In this document: piece by piece, positions 1 to 64,000 of the stretch
Position numbering within the stretch: position 1 is the first letter of the stretch
Layout: each line of letters starts with the position of its first letter
Assembly (NCBI RefSeq): GCF_000219625.1
Contig: NC_018216.1
Coordinates: 2,232,001-2,296,000 of the forward strand
DNA length: 64,000 nucleotides
DNA from: Zymoseptoria tritici IPO323
Lineage: Eukaryota > Ascomycota > Dothideomycetes > Mycosphaerellales > Mycosphaerellaceae
Direction: 5' to 3'
Made by a program: the position numbers and the translations under genes
The notes under the pieces: generated by a model
Database searches by the model: none
Told to the model about the DNA's origin: nothing
What the model saw: the letters and a program-made list of their open reading frames with translations, nothing else

Positions 1-570
1 CTTCTTCCCTGCCGCTCGCCACGCCTTTTGTAACTGCACGCTCTTTGCCAAACGCGCATCTCTTGAAGTTGCGCTGTGCAGGTTGTGCCAGATGCCAATT
101 GAAACCAACGGAGCGCATTCCTTCCTCACAATGCCATGGTCCAGGCTTTGGAATGCGCCAACGACGAATGTGAGGAGATAAGTCCTCAGATTGGTCGCGA
201 CCGACGTGTCGATGCTGAGATGAATGACTCGCTGAAAGAAACTCGAGAAACCGTCCGGATTGGAAGTGAAGAGAGGCCAGACGGGGAGATGTTCCTGTCG
301 CTTGGTGTTGGCCAGCAAACACAGCAATAAAACGTGTTGGTTGGAGGCATCGTCGGTGTATCCTGGCCAGAGGTATCGTTCGACGGTCTGCAGTTGTTCG
401 AGGAGGAGGAGGGAGAATTGTGAGAATTGTTCGTCTTCAACGAGCTTCCACAGCTGGCCGAGTGTCTGTGGAAGCACCTTTGGAGGCGCGGATGAGGACA
501 GCCATGTTTCGCGCGCGAGCTTCGCGATGTCGTTGTCGTCGGTGAGGTCGCTGATGCTCGGGCGCGACAT
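1..570 (-). CDS. Aquarius / Cwf11 intron-binding spliceosomal helicase, N-terminal part
   Basis: Partial gene running off the left edge; the first 190 codons are here, uninterrupted from the ATG at 570. Aquarius is the intron-binding SF1 helicase of the activated spliceosome, acting in the nucleus. The visible part is its helical N-terminal domain, recognised from ordered matches to the family: a leucine-rich helix with VERYLWPGY near residue 65, then LLANTKRQEHLPVWPLF near 85, FFQRVIHLS near 108, and LVSIGIWHNLHSAT near 155. The helicase domain lies outside the window. It is divergent from the complex I gene at 771, with about 200 bp between the two starts, so a shared promoter is likely. 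The family call is confident; nothing can be said about the rest of the gene. Confidence 0.87.
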   Translation of the reverse strand, partial: MSRPSISDLTDDNDIAKLARETWLSSSAPPKVLPQTLGQLWKLVEDEQFSQFSLLLLEQLQTVERYLWPGYTDDASNQHVLLLCLLANTKRQEHLPVWPLFTSNPDGFSSFFQRVIHLSIDTSVATNLRTYLLTFVVGAFQSLDHGIVRKECAPLVSIGIWHNLHSATSRDARLAKSVQLQKAWRAAGKK

Positions 571-770
571 GTTGTCGCAGTGGTGTTTTGACTGGAAGTG
601 AAGGCATCGCTCTGGTAAAGTTTCGAGATTGTACTGGCAGGAGCGTCAGGAATATAGCTCGATATAGTCCGCCGTACACTTCCGACCTCCGCAGAACGGC
701 ATTGAACCTCACGCTTCGACCTCGACGTCTTCGTGTTTCCACCCCCGCACACCACAACCTTCCGCCCGCC
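571..770. promoter_or_regulatory. divergent promoter region between Aquarius and complex I 21 kDa gene
   Basis: A 200-bp intergenic stretch between two start codons pointing away from each other. I see no clear TATA box; pyrimidine-rich tracts lie close to the start at 771. The promoter role is inferred from layout only. Confidence 0.4.
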
Positions 771-1449
771 ATGGCGCAACAACAATACCCCAAGGAGACG
801 CAGTCCGTCATCGAAGGGCCTGAATTGGGCCAGACGAGCAAACCATTCGTGCCCGCGAGGAGTCTCAACTCCGATTACCCAGTACGCCCTGCCGAGCAAA
901 ATGCAGCGGCCGCCTCCATCTACTGACCTCCCTCGCTCCCTACAGCTCATTGACTCCGATCCTCACTTCAAGCGCGTCGTCGGCTATGCTCGCGGCTCCG
1001 ATTACCTCGCCGCTACCGCCTTCGCCGCATCAGGACCCGCACTCATGTACTGGTGGGAGCGCATCTCGCCCTCGGAGGTCGGCCGCGGCGGCTTCGCTCA
1101 GATTATGCGTCTTTCCGGATTCATCAGCGTCACCGCGGGCTTCATGCTCTTCTATAGCCGCTCGATCAACCGATTCTACGGCTTCAGCGAGAACCGCCGC
1201 GAGATTGAGATGGACATGCGGGAAATGACGGACCGAGTGAAGAAGGGCGAGCCACTGTACGGAAAGAGCACGCTCACAGAATACATGCAAGGTGCGGCGA
1301 GCAGGCAGAGCAGATATGCGGGCACATTTTCGCATGTCATGCCGTGGTTCAACTTTGTGAACCACAACCAGCATGGCGTGGATACTGCAAAATACTACAG
1401 GAACGCGGAGAGGGAGCTGGAGGCGGAGAGGAATGGAAAGAAGTTGTGA
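771..1449 (+). CDS. NADH-ubiquinone oxidoreductase (complex I) 21 kDa subunit
   Basis: Two exons, 771-881 and 946-1449, give 204 residues. The 64-nt intron has donor GTACGC and acceptor TACAG and joins in phase 0, producing DYPLIDSDPHFKRVVGYAR, the hallmark of the fungal 21 kDa accessory subunit of mitochondrial complex I. One or two hydrophobic segments follow (around ALMYWWER and ITAGFMLFY-type residues 65-110), then a charged C-terminus with YMQGAASRQSRYAGTFSHVMPW. It belongs to the inner-membrane respiratory complex. The start lies in a good context (CCATGG). An apparent longer reading frame from 733 is the unspliced shadow. Family assignment is from motif recognition. Confidence 0.85.
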
Positions 1450-2473
1450 ATAGCTGGGAGGTGATTGCAGACACACTGGCTGGGAGAGGGGAGTGGTTGT
1501 GTACAGTGCGGAGTTACAGGGCGCTGATGTGTGTGGAGTCCACGCAGCCAGAAGAGATGCTACTATGAAACCGCTGGATAAGCGTCGTAGCTCGTAGTAT
1601 CGGGATGCATACTGAGACAACTCTACTGAACAATGCCTCGTTTAGTCATCGCGCAGATCAACAGCATACAAATGTATGCATCGTCCGCCGTTCTGTTTAT
1701 CTACTCAGCTGCAACTCTACCTACCACATCGCTCCGGGCACTTCTCTACTCGAATGGGCTCGGCTCCAAGGCGATGATAGGACTTCTACCCTGTCTTTCG
1801 GCCTCGATCATTTCATAGGATGATGCTAAGCAGAGACAATCAAGTAGCCGCTCTGCGAATGCTCTCCCTGATGTGAACTTTACTCGACAGCCTGCATCCT
1901 CGTCTGCCACCTTGGATGTTCAATGCTGAGCAGAGACAGCAACAGTCTGATCGCCATGCTACCGGTTGCATGGGTTCCGACTGGGGCGCGGGGAGAGGAC
2001 CTAGGGTGCTCAGTAGGCTTGACAGCATGGAGAGCATTACGGCGCTGGTTGTTATCTCTGCTCGGCACTGACCTGCCCGAGGCGCTACAAGAGAACGCAG
2101 GCGTTTTAGTGGAATTGACAGCAGGGAGAGCTTGACGGCGCAGTACGTCTTCTCGCTGCGGCGATGATCGATGTCAGCTGCTCGAAGTGCGAGCTGACAA
2201 GATCTTGTGCAGAGGAGTGCTAGGATGAGTGTCCATAGCCAGTACCTTAGTGCATTGAGCCTTGTCGAATACAAGTTTTATGCAGGTGATTCGAACAAAA
2301 GATACGTACCTGCCTCATCTTGGGAGTTGGGTGGCTTGGCGTCCGCGAAGTGAATGAACTATTACAAAACATTGCAGCATCTGAACGTTCGACCACAATC
2401 ATTCTGCACAGCAGTCAGGTAGAGTCTTTCCTAGGTCTGTTTGAGCTGTGCGTACTGCAAAACAAAAAACATA
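1450..2473. other. gene-free stretch with degenerate direct repeats
   Basis: No convincing coding sequence. Two short imperfect repeats are visible: TTGACAGCATGGAGAGC at about 2019 recurs with changes at about 2114, both followed by ACGGCG. A GCAGAGACA-containing segment near 1830 recurs near 1928. These look like remnants of an old local duplication. Confidence 0.35.
2464..2469 (-). terminator. Pol III T-run after tRNA-Thr
   Basis: Six T residues on the minus strand begin five bases after the discriminator base of the tRNA-Thr gene, the usual place for a Pol III terminator. This supports the 3' end chosen for that gene. Confidence 0.7.
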
Positions 2474-2685
2474 TGCCTCCTGACAGAGTTGAACTGGCTT
2501 CAGTGTGCGTTAGTACAGGCTAAGTGAGGAGTAGGAACGAAGATTTTACGTACCGACCTCGGCATGGTCTAGAGACGTCTCTGAGAGAAGATATCTTACT
2601 AGTGCCGCCTGCATTACTGTCAGTACACAGACAGGCATTGAGGGTTGTAGGGAGACGAACGCTCTACCAACTGAGCTAAGAAGGC
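2474..2685 (-). tRNA. tRNA-Thr(AGU) interrupted by three introns, two of spliceosomal type
   Basis: Tracing the cloverleaf along the minus strand gives: acceptor GCCTTCT (2685-2679) pairing with AGGAGGC (2481-2475) and A73 at 2474; D arm GCTC/GAGC with a GG-containing loop; anticodon stem CGGCA (2607-2603) with TGCCG (2564-2560); anticodon AGT at 2600-2598; variable loop AGGTC; T loop TTCAACT. Three segments must be removed. 2660-2609 (52 nt, between positions 25 and 26) has donor GTTCGT, branch TACTGAC and acceptor GCAG. 2596-2566 (31 nt) is the normal intron after position 37. 2553-2498 (56 nt, between 49 and 50) has donor GTACGT, branch TACTAAC and acceptor AAG. The mature length is 73 nt. 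G1-C72, C2-G71, G35 and U36 are threonine identity elements. One T-stem pair (C50-U64) mismatches, so slight decay is possible. Confidence 0.72.
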
Positions 2686-3846
2686 TAATCAACGTCAAAG
2701 CTGATTGGTTGGCGGCAGTGCAGAATCTATCACTTATATTCCCTGTTTTATTGACCGCTTAAGGCAAAAAATCGTTCTTTTTGTAGAGCTGAACGTCGAT
2801 CAGAGCTCAGAGTCTTTTGCGGTTCGGTTCGTTTCGAGACGTCAATTCTACGGACTACGAGGGAAGTGCTAATTCAGAATTGTTCGAGTGTTAAGCTGTC
2901 ACATTTGCCAGCCGAGATCCGACGCAATGAGAAGGATAGACGAACCACGACCCCTGGCCCTGTTCGAAAAATACTTCGAGTCTTTGACTACCGCGCCACC
3001 TAATTGTCAACCTTCCATCAATTGGGCAACATAACAATACATGGTGTTCGAGAATGATGCTTGGAAGCACAATCGAGGACTTCAGCCAAAGGCCTCCCGC
3101 TCGGCGATGTAGGAGGTAAAATCTGGCACGCCAATCCTGCAGAGAAATCCACCTTCCTGCTGCACGTTACAAATCAGCGAAGGATCGTACGACCGCAACA
3201 TTGTGATGGCCTCTGTCGCATCGGACGGAGTCCCGAGGGGAGCTGGCTTTCGTCCCTCAGGAACAATACTCGCGGTGCTACAACAGTTTGGTAAACCCTC
3301 CCACTCTGGAGACTGCAGACTGCAAGATCTCCTCGAAGCTTGGAAGACATACGAGCAGAATGTCGGTACTGCAATTGATCAAATCGGTCCTCCCGGCTCC
3401 CGCCTTCCTAGTCGGCTCTCGCAATGATTCTGATGCTCGTTGTTGCTCTCTCCCGGCAATGCATGTTGTTCGAGAATTATGCATGGAAGCACAACTAAAG
3501 ACCGTCGGCAAAGAAATCCACCCACGACAATCACAAGGTACAACATAGCACGCCAACTCAGCAGATTACCAACATTGCCAACCAGCCCGCCATCTGATGG
3601 CTCCTTCGATTGACGGCCAATGAATGGGTGCTATTCAATGGGACAACCACGTCTGTGGAGCTCTTTGATGGTCCTCTGCACGCGGATCTGCAATGCACCA
3701 TCATGGCACGGGGTTTCGGATGTTCTCGCACGCCCGCGCAGAACATGCAACTCCCTCGCCGTGTTCGCGTTATATCAGGTCTGCATGTCCACGCATGATG
3801 CAGCCTGCAACGACTTCCCTCGAAACCCAGACCTCACATAGCCACC
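2686..3846. other. gene-free stretch upstream of the P450
   Basis: No supported gene. A motif around TTCGAGAAT followed by ATGGAAGCACAA-like sequence occurs near 3048 and again near 3470, each followed further on by an ACGCCAA motif, suggesting a degenerate duplication. The last 100 bp form the P450 promoter. Confidence 0.3.
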
Positions 3847-5573
3847 ATGACCGTGCTGCAATCTGACCAGGCCAGCTTCATTATGTCGCTACTGACGGAT
3901 ACAAGAGCAATTCTACTTCTATTGGTCGTTCTCCCTCTACTGATCATATCGTACCAAGTCATTTCTGACCCATTGCGTTCCATCCCGGGACCTCTCCTTG
4001 CAAGATTCACTAGACTTTGGGAACTGTACCAAGTCATCAAGGGAGACTTTGAGAAAACGAACATAAGGCTTCATCGAAAATATGGTAATGAAACCATCAG
4101 ATGGCAAGCATGCTTTGCAACTGACGCATGCTCACAGGACCCGTGGTTCGCCTCGCTCCAGGTCGCTACAGCGTCGACGACGAGAGCGCCCTGAAGGTGA
4201 TCTATGGTCTTGGCTCGGGATTTACGAAATCGTCCTTCTACACAGCTGCCCAGGATGTTGACCAGCATCGCATCAATCTGTTCGCAGAACGGGATCCTCA
4301 AGTACATTTGACCGCTCGACGCAAGGTGGCTTCATTGTACAGCATGAGCAATTTGCTGTCGTACGAGCCATTCGTCGACCAAATGAACGATCTCCTCTGT
4401 TCGAAATTGACTCTTCATGTCGAGAAAGGATCTCCTGTCAATATACCCACCTGGATGCAATACTACGGTGAGTCTGCAAGATTGAACCCACCAAAGCAAA
4501 GGCTGATCGACCTCCAGCGTTCGATGTCATCGGCGAAATGACCATTGGCAAGGCGTTTGGCATGATGGAAAGGGGCCACGACTCGATGGACATCCTCGAT
4601 GCCATCGACGGAGGAATTAGACACGCCTCCAGATTTGGACTGTTTCCAGAGCTGCATGCTCCAACGATTCGTGCTATGAAGCGACTGGGTGTATCTTCAG
4701 ATATGCAGGGTTTGACTGCGTTTATTGGAGCGCGCATCCAAGAACGTGCCGTCGGCAAGACCGAGTCCAATCGAGAGGACTTTCTCACCAAGACCATGAA
4801 ACTCATCGATATGGGCTCAATAGATCTCTCGAACCAGTTTGGAGTGATAGGTAAGATCAAAAACGGCCTTTCTCATACCGTGACTGACACCCTGCTCATA
4901 GGCGCGAACATAGCGGCCGGTTCAGATACCACCGCTGGTAAGCTCAAAGGATTTCTATTGCTCACGTAGCTCCGAAGCTTACATGGTCACAGTGAGCCTG
5001 TCTGCAGTCATATACTACCTGCTCCGCGACCCTGCTTGCGCGCAGAAGCTTCGCAACGAAATCGACAGCTTTGACCGGGAGGGAAAGCTCTCCGCGCGTG
5101 CGACTTTCAAGGAAACTCAGGACATGCCATATCTCCAAGCTGTCATCAAGGAAGCTCTTCGCATGCATCCGGCTACTGGCCAAGTTCTGGATCGTGTCGT
5201 ACCTCCGGGCGGCTCTCAAATCTGCGGCTACTTCTTCCCTGCAGGTACCTGTGTCGGAGCGAATGCCTGGACAGTGCACCGCAACCAAGGAATCTGGGGT
5301 TTGGACGCCGACAAATTCCGCCCAGAGCGCTGGCTGGAGTCGTCCAAAGAAGAACTCTCTCGCATGAACGAAGGCTACATGCCATTCGGACTGGGCTCCC
5401 GCACATGCATCGGCAAGAATATCAGCCTGCTGGAGATGTCCAAGGTCATCACTCAGCTGTACCGCAGGTTCGAGTTTGACTATCCGGATCCTGCTGCTCC
5501 GACCGACTGGAAGACGAACAATGTCTTCTTCGTCAAGCAAAGCTTTGCATGCAGGGTGAGCCCAAGGGTATGA
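3847..5573 (+). CDS. cytochrome P450 monooxygenase, pisatin demethylase-like
   Basis: Five exons, 3847-4084, 4138-4467, 4518-4850, 4902-4937 and 4993-5573, encode 505 residues, the usual fungal P450 length. The ATG sits in a perfect GCCACCATG context. An N-terminal membrane anchor (about residues 20-38) is followed by the proline-rich hinge SIPGP. The oxygen-binding I helix is GANIAAGSDTTA, split by a phase-1 intron. The K helix has EALR, then PERW, and the heme-binding loop FGLGSRTCIG supplies the cysteine ligand. The protein should sit in the ER membrane and need a P450 reductase. The sequence style resembles the pisatin-demethylase/CYP57 group; substrate is unknown. No biosynthetic cluster genes surround it. 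Confidence 0.85.
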
Positions 5574-5672
5574 GGGGCCGATACGAGGGCATGTCGGGGC
5601 AGTGGAGCACATGATGTTTTTGTCGATCGAGTTCAGTCCCTCATTGGTCGTTGCGTTGATTTAAAGGGTACT

Positions 5673-5830
5673 TACAGCGTGTGAACGCATCGGAGTAGCC
5701 ACCGCTCCTTGCAATGTCAAGGGTATACCAAGGGCTCGAATCACTCGATTGGTCTGCTTCCTTGTTAACAGGCCACGTAACCTTAGACAAGGCTGGAACG
5801 GTGGCTACTCCGATGCGTACACATGCTGTA
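5673..5830. mobile_element. MITE-like inverted-repeat element, Tc1/mariner-type ends
   Basis: A 158-bp unit bounded by near-perfect terminal inverted repeats of about 36 bp. The core ACGCATCGGAGTAGCCACCG at 5684-5703 is exactly complementary to the right arm near 5797-5818. Both ends read TACAGC/GCTGTA, consistent with a TA target duplication plus a CAGC-type terminus as in Tc1/mariner elements. It contains no coding sequence and smaller inverted CCTTG/CAAGG pairs inside. A non-autonomous element is the simplest reading; a stable RNA hairpin is the alternative. Confidence 0.55.
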
Positions 5831-6838
5831 CAATCTCACGCAGACACACTTTCTTCTCGAAGCTTTCGTATCGTTGAGGTACCCTGTTGCGCCGCGGTCA
5901 GGGAATGAGGCCGTTGCTCCAACTCAATTTCCGCCCCGTCCCCGGTCTTTGCATTTGAGTTTGTTCATGGTCGCCAGGTCTGTCTGTATGACAGACTGTG
6001 ATTGCGTGGTGTGGCTTTCCAAGCATAGACCATGAAAATGCGGGCAGCAAAGTCGACCTTGTCGAGCGCTTTCTCATCGCTATCCCCGTTCGGTTCGTGC
6101 AGCTTCCCTTCGAACACTTTCCTTGCAACTCGAAACATGCTTATTCTGACGGCGCCGACAGTGTCAATCTCATCACCATTGAAGTCCAACTCAACATATC
6201 GCTTTGCTTCAAACACGTCACTTTCTACTCATCCTCTTCCAACGCAAGTTTGCGCACAATACGAGGGTATTACACTCAACATTCTGCACATCCCCTGTCG
6301 GATCCCTGCACGTCGTTTGGGGGAGTGACAAGCGCCTCGCCACAAGGTTCAGCAATCAATTCCAATTTGACCCCAGCATTGAACGCATAGGCCTGCCATG
6401 ATGCAACCTTTCGATCGCGCCCCTGGGGCAAAGACCTATTTGCAAGGATCGCAACAAAACGAGGCGTCGGATATCGAGGATATCCTTGCCTGGTGCAGAT
6501 GGACGACACTCCAATGCGTGCATCGCACGCTGAATGACGGCCTGTACGAATAGCGCTATCATACGAGTGATGCTAGAGTCCCTCCATGAATTTGTCCGCC
6601 GAGGTCCAGACTCCTGGTCAACAACGTCGTTTGGCTAGACGCTATGCCAGGTCAAGCAACATGTCGCTCCCAGTCCGCAGGGAGGATTCGGCAGCACGCG
6701 CCTACGAGCCATCGATCCATCGCAGAGCCCCTCACTCAGACCTCAATGGCCTGCATCCATAAAGTACCCGCGGTGTCCTCTCTATAGCCTGGAAACTTCC
6801 CGAAAACGAGCCGCATTCTTCCCTCCTATTCCCTCACC
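5831..6838. other. gene-free stretch between P450 and G1 peptidase
   Basis: Only short overlapping frames with no recognisable motif or splice pattern. The final 100 bp precede the peptidase start and are pyrimidine-rich. Confidence 0.3.
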
Positions 6839-7716
6839 ATGAAGCTCTGGGCAGCAACCACCGCTCTTCTGTTCTCATCATCTGTCGCGGCGGCACCACC
6901 CTCTGATATCGCGAAACGGGACATTGAGCGTCGACAACAATCAGCAACTCTTCAATACTGGGCGGTTCGTGCAACTCTTCCAGCCCGTTGACACACTCGC
7001 TGATGGACGAGACAGGGTGCCGTGCAATTCGGCCAAGCCATCACCGAAGTCCATGGATCGTTCAACGTGCCCAGAGTATCGCTGCCGCCCAATGCAGAGC
7101 GGGGCAAGACGTACAGCGGCTCCGCATGGGTCGGCATCGATGATGCCCAAACCTGCAGCGAGCAGATTCTCCAGGCCGGTAAGGACTGCACAGTTGCACA
7201 TCACGCTCCTCGGAGTGACCGCAGCTGAACTCGGCGAGGACAGGCATCGACTGGCGAATCAATGAGAACGGCGTTCAGTACTACGCCTGGTACCAATGGT
7301 GGCCTGCAAGGTCCGGCTATTGGCACGTCGCAATCCACCCGGGCGACCAAATTGACATACGTGTTGTAGCGTACAGCTCAACAAGCGGCAAAGTATGGTG
7401 GACGAACAAGAGCACAGGCCAATCTAGGTCGCACAGCTTTCAGAACGAGGCTCCCTTGTGCCAGGGGACCGCCGAGTGGATCGTCGAAGACTTCATCTTG
7501 AACGGTCGGGTTCCAATGGCGGCTTTCACGGACGTTCAATTCCACGGAGCGAGTTACAAGCATCAAGGTGGGCGAAAGGATGGTCTGGATGGAAGCACCG
7601 TCGTGAACATGGTCCAGCAGGAAGGGGTCATCGTTGAGAGTCAGCTGACTGGGCCCAACAGCGTGGGATGTCATTACGAGGGAGGTCAAGGTGGTGGGCA
7701 AGGACAAGGAGTATAG
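6839..7716 (+). CDS. secreted glutamic peptidase, family G1 (eqolisin)
   Basis: Three exons, 6839-6964, 7016-7178 and 7244-7716, encode 253 residues. The protein opens with a signal peptide (MKLWAATTALLFSSSVAAA) and a short propeptide ending near KRDIERR. The first splice (donor GTTCGT) yields YWAGAVQFG, matching the NWAGAV start of mature eqolisins. Family landmarks follow: AWVGIDDAQTC, AWYQWWP, GDQID, and AEWIVEDF, whose glutamate is the family's catalytic residue. Eqolisins are acid-active secreted endopeptidases using a Gln/Glu pair. The C-terminus carries a short Gly/Gln-rich extension. Likely role is extracellular protein breakdown at low pH. Confidence 0.85.
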
Positions 7717-8588
7717 GGACGGTGAAACGAAAAATGGGTCTGTCATGCTGCTTTGGCTTTGCTTTCCATCTTTTCGTATACCAATTGCTTTTATTGCGTC
7801 GCCTCCAAGAGCGAAAGACATGGTCTTTTGGCACCTGAGCCTTTTCAATAATTTCACTGTGTCTCGAGATCTCCGCTGACGATGGTCTTCTGATCCTGCG
7901 CTGACCATGCTCTATGCAAGATTGTCAAGTAAGAATCAAAGACAAGAGCGCTCATGCCCGCTTCCTGCTCAAGGAAACCGACTGATGAGCTCCGTAGATG
8001 TTGCTTTGAATCTGCCCTCTCCGTGATCCTCTGCCGCATCATTCCTGTTTCCGCTTGTCGATGCGGGTGGTATGGCTATTGGTATTGTGGCTGCGTAGCA
8101 ACTCAAGACTGCTTCCTTGATCGGTAGGGATTGAAAATGCGATGAAAGAGCCCAAGGACTCTCGAGAAGCCAAGCGTCTCTGCGACGAATTTAAGCGTTG
8201 CTGCTGACACGATCGCATAGGACATTTTCGTAGTGCCGAGTTGTTGCCCGAAATAGCGAGCGGCAAGAACAAATTGTGGGTTTTCCTTCGTATGTTGAGT
8301 ATGTGGTTGATGCTGATGCTAGTTATTACGTAGGTAACACGAATATGAGGTCAGTCGCTAGATCTGACAATGTGTCTAGGCGAGGAATGAATGTATGCTC
8401 GGAGCCGTCATGTGCTCACGTTAGTCTTCGAAGACCTCCCGTCAGTTATCTCTAGTTGACGATGTATCTCAGCAATACCATCATTATCGGCCGGCCTCCA
8501 GAAAATATCTAGGTCATCCGGGACAGCCCCTTCGCAAAGACATCCTGCATGTCAATAATGCAGGCATCGCATCCGGTTCAGGGTCACT
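7717..8588. other. gene-free stretch
   Basis: Lies between the 3' ends of the G1 peptidase and the CorA-like gene, which are convergent. No coding signal is supported. Confidence 0.3.
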
Positions 8589-10631
8589 CTATTTCTTCAG
8601 TTCAGTCTTCTGTTCAGTCTTCCCAGATACGCTCCTCCATGCTCTGTGACACAAACCGCTTTGGTCAGGCCGCGTCAGATCCACGGTCGCCAGGGCCACA
8701 ACGGTGACAGGCACTCCTAGGACAAAGAACAGCCAGATTGTCTGCGTAGCATTGAAGAAGTCGGGCGACATGCTCAAAAAACTGGCCGTGAAGCTTAATG
8801 GAATGAAGATGGCGGCGAGGACGGTAAGGCGAGCCAGCTCCCTGTTCTGTTCGACGGCTTGGTGTGCTTCTTCGTTGGTAATGGCGTCCGTAACCATGGT
8901 CTGGACTCTGGTCATGCGCAGCTGAACGGCGGCCATTTGCTGCGCGACTTTTCGGAAATCCGGCCACAGACACATGAGAGGCGAAGATGATGGTAACAGT
9001 GGAGTCGAAGTAGGCGACCTATGCAGGGCACTATTTTGGCCCTCCTCAGTTTCAGGGAAAAGCCGCGCGACACTCTCCGATATCATATTCTTGTAGCAGC
9101 TCATGTTGCGATTCCATGGTGAGAGACGGTCGAGGAGCTTGTCGATCCTGTCGAGATTATTCTTGGCCCAGTGGGGTTTCACGATGGCCCAATCGATGTC
9201 GAAGAGCATCGCAGTCATGTACGTGAGAACCACGAGCCAGTCAGCGACTACCAAGCGGTACATCGGCAATGCGATTGATCGCGGATCCTCGTGCACGCGG
9301 GCAATGTCTTCAGGGGTCATACGTGTGCTCCAATAGATGATGTTCTCGTAGAGATTGTTTTGAGAGGGGCTGGTATGAGACTCGGAGTTGTTCCGCATCG
9401 ACTCCATGGACGGTGTGTTGGTGAAAGGTCGGTATCCGTGCCAAAGAGGGCTTCCCGTCCCAACGGTGGGGTCGACAAGAAGGATGGCTGATGATCATCA
9501 GTGATGCTACAATGGGAAACGTCGCTGCAACATACCTGTGACTACACCATTAACCGTTTTCGGCTTGATCCATAGAGAGGTTTTCGCTCGGCTCAATGCA
9601 ACACTGGCCCCTTCCTTTCCAAACAGAGTTCCCATGTGCAATTGTCGACTTCGATCACTGTCCAAACGGCGCAGGACATTGAAGTTTCCGCTGTCCTTCT
9701 CAGCCTGCGTGAATTCATCCTCTGTTTGGAAGTACCGCGGCCGTAGGTATTGCAGGTTGAAGTGCGTTCGATTGCGGGCATCTATCTCGAGACTGGGTAG
9801 CTCGGCCCATCGATCCCGAACGTTGTGAAAGAGGTAGTCGCTGATGTGAGAGAGGAAGAAAAGGGCTGTTTTTGCGTTAGTGGAAGCGCGAAGGTGATCA
9901 GAATGCAAGACTTACGATCCACGTCGTAGTGAGCCCCCAGTGTCTCGACGACGTCTCGCGACAAGTCTTCGACAATCAAAAGTCGCACTTGTGCCTGGGC
10001 GGCTGTCTGCGGAGTCTCTCCAAGACTGGCAAGCAAAGCGGATGAGTCTACAAATTTCTTCGTCCCCGATAACACATTGTTCGTGTAGTCGATCACGCAG
10101 ACGTTGGTGCGGGCCGCCCGATCGTTTCTTTTCTTCGGAAACTTTTTGATGAACTTCCATTTGGGAGGTGCAGCGCTTACTTCCATCCAATGCGCCAGGT
10201 ACTCCAGATGGCGCCAAGTTGGGTTTCCAGCGAGCTGCTTTACGTACTTGAGATATGGCGCTGGACTGTTCAACGACGGACCGCATTAGCAAAATTCCTC
10301 ATCTTCCAGCTGATAGAACTATGTCTCCGACTCACTCTTTGATCTCCCACTCGTGCGCACACTTGGCTTCTTCATAGGCGTCGCCAATATAATGAGCATC
10401 TCCGCCTTCGTCTGTGTGAGGCTGAACCGCATCCTCGAAGTCGCGGATCTTGGCCATGGATTTATCCCCTTTGACCCTGAGTTCCGGTGTGGAGATGTCG
10501 AATTCTGCGTAGATGTCATTGTACAGCTCCTCGTTCGAGCTCTCTTGAGCTTTCTCATTTGATGCTTCGAGGTCTTGCGGTTTGCTTGATGGGTGATCCG
10601 GAGGACTTTGCGCTGATGAATTGTTTCCCAT
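8589..10631 (-). CDS. CorA-like (Mg2+ transporter-type) membrane protein, uncharacterised
   Basis: Four exons, 10631-10336, 10265-9916, 9865-9536 and 9487-8589, give 624 residues with consistent phases. The long N-terminal part is soluble and acidic. A helical region (about residues 480-560) containing VAQQMAAVQLRMTRVQTMV and EEAHQAVEQNRELARLT leads into two close C-terminal hydrophobic segments, LAAIFIPLSFTASFLSMS and TIWLFFVLGVPVTVVALA. That coiled-coil plus two-helix ending is the CorA fold seen in many fungal paralogues. The GMN signature of true Mg2+ channels is absent (SMSPDFF at the equivalent place), so ion transport is not assured. It is convergent with the G1 peptidase gene. Confidence 0.68.
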
Positions 10632-11977
10632 TGGAGCACAGTGAGCTATAGACAGCAGCAGAACACACGCTTTTGGTCAATTCAGCTGGAGCAGTGAGGT
10701 TTCGGCAAGATCTTGGTTGGACTGATGTCTGTGTTCGCGCCCATGCAATCCTTCTGAAGGCCGCCGTGGGAGATATGGGCGCGGCTCCATCGCGGGCATT
10801 TGACGTACGTCTGTCTGCAGACCATCTGCAGTATGCAGCCTCCGCTCATAGCGCTATATCTGTGGTGACCAGGTCTCGTGGATGCTCATTGGTGCTGAGG
10901 CTGGCTGCGGCTAGAAGCGTGGGCGCTTGCACGAAGCTGAGAGATCCCGCTCTTGACCTTTTTTTACTGTACTGCGACACAGCTCATGATGATGAGTAGC
11001 ACACGGGCTGTGCTCGACTGGATCGAACATTCTGATCAGATTTCGTGTGCTGACGATTGTGTGTAGAATGTGATGTTGGTATGTCGGTGAAGTCGGACGA
11101 TGAAACGTCGCAAGACCTTTCAGCCCACATCATCTGACAACAGGACAAAAGACGAAGCGCCTGCTAGACATCATCAACACCGCAACATAGCAGCGCAGCG
11201 ACGTATGAATGGAGTCTGGCTCCGAGCCCATGAGGTGCAGTCACGATGATCTAACAGCAGCATGAACCGCAATGGCAGAGCACTGGGCAGAATTTCGACC
11301 GCCGCCAGATGCAAAGGGCAAAGTGGGATCAAGAGTCGTCGGTCTCGATCCGAGCCTATGCTGCAGGATGGACGACGGCACATCGAGGAGGACATACGGC
11401 CAATGATCTCGTTAGCTCCGAGGACATGCAATGGTGCATGAAGACAAGTGAGCGATTCGACATCGTCACCGTCAGCACGACTTTGATATACCAACGAGTC
11501 TAGGATCTTTGGCCAAAGCATTGCCGTTCCAGTTGAAGGGAAACGGCAGGAGAGTTTGCCGTGTAGAGAACGCGAGAGAGGCACCTCAAAGCCAAACCTT
11601 GACATTTACAACAAAGGTAATGTGAGTTCTCGTAATGCCCACGCAGAGACGAACAATCAAGACCTCGCCCAGGCTTAGCTGCAGTTTCAAGGTGCTGGTT
11701 GTGGATCCGAAGCATGCCTTCCACCATCGGCAGAAGAGTGATTCGAAGAAAGGACTGCGTGCTACGCTCCTACTGGCGAGTTGTTGTCGACCCTTCCAAC
11801 TAATTGCACGTGGCCTATCGAAACAGGAGCAGTCGCAAGTCAGCTATCGTCGACCGCGAGCAGCTTTCGAATTTCGAAATGCCATTTTGCCAGTCCAAAG
11901 CAAGCTCTTCTCCATTCGTACCGCCAGGACTTTCACTACCACAGTATCGCTAATACAGCAGAACTTTCACCGACACG
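10632..11977. other. gene-free stretch
   Basis: About 1.3 kb with only short overlapping frames on both strands. It contains the upstream regions of the CorA-like gene and of the gene at 11978. No RNA gene or repeat was recognised. Confidence 0.3.
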
Positions 11978-12976
11978 ATGCCCGATTCCGCCTTTGGAGA
12001 TGGCAGTGACAGGGGCCGCGATGACTACGAGAACCTACCAACCATCGTCAACGGAAGCAGTAACGGCGCCAGCAACGCACAATCGAGAAGCACCGGATGG
12101 ACCGCCATCAATGCTGTGAACAGCGTGAGTCCCGGTCTCAGCCTTGGACAGACGACAGCGACCACAAGACCCCACTTCTTTGCCAGTAGTCACCATAGCG
12201 AGGCCCATACCGGCATTGATGGATGCTCTGACCTACGCCCTCAGGCCGTCTCGACTTTCTTCGGATCGAACAACGCTTCTGAAGGTTCCTCTCGTTCATC
12301 ACTGTCGGATCCTCCTCGTTCGCTAGCGACTGCGTCATCATCAACGGAGCGAACCTCACCAAGCAGTACTTCTACTCCAGCATGCGCTGCACAATCGCCA
12401 ACAGAGCAGACCATAGACAACCCTCAAGTCGAGCGTCCCCCTGATACGCTTGGCGGTCAGTACCTCTGGGATGCTCGCCGCGGCTTCTGGGTGTTTTGCC
12501 GCAGAGTCCCGCCGCAAGTCTCGGGAGAAGCCTCGTCTTCTGCTCCACCAGCGCAGTACGGATCCACAAATGCGAAGAAGCTCGAGTTCATCCAAGGGGT
12601 CAACAGAGGCAACTGGTACCCTCGTTTCAAGAAACTTTCTGGAACGAGCCAGTCAACGGGACCCAGCGAGAGCTCCCAACAGGGTATCACATCGCAGCCG
12701 CCTGAGACGCCTCAGCCTGCCCGAAGCCTTCGGCTGGTATTTCAAGTGGGCACTCGTATCCCTTCAGTGGCCTCGGCATTGGAGGGGAATGTGTATACGA
12801 CGCCGGTCTCAGTTCGAAGGGAATATTCGCCGGTCAATGCCGTGTTGCCGGGTGTTGCAGCTGGTGAGAAGGCGAATGAGACGCCAGAATTGCCGCCTGG
12901 GGTTAGTCAGGCATCAGCAAGCAGCGACGATAGCGACGATGGAGCGATGGATATCGATTCGGTCTTGAAAGAATGA
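11978..12976 (+). CDS. hypothetical Ser/Thr/Pro-rich protein
   Basis: A single uninterrupted frame of 332 residues. Composition is dominated by Ser, Thr, Pro and Gln, with no signal peptide or membrane segment. The only potentially folded part is residues 155-215, around GGQYLWDARRGFWVFCRRV and RGNWYPRFKKLSG, rich in aromatic and basic residues. The tail is acidic (SSDDSDDGAMDID). I do not recognise the family. The length of the frame and its composition make it a probable gene, perhaps nuclear, but there is no direct evidence of function. Confidence 0.5.
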   Translation: MPDSAFGDGSDRGRDDYENLPTIVNGSSNGASNAQSRSTGWTAINAVNSVSPGLSLGQTTATTRPHFFASSHHSEAHTGIDGCSDLRPQAVSTFFGSNNASEGSSRSSLSDPPRSLATASSSTERTSPSSTSTPACAAQSPTEQTIDNPQVERPPDTLGGQYLWDARRGFWVFCRRVPPQVSGEASSSAPPAQYGSTNAKKLEFIQGVNRGNWYPRFKKLSGTSQSTGPSESSQQGITSQPPETPQPARSLRLVFQVGTRIPSVASALEGNVYTTPVSVRREYSPVNAVLPGVAAGEKANETPELPPGVSQASASSDDSDDGAMDIDSVLKE

Positions 12977-13441
12977 GCTAGACGTGGAGCAGGAGATGGG
13001 GGATGTGGATGGAGTCTTCGAGTGCATCGCACAGGCCCGTAATGATGCTTCGATGTGGTCCAGGCACCGGAAGTATCATGGAGAGGCTCGGAGGTAGGGG
13101 CTTGGAGGAAGCATCCTGAGGAGGAGTCAATCACTGTGGCATTTTCGCTTCTTGAAATCCGTATGGGCCACTCGTTTTGGCTGCTTTTTCTTGCTGGTCT
13201 TGCCCCGCTGTCTCGGTCAGGCAGAAATCCGTTGGTCACCTTTTGATTGTGTCTTCCATTGACCACTTAGCATGTGCAAGAGGACATGAGTGGGAGTGAA
13301 CGATACCTATGTGTTGACAATGGCGTTCGACACCAAAGTGGGGTGAGGTGGGGCAGATCGCGGCAATGTTTCGCACTCACACAACACCTTTTGTTGTTAC
13401 TTTCCAACTCATTCAAGAGCTATCCACCAGATACAGCCACA
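12977..13441. other. intergenic, promoter of the SDR gene
   Basis: No gene supported. A frame continuing upstream of the SDR start (from 13274) lacks conserved character and is treated as 5' untranslated sequence. Confidence 0.3.
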
Positions 13442-14203
13442 ATGTCGTCCTCCAAGAAGACTATCCTCCTCACCGGTGCCTCTCGTGGCATTGGCCTTGC
13501 AATCGCAAACTACCTCCTCAAGGCCGAACACAACCTCGTACTGGTATCTCGGACAGCCGAGCCTTTGCAGAAGCTCGAATCGCAATATCCACAGCAAGTC
13601 GCCGTACTCGCAAAGTCGTTGTCCGAGGCCGAAGTATCCCAATCCGCCGTCGATCTTGCTCTTTCTCGATTCTCGCGGCTTGACGGCGTTATCGTCAACC
13701 ACGGCGTGCTCGATCCAGTGCAGCGTGTTGTGGACACGTCGGATGCCGAATTCCGAGAGTCGTGGAATGTGAACTTCTTCTCGGCGGTAGCGATCGCAAG
13801 GGCGGCAGTGCCTGAGCTGAGAAAGACCAAAGGTGCCTTGATTTTGGTGTCGTCTGGTGCGGCGACGAGCGCGTATACTGGATGGGGAGCGTACGGTGGT
13901 GCGAAGGCTGCGGTGAACCACTTGGCTGCGACGCTTGGGCGGGAGGAGCCTGATGTCGTGAGCCTGGCAATACGCCCAGGTGTGGTTGATACGGACATGC
14001 AGAAGGACATTAGAGAGAAGCACAGTGGTGGCATGGATGCAGGAGATTCGAAGAAGTTTGCAGAATTGAAGAGCAGTGGTGGACTGCTGAAGCCGGAGCA
14101 GCCAGGACATGTCATGGCAAAGCTGGTTCTCAATGCGCCGAAGGGATTGAGCGGACAGTTCTTGACGTGGAATGCGGAGGAACTGAATACGTTTCAAGAG
14201 TGA
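13442..14203 (+). CDS. short-chain dehydrogenase/reductase, benzil reductase (IRC24)-like
   Basis: A single-exon gene of 253 residues starting at ATG 13442 (ACAATGTCG). Classical SDR features are present: cofactor motif TGASRGIG at residues 10-17, NHG at about 84 in place of NNAG, catalytic Ser in LVSSGAAT (about 137), and the YGGAK active-site Tyr/Lys (about 150). An early Arg after the glycine motif and SRT at the end of the second strand suggest NADPH. The sequence is close in style to yeast YIR035C/YIR036C reductases. It is cytosolic by absence of targeting signals. The exact carbonyl substrate is unknown. Confidence 0.8.
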   Translation: MSSSKKTILLTGASRGIGLAIANYLLKAEHNLVLVSRTAEPLQKLESQYPQQVAVLAKSLSEAEVSQSAVDLALSRFSRLDGVIVNHGVLDPVQRVVDTSDAEFRESWNVNFFSAVAIARAAVPELRKTKGALILVSSGAATSAYTGWGAYGGAKAAVNHLAATLGREEPDVVSLAIRPGVVDTDMQKDIREKHSGGMDAGDSKKFAELKSSGGLLKPEQPGHVMAKLVLNAPKGLSGQFLTWNAEELNTFQE

Positions 14204-15289
14204 ATGGCATTCGAGAGGCTATCGAGTGTATGGATGTGGTGCAAATGAGAATCTTGAGGTATCAATGGAAAGGCCTGGTAGCAAGTCAGTGACTGTTAAC
14301 CACGAAGGTTGCATGATGAAGAGCATGATGAAGGCGTTGCAGATCAGTTGAAAGATGAAAAGCATACATTTTGACAGCATGAGGCCGAAGCCTTCAGGCT
14401 TAGCATGGAATGTTTTGTTGCATCATGTGAGGGAGGAGAGGAAGGACGAGAGAGGGAGTTCTTACCTGCGCGGTTTTCCGGTGGAGAGATAGATACGAGT
14501 TCACGGGAAACTTACCTGTCTAGCAATGTCAGCGAAGGAACTGAAAGCTGCTGATGTGTTGTGCAAATGTGATGTTTGAGCGATTTCAGGTAATCGAACC
14601 AGTTTGTTCCGTCATGAAAGATCGGTATTTGATAGTACATGTTTTGGTCATCATTGTAGAGGTGGGTGATGTGTGTCGAAGGATGTGTCCTTACCAATTG
14701 TGCCCATGTGCGCATTGTATCGAAGCTCTTTTGACAACCAGAATCCCACCTCCATCTCGTACAGACTCTTTCATCTCGACACCCAGCGTGCGGCCCATCG
14801 GTACTACTATGAAGAAGTCAGCGACCATTCATCAAACTTCTCATGTGTGCAAGAGGTGAATTTGTGCATCGATCAGTCGGTGCTTTGGCGGCACGGTCAA
14901 TCACCACAGAAACCTTCAAGAGGCTCGTTGGTATGATAGGGGCGACAACGGATCATCATGATAGTGAGGATGGAGGAGTGAGGGGAAGTGTACATACCAT
15001 GAATGGCTTGAGCACCCGAGCGCGTGATGCGGTGTCGGGTGCGTGTGGTGTTGTCGAAGGTGAGTTGGTGGCCCAGAATTTGAGGTGAAAAAAGTTTGGG
15101 GGGTCGTTCGAGCGGAGCTGAGGCCGCTGCTTACTCAGTACCTTATGACTTCGTGCATCCATGGATTACGGAGAGATACCTTGAAGACGGACTATTGTCT
15201 ACACTCAACGATCTGGACGATCTAACATATACCAGAGTTACCCAAACGTTTGAAACTACTTTGAGCTATCATCTCATACAAGCGAGAAG
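14204..15289. other. gene-free stretch
   Basis: About 1.1 kb without a supported gene. A short hairpin is visible near 15017-15043, where GCACCCGA pairs with TCGGGTGC. The stretch ends in the NC2-beta promoter. Confidence 0.3.
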
Positions 15290-15958
15290 ATGTCGGACAA
15301 GGAATTTGGAGGTGAGCTTTATCCCGCGCATGTGCGCCATGTTCGTGAATTGCCTATTCACCAGTGAATGCTGACCTCTTCTTCCTCGCAGGAAATGACG
15401 ATTTATCTCTTCCAAAAGGTACGAATTTGCTCTATTCGACGCTGCCTGAACAATCCTCACCATCCGCCCGCAAACATGGCTAACCTGCCCGCAGCGACCG
15501 TACAAAAGATCATCAACGAAGTACTCGCGACGAACCCCTCACTCAACACGGATGGACAACAAGGTGGTATGGCGTTCGCCAAGGAGACCCGCGATGTCCT
15601 GATCGATTGCTGCGTCGAGTTCATCACCATGCTCTCCTCCGAAGCCAACGAGATCGCCGAGAAGGATGCGAAGAAGACAATTGCTTGTGAGCACATCACG
15701 AAGGCGTTGCAAGAGTTGGACTTTGGGGAATATGTGCCGGAGTTGTTGAAGCAGGCGGACAGTTTTAAGAGCGCTGCTGCAGTATGTTGGGAGATGTTCT
15801 TGAAATGAGGTAGATATGTGCTGACAATGCTACAGCATCGCGAGAAGAAGCAGACGAAGATCGAGCAGAGTGGAATGACCAGCGACGAGCTCATCCGCGC
15901 ACAGGAGGAGCTATTCAAGTCGGCCGGCGAGAAGTACAACGCTGCACCGCAAGGATGA
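15290..15958 (+). CDS. NC2-beta (Dr1) histone-fold transcription repressor subunit
   Basis: Four exons, 15290-15311, 15392-15418, 15495-15781 and 15836-15958, encode 152 residues. The first two exons are tiny (22 and 27 nt). Joined they give MSDKEFGGNDDLSLPKATV, the invariant Dr1 start. The histone-fold follows: KIINEVL, a long central helix with DCCVEFITMLSSEANEIAEK, then ITKALQELDFGEYVPEL. The last exon adds the basic HREKKQTKIEQSGMT segment typical of NC2-beta. With NC2-alpha it binds TBP on DNA and blocks TFIIA/TFIIB recruitment in the nucleus. Every splice site has a clear GT donor and CAG acceptor. Confidence 0.93.
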
Positions 15959-16764
15959 ATGCTGGATGTCTGGAACTGACGATAAGACTTCTCGCATGCG
16001 CGCGAGACCGGGACTTCAACAACTTGCCGGCAGAGCTGTCGATTTGAGACGCGCTTGACAGGAAATACGGGCACGTACTTTGCTTTGAGTGCGTGAGATG
16101 ACTTCGCAGCAATCCAACGACAATCGTGGTCGACACAGCATGTGTTTGTTTGGCATCGTTGCAGCATCTGGAGCTAGATGCAGCTGCTTAAGGGCAGGTA
16201 CAAAATACCACGCGGACCAATATGCACAGACAGGTGGCTGCGAACTGATAGTGGCAAAGACAGGCCACACGCTCGGCCTCGCTGCAGTGGCTATCCGCGG
16301 CGATGCGTACATGCACAAACCATCGTGCTGGTGTCGAACGGGTGATCTGCTACCTTGCAGCCAGGCATTGGAATCGAGAAGCCGAGAGACGAGCCAACAG
16401 CAGTATATTGAGCCGGTGAAACGGCTATAGATCAATACCAGACCATCGTTCGTGGAGCAGTGCAGTTAATACAAATTCTGACCAAACCCATGAGCCATTC
16501 TCATTCCGAACTCTTCCTTCGTCGCCGCGGCTCTTCGTTTCTGTCCTGAGCTCTCTCTCTGTTATCTCTTATCGACGGAACATCTCACGGTTCGGGCCGA
16601 GATGTGACCTCATGAGCTCTGTCGACAGTGCTACTAGTAAGGCGCCTCGTGATCGAACTCAGCTACTTTCTAGAACACTGTCGTAGAGGTGTCAGGCGGC
16701 AACAATACCTATGCAATTATGCGTGACTTCTCCTTCGTTCTTGCGTCAACAACACATACTCACC
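15959..16764. other. intergenic between NC2-beta and ATG15
   Basis: No gene supported. Several small frames overlap without motifs. A TTCGATC sequence near 16654 (minus strand) was tested as a tRNA T loop and does not pair. Confidence 0.3.
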
Positions 16765-18845
16765 ATGTGGAGCGGTAGCATACTGCTGACTTGCCTGTTG
16801 GCGTTCGTCGGAAATGCTCAGGCAGCAAGATCATGGCAGCAACGGCGGGCGGAGGCGAACCCTTATATCATACTGCCACCTGGAATAGGACAGGATGTTG
16901 GAAATGGGAAGGCTCCAGTAGGCTTCGGGGAGAAGGAGTTTGTAAGACAGATGGTTACTGGAAGTCGGAGAGCGACTCACTGACTTGGTATACCACAGAC
17001 TCTCCGCCATATCTACCACCACGGCTCCCACGAGTACCCCGAACTACATCGATATATCGACGTCCCCAAAGATGCGAAACTTCAGATCTCGACGGACTAC
17101 GGAGCGACCTTCGAAGCGGCACCGCAGAAATTGGAGGCGAGTGCGGCATCACTGCAGATTGAGCGGCTAAGGAAGAGGAAGCAGTCGGATATTGACAACC
17201 TGCTTGAGCATGCATATATACACGGCGTACCAGCCGATGTTCCTTCATCAGCATGGACAACGGATCACGTCGCGGGACCAAACATTACGGACAAGAAAAC
17301 GATCATTACCTTTGCGAAGATGGCTTTAAACGCCTACTACACAAGTCCTGAGGATTCCGAGTGGCGAGATGTCAAGGGTGGCTTCAACTACACGGAGGAT
17401 TTTGGCTGGCAGCAGGATGGTCTTCGTGGACATATCTTTGCGGATGAGAAGAACGCTACGGTTGTGATAGGATTGAAGGGTACGTTGGTGTGTTCTCGAG
17501 GAATGATGACAAGACTGACACCTCCACAGGAACATCGCCAGCAATCTTTGATGGCGCTGACACGACTGGTAATGACAAGCTGAACGACAACCTTTTCGGA
17601 TCCTGCTGTTGCGGACAAGGCGGCCAGATACTCTGGAAGCAGGTCTGCGACTGTATGACTGGGACATATTCATGCAACAACACCTGCCTGGTCAAGTCGC
17701 TACGGCAGAAGAGTCACTACTACTGGGCGGTACGAGACCTCTACCATAATGTGACGGAGAGGTATCCCAACTCGGATGTATGGTTGTCGGGTCATTCACT
17801 TGGAGGGGTGGTCAGCTCTCTGCTTGGACTGACATATGGTCTGCCGACGCTGACTTTTGAGGCCTTCCCGGATGCGTTGGCGGCTTCACGACTTGGTCTT
17901 CCCGCTCCACCTGGCTACAAGATCGGGGCTCATCAGTCGAGGTCCAGCTTGGGTATTTACCACTTTGGCCACACCGCCGATCCGATCTACATGGGGACTT
18001 GCAATGCGGCGTCATCGTTCTGTACGATTGCAGGCTATGCTTTTCAAGGAGTTTGTCATACGGGCCAGACTTGTATATACGATACAGTCGGTGACCTGGG
18101 ATGGCGAGTGGGTATTGGCACGCACAAGATCAACAATGTCATCAGGGATGTGCTGGAGAAGTATGATACGGTCCCCAGTTGTGACACGGATACGGAGTGT
18201 CAGGATTGCTTCAATTGGAAGTTTTACGAAAGCAACGGGACGGAGACCACGACTACGACGACTTCGAAGAGCAGTACTGCGACGTCGAGGACGAGAACGG
18301 AGACGTGTAAGACGCCAGGATTCTGGGGCTGTCTTGACGAGAGTACCACGACTACTGCGACCACAACTTCGTCCAGCTCTACATCTTCGACGTCGACGTC
18401 GACCTGTAAGACGCCGGGCTGGTTCGGTTGCAGAGACCCTATTACTGCAACTGCAACTTCCACGAACACAATCACCACTACGAGCGCCGAACCAGGCCAT
18501 ACTACTGTCGTTGTAACCACAACGGCCACTTCCACCTCAACCAGTACCTGCAAACATCCTGGGTTCTTTGGCTGTAACGACCGCAATTACGACCCGACGC
18601 CCACCACCTCGTCGGTTCCCAAGTCGACACACACTGCTACCGCAACGGATGAGTGCACTTCGAGAGAATTCTTCGGTCTGATTTGTGTCGACCCTTCCCC
18701 GACTACGAGTTCCGGAGCAGAACCGAGCGCGACTAAGCGTCCGAGCGTAAGGAGGAAAGTGTGCGCTGCTAGATCGTGGCTGGGGTGGTGCCGGGAATGG
18801 AGATGGGAGGAGGAATCTGAGGCTAGGAAGGCGGACTTGAGATGA
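16765..18845 (+). CDS. ATG15: ATG15 vacuolar lipase with an unusual cysteine-repeat tail
   Basis: Three exons, 16765-16941, 16999-17479 and 17530-18845, encode 657 residues. An N-terminal hydrophobic segment ([16 protein letters not shown]) anchors this type II protein, which reaches the vacuole by the MVB route and breaks down autophagic and Cvt bodies. Landmarks are [20 protein letters not shown], the Cys-rich SCCCGQGG region, and the lipase nucleophile elbow GHSLGG with catalytic serine. The core ends near [11 protein letters not shown]. After it comes about 200 residues of Thr/Ser-rich spacer carrying [27 protein letters not shown] and two weaker copies at roughly 30-50 residue intervals. 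Such a repeat tail is not part of the yeast protein. Confidence 0.9.
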
Positions 18846-19120
18846 TTTATGATGACCGAAATTTGGTGCATCGCGATGGACGGGATGGTATCACAGTACA
18901 GAGCAGGCGTTTGAGGCGTAAGGCAAGGAAGGTGGTCGATCTGGAAAGGGTACCTGTGGAATACGATGGCAAACGATGATGGACGATTTTGAATTCTGCT
19001 ACAGCAATGCCTGTCCGTGCCGGATCAGTTCAAATGGACTGACAAGCAACCACCATGTGAGCAGGACTGACTGTCTCAAAGAAGAAGTTGCTTTGCCAGT
19101 CCCAGTCTCATTGCTTCGTT

Positions 19121-19663
19121 TTACGAACTGTTCCCGCCGATGGACGTCATAGCCTTCTTGACTCCGGACGCGATGGTTGCGAGGTAATCCTTTATCTCCG
19201 TCGGCGACATCTCCCGCGGCTCCTCGACGCTGGCGGAAGGGCTTGGGCGCACTCAAACAACGCTGCGGCCTGTTAGAGACCCTGCTTCAGAGTGCAGCAA
19301 TACTATGGAGAACATACCGTGTGCGGCAGAACGCAAGTCCTCGCTGGCCTGCAAATCGTGATCCTCGTCGCGGGCTTTCTGGGCTTGATCCATCTTGAGG
19401 ACAGCAGCCATGGTTTGCGAGAGGGCAGCACCATAGATCGTGTTTCTGGACTCCAACTGGTCGCGCTCGATTTCCTGGATGGGATCAAAGGATGTTAGTC
19501 TCGTTCGGAGGGATGCATCTATATGGGTTTCGAGCAGTTGAGTTCCAATCGTCGTGCCACTTACCATGCGCTTCATCTCTTCACGATGCGCCGTCTTTCT
19601 CGCCTCTTCAGCATGGACTTCGTCTTTCACGGGGGTTTGTTCGTTCGGCATTCCGGGAGACAT
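19121..19663 (-). CDS. hypothetical small charged protein
   Basis: Three exons, 19663-19565, 19474-19318 and 19251-19121, yield 128 residues. Donors are GTAAGT and GTATGT; the last acceptor (TTTGAG) was chosen because it alone keeps the frame into EMSPTEIKDYLATIASGVKK at the C-terminus. The protein is mostly helical and charged, with no signal peptide or membrane segment. The family is not recognised. Upstream of the chosen ATG another frame reads VAYSDKALQQLIDD, which could be part of an undetected first exon, so the N-terminus is uncertain. Confidence 0.5.
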
Positions 19664-21012
19664 GTCGGAGCGGGGTGGTAGAGTCGTCGTCGATAAGCTG
19701 CTGCAGTGCTTTGTCGGAGTATGCCACAAGGCTTTCGGTCGTAGGCGTGGCAGCGATGCTGAGCGGTTCTTCAGCGGTGATGCTGTTAACGAGACTTTAA
19801 ATAAGAGTTTACTACTGACGCTTGCTTGCGCCGTATTGATTGATTACACGACAATCATTGCTAGTATCCTTTGGTCCATTGTCATCCGTCTTCTCGATTC
19901 GTCTTGTACAATGAGAGATGGTGAGAGATGGTTCTCTATTTGCTTGCTGTGCGCTGAACCCAGTGCCTTCAAGGTGTCTCGTTGAAGTGCGTCACTAGTA
20001 CACATATCATTGCTTGCTTGATTCCTCTTCTTCAAAGTAGCCGGTCGTAGCGTAGTAAAGGTTTGTAGGTCTGGGTAAGAAAATTAAGGAGAGGGGAAAG
20101 TACATAAGGGACCATGGCTGAATGACGGCGAAATGTTCCGTTGTCGATGGTCACTAGCTAACCAGTGACAAGTCGCTTCGACCATGTGGATGTTGGTCGA
20201 GCGCTTGATACATTGCATTGCTCGACAGACTCCCACGGAACAGCGGTGGTGTTGAGGATATTGCTTTCCTGGCCTGTTCCTGGGCTTCGCGAGGGCTCTC
20301 AGGTCCCGGAACCAAAGCTACACTTGGTGGCACGATTGATGTTGGGTTCCGCCGGCAACGAGCTTCGACGAAGGGGTTGAAGGAACTTGATATTACGGGT
20401 CTCTTGGCTTGAGATGATCGAACTTCGGAACGCTACGCATTGGGTACTCTTGCAGCATGATGTTTGATCATTCCCTGGGAGCGGATCAATCGAGGCTTTC
20501 GAATGCCGTAAGACAGCCTCCCCTTACGATTTTGGGCGCTTGTATAGCTCTTGAGGCAGGTTCTGTCGCTGGTGATACGAGCAATGAATGTTCAATCCAA
20601 GAATCCAGGAACACAGGAACCTTTTTCGCAGTCATGCATGAGCCCGCTGACCAGTCCTGCAGGGACAGTCTCTGTGAATGTGTTCGTTGTTGTCGTGGCT
20701 TTGCAGCAAAGTTCACTGCCAAACGTCAGACGATAGAAATTGTGACGATCGGACTTGCATTAGACATACGCCATTCTAGCCATTGCATCCTCCGTTTTGA
20801 TCGGAATAACGTGTTGAATGGCTCAAAAGAACGAGCACTCTCGTGACTATCGTCTAGTGTCTTCGAAATATATTTGCGGCCCTGCGGTCAATATTTACGG
20901 CCGTTTAAGGTCGAAGGATCTTAAATGTTCAGAAGACAATCGTGGCTTAGATCTATTGGAACCGTAGAATTAATTATATATTTGGCTACGGCTTCCCCGA
21001 CACTACAGCTTA
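19664..21012. other. gene-free stretch upstream of tRNA-Ala
   Basis: About 1.3 kb without a supported gene. It becomes AT-rich just before the tRNA (around 20930-20985), as is common upstream of Pol III genes. Confidence 0.3.
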
Positions 21013-21208
21013 GGGCTTATGGTGCAGTGGTAGCATTCTCGCTTTGCATTCTGTGCATTTCTGTGAGCGGTCCGGTGAGTTTTCCAGTTCTACTGCAACG
21101 TTGCACAATGATCTTATGCTAACATACTCCCAGGGGTGTACGTCTTCCGATCAACGCCTACATTACGGACATTAGCTAATGATGTGTAGTCAAACCCCCG
21201 TGGGTCCA
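21013..21208 (+). tRNA. tRNA-Ala(UGC) interrupted by three introns, two of spliceosomal type
   Basis: Acceptor GGGCTTA (21013-21019) pairs with TGGGTCC (21201-21207), with A73 at 21208. The pairs include G3-U70, the alanine identity element. D arm GTGC/GCAT; anticodon stem CTCGC (21038-21042) with GTGAG (21063-21067); anticodon TGC at 21045-21047. Removed segments are 21049-21061 (13 nt, the normal intron after position 37, containing TGCA that can pair with the anticodon), 21075-21133 (59 nt, between 50 and 51; donor GTGAGT, branch GCTAAC, acceptor CCCAG) and 21138-21189 (52 nt, between 54 and 55; donor GTACGT, branch GCTAAT, acceptor GTAG). The joined T arm is CGGGG-TTCAAAC-CCCCG, fully paired. 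Mature length is 72 nt. Unspliced, the gene would look like a broken tRNA. Confidence 0.8.
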
Positions 21209-21212
21209 GTCC

Positions 21213-21216
21213 TTTT
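21213..21216 (+). terminator. Pol III T-run after tRNA-Ala
   Basis: TTTT begins five bases after the discriminator base of the reconstructed tRNA-Ala, the expected place for Pol III termination. Confidence 0.6.
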
Positions 21217-21523
21217 GGCCGTTTTACTGTTAAAATGATTTTCTTTTGTCAATACGCCTCCAGGCGACGCCAGTAACTTGTGCACCATCTACGAGCTCGA
21301 ATTCTCTGCCAAGCGAACAGCAAGCCTCTACACGGCAGCAAAGACGACCCTTGGGGCAATCTCATGAAGCAGTCACGAATTAACACCTTTTCAGCTTCAC
21401 TTTCGCCGTCCATGACCAGGATGTTCTGGGCGGAGGGACTTCTACATTCGCAAAGGCTTCTTCCAACGCTGCCCTTCGAGTCATTCCAACACGCCCAGTT
21501 TGGTCCGGGCTATGAAAGCACCG

Positions 21524-22081
21524 TCAAGAATCTATCGATACCTTATTGATCGTTGTGCAGAACGAACCGCCTTCCACATCTATGATGAGGACAGACACAT
21601 CTTTGAACTCGCCGGCACGAATGATGAGGCTGGGGGGTTGGAAGACGTCTAGTGCCGCCTTTCGACAGGAGAGGTCGATCTTGGTTGCCATTTTCCAGAG
21701 TTCACGTCGCCCTGGCGGCACGAAGGGCTTGCTTCTCTCAGAGCGACCGAATGTCTATTCAACTTCATCTCTGGATGCATTTTCCAAGCACGACTCGAAT
21801 GCTGACTCGGCCCCAGAAGAGAAATGGAGCTCACATCGGATGATCGAAGCCTGCCTCTGGTGAAGACTGGGCAACGGTGACTCGCCGGCTTCTTGCAACG
21901 CCCCTGCCAGATGGGAGAGAGAACTCGTAGAAGCCTTCTCTCTGCATCTCTTCCCCATGATCCCGGGATGCAATAGCAGTCTGGTCCAAAAGCACGATTT
22001 GCCGTAAACCACCGCTTTCGGCTTCGTCAAGTCTCTGTATAGAACACGAAAAGTTGTCACCGTCGTGGAAATGGGCTTTGG
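21524..22081 (-). CDS. possible small gene or relic, uncharacterised
   Basis: Two frames with protein-like composition join across a plausible intron: donor GTGAGC near 21839, acceptor CTGAGAG near 21743. The first contains AHFHDGDNFSC and GLRQIVLLDQTAIASRDHG. The second contains FVPPGRRELWKMATKIDLS and ends VSIDS. The 5' end is unclear because the frame lacks an ATG; an upstream acceptor (CTAAC branch, CAAAG) suggests a missing first exon. I do not recognise the family. It could equally be a gene fragment. Confidence 0.3.
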
Positions 22082-22602
22082 GGCCACAGTCATTGTTAGG
22101 CACAGCACAGCTCAGCTCTCCAACATCCCAACGCCGGTGTCCCTACTGCGCAAGATATTAAGCAGAATACGCGGAAGTTTTCGATGCGAGGACGACCAGT
22201 CCATCGCCGACCACCGTGCCTTGGGACCGTCGATGGTTCCCAAGATGGAATGGAGCAACCACGCTGCTCTTCTGCTCGATCCGTCCGGGCTGCACCAAAG
22301 CTCTCATTCACCACGAATCCGGATCTCGCACCCATTCTGAATGCGGTGGAAGGCCGTGAGTGATCAGCTCCACTTTCTTACTCTCGTTACTCAAGCACAT
22401 GCGATTCCAATTGTGCTGACAATCATTGCTCACGCGCATGTGATTCCCGCTCTGGGCTTTCGTTGTACGTGCATTGCCCATGGACCGGCGCCGGCAACCG
22501 CGGCCATTCACGTACGCGCAAGCGTAACGCAGAAAGAGCTTAGCCTTCCTAAGCATCAAAAACATCAACATCAAAATTCTCATCTCTACATACACCGCCA
22601 TC

Positions 22603-23545
22603 ATGTCACCCGAAATGGCAGCCTACTTCGCGCAAGCCGATGCAGCGGTAGCCCACGCAATCAGTGGCTACGGGCCTCGCCTGCAGCTCCCAGCACTTAA
22701 CGCGATATGCGGTAGCAAGGAAGAGTACGACGATGCAAAAGGGAAGCAATACGCCGCGACCAAACCGCCGAAAGACTACAAACCTGCGCGAGAGACATTC
22801 TTCGATGACCTGGATCAGCGCAGCGCTCACATCAATCGGGATGTCATCATGGCGGCGAGACTCTCGATATACCGCTTCGGAGCCATCAGCGTAGAGGACG
22901 TCTGGGACAAGATTGCGCACTTCTTCCCGAAACAGACCTTGCGCAAGCATTGGCAGCGTTGTGCTGCAGTCGAGCAGAATGCTAGTCTCGAATCCCGACG
23001 CGCATTCCATCTCTTCGTTCTGCGCACCATTCACCGTACCAGTGGACTTGGATTCTGGATGGCGCAGTCGAGATTCCACGACCGCTACGACACCTTCGAA
23101 GCATGGTATGTCAAGTGAAGGGCCAATCTTGGACAATAGCTGACCTTGGCTTAGCTACGACGAACTGCCACTATACTGTGACACCAAGACGCTCGTAGAG
23201 GAAGGAAAGACCGTTTCGTTGGAAAACATCCACGCCGTCGACACCAATCCCGCGACCATGGACAAGACTGATGTTCGACATTCGTACAAACTGTTGAACA
23301 AAACACGGTTCCTCATGAACTGCGAAGCCGCATACAATTCCCTGCTCCGTGGATTAGGAGACAACGCAACCTTATGGCCTGCCCGATGGGCTTGGCAGGG
23401 ATCCGCAAGAACGGCTCAGGTACAGGCGATTGAAGCCTTGACGCACGACCTGCAAGACGTGCCGAGCACATACTTTTGGCTGGATTACGAACCACCCAGA
23501 CGGCCAGTCGCCCCTATCAATGATCCCGTCAGGTATGGGAGGTGA
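22603..23545 (+). CDS. hypothetical protein
   Basis: Two exons, 22603-23105 and 23155-23545, joined with donor GTATGT and acceptor CTTAG, give 297 residues. The first exon encodes a helical protein with ETFFDDLDQRSAHINRDV and SIYRFGAISVEDVWDKIAHFF. The second adds YDELPLYCDTKTLVEEGK and DVRHSYKLLNKTRFLMNCE. No signal peptide or membrane segment is seen and the family is not recognised. The 3' end is uncertain: another frame just downstream reads VWEVNKTDRDTVKFHV, so a further intron or a frameshift near 23535 may hide the true C-terminus. Confidence 0.5.
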
Positions 23546-23817
23546 ACAAGACTGATCGGGACACCGTCAAGTTCCATGTTTGCGCCGCGGTCTCGCAGTG
23601 AGACCATGACATTCAGTTCTTCCAATGATAGCCAGCCAAACAGGGCGCGAAGTACAGGACCTCGTGGCATTGCAGAATGCCAGGGGGAAGAGTGACACGA
23701 TTCCAGTGCGTATGTCGACCACTTCGAAAGCATGTTGGGGCTCCGGGACAGGAGTCGGGGCAGCAATTGGGAATTCAGCGCACATGTCAGCTTGACTGAA
23801 CAAATTCAGGGAGAAGC

Positions 23818-25740
23818 TTATGTTTGACCAATGTCTTCCGCACTGCTATTGCGTTTGACACATGAAGGAGGCGCCGCATAGGCGCCGGTCTTTGGATCAG
23901 AAGTTTGCGGCAGTCTATCTAAGGTCAACATCAAACGGCTTGACACCTGGCTTGTCAGCCTCTGCAACTTCTGCTGGGGCTCGAGCATTCTCGCCCGCAT
24001 GTCCTTGCGATTCTGGTCCAACCCGTCGTCCTCCTCAGCTTCATCGTCGTCGTCGTCGATCTCATCATCACTCAGCATACTCCGCGTCGCTGACATCCTC
24101 GCAATTGGCAAGCCATCATCGTCGTTCATTTCATCGTCATCACCTGGCAGAGCCAGTTCTTTATGTTCGACCAGAAGGTCGTCTACATTGCCGTCATCGT
24201 CCTCTGCGTCGATGAGACCGAAGTCATCCTCATCCACCAGGAATTCTTCTCCATCAGATTCAGTGGGCCGCTTGAGCTTTGCCTTCTTTGCTTGCGGAAG
24301 GTCTTCTTCTGCGTCATCATCATCACAGAAGATCTTGCGCTGCTGCTGAGCTTTGGCGCTCAGAGTCGTCTTTCTCATCCCACGATCCTCTGAGACGGCG
24401 ACCTTCGGCTGTCCGCTCTGCTTCTGCCAGGCTTCGACTTCGGCTCCACGCTCGCTCCAGCGTTGTCGTCAATCTCGCCGTCGTCGCTGCTCTGCTTCTT
24501 TGCTGTCTTTCTCGCCGTCTTCTTGGGCTTCTCGCCTCCATCATCATCACCCTCATCCTCATTTCCAATGTCTGCGCCATGCCGCGTACAAAAGGAGGAT
24601 CATCGTCTCCTGCTGGAGCAGTGTCTTCTTTGGTCGGCTTTGGACGTTTCGGACGAGGGAGGTCGGGGTCGAACATGCTCTTCGAGATCTTGACCTGGTC
24701 CAATTGAGAACCAATCTTGGCGACGGCTTCGGGGTCCTTCTAATCCCAGTTCAAGACTACGAAGTTCTCGAACGTGGGCTCGGGGCGCAGACTGCGGTCC
24801 TGAGGATCGCGGAGATCGGCTAGAGTTGATGAGCCGGCAGAAGAAGTCGATCATTTGCTCCCCGTGGCGTTCATGCGCGAAGACGAGGCCGCGGATATGG
24901 AGCTCTCGAATGTTCCAAGTGACGCCCGCCATACCACGCATGCCGAACACAAAGCAGTATAGCCAGGTGAGGAACAAGGTCTCGGTACAAATGACACCCA
25001 CCGACCATTGCACCAGAGCCACAAACGGGTTAAGCGGCGACCGAACCACACGCAACACATCCAGTAGCCCCAGCCTTCAGGCATATCTTCTTCCTCACCG
25101 GGAAAGGGACAGCCATCTTCTCCGCGCGGGACTTTGATACCAGTCTTTTGCTCACCGGCGTTGATGATCTGGTTGATCAGAGGTTTGAGGCGCTTCTCGA
25201 AGTCGTCCTCGGTCGGGCAGGGTTTCCAATCCTTCTTGGGAGGGCGTGGCGCTTTGGCATATTCGTGCAGACGCTTCTCGATGTCTGCGGAGACGGGACC
25301 CAGAAGCTTCTCGGACTTACGCTGGTAGTCCAGACGCGCCTGGGCCTGTTCGAAGATCGTCCCAGTCAACCGAGCAGCCTTGACATGCCGTCTGGAGATC
25401 CACGGCGTACATGTCGAACTCCTGCTGCAGAATCTCGTTCACCCGCTGACGCAGGGCTCCTCGCTCTGGACCAGAGGCAGTCTTCAACTTGAATTCTACC
25501 TTTCTCCTCATGAGATAGGCGGCGATGGAGCCAGGGTTGGAGTTATGTTTGCCGGACTGCATCCACATTGACGTGGGACCGACATTGAGTGGGTCGGAGG
25601 TGTGTGAACCCTTCGTGCCATCACCACGACGTACGCTCTGGAAAATGGCGTCCTAAGACAGCCTGTCCCACGGCTCCTCGGTATTGTCGGTACGGAGCTC
25701 GCCAGGCTGATAGACGTCCTCCGACGCACCTTCATCATTA
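23818..25740 (-). pseudogene. decayed copy 2 of an unknown tandem gene family
   Basis: A chain of minus-strand frames that reads as one protein once interruptions are ignored. In order: NPGSIAAYLMRRK, TASGPERGALRQRVNEILQQ, a coiled coil around FEQAQARLDYQRK, the module GCPFPGEEEDMPEGWGYWMCC, a hydrophobic stretch, RGLVFAHERHGEQM, PEPTFENFVVLNWD, a basic segment and a long Asp/Glu-rich tail. It is broken by in-frame TAG codons at 25653-25655 and 24740-24742 and by at least two frame changes (near 25385 and 24560). Protein-level similarity to copy 1 upstream shows a tandem duplication. The acidic tail and KKAKLKR motif hint at a nuclear ancestor; function is unknown. Confidence 0.5.
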
Positions 25741-27781
25741 GTGTTGGCGAGGCCGATGATATGCCTCGCTTCGTCTTTCGCATTTCGCTTGTGCGATGGA
25801 TGAGGGAAAGCCTTGCGCTCGACTCCGATCAAGATCGACAGATTCTTGACACTCGCAAATGTTGGTTCACGAACCTAAATGTGGCCCGCCCAGACCCAGC
25901 ACATCCAAGAAGACCAGCTCTCAAACATGTCCTCTTCATCGCCAAGGAACGGTGAGCGCCCTTCTCCGCGAACCGCACATTGGAGCTCTCGAGCTCGGCC
26001 GGTTGACGTGTTGACAGGAGTGAGTCTCGAAGGGCATGGTTGGTAAGACCGGCGGTAAAGGCAGTCGAAGTATGTGTCCCAGCTGAGTTCTTCTAGTGTC
26101 TGGAAGTCCTGAGAGCATTGCTTCAACTCAGGAGCACGCGGGCGATACACGCTGCGGCGGACTGCTCGAAGTTGACACGCACATTCGTATACGCACGGTC
26201 GAACTCAGCGGCATTGACCTTGATGCGGATTTCGAGCGGAGGCAATTCTACACGCAGCCCACGGCGGCGAAATCTTGTCCATTGCACGTCCAATGCGACG
26301 CACTGTGAGGGTTCCTCACTAGCCGCGGAGCTGGAAATCACCTGCACAGCGCCAGTCTGTATTCGCGGCCTGGTAGACCGACGCTCCATGAGCTTCAGCT
26401 ACCATCAACATTCTTGAACTCCCAAGTCAGCGTTCCGATGCACAGTGCGATCGACTATCGATGGAGTTAGCGTCTATGACAGGAGGTCAATCTTGGATGA
26501 ACGGATTTCACCTACCCTCTGAGGTGACCGAAGTACAGTGGTATAGGACCTATATTCAGCGGAATCAGCGCATTGGCAGTATACAGACCTTTGGCACCAT
26601 CCTCACGCCGAACGGTCTGGAATCTGCTTTGTCTTGCGCGTGAGTTTCTTCCTGTCGAGCTTGACGCTTCCAAACACGTCGTGTAGTGGCCGCGTGCTCC
26701 ATCCAGACGTGCTCCAGAGCGTCCTTGACGGCGGACGCTGTAGAGAGCCTTGCAATCGTAGATTTCGCACTTGCCTTCGAGGCGTCAGCGTGTGTTTCAT
26801 ACACGGAGGTGAGAAATACTTACGAACTGCGTTGCATCAACCCACGTAGCGCTGCACAAGGCTCTCGATGTAGGCAGCAATGGAGTCACGCGACTTGAAC
26901 GAACACTGCGGTTTGCCCGACGTCTGCACAGACTAGCTCCAGAATGCGCAAAACCCTCTGGCCCAATGGTGTCTAGCCTTGTGGGCCGTGCTGATGAGGG
27001 CTTCCGACGCAGTGAACCCAGCTCGCGTCTTGAACATCGCACCGGCGGGGAGCGCAGAGACTGCTGGAAGGTTCGTGTTGATTTTGCTACGCGTACAGGC
27101 GACGATGTGAAAAGATGCGACATGCTGTAGAACGACCGCAACGTGGTCGCCGACTGCTCTCCACTGCGACGCAGAAATGGTATCTTCGCTGTCATATTGA
27201 TAGGTCCCAACGCACTCTTCTTGATGTCTCGTAGATGGGTGGCATTGGCAGTGGGCCGATGGAAAATGAGACTGTTCTTTTGGACATGGGCGGTGCACGA
27301 AACCTTGCGCACTTCTGGAGAGGGTGAATAGAATTGAAACTCTCTGGAAGCAACGGCTTTGGTGCCTCTGATGCCTGCTCCCATTTCGCGACTTCGTTCA
27401 GCTGCCGAAAGCCAGAGAGGGCGATGAGAGTCTTGGAGGTCTCAACCTCAGCTGGCGGAGAGTTGCAAGTAGACGGTCTCTGTCCCCAAGGTTGGTGAGA
27501 CCTTCAGCGAAGGCCGCAGTTGTCTGGTAGCCGCGGGTCTCAAGTTCTCTCCGGGCCTTGAACAAGGTGGTATCAACGACCGTAGGGGTTGGACGACTGT
27601 CTTCGTCCTCATTCTTCTCCGTAGCCATCGACTCGGCTTCCTCCACATCGACTGCGAACTCCGCGGTTTCCGGCTCAGACTCTTGTGGTGGATTGTCACT
27701 ACTGCGGGAATTGATGCGTTTCATGGTCTTTAGCGTCTGTCCTCCTTGATTCTTCTTCCGTTTCAGCGTGTTCCGCGCCAT
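25741..27781 (-). pseudogene. decayed copy 1 of the same tandem gene family
   Basis: Starts at an ATG at 27781 with a basic N-terminus (MARNTLKRKK) and an open frame to 27398. It then continues through several frames with recognisable parts: KTLIALSGFRQLNEVAKWEQ, SGKPQCSFKSRDSIAAYIES, TASAVKDALEHVWMEHAATT, FDRAYTNVRVNFEQ, SPFLGDEEDMFESWSSWMCW and REPTFASVKN. These occur in the same order as in copy 2. An in-frame TAG sits at 25875-25877 and frames change at least four times. The first 127 codons might still be expressed as a short protein. Not recognised outside this pair. Confidence 0.45.
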
Positions 27782-28048
27782 ACTGAAGGGCTTTGCTTGT
27801 GTAAACGGGGGAATGGCGTGTGAGGCTATCGAGATGGTAGGGAAGAATCGAAGGGTGTTGGGTCGGATAGCGTGAAGCAGAGACGAATTTGCCGCCTGTG
27901 CGAATTTCGTCCTTGGTATTTTTCGATTTCTGCAGCGCGGCCTCATGCGCAGCAAACGCAACATAATTATCGACTTGCGCTCCCAAACCGCGCTCTCCTC
28001 TACCATCTCTTTACACTGTGCCATACCAAACACCCAGCAGTCTTCAAC

Positions 28049-28790
28049 ATGGCAGACTCAATCGATCCATTCCTGGACCAACACATTCTCTACGACACTG
28101 AATACGATGCCATCATCGACATGGTCGGGCACGGCGAAGAGGCGCCGCCAGACTGGCCGGCGGTGGCCATTCGAGTCGACCAGGCACTGAGCGACCCGGC
28201 GTTGCCGCGCTGGTACCGGGCTGAGTATCAGCTCATTCGCGCGATGTACGCTCACGATCCGGAGTCGCACCTCAACCATGCGCGTGCGTCCGTTGCCGAC
28301 ATGGTCCAAGTACTTCGGGACGATGAGAAGTCAGCGGAGGAGATTGACGAGCGTCTCGCGCCTCTGCGGGACCTGCTCACTATCATCGAAGGCGCACTCC
28401 AGGAGAAGGAGACGTCCAAGGAACGGTATGCATGATCACTGCGCCAAGACCGCCCTGCTTACCTGTCTGCTTGCTTGCTTACCTGTTTGCTTCCTTGCTG
28501 CGTTCTCTGTGTGCCGCCTTCCTCGCTTTGCCACTCTGCTCCGCCTCATATGTTTTGCTCTTTCGCCGCATGGACCGTGCTAATACCACCTCAGGACCGA
28601 GACCACGTCGAACGAGAATAACGTGGCCGGGAAACCGGCCCAGACGGGTCCAGCGACGACATCTGCTGCGGCGGTGCGGCCGGAGGAAGACCACGGGGAG
28701 CTCGTGATGGTCGATGAGGAGGAGCTGAAGCAGGACGAGCAGAGCGACGGCGCAGCCATGCCGATGGACGGGGACAAGGGCGCAGATTGA
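28049..28790 (+). CDS. hypothetical acidic protein
   Basis: Two exons, 28049-28425 and 28595-28790, encode 190 residues; the intron is 169 nt, long for this window, with donor GTATGC, branch GCTAAT and acceptor CTCAG. The N-terminal half is helical (ILYDTEYDAIIDMVGHG, PPDWPAVAIRVDQAL, WYRAEYQLIRAMYAH). The C-terminal half is disordered and acidic. The family is not recognised. A broken relative lies 0.9 kb downstream. It is divergent from the decayed family on the minus strand, with about 270 bp between starts. Confidence 0.55.
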
Positions 28791-29059
28791 TAGCACCAGA
28801 TACACGCGATAATTTCGAAGCCCGTCTTTGCCCTTCTGTGGTCCGAGAGTCCCAAAAGCTTTGCTGCCATTCAGGAGGCACACGATGGTCTGATCTTCTC
28901 TTCCCTTGCTGCACGGCGGTCGTCACTTCTTCTGCGATTGCGGGTGGGGATCTCTGACCTGGACTTGGAACTGTCCTGCTTTCCCTGGCAGTTATTGAAT
29001 TCGAGCCATCTCCTTACCTCATACACAGCGCAAGCCAGCCTGCAATATTCCATTATAGC

Positions 29060-29440
29060 AGCCACCACTGACGACTTATATCCCGCTCAGCACGCAGCCG
29101 ACGATGCCCAGCATGACGCCATCAGCGCCATGCTGGGTGATGAAGACGACGAGTCCGAATGGCCGGCGCTTTCCAGTCTGTCGAACAGGCTCTCCGCGAT
29201 CCTACTCTTATACCCTGGCCCCTCGTCGAATACCATATTGCCAACACGAGATACCGAGTCCGAATGGCCGACGCTTTTCAGTCTGTCGAACAAGCTCTCG
29301 GCCATCCTACTCTTGCACCCTGGCCCCGAGCCGAATACCATATCGTCAACATGAGATACCGACTCGGGGTGGGCCGGCGACCGCATCTGCTACTCCGGCG
29401 AGAAATGAGGACGACGAGAAGCACTTTCGGGGCGGGATGA
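29060..29440 (+). pseudogene. broken relative of the 28049 gene
   Basis: Reads AQHDAISAMLGDEDDESEWPA in one frame, then AFQSVEQALRDPTLIPWPLVEYHI in another. Together they align with YDAIIDMVGHGEEAPPDWPAVAIRVDQALSDPALPRWYRAEYQL of the upstream gene (shown here in pieces only). A frameshift near 29160 separates the two parts and no start or splice site restores it. It carries a 105-bp internal tandem duplication. A recent dead duplicate is the best reading. Confidence 0.5.
29151..29360 (+). repeat. 105-bp tandem duplication, two copies
   Basis: Units 29151-29255 and 29256-29360 both begin GAGTCCGAATGGCCG and end GAGATACC, differing at roughly a dozen positions. The length is a multiple of three, so each unit encodes the same 35-residue block (AFQSVEQAL ... 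EYHI). Confidence 0.85.
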
Positions 29441-29779
29441 CGAGCGCGCAGAGTGACTGGACGAGTCTATGAGGTGGAAGCAAGAGGGGACGTGGAAAGG
29501 AATGGAGAGGAGGTGTTGCTGTGGCTTTCTCAACAATGGAACCTTGAACATGGAGCCCGCTTACTAAGTATATCCCGCACTCGAGCAGGGCAGTCCTCTT
29601 TCTGTCCATTCCAATGAAGGGTAGAACTTGATCTCCATTTGCTGTACGGTATACACAACCGATTTACTCATCGGAATATCTGGTCGGTTTAGATGGAGGA
29701 TGGAAATGTAGAGTAGGTGTCAAGAATTTCGCATCTGCGCTCTCGCAAGTCAACTTTTCCATCAGCACGAAACAACAAC

Positions 29780-31228
29780 ATGGAAACCGCAAACTCAGCC
29801 GCATTACTTCTACTGGATCTCCCTTCATCCGCACTCGCTGGCATTGATCTCCTCTCCTTCACTGTCACGCCTCGATTCCGTGGAGTAAAAGACATCCCAG
29901 CTCCTGGCTTTCACTTCGCATTCGCCGGCACAACCACAGCTTTTTCAGAGAGGCACGGCCATTGGATATATTTTCCTGGAAGTACACAGACGTCAGACTT
30001 TCCGCTCTTTGTCGTCCGATGGATTGCCAACGACGAGACCCTGGCGTTGGAACGAGATGAGGCAGAAAAATTACGCTGGCGGGCAAATCTGGGAAGCATC
30101 TGGAAAGAAGGCCTAACGCCATATCGACAGTCGTCGTCAGACCGAAAGAATGGCGAAGCAGAAGAGGAGCTCAATGACTGGCCTACTCTGATATCAGAGA
30201 TTACAGCGTCACTTCTGACGAGAATCACTGGTGGCAACTCCAACGCATGGCATCTAACATCTGCAAGCTCTGCCAAGCGAGACCTTGAGGATATACCTGG
30301 ACTGAACGACAACGATAAGAAGGAACTGCAGACTGATAGCGAACTCAACTTTCTCCCTATCGAGCTGAAGCAGACATGGCGGGAAGGTGCGACTGGCCGA
30401 GAGCGGACGGAGGCCGCACAGGACCGGAGTTGGGCGTTGGAGAATGTCGTGCGGCCGCAGTGTAGTGATGGAGATATCAATGAGGTGAGAGGAAACATAC
30501 GGAGGTAATACTGAGATCACTCTGACATTTCACAGGTCATCGGCGAACTTCAATTCTGCTTCCTCATGGTCCTCACAATCAACAACTTCTCCTGCCTAGA
30601 ACAATGGCGACGAATCCTAACCCTACTCTTCACCTGTCGAGCCGCGGTTGTCAAACACCCGGACCTCTTCATCAAAGCCATTGCCGCCCTCCGCCTCCAA
30701 CTCCAACACTGCAAAGACGCCGAAGGCGGCCTGATCGACCTCGCTGACGAGAGCGGATCCCTCCTCAAAACCCTCCTCGCACGATTCAGAAAAGGTCTAG
30801 AAGGTCTGACCGGAACAGCGGTAGCCGACGTCGTCGATGAGCTGGACGACCTGGAAGACTATCTCCGCAACGAACACGGCTGGCAGTTCGGCGGCGACTT
30901 CGCTCGAAGCGGCGTATTGGAGCTGGAAGACGGCGAGCAGGTTCAAATGGACAGCACGGCGTTCGACGAAGACGACGAGACGGGAGAGTTTGCGCCGCAG
31001 ATTGTGGATCTAACGCCTGAGCAGGCGAGATTGCTGAATGTCAAACCAGAGGACGCGAGAGATCTGGGATTGAGCTTGAGTAGAGCGAGTCTGGCGGATC
31101 GCAGGGTGGTGAGTGAGGTTGTTGAGGATAGTGGGAGTGATGATGAAGTGGAGGAGGTGGTGAGGGAAAACGAGAGTGACTCGGAAGAGGAGATGCAGGA
31201 TTTGGAAGACATGGACGCCAGGTATTGA
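29780..31228 (+). CDS. AAR2: AAR2 splicing factor (U5 snRNP assembly)
   Basis: Two exons, 29780-30484 and 30536-31228, phase 0, encode 465 residues. The N-terminal AAR2 domain is recognised from LLLLDLPSSALAGIDLLSFTV, RFRGVKDIPAPGFHF and WIYFPGS. The C-terminal domain has GELQFCFLMVLTINNFSCLEQW followed by a helical repeat region with LRLQLQHC. A long acidic tail ends the protein. AAR2 holds Prp8 during cytoplasmic U5 snRNP maturation, blocking Brr2 binding until it is displaced. It is convergent with the coiled-coil gene, with 226 bp between stops. Confidence 0.88.
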
Positions 31229-31454
31229 GGAATTGAGGGAGACCGGTCTCCACAAATTGAACCTCGACCGAGGCCAGCGGCTCATTTTCACCCTTTTCCG
31301 TCCTATGGAATCTTTGATACAGCATTCGTGGTCATAACACATTTGAGTCAGTCCCGAGGCATTCAATCGTTCCGAAATACAACCAGTCCCAAACGCCAAA
31401 GGAACCACCACCCAAGAAATTTTCCCAGTACGATCATCCGACCTGACCACATCA

Positions 31455-33575
31455 TCACTCATGACTGCCAGAATTGCTCCTTCCCATACGCTCAATGCTT
31501 GACAAAATCTTGCTCTTCCCAGCATTGCTCCCAGCCCGCGCCAACCCCGACGGAATCGACCTGCCAATCCTACTCTCCGGCGGCGCCATACCACCCGGCG
31601 CACGCAGTCCACTCGGTCGGCTGATGCTCTTCCTGAAGTCCTCGACCACACTCATCGCTCCCTGAGTTGGACCCTGCTCGGATTGCAAGAGCAGCATCTC
31701 ATCCACTGCAGCGACGAGATCGCCCTTTTCGATGCGTTCTTGTTCCAGATCGTGCATGAGCTGATCTTGCTGCTGGCGGGATGCTTGCATTTCACTGTCC
31801 AGGCGTGCGAGATGAGCGCGCTGCTCTTCGATCTGGGCTTTGAGTTCTGCTTCCACTTCGGCATTTCCTCCCGAGCGGTGTGCGTGGGAAAGGTCGCCAG
31901 TAAAGGTGGCATCCTTAGAGGCCAACAACTCATCGTGTGCCTTTTCGAGTTCTTGTAGGCGAGCTTCCAGAGCGCCACATTTCTGCGCATTCCGCGCTTC
32001 GTAGCTCTTCTTCAACGTGGCAACCTTTCGCTCATGCTTCTCCTTGTATACTGAGTGCAGCTCGCGACTCACAGCCTCAATCTTGCTGTCAATCTGCGCA
32101 GCAACCAGACGTTGCACTTGCTCTTCCGTCGCACTTCCCTCCTCACATCCTTCGCCCGCAGTAGCTCTCGCAGCCAACGCATCCGCAAAGCGCTCCTCAG
32201 CTTTCACAGCTCTACCCTCAGCATCCTCAAGCTTCCTCTCCTGATCTTCAATCTTCCTGTGCAACTCCTCCTTCTCAGCCTCGCTGTTGTAGATCTCCTC
32301 CTTGACACTCTTCAGCACATTCTCAACCTCTTGTCCACGCTTCTCCCAACCGGCCTTCTCTTGCTCGGCATACTCGCGTCGACTCTTCTCCTCCCTCAGC
32401 GACTCTTGTGCTTCGCCGACTCTTCGCTCGGCATCTCCAACCGCGCGCTTCAAACTCTCTACCTCAGCCTCACGGCCGGATAGTGTGGCTTTCAATGAGG
32501 AGATCTGCGAAAGATATGAGGACTTCAACGACTCCAGCTCGCGGACTGTGATGGTGGGAATCGATCGTGGCGTGGGAGCGGGCGGGAGCTCAAAGTCGAG
32601 GAGGTTAAGGATATTGTTCGGCTTGCCGGGTGTCGCGTAACTCTGGCGCGCGGTGCCCTTGTTCGGCGATCGCTGGCTGTTCATGTATTGCAGGAGGTTC
32701 GGCTCGGTGCTTGATTTCACTGGCGAGTGCTGGCGGTACGTGTTGACTCCCTCCATCTGCTGAGTGAAGTCGATCAGAAAGCTGGTCGTACCATCATTGT
32801 TCATCTGACTGCCGTGCCCGGGAGTCTTCATTCGTCGCGGAGTTGGAGACGGCGATCGAGAAGGAGATGGCCGTTTCCGGCTCGACTCGTGTCCAGGCGT
32901 GCGCAATGTCTTGGTTGCACTCTGTCCGATTTTGGCAAATACAGTCATGTCGGGGACCTCAGAGAATGCACTGAAGCAGGTGTCGTCCACAGTGGACTGA
33001 TCCTGAGGCGGCATCTGGGAAGCACGGAAATCGAGACCTTGTTGGAAGTTCTTAGGAGTCTGAGCGTCGTGCGAGTCGGTTCTGGCATGTGTTGCTCGTG
33101 GTGTATTGGCAGCAGATCGTGTAGGCTTCAGGGGGCTCCTCTTGGGAGTCCTGCGGGTTGATGGAGGCGGCGGCATGAGATCTGAGTCCTGACTACCTCG
33201 TCTCTGTTCGATGGTTCGAGGTGACTCTATCGGTGTCGTTCTCACTCCCTGTGGTGTCGCCTTTGTCTCTGGTGTTGCTGGTGCAGTCTTCAGCGGCGTG
33301 GCTTTGTGTGGAGTTGTATGAGCCGTCTCTTGCATGTTCTCCTTGTCTTCCATGAAGATGTCCGCTGCGATGTCAGACGCCTTCCCCGCTGATGTCGACG
33401 AGATATCCACTGTGTTCTCCTCCATGATGTTCTCTTCACTTGGCGGCGCAACCCAATGTTTGCTTGCCATTCTGCTCTGCTCGATTTCGGATACGAAGGG
33501 TGAGCTGGGCGGGCCGTCAATGTCGAGCATGCTGGGCTCGTAATGTGTCTCGAGCTGTATCGAAGGCGACTCCAT
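31455..33575 (-). CDS. coiled-coil protein, possibly spindle-pole/TACC-like
   Basis: A single exon of 706 residues. Residues 1-330 are disordered, with repeated TP and SP sites (TTPHKATPLKTAP, TPRRMKTPGHG) that suggest Cdk phosphorylation, plus the short motifs DTCFSAFSEVPDMTVFAKIG and TTSFLIDFTQQMEGVN. Residues 340-640 form a long coiled coil from VRELESLKSSYLSQISSLK onward. The tail is basic and Ser/Gly-rich. Layout resembles fungal spindle-pole or TACC/Alp7-type microtubule proteins, but I cannot confirm a specific family by eye. A generic coiled-coil scaffold remains possible. Confidence 0.6.
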   Translation of the reverse strand: MESPSIQLETHYEPSMLDIDGPPSSPFVSEIEQSRMASKHWVAPPSEENIMEENTVDISSTSAGKASDIAADIFMEDKENMQETAHTTPHKATPLKTAPATPETKATPQGVRTTPIESPRTIEQRRGSQDSDLMPPPPSTRRTPKRSPLKPTRSAANTPRATHARTDSHDAQTPKNFQQGLDFRASQMPPQDQSTVDDTCFSAFSEVPDMTVFAKIGQSATKTLRTPGHESSRKRPSPSRSPSPTPRRMKTPGHGSQMNNDGTTSFLIDFTQQMEGVNTYRQHSPVKSSTEPNLLQYMNSQRSPNKGTARQSYATPGKPNNILNLLDFELPPAPTPRSIPTITVRELESLKSSYLSQISSLKATLSGREAEVESLKRAVGDAERRVGEAQESLREEKSRREYAEQEKAGWEKRGQEVENVLKSVKEEIYNSEAEKEELHRKIEDQERKLEDAEGRAVKAEERFADALAARATAGEGCEEGSATEEQVQRLVAAQIDSKIEAVSRELHSVYKEKHERKVATLKKSYEARNAQKCGALEARLQELEKAHDELLASKDATFTGDLSHAHRSGGNAEVEAELKAQIEEQRAHLARLDSEMQASRQQQDQLMHDLEQERIEKGDLVAAVDEMLLLQSEQGPTQGAMSVVEDFRKSISRPSGLRAPGGMAPPESRIGRSIPSGLARAGSNAGKSKILSSIERMGRSNSGSHE

Positions 33576-33975
33576 GATGTGTTATTATTAGCCTGCGATA
33601 TCGCGTGTCTCTCCGGCGTTCAGACGTTGGTGGTTCGCGTGGGAGCTTCCATTTGGAACGAAACGGCTTTTGCTTTTGCTCAAAACACCAAAATAGCCTT
33701 TTGGGTTGTCCGGCCAATGATCATGCCAAGCAAGCCAATACTTTCGTCAAACCGCATGACTGAGAACGTGAGGTGGTGTTCCATTCTCAGTCTTGTGAAA
33801 GATGCCGATACAATGTGCATCTCTCGTGTTCGTTGCAGACTTGGTCGGTCGTGCACTCGACTGAAAAGGCTACGTGCAGGACAATCACATACTGCGGGAG
33901 GCGAAAGACTCGAGTCTTCGATGCGGGATGCTCAAGTCTGATGCCATGTGCTTCATCATGACTATCTGCTGTAGG
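33576..33975. other. intergenic, 400 bp
   Basis: Upstream region of the coiled-coil gene and 3' flank of the S28 peptidase gene. No gene or RNA recognised. Confidence 0.3.
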
Positions 33976-35884
33976 CTACTCTTCCTGCTTCCTCCCCGGC
34001 CACTCTCCAACCCACTTCACAATCTGCGCCACAGCCGCATCAATCGTCGCCTTGACTTTCTCAGTCCCTGGCCCGACTCCGTTCGCAGTATATCCATCTG
34101 TGACATGATGGCCCCCCGGCGTAATCAACACGGTCACATTCTCCGAAGTCTGCATAGGCCCACCCGGTCTGAAGTCCGAAGATACGCCCGATGAAGTCCA
34201 AGGATCGAACTCGCCGTTGACGAACAGCACACGGTTGAGGTTTTGCGGGTTCCAGCCGCCGGTGAAAGCGTTGAAGTCGTCGACGGTCCGGTTGGTTGGG
34301 TTGTACGACGACTTGCCGTCGGGTCCAGGAGGGAAGTACTGTCCGCATATCCGGTCATTGTATTCAGCCGTAAGAAGGCGCGAGACAAGAGATGGTATAC
34401 CCTCCGGGGCTCCAGTCTGCCACCAAGCGAGGGGTGAGGAGCAGAGTAACCACGTATATTGTCGACTACCATCCAACGAGAGATCTGTATATGTTATACT
34501 GCGACCATCATGGCTCCCGAAGCAGTCGAGATCCGTGTCGTCAGCGGTGCAGCCGTAGAATCCGCGGAAGAAGGTGTAACCGGCCTCTTTCCACCATCTG
34601 GCGTACCCTTCCAAGGCTGCTTCGACGCCGACGCCATCGCCCTCCGGTCCGGTGTAAGTGTGCGTGATGTTGACGTTTTCGATGTAGTCGCACCAGGTGA
34701 CGAAAAGATGGTTGTCCTTTATGTCGCCTAGCTGCCACATTCCAGGGGCCCTTCCGATAGTAGCCATTAGATCGTCGTTTTGAAGGACTTCCAGACCGAA
34801 TTTTGCTTTGAGGTTGGTAACGTTCTGCTCGGATCCGTGTAAGAAAACATCGTCCATATAGTCGATCACGCTGGAGACATCTTTGCTGCAGTTCTTCGGC
34901 ATGCCTGCTTGGATACGGACGAAGTATTGCCAGTAAGGGTCGATGGCCTGCATCAGGGCGCTACTTGCATAGTAGGCCCAGAAAGTGCCCGAATGAACGT
35001 TTGCAACCCAAGCGGTAATACCGGCAGCGTACGATCCACCGAAAAGAATCCAGGGCGCATCTTTAGCGGTTGCGCCGTTCGGTGCAAAGGGAAGCTCGAC
35101 GTTGTTGGCAAAGTAGACGACATCTTGCATCGCGTTCTCGACCGTGAGATATTTCAAATTCTCGACCGTCAGCTTTTCGAATGGACTGGAGTTACCCCTG
35201 GAGGAGTAGAAGGATAGAGTCAGTTATGCGCATCCAAGGAGGTAGGGATATAATTGCGAGGCGCTGGCAGTCCATGAGACCTTTGCGGACTGCGGCATCC
35301 ATCGTCGCCTCGAAGGCAGCAGGCGCTTCTTCGTGTCCGGTTGTGGAAATCGTGACTTACCAGTACTAAGGTCGAGAAGCACGAAAGTCAGCTGTGGCCC
35401 ACGAGATTACCCTGCGTACCGATGCAAACCGACCACTCCCGGATACTCACCCGATGCTCCAAAACGATTGCAGCTCCACCGACCTCTTGAGCTATGCGGC
35501 CCATCGTGGTAGTATTGTAGACGAAAGGAGCGTAATCCGATCCGTTGTCATGGGTAGGTGACCACAGTACGATTGGAGATCCTTCTCCTTTGTACCAGTA
35601 ATAATTGTACCTTCGATAACTCAGGTCAGCACGCATTTCAGCCGTCTGCGTCGAGTGAACCACGCTGTGCCTGCTGCAATAATGGCCACGCACCAGTAGA
35701 ACTGCTGGAAGGTGCCTAGATCAGGATTGCTGTGGTCAATGAGCTGCGTGAAGCTGCCGTTGTGAATAGTCCACGGATGCTCCACTTCCGGAGCTGGAAT
35801 CGAGGCTCGTCTTCCAATGGCCCTTCCGAAGGCAAACGCCTCTGTCGCGCAAAAGGCGAGTAGGACTGTGGAAATGGCCCACAT
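33976..35884 (-). CDS. secreted serine peptidase, family S28 (prolyl carboxypeptidase type)
   Basis: Four exons, 35884-35694, 35610-35451, a 5-nt microexon 35365-35361, and 35197-33976, encode 525 residues. The microexon joins to give EHRYWGNSSPF, a block diagnostic of S28, so it is well supported. A signal peptide (MWAISTVLLAFCATEAFAF) is followed by SFTQLIDHSNPDLGTFQQ and SPIVLWSPTHDNG. The nucleophile motif is GGSYAAGITAW. The catalytic Asp lies in VNGEFDPWTSSG and the His in TPGGHHVTD. The family cleaves after proline, here probably outside the cell at acid pH. Several N-glycosylation sites are visible. Confidence 0.87.
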
Positions 35885-36203
35885 CTTTGGGAAAGGTATC
35901 AGAAGTGTCGATGTTCCGCCAGAGAGATAGCCGGAGATGACAGGAGAAGGAGTACGACGCGCACGAAGTGCTATGAAGGCATCAGATAATCGAAATGAGA
36001 TGGCCAATGACCAGGGTTGCTCCTTGTCAGAGGGGAACCACAGAAGGCCAGAATCCACGAGATGCCTGTCACGGATCGTGAGCTTCAGGGTCCAATGTGC
36101 AGAAGACCGGGATAGAATGCCAATGTCAGCACATCCTCGTGTTGAGTTGGACTCTGCAGCTGGCCCGATGGTCTGTGTCGCAAAATTGATTCATTGAACG
36201 ACT

Positions 36204-37282
36204 CTATCGTGTCGGGATGAAGTCGTCTGAATCTTGTTTCTGCTGCGCAAAGTCCTGCCGAAAGACTGCAATACCTGCGACGATGCCAGCGGCTAAGAAA
36301 CAGACAGACACAGAGCTCCAGATCAGGCCCCAGCAGCGAGATGATCCTCCGTATCGCTTCGCGAAGACGCTGGCGTCAGAGGAATTTATTTTATGAATGA
36401 TCAAATCATCCGCTATGTCCCACACGCTGTAAAGACTGCTCATGACTCCGATGAATAGCACAACGAAGCGCAGGCCCAATCCTGAATTCACGAACCACTG
36501 CAGATCGAAGTGTATAAGTCAGCCATGGTCGAGACAATGGGAATCCGATGCAGAGTAAGACCTGCTGCCGTGTTCGCGGAACGGAACAGTCTCGGATTAC
36601 CGCAGACCTTATACACTTCAAAACTTACCATTCCAACCAGAAGTCCAGTCGCGAGGATGATCGTTACGATCGTAAGCCAGTCTTTGCGAGCCCACCAGAG
36701 TGTCAACAAGAAGCAGACGCCGAGCACAATCGATGCCACTTTCGAGGCGACGATGTTGAATCCGCAGAAGACCAGGAGGCCTCCGATCAGGGACGATCCA
36801 AGATATCCTGCCGGCAGCTGTGGTACTGGTCAGATCTACGATTGTTACTTCGTGGCAGGTTTGAGCCGCCCAGATGGTCCGGTCGAATGGCTGTACGTAC
36901 TGTGAAGAATTGCTTGCCTCCACGCATGTGGGTCACGCCACCCTCGTTTGGATTCAATTCGATTGACTCTACTTTACCGCCGGTCAGAACGGCAGCCATG
37001 GCGTGCCCAAACTCGTGGAACGCGATGGTAAGCATCTGTGGCAAGGTCAGCTTGAACTAATCACATTGTTCGGGCGGTCCAACGCCTCGTTCGTACCTTG
37101 AAGGGCCATAGAACATTCTTGACGTAGGGAATGTTCCAAAGTAGAGCAATGACGACGACGTATACTCCGATGACTCCAACCGTGATCGCTTGTGTCCGAT
37201 TCACTGTCAGGTCCCGCCGTTCGAAATGGTGAAAGGCTGGAGACACATATTCTGCAAAGTCGACCTCAGGCGCCGGAGCCAT
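36204..37282 (-). CDS. M50-type membrane metallopeptidase (HEFGH zinc motif)
   Basis: Four exons, 37282-37097, 37035-36901, 36817-36629 and 36497-36204, all phase 0, encode 267 residues. A first membrane segment (AITVGVIGVYVVVIALLW) precedes FHEFGHAMAAVLTGGKVESI, the HExxH zinc motif of M50 proteases within a membrane helix. Hydrophobic segments continue (LGSSLIGGLLVFCGFNIVAS, SIVLGVCFLLTLWW, TIILATGLLVGMVSF, LGLRFVVLFIGVM, SVSVCFLAAGIVAGIAVF). Fungal proteins of this compact type are annotated as M50B-like and are mostly uncharacterised. Substrate and membrane are unknown. Confidence 0.8.
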
Positions 37283-39770
37283 GGCTGTCGTTGTCGGAGA
37301 TGTCGGCGGAGATACTGCTCGCTACGCTGTTGGGAAACTTCCAGGTTGTCCGAGATCTTTTTCGAAATAAGTATGCTTGGTATTGTGATGCCGTCGTTGA
37401 TGTTGTTGCTTGAAGGAAAAGATTGAAAGTCCACAAAGATCGTCCTTATCTTCAACGTCACGTTTGTTTGAATATCGGCATATTAAACGGACTGCACTGT
37501 GAGCCTTTCAACGAGGGATGCTGTCTCATGTGTTGTTTTGTGTTGGACATAGCCCCCAAGAATAGATCTGTGGACGTCCGCGTGGACCCTGACCGCCATG
37601 AATCGAAGCTTGGCGGGCGGTCCCATCTTCCCATCTTCCTTCTCCAACCTCATCTCACCTTTGACATCACCCTCTCTCCTTCCAACATTATCGCAACAAC
37701 GGCGCCATTGATATAACTCCATCTCAATACCTATGATGGTCCAAAACAGGGAGTTCGCAGCCGCGTAGCCTCGAGGTACCGCCTCTCACCCGCCGATGTC
37801 TGCTGGACGACTGTGTGCTTCTTATATTGGACGCAGAGACCAATATTGCGTGGAATGATCAATGGGCCGCCTTTCTAGCCTCCGAAGCTTGCCGAGTTCG
37901 ATGCGGAAGAACGATACCGAATCCCTCCTCGAGTTCGCCGATTTTCAATCATGACTCCGGTCACCTTGAGATTGTGGATCTCTCGAACCATGACCGTGTC
38001 ACCTTGTCATCGGCTGACGGGAGTGATCTGAGATGGGAATGCTGTGGTCTGGTCCTCTTGTGTGGTCGATCGTCCGGAGTGTTCTCGTCGTATGCAACGA
38101 CTCAACTACGAATCGATTCTTCTCTGGCTAAAGTCCGAGGGCAAGTGTCGGTTTGCCGCATCCAATTTGCGGAAAAGGTTAGTTGGACGTGAGCCTCTTC
38201 CACCGTCAATGAAGAGCTCCGATCGCCCTCCTAGACACTTGGACGTACAACACCGTGCTGAGGAGCCCGAACTTGACTACGGAGCACGCAAGCGCTAGGA
38301 CCGTCAGCTAACGAATCAAACGCTCAGCTGCCACCCGACACTGCGTGCATAGTCTGATATGCCGCAGGCGCCTGGGTCCTTACACTTGCATTAGACCATG
38401 GCTCGGCATGCTTCGAGCGACAAACTGGCCTGGTACTGCCTTTCGGCCCCATAGCCCCCCATTGGCTCCAGTGAATTCACCCATCAGGGTATACGCCTGG
38501 ATCTCGACCGGCCCGGATGGAGCGACGGCCTAGGGATCGCGTTACCAATCGAAGCCCCAATCCGAAGCCTGTTCGAGCACGACACTACCGCCGGGGTCCC
38601 CGAACAACCTGGCACCAAGGCCAACTAGTGTCCAACCACCGAGAAGTATCGCGACGGCGGATCGATGGTCTTCAGGCTCAGCTGTTCACTTCGCGCGATG
38701 TAACAAGTACCTGGCAAGCCACGTATGCTTCCCCCATCTCGGTACTCATTGCCGAAGGCTACAAGTCGATGCGCCTTGAGACGACACGAGACGGGCTCAG
38801 CAGACAATAATGTTGCTGGGAGTATGCTTGATCTGCAAAGTGTTCCTGAATCCCGTGGCTTTTGTTCGTGTGCTATGTGAATGGGAGCATGCGATGATTG
38901 GCCCAGCAACGCTTCGAAGCTGTCGAAGCTCGCAAGAAGGCTCTCGCCGACAAGTGTCGTGTACGGGTCTAGACTCACTCGTGACTAGGATGCTGTAATC
39001 TCTTCATGTCCATGACCTTCAGGTACCGCCTCGGAGTACCGTTATTCCGGCCTTGTCAGTGAACCCGCAGTCCGGCCGACACAAGCGAGATGTGTTGAGG
39101 AAGTGGGATCGAAGTGGTTATTATTAGATGACAGATTTCCGTCCTCGGAGTCGACCTGCAGCTGGTCAAGTGTTCAAAGAAGACAGAGACATGGTACTGA
39201 AGGTAGATCAGGAACTTTTCCGCGCATATTTTATCGATTATGGCGTCAGAGCGCTGATCGCTCTCCACCCTTGCGATAGATGCCGTGAAGCACTGCATCA
39301 ACCATCAATGCATCATGTCTATCTTTCGCTCGATTCGAGTCCACTATCATAGACTACAATGGTTTAGTTGCAGACTGACTGCACAGCCTTGTCGAAGAGA
39401 TGACTTTTGTTTTTCTGCATCCGTCTTGCGTGAGAAACTTTGACCAAACCTTGACATCTTCACTTGGTTTGCTTTGACGGGCCGAAGTGGGCCCATCGCG
39501 ATCGCGTCCATGCGCCAGTACCATGACTCGCTTCGCACAGGGCTGCGAGCGAAGGCGCGAAGTACAACTGGTGCGGTCGCTCGCACCGTTCCATGCGGGC
39601 GTCGGCAGTGCTGAGTGAGGAAAACATTAACGCTCTCATGCTTTACGCCGACCCCAAGATCGAGAGCCCTATCTGTCATTCTCTCATGCAGGCCCACATC
39701 TGCCGAGACGCCTTTTGAACCTCAATGCTGATGTGCATTGCTCTTGAATGCAGAGGACAGTCTTCGCAAA
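37283..39770. other. 2.5-kb gene-free stretch
   Basis: The longest stretch without a supported gene. Frames are short, overlap on both strands and show no motif or splice pattern. The 11-mer AGGTACCGCCT occurs at 37774 and again at 39021 without further similarity. The last few hundred bases hold the transcription factor promoter. Confidence 0.3.
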
Positions 39771-42464
39771 ATGCCCGAGGCGACGATCAATTACGACTCC
39801 CAGGCGATGGAAAGTGAGACGGGTGCCAGCAGCAACAAGCGACAAAAGTCACGACATCGTGCGTCGATCGCCTGTGCAACGTGCCGCGAACGTCGAATAC
39901 GTGTAGGTTTGACGAGATTCGCAATTCGGTGGACACTGACTGGTCCAAACAGTGCGAAGTGCCTCCAGGCGAGCGAGAATGCAAGCAATGCAAGCGGTCG
40001 GGAGCCCAATGCGTCATCAAAAACGACGACGAACGGAGACGACCGATTTCAAGAGCGTACATGACTACACTTACCGAGCGAGTCGCATTGTTGGAAACCT
40101 TGTTGAAGGAGAACGGGATCGAACCGCCTCCAGTGACATATCCACCGAAGACAACTCGTGGCAGCTTGTTTACCGATGGAGACGAGTCTCCCGCTCGACC
40201 TGCTGTGCCACCCTTCGCCTCTGCGTCGACTGCAGCCAAGCATGAGCCCACTTCTGCAGGAGGTACAAGTCCGGAAAACGAAAGCGTTGACGAATTGGGA
40301 TCTTCCAACGCAGACGTTCAGCGAGATCGACACGACCACGATGGCGGATCCAACCTTGACGAAAAGAAGACTGGACTTGTCAGCCGCCTACTGTCGACCA
40401 GAGGCCATCTATCCTTCGACCAGCTGTCGGGACGCTTACGATGGTATGGAGGCACTGCCAACTGTCACATCTATTCAGAATTGGATGTTCCCGCTACGGC
40501 GCCCTGCACCCAGCATCCCGAGCAAGCCAAACGAGCTGAGAGATGTATACGGACGCTGTCATCGGAGACGCATGACTATTTGATGGAGCTCTTCTGGCAG
40601 CATTACAACGGTGTTCTCCATGTCGTTCACCAGGAGGCATTCAACGAAGATCGAGAGCATGGAAGGACACAGTTCTACTCCGGGTTCCTGCATGTCTGCA
40701 TCCTTGCTGTAAGTGCTACTGCCAATGCCGAACGACGATTTACCAGAGCTGACGTATCTCAAGATGGGCTATCGACACGCTGATAAGTCAAGACCGGATA
40801 TACAACGACTCGCTCTACCTGAGCGAGAGAGCACACTCCACCGCGAGGCCAAGTACATGCTGGACTTGGAATTGGAATGTCCGGGGGGTATCCCATCAGT
40901 CGCAGCGCTTCTCATTCTCGGTGATTCCGAAGTAGGCGTCGGCCGAGATAACCCTGGATGGATGTACGCTGGAATGGCGATGAGACTCTGCTTCGATATC
41001 GGTCTCCATCTGGACAGTAGTCGAGCCGGCTTGTCCCAACGCGAGATCGACATCAGGCGGATGACTCTGTGGGCATGCGTCGTTTACGATCGATACTGGT
41101 CGCTCTTCCTCGGACGACCGCTCACGATGAAGAGTGTCGACTTGGAAATCTACTCACTGGCGGACGAATTCGAGCGGCTCGGAACGTGCATGCCTGCGGG
41201 CAGGGAGAAGAGCTTGAACACACGCATCTACGAGGCACTGATCGACTTGATGGAAATTGGAGGCAAGATCGCCGAGCTGGCAGACTTTCGGCGGAATACA
41301 CCAACAGTCAGCGCTCCTGATCAATCAGCCTACCTTCGCATGGCCGAAATCGACCGTGATCTCAAAAACTGGACGTCCCGACTGCCACAAGATCTGCGCT
41401 ACAACGAAGAGAATCGCAAGAATGCGCCCTTCTCTTTCTATCTGTTGCATCAGCAGTACCATGCAGTACTCATCCTCCTCCACCGCCCTTTCGCACGATA
41501 CGATGACACGGACTGCTCCACGTCTGCAGAGGTCACTGCACTGGACAATCACTTCTCTCGCGCTAGTCGCGCAATTTGCACGAAATCTGCAATCGCTATG
41601 GCCCGACTTTTCTGGCAGCATCGCCAAAAGTTCGATGGCAAAGTCATCTTCAGCATCGGCATGCAGCACGCCGGAGCAGCTGCGACGGCTCTGATCGCGG
41701 CATTGGCATACATGCCGGATATTGCAGATCGCAACAACAACATGCAGTATCTGGAGGTATTACACTCGGCCCTACAAGACATGGCGCATCCCTTCCAACC
41801 TGCTGAGAGGATGGCTGCTGTCTTGAATGCCGTCATGATTGAGCTTCGCGGAGGTCCCATCAGTCCCTCGAACTCGACCAATCCTGCTCGACGCAGCAGT
41901 ACAACACTGGAGCCCGAAGGAGGCGTCGCAAAGCGAAGACAAACCAACAAAATCTCCAAGAAAGCCTCATCATCCTCCCTGCAGTCCTCCCTCTCCAAGA
42001 AGGACTCCTCTTCCTCCATCCAGGCGCCGACTTCCGCTCCGCGAGAGAATCACATCAGTGACGTGAGCCTCGAGAACGCCATGCTCGGGCAACAAACTCA
42101 AGCTCCACTCCAAGTATCAACAGGAGAGTACGGAATGCTACCGCCGGGGAGCGAACTGTCATCATGGCCGGCCATGCCGCTTGAGAATGTTCAGTATCAA
42201 CACATGCTGACGCCGTCGCCGTCGAACGCTCAGTTTGCGTGGAATGATCCACACTTGAGCAGTCAAGATTTCTCTCATCAGCTTTCCCAAGCTCCCGCTC
42301 TCAATGGCGGTCTGGCTCCCCTGCCGAATGACCAATCTCAGTTCCTTTACTTGCCCACGGAGGAGGATTGGAATCGTTGGCAGTCGCTACCCAGCAATGG
42401 TGGAGGTAGTTCAAATGGAGCGCCCGGACAGTATCCAGCGAATGGATTTGGTGGCACAAATTAA
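39771..42464 (+). CDS. Zn2Cys6 fungal transcription factor with Fungal_trans domain
   Basis: Three exons, 39771-39902, 39953-40708 and 40764-42464, encode 862 residues. The first intron splits the zinc cluster; joined it reads ACATCRERRIRC...CKQCKRSGAQC, giving the six-cysteine binuclear cluster. A short helix with YMTTLTERVALLETLLKEN follows, the usual dimerisation coil. The regulatory domain shows ADKSRPDIQRLALPERESTL and GWMYAGMAMRLCFDIGLHLD with later RMTLWACVVYDRYWSLFLGRP, typical of the Fungal_trans (xylanolytic activator-type) family. The tail is Ser/Lys-rich then Gln/Pro-rich, a probable activation region. Target genes are unknown. Confidence 0.87.
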
Positions 42465-43450
42465 ATGGCAATAATGAAAGCTTCGACACGGATTCGTGAT
42501 ATAGTCGCTGCAACTTGTGCCTGAGGCATTAAATTCTCGGTTGGAACATCTTCCGCCACTCTTCGCGTTTTCCTCCGCTGCATCAATTGAACATCTACCT
42601 GCCTTGCCTGCCCTGCTTTGCTTTGCCGAAGACACGCTGAACTCCACGCATAAAGCATCATGCTGGGAAAATGTCATCATGACAATGTCGTGTAGTATTT
42701 TTTCTACTGAAATCCCAATGGCTCGATGGACCCGACTCTCGCACCGCTGGTTTAGCTTCAAATCTTCCCGCACACAGACCGACGCAAAGACCACGTGAAG
42801 AGCGACGCCGAACCCAAAGATGTTCTCCATCATCCGCTTGCATGAAGACGGCGACGAGACGATAGTCGAAAGTGGCGTGCGATGGAGGTACCCAGAAACT
42901 TCGACCTTCGTCGACATCGGGGAACATAACTTCACCACGATGAAACAGGAATGGACATGATTGGAAGGAGTGGCGCCGAGTGGAACAGAGTGCAATACGT
43001 TGTGGTGTTGTATCGATTGCAAGTCGAAATGATTTGGTTCAGCACTGATAACATCGAAAGTTCCCATCCATCCATCCATGCCCCAATCAAGGCTCAAGGC
43101 GACGTGTTGCGAAGCCGAGCCCATGATTGTTGAAACGCCAATCCCAAGGACCTGCCAGTTTGGCCCAGAAAAACTAAATACAAAGAAACACTCCGCGCTG
43201 GCGATGATCGCGTGCAGCCATGCCTTTCGACAAGTGGATATCGCGTCCGCATTCACGGTCGTCGGTGTGCGACGGCGAGGGAGGGTGATGCCGGTGATCA
43301 GTTTGACTGACGATCACGCGTCGATGGCAACGCGAAAGCTGCTCCGACGAACGAGAAGGACCAAACTGCGATGTCGACGTGTCGCGAAGTCGTGGATGCA
43401 AGCGACGAGGTTGGCGGAGTGCCTCGATTCCGCGAGGAAGATGGAGTCAT
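42465..43450. other. gene-free stretch
   Basis: About 1 kb of 3' flank of the transcription factor and of the small membrane protein. Only short overlapping frames are present. Confidence 0.3.
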
Positions 43451-43713
43451 TTACACCATCTTGGGGAGACGGCGCAGGTATGGTGCCTTGCGTGCGGCGG
43501 CCTTTGCAAGACGGTGGTAGTGGTATGGTCCCTGAGAAGAACGTGTCAGTCAAGTGTCGCGGCGCATGAGGAGTTCATTGCGACAATGCTCACCTGCTTG
43601 TTGTGTTGCACGGGGAGTCTGACGCCGACCCAGAAGGCGGCGAAGGCAGAGCAGGTGCCGAAGAAGGCGGCGCCGTTGTACAGTATCTTGGTGCCGGCTG
43701 GTGTGGAGAACAT
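43451..43713 (-). CDS. small single-span membrane protein, perhaps mitochondrial
   Basis: Two exons, 43713-43594 and 43531-43451, phase 0, encode only 66 residues. The first exon gives MFSTPAGTKILYNGAAFFG, then one hydrophobic segment (about residues 12-32) ending VGVRLP. The second exon is short and basic (YHYHRLAKAAARKAPYLRRL). Donor GTGAGC and acceptor TCTCAG are good. Size and layout resemble supernumerary subunits of respiratory complexes or small mitochondrial membrane proteins, but I cannot name the family. The clean phase and composition argue for a real gene. Confidence 0.5.
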
Positions 43714-44587
43714 TGTGATGGCGTCTGTTGTGGAGTGGAGTGTGGAGTGGAGTTTGTTCGAGCGCTGCTCTGGTGTGAAGGTGGGTGTTGTTGGAAGTTC
43801 GACGAAGAAGTGACCTGAGGAGTACAAAGAAGGACTTTCGAGGTACGAGGGAGTCGCGGTTCTTAAGTACGAGGAAGGAGACACCACAGGTCATGTGCAA
43901 GTACCCCGCACGCAGCCTCGTTTTCACTGTTGCGCTGATTACAAGCTCGAATTGAGTGCGGAGGAAGCACAAAGGCCGGCTTCTCATTGGAAGGACAGCT
44001 CTGGTACAAAGGTACATGGCACGCGACAGGGCAGCTCTGGCGCTCCAGGTAACACAGCCGAGCTGACATCCGAGAAGACACGCCACCTTTGCTGCAGAGT
44101 GCATCCTGATCGGGACATGCTTCTCCAGTGTGGATCCAGTGTGGAGCGTACTGAGTCTTCAACCGTGGGGTTCACTTGACAACAACACCGCTAGGTACAC
44201 GAAAAGGCGTGTAGTGTGGAATGCTGCTCAAGGGGCGCTGTCGACAAGTGGAGCCTTGGGTTCCGGCTACTGGAAGATCATCTGGGGAAGTTTTACGGGG
44301 TAAGTCCGGGGAAAATGCACGGACGAAAACCGCGCGTTGCTCCGCCACGAGCTCTGCGCATTTGCAATAACTACGAAGTGAATGGACAGTGATGGACCTG
44401 AGCTCAGTGATCGTCAAGCGTTTCAATTTGCAGAGGACGAGAGTATCAGCACAATCGCGGTGTATCTACAAGTGGTACGAACAGGCGCTGTCTCACGCTA
44501 TCGTCATACGCAAATGAGTCTCTGGCTCCGATGATACGATGCATACGTCTTGGCAACAGATCGATCCGAAGGAATGAGCAACAAGAT
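43714..44587. other. gene-free stretch
   Basis: 5' flank of the small membrane protein and 3' flank of the CoA ligase gene. Nothing recognised. Confidence 0.3.
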
Positions 44588-46559
44588 TCATAGCTTCGCC
44601 CGGCTGAAGTTCTTCGCAAACTCCGGAGTATCCCTCTTGACCCACTCCTTCAAGATCTTGCGTTGAATCTTGCCACTGGGTAATTTGGGCTACAACGAAC
44701 GGTCAACAAATCATGCATGGAGCATTTCGGAGGGCAAACCGCAAGACTCACGATTTCGTCGACAAATTTCACTCCACCCACTAGTGCCTTGTGCCTGGCC
44801 ACCCGTGGCCGGAACCAGTCCTGAATCTGCCTTGGTGTCGTCTTCTTCGCCTCCACACTGTCCGCCAACACGACATACGCGCATGGCCATTCCTCGTCTT
44901 GAATTGTGACACCCACGACCGCGGCATCGGCAATGATGGACGATTTGAGAAGCTGATCTTCCAGCTCGGCGGGAGCCACTTGCAGAGCGTTGACTTTGAT
45001 GAGCTGTGCGTTAAAGCGTTAGTGTGTTCTCGTGAGCTCTGTGGATCATTGCTCTCACCTCCTTCTTGCGATCCACAATCCAAACATAGCCTTCTTTATT
45101 GATAATCCCACGTCGCCTGTCTTCAGCCAGCCGCCATCCATGAGCGCCTCGCGTGTTGCTGTTTCGTTCTTCCAGTATCCAAGCATGACATTAGGTGCTT
45201 GAATGCACATTTCGCCTGGTGTATCGTAGCCGACTTCCTTGCCATCGTCGTCGATCAATTTGAGCTTGGTGTTGGGAAGCAGCTTTCCAATCGTTCCGGT
45301 ATCCTGCGGCTCCTCTTGAATGATCGATCCGCAGGTCACTTGATGGTATTCGTCAGCTTTTGCTTCCACCAACTTGTCCAATTAATCGCAACTCACCCTC
45401 CGTCATTCCCCAGCCTTGCTTCACATCGCACTTGAATCTCCTCGAGATCTCATTCTGCAAATCCTTGCCTAGCGGTGCACCACCACACAGCATCTCCCTC
45501 ACGCAGCTGATATCATAATTTTTCGTCTCCGGGCGCTTCGCCATCATCACCAGCACAGGCGGCGCGACCTGCAGCTCGGTGACTTTCGAATCTTGAATAC
45601 ACTTCATGAAATCCTCGAAGACGAATGCCTTCATGATGTGGATCGGCACGACGAATTTTGCGCACATCAGATTGGCGTACATTTGGCCGTAGGCGTGATA
45701 CAACGGTAGGAATCCAATCCAGCGACTACCACTGACTTTATCACCATTTTCGAAATTGAGCTTCGGCCAACGTACCCGGGCGGTTTGTGCCACATTGGCG
45801 ACTAAAGCGTGGTGGGAGATCATGACGCCTGTCGGGTTGTGTCAGTACGCTGAGCAACCGATCGAGGTTGGAACTCCTCCACATATAGCTCACCTTTCGG
45901 CAATCCTGTGGTCCCTGACGAGAAGTTGATCGTGGCAATGGTATTCGTCGACTCCTCTTCGCCCAACTCCGTCCAGCTGAATTTCTCCGCCTCATCCACG
46001 CTGCCCAACATATGTCTCCAATCCTTCACGCCGTTCAACTCTGGCAACAACTCTTCTCCTTCTGTGAACTGGAATATCCGATCCTTACTCAATCCCACTT
46101 TCGCCGCAGCCTGCAAGTCTCTCTCCACCAAGCTCGGATGCGCCAACAAGCACTTGACTTCCGTAAGCTTCATCTGGTGCACAATCTCTTCCACCGTGTA
46201 GATCGGATTTGCGGCGCTGAAGCATCGTGTTCCACCAACGATTCCGAGGTATGCAGCCGGTACGAGGACATGGTTGGGCGTGTGGATCATGCAGACATCG
46301 CCTTTCTTCAGACCGAGCTTGTCGAGGCCGATTATTACTCTTTTGATCCAGATGAGCATCTGTTGTGGAGACACATTGATCGAAGGGTCGGCAGCGTCTA
46401 TCCATATTGGTTCGGAGGAAACGGGTTCGTTCTTCGGGAAGAGGTAGCTGAGGACATTGCACTGTGTGACTGTAGGTCAGTAGGGCTGATTGAGGGTATC
46501 GCAAGGGATCGTGTTACCTTGGGTATGTCAATATCCGGGATATGCGAGCTAAAGATCAT
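44588..46559 (-). pseudogene. peroxisomal 4-coumarate-CoA ligase-like AMP-dependent ligase, one-base frameshift
   Basis: Six exons: 46559-46518, 46461-45894, 45828-45397, 45338-45059, 45003-44752 and 44689-44588. They would encode about 558 residues of an ANL-family acyl/aryl-CoA ligase. Landmarks: ATINFSSGTTGLPKG (A3 P-loop), [44 protein letters not shown], a hinge around IVDRKKELIKVN, and the catalytic-lysine region PKLPSGKIQRKIL. The protein ends AKL, a peroxisomal PTS1 signal. Exon 4 lacks one base right after the GD motif (about 45105-45109). The upstream frame then diverges while the downstream frame stays fully conserved. All splice sites are intact, so this is either a very recent inactivation or an assembly error. 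Confidence 0.8.
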
Positions 46560-47300
46560 GTTGTGGTCGTTCTTGTCCTGCCTGTGCCTAGCAATCTGTT
46601 CCCTTGGACCGCTGAAATGCAATGTATAGATATGAATAATAGAAGCAGAAGAAGAGATCAGACTTCCTACCTTGCATGTACAGATCTCCTACGCATGGAG
46701 GGAGCATAGCTCCGGTATAGATCCTCCGGCCATGCGGCCATTGACCTCGGCGAGTCACCCGCACGAGTCAACGACATGCGGTTGGTGGGATGCAAGCAGA
46801 GTCCTGGGAGCAAAGCCTCCGCTCGGGAAGAAGCATGGCAATTGCGGGCGCCCGTGAGGAGGAGAGTGGCTGAAGGTGAAGGAGGAATGGAAGCTGTGCA
46901 GTGCGAAACGTGGGGAAGAGCTTCGGTAAATGCGGCATATCTACATGGAAATACCTATTCCGACGTGATCGACTTCTGTCCTCTTATTACTTCGCTTCTG
47001 TCATTGTCTATTCCACGGATTCCGGTCGTGATCGAGGACAACGAACAAATAAGCCAGCAATACTCCGATCAAAAGGCCCAGCGCCGCGGGCGAAGACATC
47101 AACAGAATCAGACAGTCGTCGAAAGCAGCGGAGAGGCACAGTTGAACGAGAATCCAGTCAAGAGACCCGACCAGCCAGCTAATACTCATCTATGTCTAAA
47201 CAGCAACGACGATTCAAAGAACGCCTCGTGCTCCCTGCGGGTATTTCCGCTACATGCAGTCGCCTCTGCCCATCTCTTCTCGGTCTGTTCATGTACCCTG
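46560..47300. other. intergenic with one small membrane-type frame
   Basis: No firm gene. On the minus strand 47189-47001 a 62-residue frame ends with a strongly hydrophobic segment (ALGLLIGVLLAYLFVVLDHD). It could be the last exon of a small membrane protein or chance; I found no convincing splice partner. Confidence 0.25.
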
Positions 47301-48616
47301 TCACCTCCTTCCGAGCTGTCCCTTGGACTCTTCGATCAAGATCGTGTCCACGTTCTGCTTCACCCGCTCCTGCAGCAGCCGTGTCAGGAGCTGCATAGCC
47401 GAGTCCTGGAACTCTTCCCGAGGCCTCTCCTTGTGCCACGTGTGATGGCGGAAGAACCTGCCTTGGCAGTCGTTCAATAGTCTGTAAGGCCCTGGTCGTT
47501 CGTCCACGGCACCGGGCCAGGACATGGCATCATCGCAGGCGATGGGCTTCAAAGACATGCAACATTAGTACTCGTCGAAGATCAAAGCGCAGAGGCGAGC
47601 GATGGAGACTTACCACGATGTTGTCGCCTTGCGGGTTGAAGTCGTACCGGATGAACTCGGAGAAAGCGCGCTGCTCATGACTCCAGTTCTTCTTCCAGTG
47701 CCCACATCCTTTATACCGTTTCTCGGTCGGACACTCGCTCCAAGCCTGCAACATGTCGAATGTGAAGGGCAGATTCTGGACGAGCACGAAGCCCGTGTTT
47801 AGAACCTGGTTTCCTTTGCTGTCTTGGCTCAGAATCTGGTGCGTGTCCGGCCGCTCTTCGAGTGTGTCCCACGGCATAGCTATCGACGTTTGCGACGTAA
47901 TGTTCCAGCGATTGAAAAGCCATTCAAGAGGGACTTCCATCTGCGTAGCGGTAACGTCGGAATCGAGAGCGAGGACAAAGTCATAGTCCGGAAGTAGCGA
48001 GGCGAGAATATGAGGTAGGATCCACGTAACGTGGTAGCCGTCCATCTGCTGCGCATGGACGTATTTGTAGTCGTAGCCATGGATCTGGGCTGTCTTCGCT
48101 CAGCCATCACTCCGGACGCTCACGCATGCCATCCTGCCACTCACCATAAAGGTAATGATCCATGATTGCATTCGATACGAGGCCGCCTCCCTTAGACTAG
48201 TGTGTCGCCCATTCCATCGGTTTCTCTCCAAAAAGCTCATTCGTACCGTTTGGCATGCGGGTGTCGATATCGAGGACCAGAATGCGCTTTCCGAGGGGCT
48301 TGCTCCAGTACCGACTTTGCGGCATCTCGAAGATCTTCCCGGTCGGATCCGTGTATGCGGCGTGTATAGGTTGGACGATACCGGAGAAGAGCCTATGCAG
48401 GTCCGCATGCCCCAGCGTGGATCTGGCAGTAGAGCGTCAGCGCGAGTTGAAGGGCCTTCGGAAGAGGGCTAGGACAGACTGTGAACCACTCCGTTGCATA
48501 TTAGCAATGTCACGTAGCGAGTACTTTGCCTGGCCAAAGTTGTGCCATGCTACGTCCAGAAGTAGCACCGCCACGAGGCCCACCACTATGTCGAACAAGC
48601 GCGTTGAAGGAAACAT
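47301..48616 (-). pseudogene. GT34-like (GMA12/MNN10) galactosyl/mannosyltransferase with an in-frame TAG
   Basis: Four exons, 48616-48480, 48422-48145, 48089-47614 and 47546-47301, read as 378 codons. A type II signal anchor (LFDIVVGLVAVLLLDVAW) marks a Golgi glycosyltransferase. Family blocks: KRILVLDIDTR, VSNAIMDHYLYAQIHGYDYK, YDFVLALDSDVTATQMEVPLE (DSD metal-binding region), NQVLNTGFVLVQN, and the C-terminal FFRHHTWHKERPREEF. A single TAG at 48199-48197 interrupts it between EWATH and SKGGGLVSN. Everything around it is conserved and no intron removes it. A TGA upstream is explained by the first intron (donor GTCTGT). Either the gene is newly dead, the TAG is read through, or the base is wrong. 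Confidence 0.72.
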
Positions 48617-49301
48617 TGCTGCTACACAACTCGAGCAGACAGGATTGAAGAGTAGAAGGAGAGAGTGTGCTGGTCGTCATGAAAGAGATAAGTCGCCGTA
48701 GATGCGAGCCTGGGAGAAGCATATTGGAGGACAATTCGAGGTGTCTGTGACGAGACATGGTCTGGAGCTCGAGCGGTGAGGTCGTTTCGCCGCGTGTGCT
48801 GTGTGTCCGTTTGCGCAATGATCCGGTAAAGACAGGTATAACCCGGTCAATGATGAGTGAGAAATCCCCTGCTTTGAACGACTCGCCCAATAGAAAGCAC
48901 GCTTTCGATCTGGTGCTACAGGGAAGACGACCTGGGATCCTGTAGCATTAGCTCTGACATCCACCTGCGGTCTTTCGGCGGTGGAGGGAAAAACGAACGA
49001 GCTCTAGAGCATCCTCGACAGAGCAACCGCGGTATGCGGCTTGTAGCGATGTTAATTCTTCACCGACAAGCCGACGACGCCACGACGTGTGTTGGCAAGC
49101 TTTTCGCCTGCATACTTCGCGTTCTATACGCAGGGATTAGAGTTTCGTCCTATTAGCGGAACCACGTTTCGAGCCGGGCATCGAGTGTTCGAGATATCGC
49201 AATCGCTGGCGTCGCCGTTTCAGATATCTTCACGTTCTTTGGGCAGAGTGAGATGGCGAGTCGTTTGAGGTGACCAGGCATATCCGGAGAGCTCGAGACT
49301 C
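48617..49301. other. gene-free stretch
   Basis: Upstream flank of the GT34-like gene. No gene or RNA recognised. Confidence 0.3.
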
Positions 49302-49923
49302 CTACTTCGACCACAACTCCTGCTGTTCACACCGGCCGAAGAGAGCCAAGTTTTCTCGCTCGCACGATTTGTCAAATCGGATGTGCGATCTCCATGGCGC
49401 GTTGTGAATGCGCGGCGCATCAGGATATTCGAGCTGTGTATCGTGGAGTCTTGTGAAGCTGGGTATGGGCCCGAACACATCAGCCTCTCTTGTCATATCC
49501 TGCAAGAGGGCCAGCTTCAACATCAAGCGATGTATGCCCAGCAGCTATACTCACAGCTCGATGCCTTCTTTGCCTACTCTCGGGTTCGCTCGCCAGCCTC
49601 GTGCGGCAGCACTCGGCCATCTTCGTCCTCAAGGCGGGTATCGCACGATGTGGGGAAGGTCGGCCACAGGCAAGCGGACGGGCAGAAAGTGAAACCACGG
49701 ACGAACAGTTGTCGTGCAATTCGCGGAGCACCGCCTGCTTCAGAGCCACCGAATGGCAGTGCAGGATTTGATAGTACCGCCCTGAGCCCGGATTAACCTC
49801 GAGACCAGCACATCTCATCCGCTCGAGTATGTCAGTTGCTGAATGTTGCTGATGGAGAATGTCGAGGGCGATTGAGGCGTGGGACAGGACGAAACCCGCG
49901 GCGGCAGCGTGGAAGGATTTCAA
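49302..49923 (-). CDS. possible gene fragment, uncharacterised
   Basis: Two frames join across a standard intron: donor GTGAGT at 49554, acceptor TTGCAG at 49500, phase 0. The first contains LDILHQQHSATDILERMRC and YYQILHCHSVALKQAVLREL; the second contains FGPIPSFTRLHDTQLEYPD and ENLALFGRCEQQELW. The frame has no upstream ATG in a sensible position, so either a first exon is missed or this is a fragment. Family not recognised. Confidence 0.3.
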
Positions 49924-50075
49924 CGCCGTCGTAGATCCTCTCCAAGGCAGAGCTCCTTCATGTCTTGCAGGATCGGCGGTGGATGGTCAATTCGATGTTT
50001 AGTGCTATTTATGCTGGCAGCTAGTTCAGAAGTCGTCACCGACAAATTGACAAGAGGCATTAGTTCTCAGTCGCC

Positions 50076-53000
50076 TCAATGGAACGTCAAACCTATCTTG
50101 CCCATGTCGCAGTAATAGCTAACACGGAGACTGGGTGGTCTCTCGTAAGTATATAGGTCTTCTGGAACAACATTGCCGCAGCTGCCGCAATTATTGCCTA
50201 TGAGTTGTGTTAGCAAGTAATGTTCACCACATAAGCAGTGTGACAGCTTACGATCATCACGAAGGTCTGTGCATCCACCTAGAACGTGTGGTCAGCCTGT
50301 TGAAGTCTGGCAGCGATCTGTGTTGGCCAACTTACCTGCTCCAGGACCTGAGCAGTAGCTTGGCTTTTCAGGTGGGCATTTGTAGCAATTGCCGAGAAGG
50401 CACCTGGAGTCGTCTCGACACTTGAATCCGCTGAAGGCAGAGACCATGGTCAGCCAACGCGCCGGCGAAGAATGGGGAACAGCAGATGAGGGGGTAACGT
50501 ACCAGGTCCCGCAGTTGTCGTGCTCGTAGTCAAGCTTAGCGCAGTAATTGCTGTCGCCCGCTCTACAGTTGCTCTCGGGAGCAGGGCATTGGCATTGACC
50601 ATTTGAGCACGTACCGCCATCACCGCAGGTATTGCCGCCTGCATGAATCGTCAGCATCTCCTTTGATAGAGCAAGGCTGCACACAGTGTCAAGCTGATCA
50701 GATGGCACTCACAAGAGCCACAACTGTCGTTGGAGGACCTTAGGTCTCGACAGCCTATATTAGGACAAAAGGTCGTCAAACCCGGTGTGCAGTATTGATC
50801 GCAGGATCCTCCCAGGCAGATTAGACCACCTGTACACGCATTTCCACCTCAGGGTAATTTAATCGTCAGCACATCGTAAAAGATAAACAAAGCAGTCGGA
50901 GTGATCGTACATTTACCTGCAAAGCAACGCGTATAAGGTCAGCGGATGTTGTAGACAGTGTGGAATGGACGAAGGCCCGGCGTCCAAGACAGTCTCGGAC
51001 ACTGGAGGCCTTCTGCACTTCAGTTACTTACCACAGTTCTTGTTGTCAGTCTGGAGACTAGAGCAGGTCCGCTTCGGGGAAGCACCGCAGAGAGTGTCGC
51101 CGGCGGTAGGACACCCACAAATGCCGTTGCTACACTCCCCTTCGCCACAATCATTGTAGCAAGCGCCGCAGTGGCGTCCTACATGACGGTTAGCAATGTT
51201 TGCTGCAGCTTCCTGGACGCGGCTTATTACCATCTGTTTTCACGTCTTTGCATCTACTCTCGCAATTCCCGAAGATACAAATGTCGATTCCGCAGTTCTT
51301 AAGGCCGCCGCCGCAAGCCAACGGATCGAAATCAGGCAAGGGATCGAAAGGCGTCGTCGTCGGAGGCTGCGTGGTGGGCGCGGAGGGGACTGACGCTGCA
51401 GCTGTCGAAGACGTCGTGCTTGATTCCTCGGTTGTTGCTGTGGACTCGGGCTCGCCCGTGCTGCTGGACGTCGTCAAGGAAGAAGTGCTACCGCTGTCTT
51501 GATTCACATTGCCGGTCGTTGTCAGGGACGAGATGACACCGCTGTCTTGAGTCGCGCTACTGGTCGTTACAGAGCCGGTCCATGACGGAACGACGTCACC
51601 AGCATTCTGCGACATGGTTGTTGTCGTCTCTACATTCTCGATGGTGCTAGTGCTACTCGAGGACGTCGATGCACTACTTTGAGCATTCGTGGTGGTGGTG
51701 ACTGACGCCGCAGAGGTCGTGCTTGTAGATGCTCCAGAGGTAGCGGAAGAGGGCGAAGCAGCTCCCACAGCGTCCGCGGAGGTCGTGGAGGAGCTGGAAC
51801 CGGTGGCAGTGAGGACCGCAGAGGGGGACGAAGAAGACCTCGCAGCGGCAGTGGTGCTGGTGGATGATGATACATTGGATGTGCTGGCTCCGTTGGAAGT
51901 CGTCGTCTGCTGAGAAGGACTCGTAATAGAGGTAGCGGTCGATGCCGAAGTCTCGCGAAACGCTGGGCGTGCTTGAAATGCAGAAAAGCCTGTGCCTTCT
52001 CCCACGCCCAATTCGCCATTCGGACCCAGCACAAGACCTTTGAGGCCGTTGCAGCTGCAGCTGAACACATCGACACCAAGCTGTCGGGTGACCTCGCAAA
52101 CGCATGCTGCAGCGTTGCTTGATGCTATCGTCTGCAACGAGGAGAAGAAAATTTGTGACACGCTTGGGTTCGCTCTCTTTCGACTGAATGTGGTTTGCAC
52201 ATTCGCGATCAAGCCACTGCCCTCATCGACCAAGCGATTTGAGGAATCCATCTTCAAGCTCGAGGCGACATTTTGTGGGTTGAAAGTGAACTCTCGCGGG
52301 GAGCTTTGACCGGAGATTGCGCCAGAGCCAATGTCGACGCCGTTATTGCTGAATGCGTTGAGAGTGAAGGAACGCCCAGAGGATGGCACGTTCTCGACGG
52401 GATTGGACGAGGAAATAGGAGAAGGCGTCGACACAACGCTCGTTGTGGTCGTACTGGTTGAGCTGCTAGTTCTTGTGACAGCAGCAGCAGGGTCAGGCCC
52501 AGGACACTGGCTAGAACAAAACCCGACACAGCAATCGTCCCCCGATTCGCAACTGCTTCCCGCGCCTAAGCAGCCAGAACAAGACCCATCTCGACACTTG
52601 AATCCGCCGCAACAATCGAGGTCAGATTGACACTGGCCGCTGTCGGTGCGGCAAGTTGCGGTAGTTGCAGTGGAAAGTGTAGTTGACGTCGTCGTCAGCG
52701 CGGAGGTTGTCGAAGTAGTTCGGGGCGTTGACGATACAGTGGTCGTCCGCACCGTGGTTCGAGTGGAGGTCGAGGTAACAGTCGTCGGAATCGCCCGCGT
52801 TGTAGACGAAGCAGTCGTTGACCGGGTCGTGGTGCGAGCAGTTGTCCTCGAAGTCGTCGTGGGACATGTAGTAGTTGTGCTTGTGCTACGTCTCGCGGTC
52901 GTCGTGGTGACCGCCTTGGATGGAGCGGGCTGACATATAACGGAGTCCGTCCATGCACACTTTCTCTTGTTCTTCTGTGCCCGACTGCTCTTGAGGTAGC

Positions 53001-53274
53001 AGTTCTTGGAGCTACGGTCGTAGGAGGCAAACTCGCACTTCTTGTTCCAGGCGCATGCTTTCATGCATGTATTCAAGTCCGGCGCGTGGAGTAATTGGAA
53101 GTCGTACTGCGGAAAGTCGGTCTTGCAGACTTGAACACAGCGCCGACCAGCGATCTGAGTCTGACGATTGTTGTAGCATTGTACTGCTTGTCTGTCTTCG
53201 GAATGAGGTGGGCTCGCAAAGACACTTGAGATCAAGGACCCCAGGGTCCACAAGGAGAATAGTGGCGTCCTCAT
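50076..53274 (-). CDS. large secreted cysteine-repeat protein with PAN-like domain and Ser/Thr stalk
   Basis: Seven exons, 53274-51231, 51178-51032, 50847-50713, 50638-50503, 50430-50336, 50278-50252 and 50197-50076, encode 901 residues. A signal peptide (MRTPLFSLWTLGSLISSVFA) leads to a PAN/Apple-like domain (about 30-125; CVQVCKTDF, TCMKACAWNKKCEFASYD). Then come Thr/Ser-rich stalks, a cysteine module (DLDCCGGFKCRDGSC, CCVGFCSSQCPG), a globular stretch around residues 320-430 and a further Ser/Thr stalk. From residue 650 a series of cysteine repeats follows, each about 35-45 residues: NCGIDICIFGNCESRC, CGACYNDCGEGECSNGICGC, CTGGLICLGGSCDQYC, CGDGGTCSNGQCQC, FKCRDDSRCLLGNCYKC. Introns fall between repeats mostly in phase 1, a pattern suited to module duplication. 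No GPI or membrane anchor is evident. A cell-wall or adhesion role is inference. Confidence 0.72.
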
Positions 53275-54418
53275 GGCTGGTCGTTCTCAAACAGAGGACA
53301 GTCGGCGCACCAGTTCGTGTCAAAGTGTCGAATCAGAGTGCGTATGATCGTAGAGAAGGAGACTTCTCGCGCTGGGGTGCGAAACAGCAGCATTATCACG
53401 ACACAGGGAGCGCCACGCCGACTGCGATCAAGCGAGGACCTAGGCTCAAAATTCGAACTTTTGCTTCCGTAGCGCTGTTGCAGCAATCTACAAACTCACG
53501 GTTTTTAGCTCTGCTGTCCAGCTGCAGGACGGGTTATAGGCCGTCTCCTCAACTTCTCAAGCGCGGAGAAAGGTGGCGTGATTCTTCAAATCTTAAGCTC
53601 AGCTTCGCATCAGACAGGCTCCGGAAAATGCCATGGTTGCGAGTCGCCGTGGCAAGCTCTACGCGTTCTGGCTGAGTCTTTCGCGAACAATGCGTCCTTT
53701 CCTCACCTTGACCTACATCGATTCGTATGTAAATCCGCCTTCTGTCAGCTCCATGCTCAACACTGCGACGCGCCAGGAGCAATGGAAAAGGCGGACATGT
53801 GGCTTCTTGGGCCGTGACCCTGAACTGTGGCTGGCTGAGAAGGTCTTGCCGCCAGCTGAACTTCATCTCCTTCCCCATTAGGGCAGTGGATGAATGTTCT
53901 AGCCAGCGATGGAACGAGCTGATGTGGTGGTTTAGCGCGAGCCGGAGCTATATCCTGCATGCCGCCACCACTGAGGAGTGCAGAGGCTTGTGCCAAGGCT
54001 ATGGCTGCTCAGGGCTTGCTCAGCTGAGAGCAGACCTTGGATAGCGATTCTTCCGTCGCAGCTGCAAATGCGGCGGCGTGCCGCGGCATTCATGGCAGGT
54101 CGAGAGCGGTGAGTCGTAATAATAAGCCTCGCGACAGTCTGAATACCGATGTCGCAGAATGTCAGAGTACGTGTAGTCGATGAACACGGCGCGGTGATGT
54201 CGAGGGGAGGAAGCTTACCCGCTCCAGGATCAACTCCAGTCATTTTGCACAAGTCACGTGATGGAAAGGAGGAGCGATCGGCTGGGTCGGTTAAAGCAGT
54301 TGACTCAGTCCGGTCGACTCCACCTTCTTACAACGACCCAGGATCAAGTGGTATCACCCAACATGCTACAACGAACGGACTGTATCAGAGTCTATCGGCG
54401 AACGAAGCCACTCACACA
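53275..54418. other. gene-free stretch, likely divergent promoters
   Basis: About 1.1 kb between the starts of the cysteine-repeat protein (minus) and the SDR (plus). No gene supported. Confidence 0.3.
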
Positions 54419-55326
54419 ATGTCCGACATCAACATCAACGGCTTCTTCTCAGTCGAGGGCAAAGTAGCACTCATCACGGGAGGTCAGTTCGTCAAGCTCG
54501 TAGCCAGTCTACAACTCCACACGCTAATGTTACCTCAGGATCGAGAGGACTCGGCCTACACACAGCCACTGCGCTCCTCCTCGCCGGCGCCAAGACACTC
54601 TTCATTAGCGCGCGCAAGGCCGGCGGTGAGCAAGGCATCGACCAGGCCGTTCGCCGTCTCAATGAACTCGCCCGCAGCAAGAATCTTCCCGGACAAGCCA
54701 TTGGGATTCCAGCGAATGTAGCCCAAGAAGAAGACATCAAACGTCTTGTCACAGAAGTTCAGAAGCATTCTCCCGTCCTCGACATTTTGATTGCCAATGC
54801 CGGAGCGACGTGGGGAGGACCATTCGAGCCGACACCAGACTGGTCAAGCCAGAAGGTGTTGGACTTGAATGTTCGCGGCGTCTTCAATCTGGCGAGATTG
54901 TTCTGTCCTATGCTAGTCGCTGCTGGCCAGCCATCGGACCCGTCGAGAATTATCATCGTCTCCTCCGTTGCCGGTACGAATGTCGCCCACGTCGGCGACA
55001 ACGGAACGATCATGTACTCCGCCTCCAAAGCCGCAGCGCATCATCTCGCGAGGAACCTAGCGATGGAACTCGGACCGAGAAATATCACCGTCAACACTGT
55101 CGCTCCTGGATTCTTCCCTTCCAAGCTGGCAAATGGTCTCATCGAGAATCTAGGAGGCGTGGACGAGTTGAGCCGGGCGAATCCCAGGCAGAGACTGGGC
55201 GAGCCGAACGACATTGCAGGAGTGATGCTGTTCCTATGCTCGAAGGCGAGTTCGTACGTCAACGGCGAGGATATCGCGGTGGATGGCGGTGCGAGATGGG
55301 CGGCGGGGAGATTATCGAAAATATGA
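54419..55326 (+). CDS. short-chain dehydrogenase/reductase, 3-oxoacyl reductase-like
   Basis: Two exons, 54419-54482 and 54539-55326, encode 283 residues. The intron splits the cofactor motif; joined it reads LITGGSRGLGLHTA. Other SDR marks are NAGATWGG (residues 110-117), the catalytic Ser in IIIVSSVAG, YSASKAAAHHLARNLA with the active-site Tyr/Lys, and PGFFPS, then DIAVDGG near the C-terminus. The family reduces keto groups with NAD(P)H. The sequence resembles the fungal RHTO/gluconate-type oxidoreductases. It is a different subfamily from the SDR at 13442. Cytosolic by absence of targeting signals. Confidence 0.82.
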
Positions 55327-55974
55327 GAGAAGTGTCAGGGTATAGGCGATCGACTGTTCCCGATTGCGTGCGTCATTTGGTTTGTTTCCTTTGCATTTCC
55401 TCCTACTGTTCGTTGACGAGTCGCTTGTTGCTCTCACCTCTCCATCGGAGGCTGAATCCTTGGCTCCCTTCTAATTCTCAACGTCCCAATCGTCCCGGGG
55501 CATTCCGACAGTTCAAAGTCTCCGCCATCCCATTCCATGTAAGAATTAAGTGTCTTGCAGGCAACTCTCCCTACCTTATGGGCACATTGACTTGACGATC
55601 TGGCGTGAGCTTAAACTTGTTGCTTGTCCAGCGGAACCTTCTGGACATGATTGGACGGGGCTGATTTTGATGGGTCTCACAATCGATAACCTAGACCTTG
55701 CAATGACAGCGGTATGCCTGTTGGGCAACAGTTTCTGACCTTCTCTGTTTTCTAAGCACAGCGTGCTCTGAACGCTCGGCAGTCATCGGAATGCAGCAAG
55801 GGTCCAACGCGACGTCAGCCTACAGGAAAGATACCTTAGAGTCAGTCGTATAGCTTGGTAGCTCTGCGCTCTTAGAAGTAAGCTTACCTTGCAAAGGCAA
55901 CCCTTTCACCACGTATTCTTCTTGCTGCACTGCAATTCAATCTACACACTTACCACCATCAATCCCATTTCACA
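55327..55974. other. intergenic, 650 bp
   Basis: 3' flank of the SDR and promoter of the EthD-like gene. No gene recognised. Confidence 0.3.
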
Positions 55975-56924
55975 ATGGACAAACAACCGCAAGGCACATC
56001 TCCTGGTTTGCTGTACATATTCACCTCCACTCCTCCTTCCATCCTTCGACCGTAAACTAACGCTACGACATCACAGCTACGTCGGCTCCAAGGTCATCAA
56101 GCCAGACTTGATCTCTCAAGACGACTACCTCAAATGGTACGGAGACTCTCACGTCCCAGACGTCTTGAAAACCTCCGGCGTCGAAGAGGCCTACATCTGG
56201 CAGGCGCAGGATCCGACCTTTGAACGTCCCGTGCTGGTGTTCTATCCGTTGAAAGATACGGGATTTTTGAACACGGCAGAGATGGGGAGTGAGTGACTTT
56301 ACTTGAGATCCCGATTCAGCGACGAAAAGTGGTAGACTGATCGATGTCTCGCAGCCATTCCAACTCACTACGACGACCTCCCCAGCAGTGGGAATTTGTC
56401 GGAAATAGCTTCATTGGACGTGAGGTCCTACAAATGCACGCAGCTCTTCGCGCCGGAGAACGCAAAGCCAGGTAAGTCTCACCTTCTCTTCTCTCCACCT
56501 CGAGGGCTTTTACTAACCACCACCTCCCCTTGAAGGCCAATCCGACTTCCTCGTCGTCGCGGCCATGACTCCAGCCGACGACCAAGATTTCGACAACTTC
56601 TACCGCCAAGAACACCTCTCCGACTGCGCCACGGTCCCGGGTTGGCGACGAAGTGAGCGCTACGAGCTTCTCGCAGCGTTCCCGATGGAAGGAGCGACGA
56701 GTCCATTGGAGCCGCCGAAGTTTTTGACCTTGGTATGATTTCTTTTTGGCATGCTACATGAGGTTCGGGCTGACGTGGTTGGCTAGCACTACATCGATGG
56801 AGAGACCTTCCCAGCTGCGGAAATGGCGAAGTTGGGGGAGAGCGAGTGGACGAAGAAAATCATGTCGGGGCTGAAGAAGTCGGAGATGGGCGTGTTTGAG
56901 AAGGTGTCTTATCATAAGAAGTAG
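55975..56924 (+). CDS. EthD-like / dimeric alpha-beta barrel protein
   Basis: Five exons, 55975-56012, 56077-56288, 56355-56471, 56536-56732 and 56787-56924, encode 233 residues. The fold is suggested by two similar halves: LYVGSKVIKPDLISQDDYLKWY...HVPDVL and DFLVVAAMTPADDQDFDNFY...EHLSDCATVPGWRRSERYEL. Each has a strand, a DxxxFxxWY-like helix and a conserved His, as in EthD and related ferredoxin-like barrels. Such proteins accompany degradation or polyketide pathways, but no such neighbours are here. All splice sites are standard and keep frame. Confidence 0.65.
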
Positions 56925-57045
56925 AAGCTCGGAGAATGTCGGGAGCGATCTGCTAAGTCGATGTCGTTTTGAACTTCGCCAGTAGACCAAAATGCTCGCT
57001 GATCCAGTGGTCGCTCGTAGACCAGATAGCACCGGGTCGCTCAAG

Positions 57046-58379
57046 CTAGTCTTTGTCACGAAACGAGACTTGCGGTACCACCGATTTCATGCTGTGCATT
57101 CCTCCAGGTCCATAAAACTCCTCTGTACTGACGTACTTGAATGCCTTCACCTCCGTCTTCGCGCCAACGCCTAGTCTTCTCAGCCCTCTCGTCAACTGCT
57201 CGCCTTCGCACAGACGGACAGCCTTCCATGCTCCTGCGCTCAAAATCCTTTCCGCGCGCCTACCGTTCCTTTTCTTGAAACTGTGCTGATATCCCCAAGT
57301 ATTTCCACGAGCCAGTCCGTCCGAGAAGTCTCGCTGGCCCGGCTTGAATTTGGGGATCACTTCCGGTGGTCCATCTAGCCATACATCTCGTAGATACGTC
57401 TCATCTGCGTTGGTGCTCGGTCTCTTGGGTTCGTGGACGGCGTGTGGGTCTGTATCGCCGGTGACGATACTCCCAACAATGTTATAGCCCACTGACGAAC
57501 CACGTTCACACAAAGCGAGAATCACTTCCGAGTCACAATCTTGCTTCGACCCTCTTCGTCCTACGACCCTGGACACGTCATACAGATCGGTTGTGCACAC
57601 TCGTACGACATCGTCTTCATGACTGGACCCCAATGAGCAGAAGTCTGCCACCAAGCCGTCATTGCCTCTCGCTAACGGAATCCGAAAGCTGCGCTGAATT
57701 GGCACATCGGCGGAGATTAACATGACATGGATAGAACGCGTGGAGGCCATCTCAATCATAGTTGCGGTGAATCCGAGCTGCTGGCCCGGTTCATCGACCA
57801 GGATGTCTTCGAGAGTGGGTCTTCCGAGTGGTAGAGCCTTGTAAACCGGGCGTTCGTAATGCGAGTTCTGGATTTGACGCTCCACTCCATAAGCTAAGCC
57901 GGCGGTGGCTGGATATTCGAGACCTTGAAGTGTTCCCGCACCCAAGTGCTCTTCAGGATGGTGTCGAGCGCCTCATGGCCAACTTTCCGCAGCGTGATCA
58001 TGGCGTTGAGTGGTGTGTCGCTACATGCGGCCTCCAAATGGCTCAATATAGCTGTAGCTCTGCACGTTGCTCCTGCGCTCTTGTAGTCGATGTTCCAGGT
58101 GATGACCGTCATATCCTAGACATCATGAAATTGATCTTGCTCAGCGTACTTGGCAGGTAGCCATCGTGAAGTGACGGCACCGTAAGATTGGAAGTCAAAG
58201 CCGTAAGGCCTCCTCGGGCTTTGGATCTGGGCGCGGTAAAGGTCGTCCTGGATCTTGTTCTTATGTAAATATGGGACGAGCGCAGTAATTGACCGAGACA
58301 CTTGAGCGCGTGGAAAGAGCGGTAAGATGCGCTTTTGGCGGAGAAGCGTTCGGAGCGAGCCATTGTAGATGGCGATCAT
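57046..58379 (-). pseudogene. decayed endonuclease/exonuclease/phosphatase (EEP) protein
   Basis: The EEP fold is recognised from MTVITWNIDYKSAG (catalytic Asn), STWVREHFKVSNI, and late TYLRDVWLDGPPEV with RGNTWGYQ and RRAERIL. Three defects are visible. A TAG at 58118-58116 lies between FHDV and DMTVITWN. The Gln-Glu metal-binding motif expected after MITL reads Arg-Lys. A frame change follows near 57930, after which an open frame of about 290 codons continues to 57046. The long downstream frame suggests recent loss or a surviving truncated protein. Fungal EEP relatives of this kind are mostly uncharacterised. Confidence 0.55.
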
Positions 58380-58538
58380 TTCTTGTTGGCTGTCGTCGGT
58401 TCGACGATGTGTCAATCCAGCGTTGTGCGACAAAGTTGTAGGAATTGACGGCAATATGAATTTTTGGTGAATTTCTCGATGTGGACGAGCAAACCGCGCA
58501 GTGTTTGTCCCTCATGTCTCGCCCTCTGGTTAGGGGTC

Positions 58539-59306
58539 TCACAACATCCCCTTCCCGACCATCTCCTCCCTCTCCTCCCACACCGTCTTCCCACTACAAC
58601 TACACACCACCTTATCGTTGCCCCACGCACCCGCACTCCGAGCCACCACGCCAACCAACACATCTCCTCTGCCTTGTCCATTACTGCTCAGTAGCTCCTC
58701 ATCTTCTTCCCTCCCCTGCGGACAAACCACCAATCCCCTGCCAATAATCTCCCACACCCTCAGTCCCTCCACCTCGAAGAACGCCGTCCCTTCTCCTGAA
58801 GCAGAAACATTCACTGAACCCAGCACACCTCTCTCTTTCCCCTCCTCCCTCCACACCCCACCGACACTCCCTGCCCCTCGCGAAATATCTCCCGCCGCCC
58901 TCACCGTCACAGACAAAACCCTCTCTTTTCCATCTTCAGCTTCCACTCTCGGTAATCCCTTGACTCCAACATCAACAACAACCAACCCCTCCCTCACCTC
59001 CACCAACCTCACCAGACCCTTCACCGCTTCCCCAACAGGTTGTGAATGGTCTTCCAGAATCGCTACCGCAGCGGAGGAATCAGAGTCTCCGCTGCCGCGA
59101 AGGATGGCGGTGCGTCCGGCGGAGGCGAGGGTGGTGATGACTTTGCTGGGAGGGAGGGAGGAGAAGAGAGAGAACTGTTGGTTTTCGAGGGACGCTTCGA
59201 AGGAGTGGATGTCGGGGAGGTGGGAGAGGGATTTCTTGACATCTTGCACGCAGGAGTCGCAGTGCAGGGGCGTCGCGAAGGTGGCTTCGAAGGGTGGGAT
59301 GGTCAT
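58539..59306 (-). CDS. CCS1: copper chaperone for superoxide dismutase
   Basis: Single exon, 255 residues, starting MTIPPFEATFATPLHCDSC. Domain 1 is an HMA-type copper domain whose metal loop is HCDSC. Domain 2 is the SOD1-like scaffold (about residues 85-215), with weak histidine conservation as usual for the chaperone. Domain 3 holds the CxC motif in VVCSCSGKTVWEER, which matches the yeast protein's tail and carries out disulfide and copper transfer to Sod1. Located in cytosol and mitochondrial intermembrane space in yeast. An antisense frame of similar length is a shadow. Confidence 0.92.
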   Translation of the reverse strand: MTIPPFEATFATPLHCDSCVQDVKKSLSHLPDIHSFEASLENQQFSLFSSLPPSKVITTLASAGRTAILRGSGDSDSSAAVAILEDHSQPVGEAVKGLVRLVEVREGLVVVDVGVKGLPRVEAEDGKERVLSVTVRAAGDISRGAGSVGGVWREEGKERGVLGSVNVSASGEGTAFFEVEGLRVWEIIGRGLVVCPQGREEDEELLSSNGQGRGDVLVGVVARSAGAWGNDKVVCSCSGKTVWEEREEMVGKGML

Positions 59307-60602
59307 TTTGGCGGTTGGATTTCTGTGCTGTGCTGGTTCGAGTGGTCCGTCCAAATGTGCTGAATTTCTCTGTACGTTTGAAATCGGTGTCCCTTCTATC
59401 CGTTCACTGCGGTTGTTGGCTTGATCTCCGTCACCTTCGCCCGTTACACAGCTGCGTCTCCAGGCGATTGCTCTTCTTTGCCAGCTGTGTAACCTCCCAC
59501 TTTTTTTGAACTCAACCGCGCAGTCCTTTCCCCAAGCAAAACGCCCTACCTCGCTGCCGTACCACTGCTTCTCGAATAAGGTACCCCTTCTCCTGAGGTG
59601 CTCTGCCTATTCGTGCTCCTCAGATATCAACAACTGGATGCCACTGCTCTTTCTCTCCCTCTTCTTCCGTTCTTCGACTCGAATCCCGGTGTCTGTATCT
59701 CAGCTTCGTATAAACGCAACGTGAATGTCCGTCTTCGTGGTATGTCGTCCGTCAATTCAATGTCTCTGCTCAGTCCGGTGCAGCGATGAGAAGTCGGAGG
59801 GAGGTTTCAAGGTGGATTGAAGCGAAACCATTGCGAGCGACTTCGCTTCGAGTCGAGCCCCACTCCCTCCTCCTCATCGTCACCGCTGATTTCCAATCCA
59901 TCTTCCCCCTCATCCATACATCCAGACTCTGCCAGCCCGACACAAAAGCAATAGTAAGACCCCTTGAGCAAGTAGAGAGACAGAAGCGCAAAAGTATCTC
60001 ACATTTGTACGGAGAAGAATGAATAGGACGCTGGAGGATGGCATCACATGTCACACTCTCTCACAGGACAGGCAATTCCTCGGAACCGGCACATCAGATG
60101 ACGAACAAGGGGAACTGTGATGGACGGGACCGGACAGCAAAAGACGTGATGGGAAACTTGCTCAAAATGACATGCATGCTAGATCAAATAGTACATAGGC
60201 CACCTCACGCTGTGCCTGCACTCTCACTCTTTTCCCTTTCGATCTCTCACGTTGTTCCAATCCATTCTTTACCGTCTCTTGCGGTCGCGGCTATGCCATA
60301 ATCTACGCCTTCACACCACGACATATCAAGATGAAGGACAGAGAGCACAGCATGGCATGGCAGCTCGGCACCAAGAGGCGAGGGAATGTCGCAGGGCAAG
60401 TAGAAGCTCAATCTTTCATTCTCATCCATGGTCTCATAACAGACTAATCGCTAGCAAAGCACCGGTACGCGATACATCATCGACGACCTTTTCCTCTCTC
60501 ATCGCTCTTCCATCCTCCCTCTGAAAACATGCTACTCATACAATTCATCATGATTCATACTCCATACCGCCAACGCCATTCGACTCCGACATCTCTCAAC
60601 AC
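59307..60602. other. gene-free stretch
   Basis: About 1.3 kb. Pyrimidine-rich tracts near 59500-59700, otherwise nothing recognised. Includes the CCS1 promoter and the 3' region of the RRM gene. Confidence 0.3.
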
Positions 60603-61709
60603 CTACGACGACTTGGGGCAGCTGGCACAAGCGCACTTGCCAGCCTCACAAGGACACTTGCCCTCGTTACCGCCGCAGTTGCACTTGGTCTTCTCCTGAC
60701 CTCCGATGGTCACCTTCTCCATCTCGGCCTGCTCGGGGGTGACATCGCTCGTCTTGGCGCCGGAGTCGGGGTTCTTTGCGCAGCTAGAGCAAGCACATTC
60801 TCCGGGCGCACACGAGCACTTACCCGTGTTGGCCTTGCACGCGCACTCGGTGCGGCCCTCCTTGCCTGGCACGGGGTGCTTCTCGAACTTGCCCTGCTTC
60901 ATGGACGCGAGGTGCTTGGCCTCGTTGTGGACGTCGAGTACCTGCTTGGAGCCCTGCTCGTAGAACGAACGGAGCTTCTGTCCGGTCGGGGTCTCGGCCG
61001 CCTTTTCAAAGTATGAGGTCAAGCCGGCCCACGCCTGCATGCCCTTGCCGGTGACGTCGTATTTCTGGTCGACCTGCTGGGCTTTCTCGGTGACGTGGTA
61101 TTTGGCGTCGAAGTTTTGCAGGGCGGTGGTGAATTGCTTGCTCACGCCGTGTTGCTGGTCGAGCGCGAGGGCCTTTTGGATGGCCTGGTCGGAGATGACG
61201 TAGCCGTGGGCGAGCATCTCGGCGGCGACGCGAGCGCGGGGCTTGTCCTCTTGAGCGATCTCATTGGCGGCGGCGTCTTTGAGGTCGGTGGCTTTGTCTT
61301 TGGCATCGGCGGCGGCGGACTTGGCGGTGTCGGCGGCGGATTGCGCTGTCTCGGAGGCGGATTGTGAGATGGGCTTGCCGGAGGTGGAGGTGTTGGAGGA
61401 GGTGGAGGAAGAGTCGGAGGTGACCTCGACTTGGGAAGGTCCGAGCTGGGTGTTGTCGAGGAGGAGGGCGGTCTTAGCGGCGGTCTCCTTCTCAAAGGTC
61501 ACGCTGGCGGATTGCGAAGAGCCATCGGGTTTGACGGAGAGGGACTGGATCTTGCCGCAGAAGCTGAAGAAGTCCTTGATCTCCTTCTCGGAGCTGTGTG
61601 GTGTTGAAGTCAGTGTTTGGTCGGTGAGGGTTGGGGTGGGGGTGTGATGGCGGGGTGGTGGGGACACGTACGTTTGAGAGCTGATGCCCTTGACTTGGAC
61701 GGTGGACAT
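60603..61709 (-). CDS. RRM protein with metallothionein-like cysteine tail (Vip1-like N-terminus)
   Basis: Two exons, 61709-61672 and 61593-60603, encode 342 residues. The N-terminal 85 residues are an RRM of the Vip1 type: STVQVKGISSQTSEKEIKDFF, then SFCGKIQSLSV (RNP2-like) and SQSASVTFEKETAAKTALLL (RNP1-like). An Ala/Ser/Lys helical linker (SASETAQSAADTAKSAAADAK) leads to a helical region around residues 150-260 with GYVISDQAIQKALALDQQHG. The last 80 residues hold two cysteine modules, CACKANTGKCSCAPGECACSSC and CNCGGNEGKCPCEAGKCACASC-type (each nine or ten Cys), spaced as in metallothioneins. This joins an RNA-binding domain to a metal-binding tail in one protein. Confidence 0.75.
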   Translation of the reverse strand: MSTVQVKGISSQTYVSPPPRHHTPTPTLTDQTLTSTPHSSEKEIKDFFSFCGKIQSLSVKPDGSSQSASVTFEKETAAKTALLLDNTQLGPSQVEVTSDSSSTSSNTSTSGKPISQSASETAQSAADTAKSAAADAKDKATDLKDAAANEIAQEDKPRARVAAEMLAHGYVISDQAIQKALALDQQHGVSKQFTTALQNFDAKYHVTEKAQQVDQKYDVTGKGMQAWAGLTSYFEKAAETPTGQKLRSFYEQGSKQVLDVHNEAKHLASMKQGKFEKHPVPGKEGRTECACKANTGKCSCAPGECACSSCAKNPDSGAKTSDVTPEQAEMEKVTIGGQEKTKCNCGGNEGKCPCEAGKCACASCPKSS

Positions 61710-62338
61710 GATGATGATGGTGGAGGTGATGTGTTTTGTGTGGTGGTGTTGTCTTGAAGAGTATTGTTGAAGAGTGTGGAGGATGTTTGTGTTTGTTGAA
61801 GCAAGAGACGAGAAAGAAGGATGTCTCTTATACGTTGGTCAGTTGCGGTGTTTGTGCGTTGAATGCCCTGGCTCTTGCTGCGTGAATTGTGCGGGAGACG
61901 TCATCCACGCCAACTCTTCCAATTTCGAATGGAAGGCTGACGCTGAGCCACGCCACCTTTTTCCTTTCACGTGCGACACTAGCCACGTTGCATTGATCAT
62001 CAGGTGAACTCCCGTCTATGCGATAGCGAGAAGCTTGGCTAAAATGCAGAGCAGAGGTGAATAGAGCAAGGTATTTCTCCAGGCAGACGAATAACTGTAC
62101 TGCCCGTGGAAGGTGCTAGCAAGACTGATGAGCTGACGACGTTTTTGTGTGAGGCGGTGCATCAGCTTCCCACCCTGGCTGAAGGAGATCAGATGAGGCG
62201 ACTGGCTCAAAGACCTCTACTACGATTTTCCTTCACAACTTCGCCTTCACCCCCTCCTCCCTCTCATCCACCAAATCCACCCCCGCAAACCCCTCCATCT
62301 CAACCCCCCACTTCCTCCCCAACTCCGCTCCCCTCCTC
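61710..62338. other. intergenic, 630 bp
   Basis: Promoter side of the RRM gene and 3' flank of the acyl-CoA dehydrogenase. CA- and GT-rich microsatellite-like sequence lies at 61720-61800. Confidence 0.3.
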
Positions 62339-63794
62339 TCATAACCCCCTAACCCTCTCCCTCCGCTCCTCAACACCCTTCACCTCCCCCCTCCCCACCT
62401 GATGCCGATGCGCCGCATCCGGTCCATCCGCAACCCTCACAAACCTGGCATACGTCCACATCTCCGGCAACACCGTATGCTGCGTGAGTCCCTGCCCGCC
62501 ATACATCTGCATACACTCATCGATGATCTTCGCGCAACCCCTCGGAACCAAGACTTTACTCTGTGCGATAGCATACGTCCCCGCTTTGTTACCCTGCACG
62601 TCCATTGTGTGGGCGGCGTTCATGACCACTTGCCGCAATGAGTCGAGGGTCATGCGCATGTCCGCCAGGCGTTCGAGGTTGGAGTCGAAGGAAGCGAGAG
62701 TTTTGCCGCGAGGGGTGAAGCGGGTGTCGGTGGCGCGGATCAAGGCGAGTTCGTAGGCGCGTTCGGTGGCGCCGATGAGTCGCATGCAGTGGTGGATTCG
62801 ACCGGGTCCGAGACGGCCTTGGGCGATTTCAAAGGCGCGGCCGGGGCCGAGGATGATGTTAGAGCGCGGGATGCGGGCGTCGGTGTAGATGAATTCGCCG
62901 TGGCCTTCGGGCGGCATGGGGTAGCCCATGATCTGGTTTGAGATTAGAAGGGGAGGTGGAGAGAGGGACGAGAGGATGATCTACGGTCAAATTCCGAACG
63001 AAGTGCTGGCCTGGTGTTCCTTTTGGTACGATCACCGTAGTGTGTCGTTTCCATGGATCTGGGTTCTCGGGATCGCTGCAGCCCATGAGGATGTAGAAGC
63101 CTAGATCTTTGTTGTTTGCTACGGTACCGTAGAGCTTCCTCCCGTTGATGAGGAGGTAGTCTGGGTCGTCAGGATCTGGTGTGATGCGACAGGCAATGTT
63201 GGTGGCATCAGAGGCCGCAACATCCGGCTCTGTCATGCTATACGAGGAGAAGGTCTCGCCACGTAGAAGAGGCATGAGGTATTTCTCCTTTTGCTCTGAG
63301 GATGCGTACTTGGCCAATAGTTCCATGTTACCAGTGTCAGGCGCATGGCAATTCATCGTCTGCAACATTCAGTCCAGCGTCAACCGAACGTCCCAACAGC
63401 TTCAACCATCCAGGGGGAGTCGCAACGGGCTAGGACATCAACTAGACTCAAGACTCACCTGCGCCGCCCAATAACACCTCCCCATAACCTCCGCCATAGT
63501 AGCATACTCCAAATTCGTCAACCCGGGACTCAACTCCCCAAAGTGCTTCGGCAAGAACAGATTCCACAACCCTTCCCGCTTCGCCCGTTCCCTCAACTCC
63601 AACATGATCGGTGGATGCTGCCATTGTTTACCTGGCTCGGCGAGTTGGGCTTTGTAGATGTGTTCGGCGGGGATGCATTCTTCCTCGACCCAGGTCCAGA
63701 CGCGGGTGAGGAGGGAGAGGGCTTTGGGGGAGAGGTTCTCGCGGACCCAGAGGGGGAGGCGGTGGAAGGAGGGGTGGAGGGTTGGGGATGACAT
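62339..63794 (-). CDS. acyl-CoA dehydrogenase, ACAD10/11-like
   Basis: Three exons, 63794-63459, 63359-62985 and 62932-62339, all phase 0, encode 434 residues, the normal family length. Landmarks: an N-terminal helical domain with EREGLWNLFLP-like sequence, then CYWAAQTMNCHAPDTGNMELL, YSMTEPDVAASDATNI (FAD-contacting strand region), and GRLGPGRIHHCMRLIGATERAYEL with the GR motif. IDECMQMYGGQGLT marks the C-terminal helix with the family's conserved MYGGQG. It oxidises acyl-CoA at the alpha-beta bond with FAD. ACAD10/11-type fungal members lie in mitochondria or peroxisomes; no PTS1 is present here (the end is RVRGL). Confidence 0.88.
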
Positions 63795-64000
63795 TGTTGT
63801 GGGGGAGTGATTACAGATATGAGAAGGCGGAGGGAAAGGAGGGAGAGAAGACCTTGCTATCTTGGTGGAGGAGAAGATGAGAGGACAACAAGAGGTTGTG
63901 TTGCTTGACCGTTGGTAGTACTCAGACACAGAGTGTCGCGAGTCGGAGTATACAGTACCAGATATTGCACAATAAGCAGTTCTCTCACTCGCTGACAGGA

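Follow-up and report, generated by a model that had tools for sequence, protein, structure and literature searches.

Spliceosomal-type introns in a nuclear tRNA-Ala(UGC) gene and further tRNA genes of the wheat pathogen Zymoseptoria tritici

The introns of tRNAs and those of mRNAs are taught as separate systems, each with its own machine. The nearest precedents for an mRNA-type intron in a tRNA gene are the introns of two other small RNAs, U6 and U3. The U6 snRNA gene of Schizosaccharomyces pombe is described as carrying an mRNA-type intron in a Pol III RNA (PMC10484740), and fungal U3 snoRNA genes, those of Dothideomycetes included, are described as having normal spliceosomal introns, identified by computation (PMC5832005); the spliceosome can therefore act on small structured RNAs. 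Several introns in one tRNA gene, up to three and at odd positions, are reported from Cyanidioschyzon merolae and some archaea (Thermoproteales), where endonuclease is said to cut them at BHB motifs (PMC4033280, PMC9602550, PMC4090602). tRNAscan-SE 2.0 is reported to analyse archaeal-model candidates for non-canonical introns by BHB models (PMC8450103), so the program is expected to miss genes like those presented below. Large-scale gain of spliceosomal introns has been reported in Z. tritici (PMC4457414). The author of an earlier note on the present DNA knew of no previous description of spliceosomal introns in tRNA genes, and our searches of the open-licence PMC literature likewise listed none; the string "spliceosom" is absent from the text of PMC4033280, PMC8450103 and PMC4090602, and occurs once, on protein genes, in that of PMC3978253.

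The window (the whole stretch of DNA analysed, 64,000 nt of strain IPO323; contig NC_018216.1, positions 2,232,001 to 2,296,000) contains at 21013-21208 a tRNA-Ala(UGC) gene that is interrupted by three segments exactly where the earlier note had placed them (Table 1). Excision of the three leaves 72 nt, which ARAGORN calls tRNA-Ala(TGC) and which fold into the perfect cloverleaf that had been claimed, with stem pairs 21/21: GGGCTTA TG GTGC AGTGGTA GCAT T CTCGC TTTGCAT GTGAG CGGTC CGGGG TTCAAAC CCCCG TGGGTCC A. The G3-U70 pair and A73 named in that note are both present and the downstream TTTT was located; with the TGC anticodon and the invariant bases T54T55C56A57A58, A14 and G18G19, the spliced RNA has the features of a nuclear tRNA-Ala. 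Unspliced, the locus yielded no tRNA by ARAGORN and none by Rfam at the gathering score, its Rfam tRNA match being sub-threshold at 15.6 bits. The whole pre-tRNA folded no better than its shuffles (z -0.12).

The 13-nt segment lies at the 37/38 position of Sen-type introns and contains TGCA, which, as read from the sequence, is complementary to the anticodon TGC plus A37. The 59- and 52-nt segments lie away from that position, and their ends and branch sites proved to be those previously given (GTGAGT...GCTAAC...CAG and GTACGT...GCTAAT...TAG, respectively). Three equivalent registers exist for the 59-nt intron, only one of them GT-AG, and a single register for the 52-nt intron. Other classes were considered and rejected: a single composite intron (21075-21189) would, on reading the sequence, leave no T stem; a stwintron does not apply, the GGGT between the two introns being required for the T arm and having to be retained; and for group I or II introns the segments are too short and the window held no Rfam match at the gathering score. 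Decayed stems or identity bases, by which a tRNA pseudogene might be recognized, were not found in the fully paired Ala cloverleaf.

Table 1. Features of the tRNA-Ala(UGC) gene (window coordinates) and of three further interrupted tRNA genes (locus and contig).
Feature	Position	Strand	Basis or remarks
Candidate TATA box for TFIIIB, TATATAT (putative function)	20975..20981	+	38 nt upstream of nt 1
Exon 1, tRNA-Ala nt 1-37	21013..21048	+	excision and fold
A box, TGGTGCAGTGG, uninterrupted, in exon 1	21020-21030	+	by the A-box consensus
13-nt intron, canonical 37/38 site, tRNA-endonuclease type	21049..21061	+	equivalent register 21050-21062
Exon 2, nt 38-50	21062..21074	+	excision and fold
59-nt GT-AG intron, between nt 50/51	21075..21133	+	GTGAGT, CTAAC, CAG; branch A 11 nt from 3' end
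Microexon GGGT, 4 nt, nt 51-54	21134..21137	+	excision and fold
52-nt GT-AG intron, between nt 54/55	21138..21189	+	GTACGT, CTAAT, TAG; branch A 10 nt from 3' end
Exon 4, nt 55-73 (3' T arm, acceptor, A73)	21190..21208	+	excision and fold
B-box-like GGGTCCAGTCC	21202..21212	+	2 mismatches to GGTTCRANNCC
Candidate Pol III terminator, TTTT (putative function)	21213..21216	+	
tRNA-Gln(UUG)	L134, C9	-	stem pairs 21/21 after splicing
Gln intron 1, 55 nt, after nt 19	L134	-	GCAAGT...TCTAAC...CAG (GC-AG)
Gln intron 2, 52 nt, 27/28	L134	-	GTAAGC...GCTAAC...CAG
tRNA-Tyr(GUA), 53-nt intron in D loop, 15/16	L138, C11		GTACAC...CCTAAC...CAG; stem pairs 21/21
tRNA-Asp(GUC), 58-nt intron in anticodon stem, 30/31	L150, C1	-	GTACGT...ATTAAC...CAG; stem pairs 20/21

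A finder that excises one or two candidate GT/GC-AG introns with a branch motif, and then demands a strict tRNA, gave one match in the window under its first branch rule, namely the tRNA-Ala(UGC) gene. No match was obtained in the reversed window, in five shuffles of it, in 530,818 strand-bases of 87 other 3-kb loci of the genome (four loci containing the Ala gene, L009, L010, L091 and L101, having been dropped) or in the reversal of these loci. Single excisions alone in 91 long loci gave a tRNA in 0/4,584 cases. Under a wider branch rule, the window again gave one match and 60 shuffles gave none (133,639 single and 209,511 double excisions). The earlier description of the two T-arm introns as exactly like the mRNA introns of the window was assessed as motif enrichment alone: the window has 32 matches to the intron motif against a mean of 13 in 60 shuffles (sd 3.3, maximum 21). 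The combined signal set, which was defined post hoc, is present in 29 of 767,342 window segments of equal lengths, and plain GT..AG in 2,990.

At least three more genes with spliceosomal-type introns, for Gln(UUG), Tyr(GUA) and Asp(GUC), accompany the Ala gene in the roughly 0.3 Mb examined besides the window (295,394 letters of loci, <1% of the genome). Seventeen loci were selected for a B box followed by T's; the list from which they were drawn has 76 rows, some of them overlapping, where the backward control gives 11. Two more came from 20 additional regions, the other 18 of which were left out (one inside L065). In the 16 of the 17 selected loci that were searched whole, two tRNAs, Gln and Tyr, appear only after excision of spliceosomal-type introns, and an Ala(CGC) was found without such excision, with a 60-nt insert at 37/38 and one acceptor mismatch. 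The TTAAC branch of the Asp intron fell outside the first rule and was spotted by eye before the wider finder accepted the gene; run on L132-L150 (with L140 searched piecewise) and on six long loci, that finder added Asp alone. An intron at 37/38 is also present in all four genes (13, 13, 19 and 17 nt in Ala, Gln, Tyr and Asp, respectively). ARAGORN names the four correctly only when they are spliced; unspliced, three go uncalled and Asp is miscalled as Arg. The six additional introns (52-59 nt) comprise five GT-AG and one GC-AG, with the branch motif CTAAC in four, CTAAT in one and TTAAC in one (all YTAAY) and a branch A 10-12 nt from the 3' end in every case, and thus have the GT-AG or GC-AG ends and the branch motif near the 3' end by which U2-type introns are recognized in sequence.

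Because the finder that yielded Gln and Tyr requires these signals, the signals of these two genes are not independent of discovery, and a blind excision test served as a check. All excisions of 40-130 nt were made with splice signals ignored and any other intron already removed; for the Ala introns, a tRNA with at least 20 pairs was required. With the 52-nt Ala intron, a tRNA results from a single excision among 23,296, the one with the ends GTACGT...TAG. With the 59-nt intron, 16 among 23,933 yield a tRNA; three are registers of the intron given in Table 1, which is the sole GT-AG solution. Excisions giving a tRNA numbered 28/16,744 and 13/16,471 for the Gln introns (two and one of them, respectively, with GT-AG or GC-AG ends), 18/21,476 for Tyr and 4/8,736 for Asp (one each with such ends); the Tyr intron has five equivalent registers, one of them GT-AG. 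In 6/6 cases, the tabulated intron is among the solutions with GT-AG or GC-AG ends. Of the six, the 52-nt Ala intron is the only one whose position follows from structure alone; the boundary of the 59-nt intron rests more on its splice signals, structure by itself being weaker there. A chance origin of the Ala cloverleaf together with its splice signals is rejected by the shuffle, reversal and blind-excision controls.

The four genes resemble those with canonical tRNA introns in that each carries one at 37/38, and differ from them in the extra introns at 50/51 and 54/55 (Ala), after nt 19 and at 27/28 (Gln), at 15/16 (Tyr) and at 30/31 (Asp). With C. merolae and Thermoproteales, as these are described in the sources cited above, they share the presence of several introns per tRNA gene, outside 37/38; those introns are of the BHB/endonuclease kind, whereas the ones reported here are 52-59 nt long with GT-AG ends and branch sites. 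The likeness to S. pombe U6, as far as that gene is portrayed in its source, is a spliceosomal intron in a structured small RNA made by Pol III, which in the tRNA genes is the presumed polymerase. U6 differs in being a spliceosome component whose intron is thought to stem from reverse splicing, whereas here several tRNA genes have at most two such introns each plus one of endonuclease type. U3 likewise offers spliceosomal introns in a small structured fungal RNA, identified by computation; it is not a tRNA, and its introns are reported to be almost confined to one stem-loop. Introner-like elements exist in many near-identical copies, and the six introns matched only themselves by BLAST in the window plus the 295,394 letters, which amount to <1% of the genome.

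The genome of Z. tritici (Mycosphaerella graminicola) IPO323 is described as finished, with 21 chromosomes and 39.7 Mb (PMC3111534), which makes the absence of a sequence informative within the limits of the search tool; ours, a DNA search, scores only the best candidates, and diverged copies may escape it. The earlier note had named other intact tRNA-Ala(UGC) genes among the observations that would speak against its reading, and none was found when the 39.7-Mb genome was searched with the spliced tRNA, which returned only the gene's own 5' half. Two pattern searches of the genome matched the Ala gene itself and nothing else, and a third listed 20 loci, one of them the Ala gene, in which neither ARAGORN nor the strict finder sees a tRNA. 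The spliced Gln returned its own 3' half alone, and the spliced Tyr returned its own locus and a 3' half on C6, with no uninterrupted copy. The latter (L149, C6:231225-231412) is 97% identical to tRNA-Tyr over 34 nt and stands, cassette-like, behind a long hairpin; no Tyr 5' half was legible in its 188-nt neighbourhood. The spliced Asp returned three loci, none continuous, which break after nt 30 (C1), 33 (C12) and 30 (C5): the C1 locus matches nt 1-30 and 38-72. At C12:180123-180244, the match covers nt 1-33 and 38-52 with 74 bases between them and ends at nt 52, and at C5:695948-695977 it is to nt 1-30 alone.

Recognizable tRNA genes without introns of this type were also present in the sequence examined, namely Arg(CCG), Arg(ACG), Trp(CCA), Ser(UGA) and Ala(CGC). 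ARAGORN also calls an Arg(TCT), in L130, which the strict finder rejects; the share of genes with spliceosomal-type introns is therefore 4/9 or 4/10 in what is a small, non-random sample. At 2474-2685 of the window (minus strand), ARAGORN reports a tRNA-Ser(act) containing a 139-nt intron, which is probably a false call. A generic Rfam tRNA search of the genome listed 58 matches, and 37 of the 40 examined are tRNA-like repeats. These repeats (ggctagttagtctagtagtataatttct...; L001-L008 and L011-L050) are dispersed over many contigs, are assigned by ARAGORN to Cys(ACA) or Tyr(ATA) and show C-to-T type variation; their abundance hides true tRNA genes in such a search. Another group of sequences consists of tRNA-like cassettes (L064, C3:2409805-2412840, with four copies; L140, L139, L133, L135 and L137), two sets of which are small arrays. 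They have conserved D and T arms, acceptors that pair or nearly do and, by eye, TATA-like strings and T-runs; where the anticodon loop would be, they have unrelated inserts, very roughly 50-120 nt long and in some cases containing hairpins. No T33 plus anticodon was legible in most of those looked at, and L139 could read TCG. By eye, four 5' halves can be seen in L140 (C11:1548020-1549370), of which three have a 3' half to match. In L137 (C11:767720-768040), a tRNA-like 3' half together with its T-run occurs twice in tandem, spaced by 60 nt. To judge from their sequence, the cassettes look like Pol III genes of an unassigned kind.

The reading that best fits these data is the one first proposed in the earlier note, a nuclear tRNA gene with both spliceosomal-type and endonuclease-type introns, to which three more such genes and the lack of uninterrupted copies in our searches lend support. 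With a probability of roughly 0.86, we regard the locus as a working nuclear tRNA-Ala(UGC) gene that belongs to a genomic set and whose T arm is interrupted by two U2-type spliceosomal introns, in addition to the usual intron at 37/38. The least probable alternative, to which we give hardly any credence, is that the six extra introns are of the C. merolae-like endonuclease (BHB) kind and have GT-AG ends by chance. The layout would be similar, since tRNA-Ile(UAU) of that alga is described with introns in the D, anticodon and T arms (PMC9602550), and substrate choice there is reported to be tied to BHB motifs (PMC4090602); however, GT/GC-AG ends and a branch site at a fixed distance recur in 6/6 introns, and strict BHB centre pairing of the six was 2, 2, 0, 1, 3 and 1 of 4, in what is a weak test, given that the four 37/38 introns scored 2, 2, 2 and 4. 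It is scarcely more probable that the genes are dead, intron-invaded tRNA relics whose work is done by intact copies that were not seen. Diverged copies could be missed by a search that scores best candidates only, the tRNA census is poor with so many of the examined Rfam matches being repeats, the Asp matches on C5 and C12 are partial, and Ala(UGC) itself might be dispensable given other Ala tRNAs; yet the stems are complete in Ala, Gln and Tyr and lack one pair in Asp, the splice signals are intact in 6/6 introns, and the DNA search found no intact copy for any of the four. Because only one isoacceptor exists for Tyr and one for Asp, it should be their interrupted genes that do the work, which makes dead genes unlikely.

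An alternative that we consider unlikely, with somewhat more in its favour, accepts the introns as spliceosomal and places them in a Pol II precursor, a longer transcript that would release the tRNA. Speaking for it are the usual coupling of spliceosomal splicing to Pol II and the 52-nt intron that interrupts the Ala B box (nt 52-62). B-box-like matches near the gene, including that in Table 1, number two in 396 nt, close to the window rate and thus no better than chance, so that Pol III transcription of Ala needs another explanation. Against a Pol II precursor, the B boxes of Gln, Tyr and Asp are uninterrupted, T-runs follow 4/4 genes, and TATA-like strings precede three of them (at -38 in Ala; -29, -55 and -58 in Gln; -6, -58 and -60 in Tyr), with none in the 27 upstream bases of Asp; S. 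pombe U6, moreover, is a precedent, in the account cited above, for an mRNA-type intron in a Pol III RNA.

For a working gene with spliceosomal introns, we infer that the introns are spliced and that the spliceosome does so; the polymerase, the splicing machinery and the order of steps are likewise proposals. Pol III transcription would be directed by the upstream TATA box and the A box, and the short precursor would end at the T-run. The spliceosome would then remove the 52-59-nt introns by intron definition, which would rebuild the T arm, D arm or anticodon stem, and RNase P, RNase Z, Sen endonuclease and tRNA ligase would complete the tRNA. A spliceosomal step first is plausible because the T arm ought to be in place by the time of 3' processing. 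By analogy with C. merolae, in which D- and T-arm introns are described as being removed ahead of the anticodon intron (PMC9602550), such an order may apply here as well. Against this explanation, the spliceosome has difficulty with an exon of just 4 nt flanked by two introns.

If the proposed reading is true, the spliceosome is able to act on tRNA precursors, tRNA genes can join in spliceosomal intron gain, and an intron may interrupt the B box of a tRNA gene. Published tRNA counts would also be affected: for Peltaster fructicola, a related species, only 44 tRNA genes by tRNAscan-SE are reported and read as reduction (PMC7181583), and we conjecture that interrupted genes could partly explain that number. 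We consider it probable, with less confidence than for the Ala gene itself, that decoding in Z. tritici depends on the spliceosome, in that certain indispensable isoacceptors (Asp GUC and Tyr GUA) would be encoded by interrupted genes only, two splicing machineries would act in series on each precursor, and standard finders would overlook a substantial fraction of the tRNA genes in this fungus and perhaps in its relatives among the Dothideomycetes. In a fungus that infects wheat, the machine that splices mRNA may thus be necessary for making some of the adaptor tRNAs.
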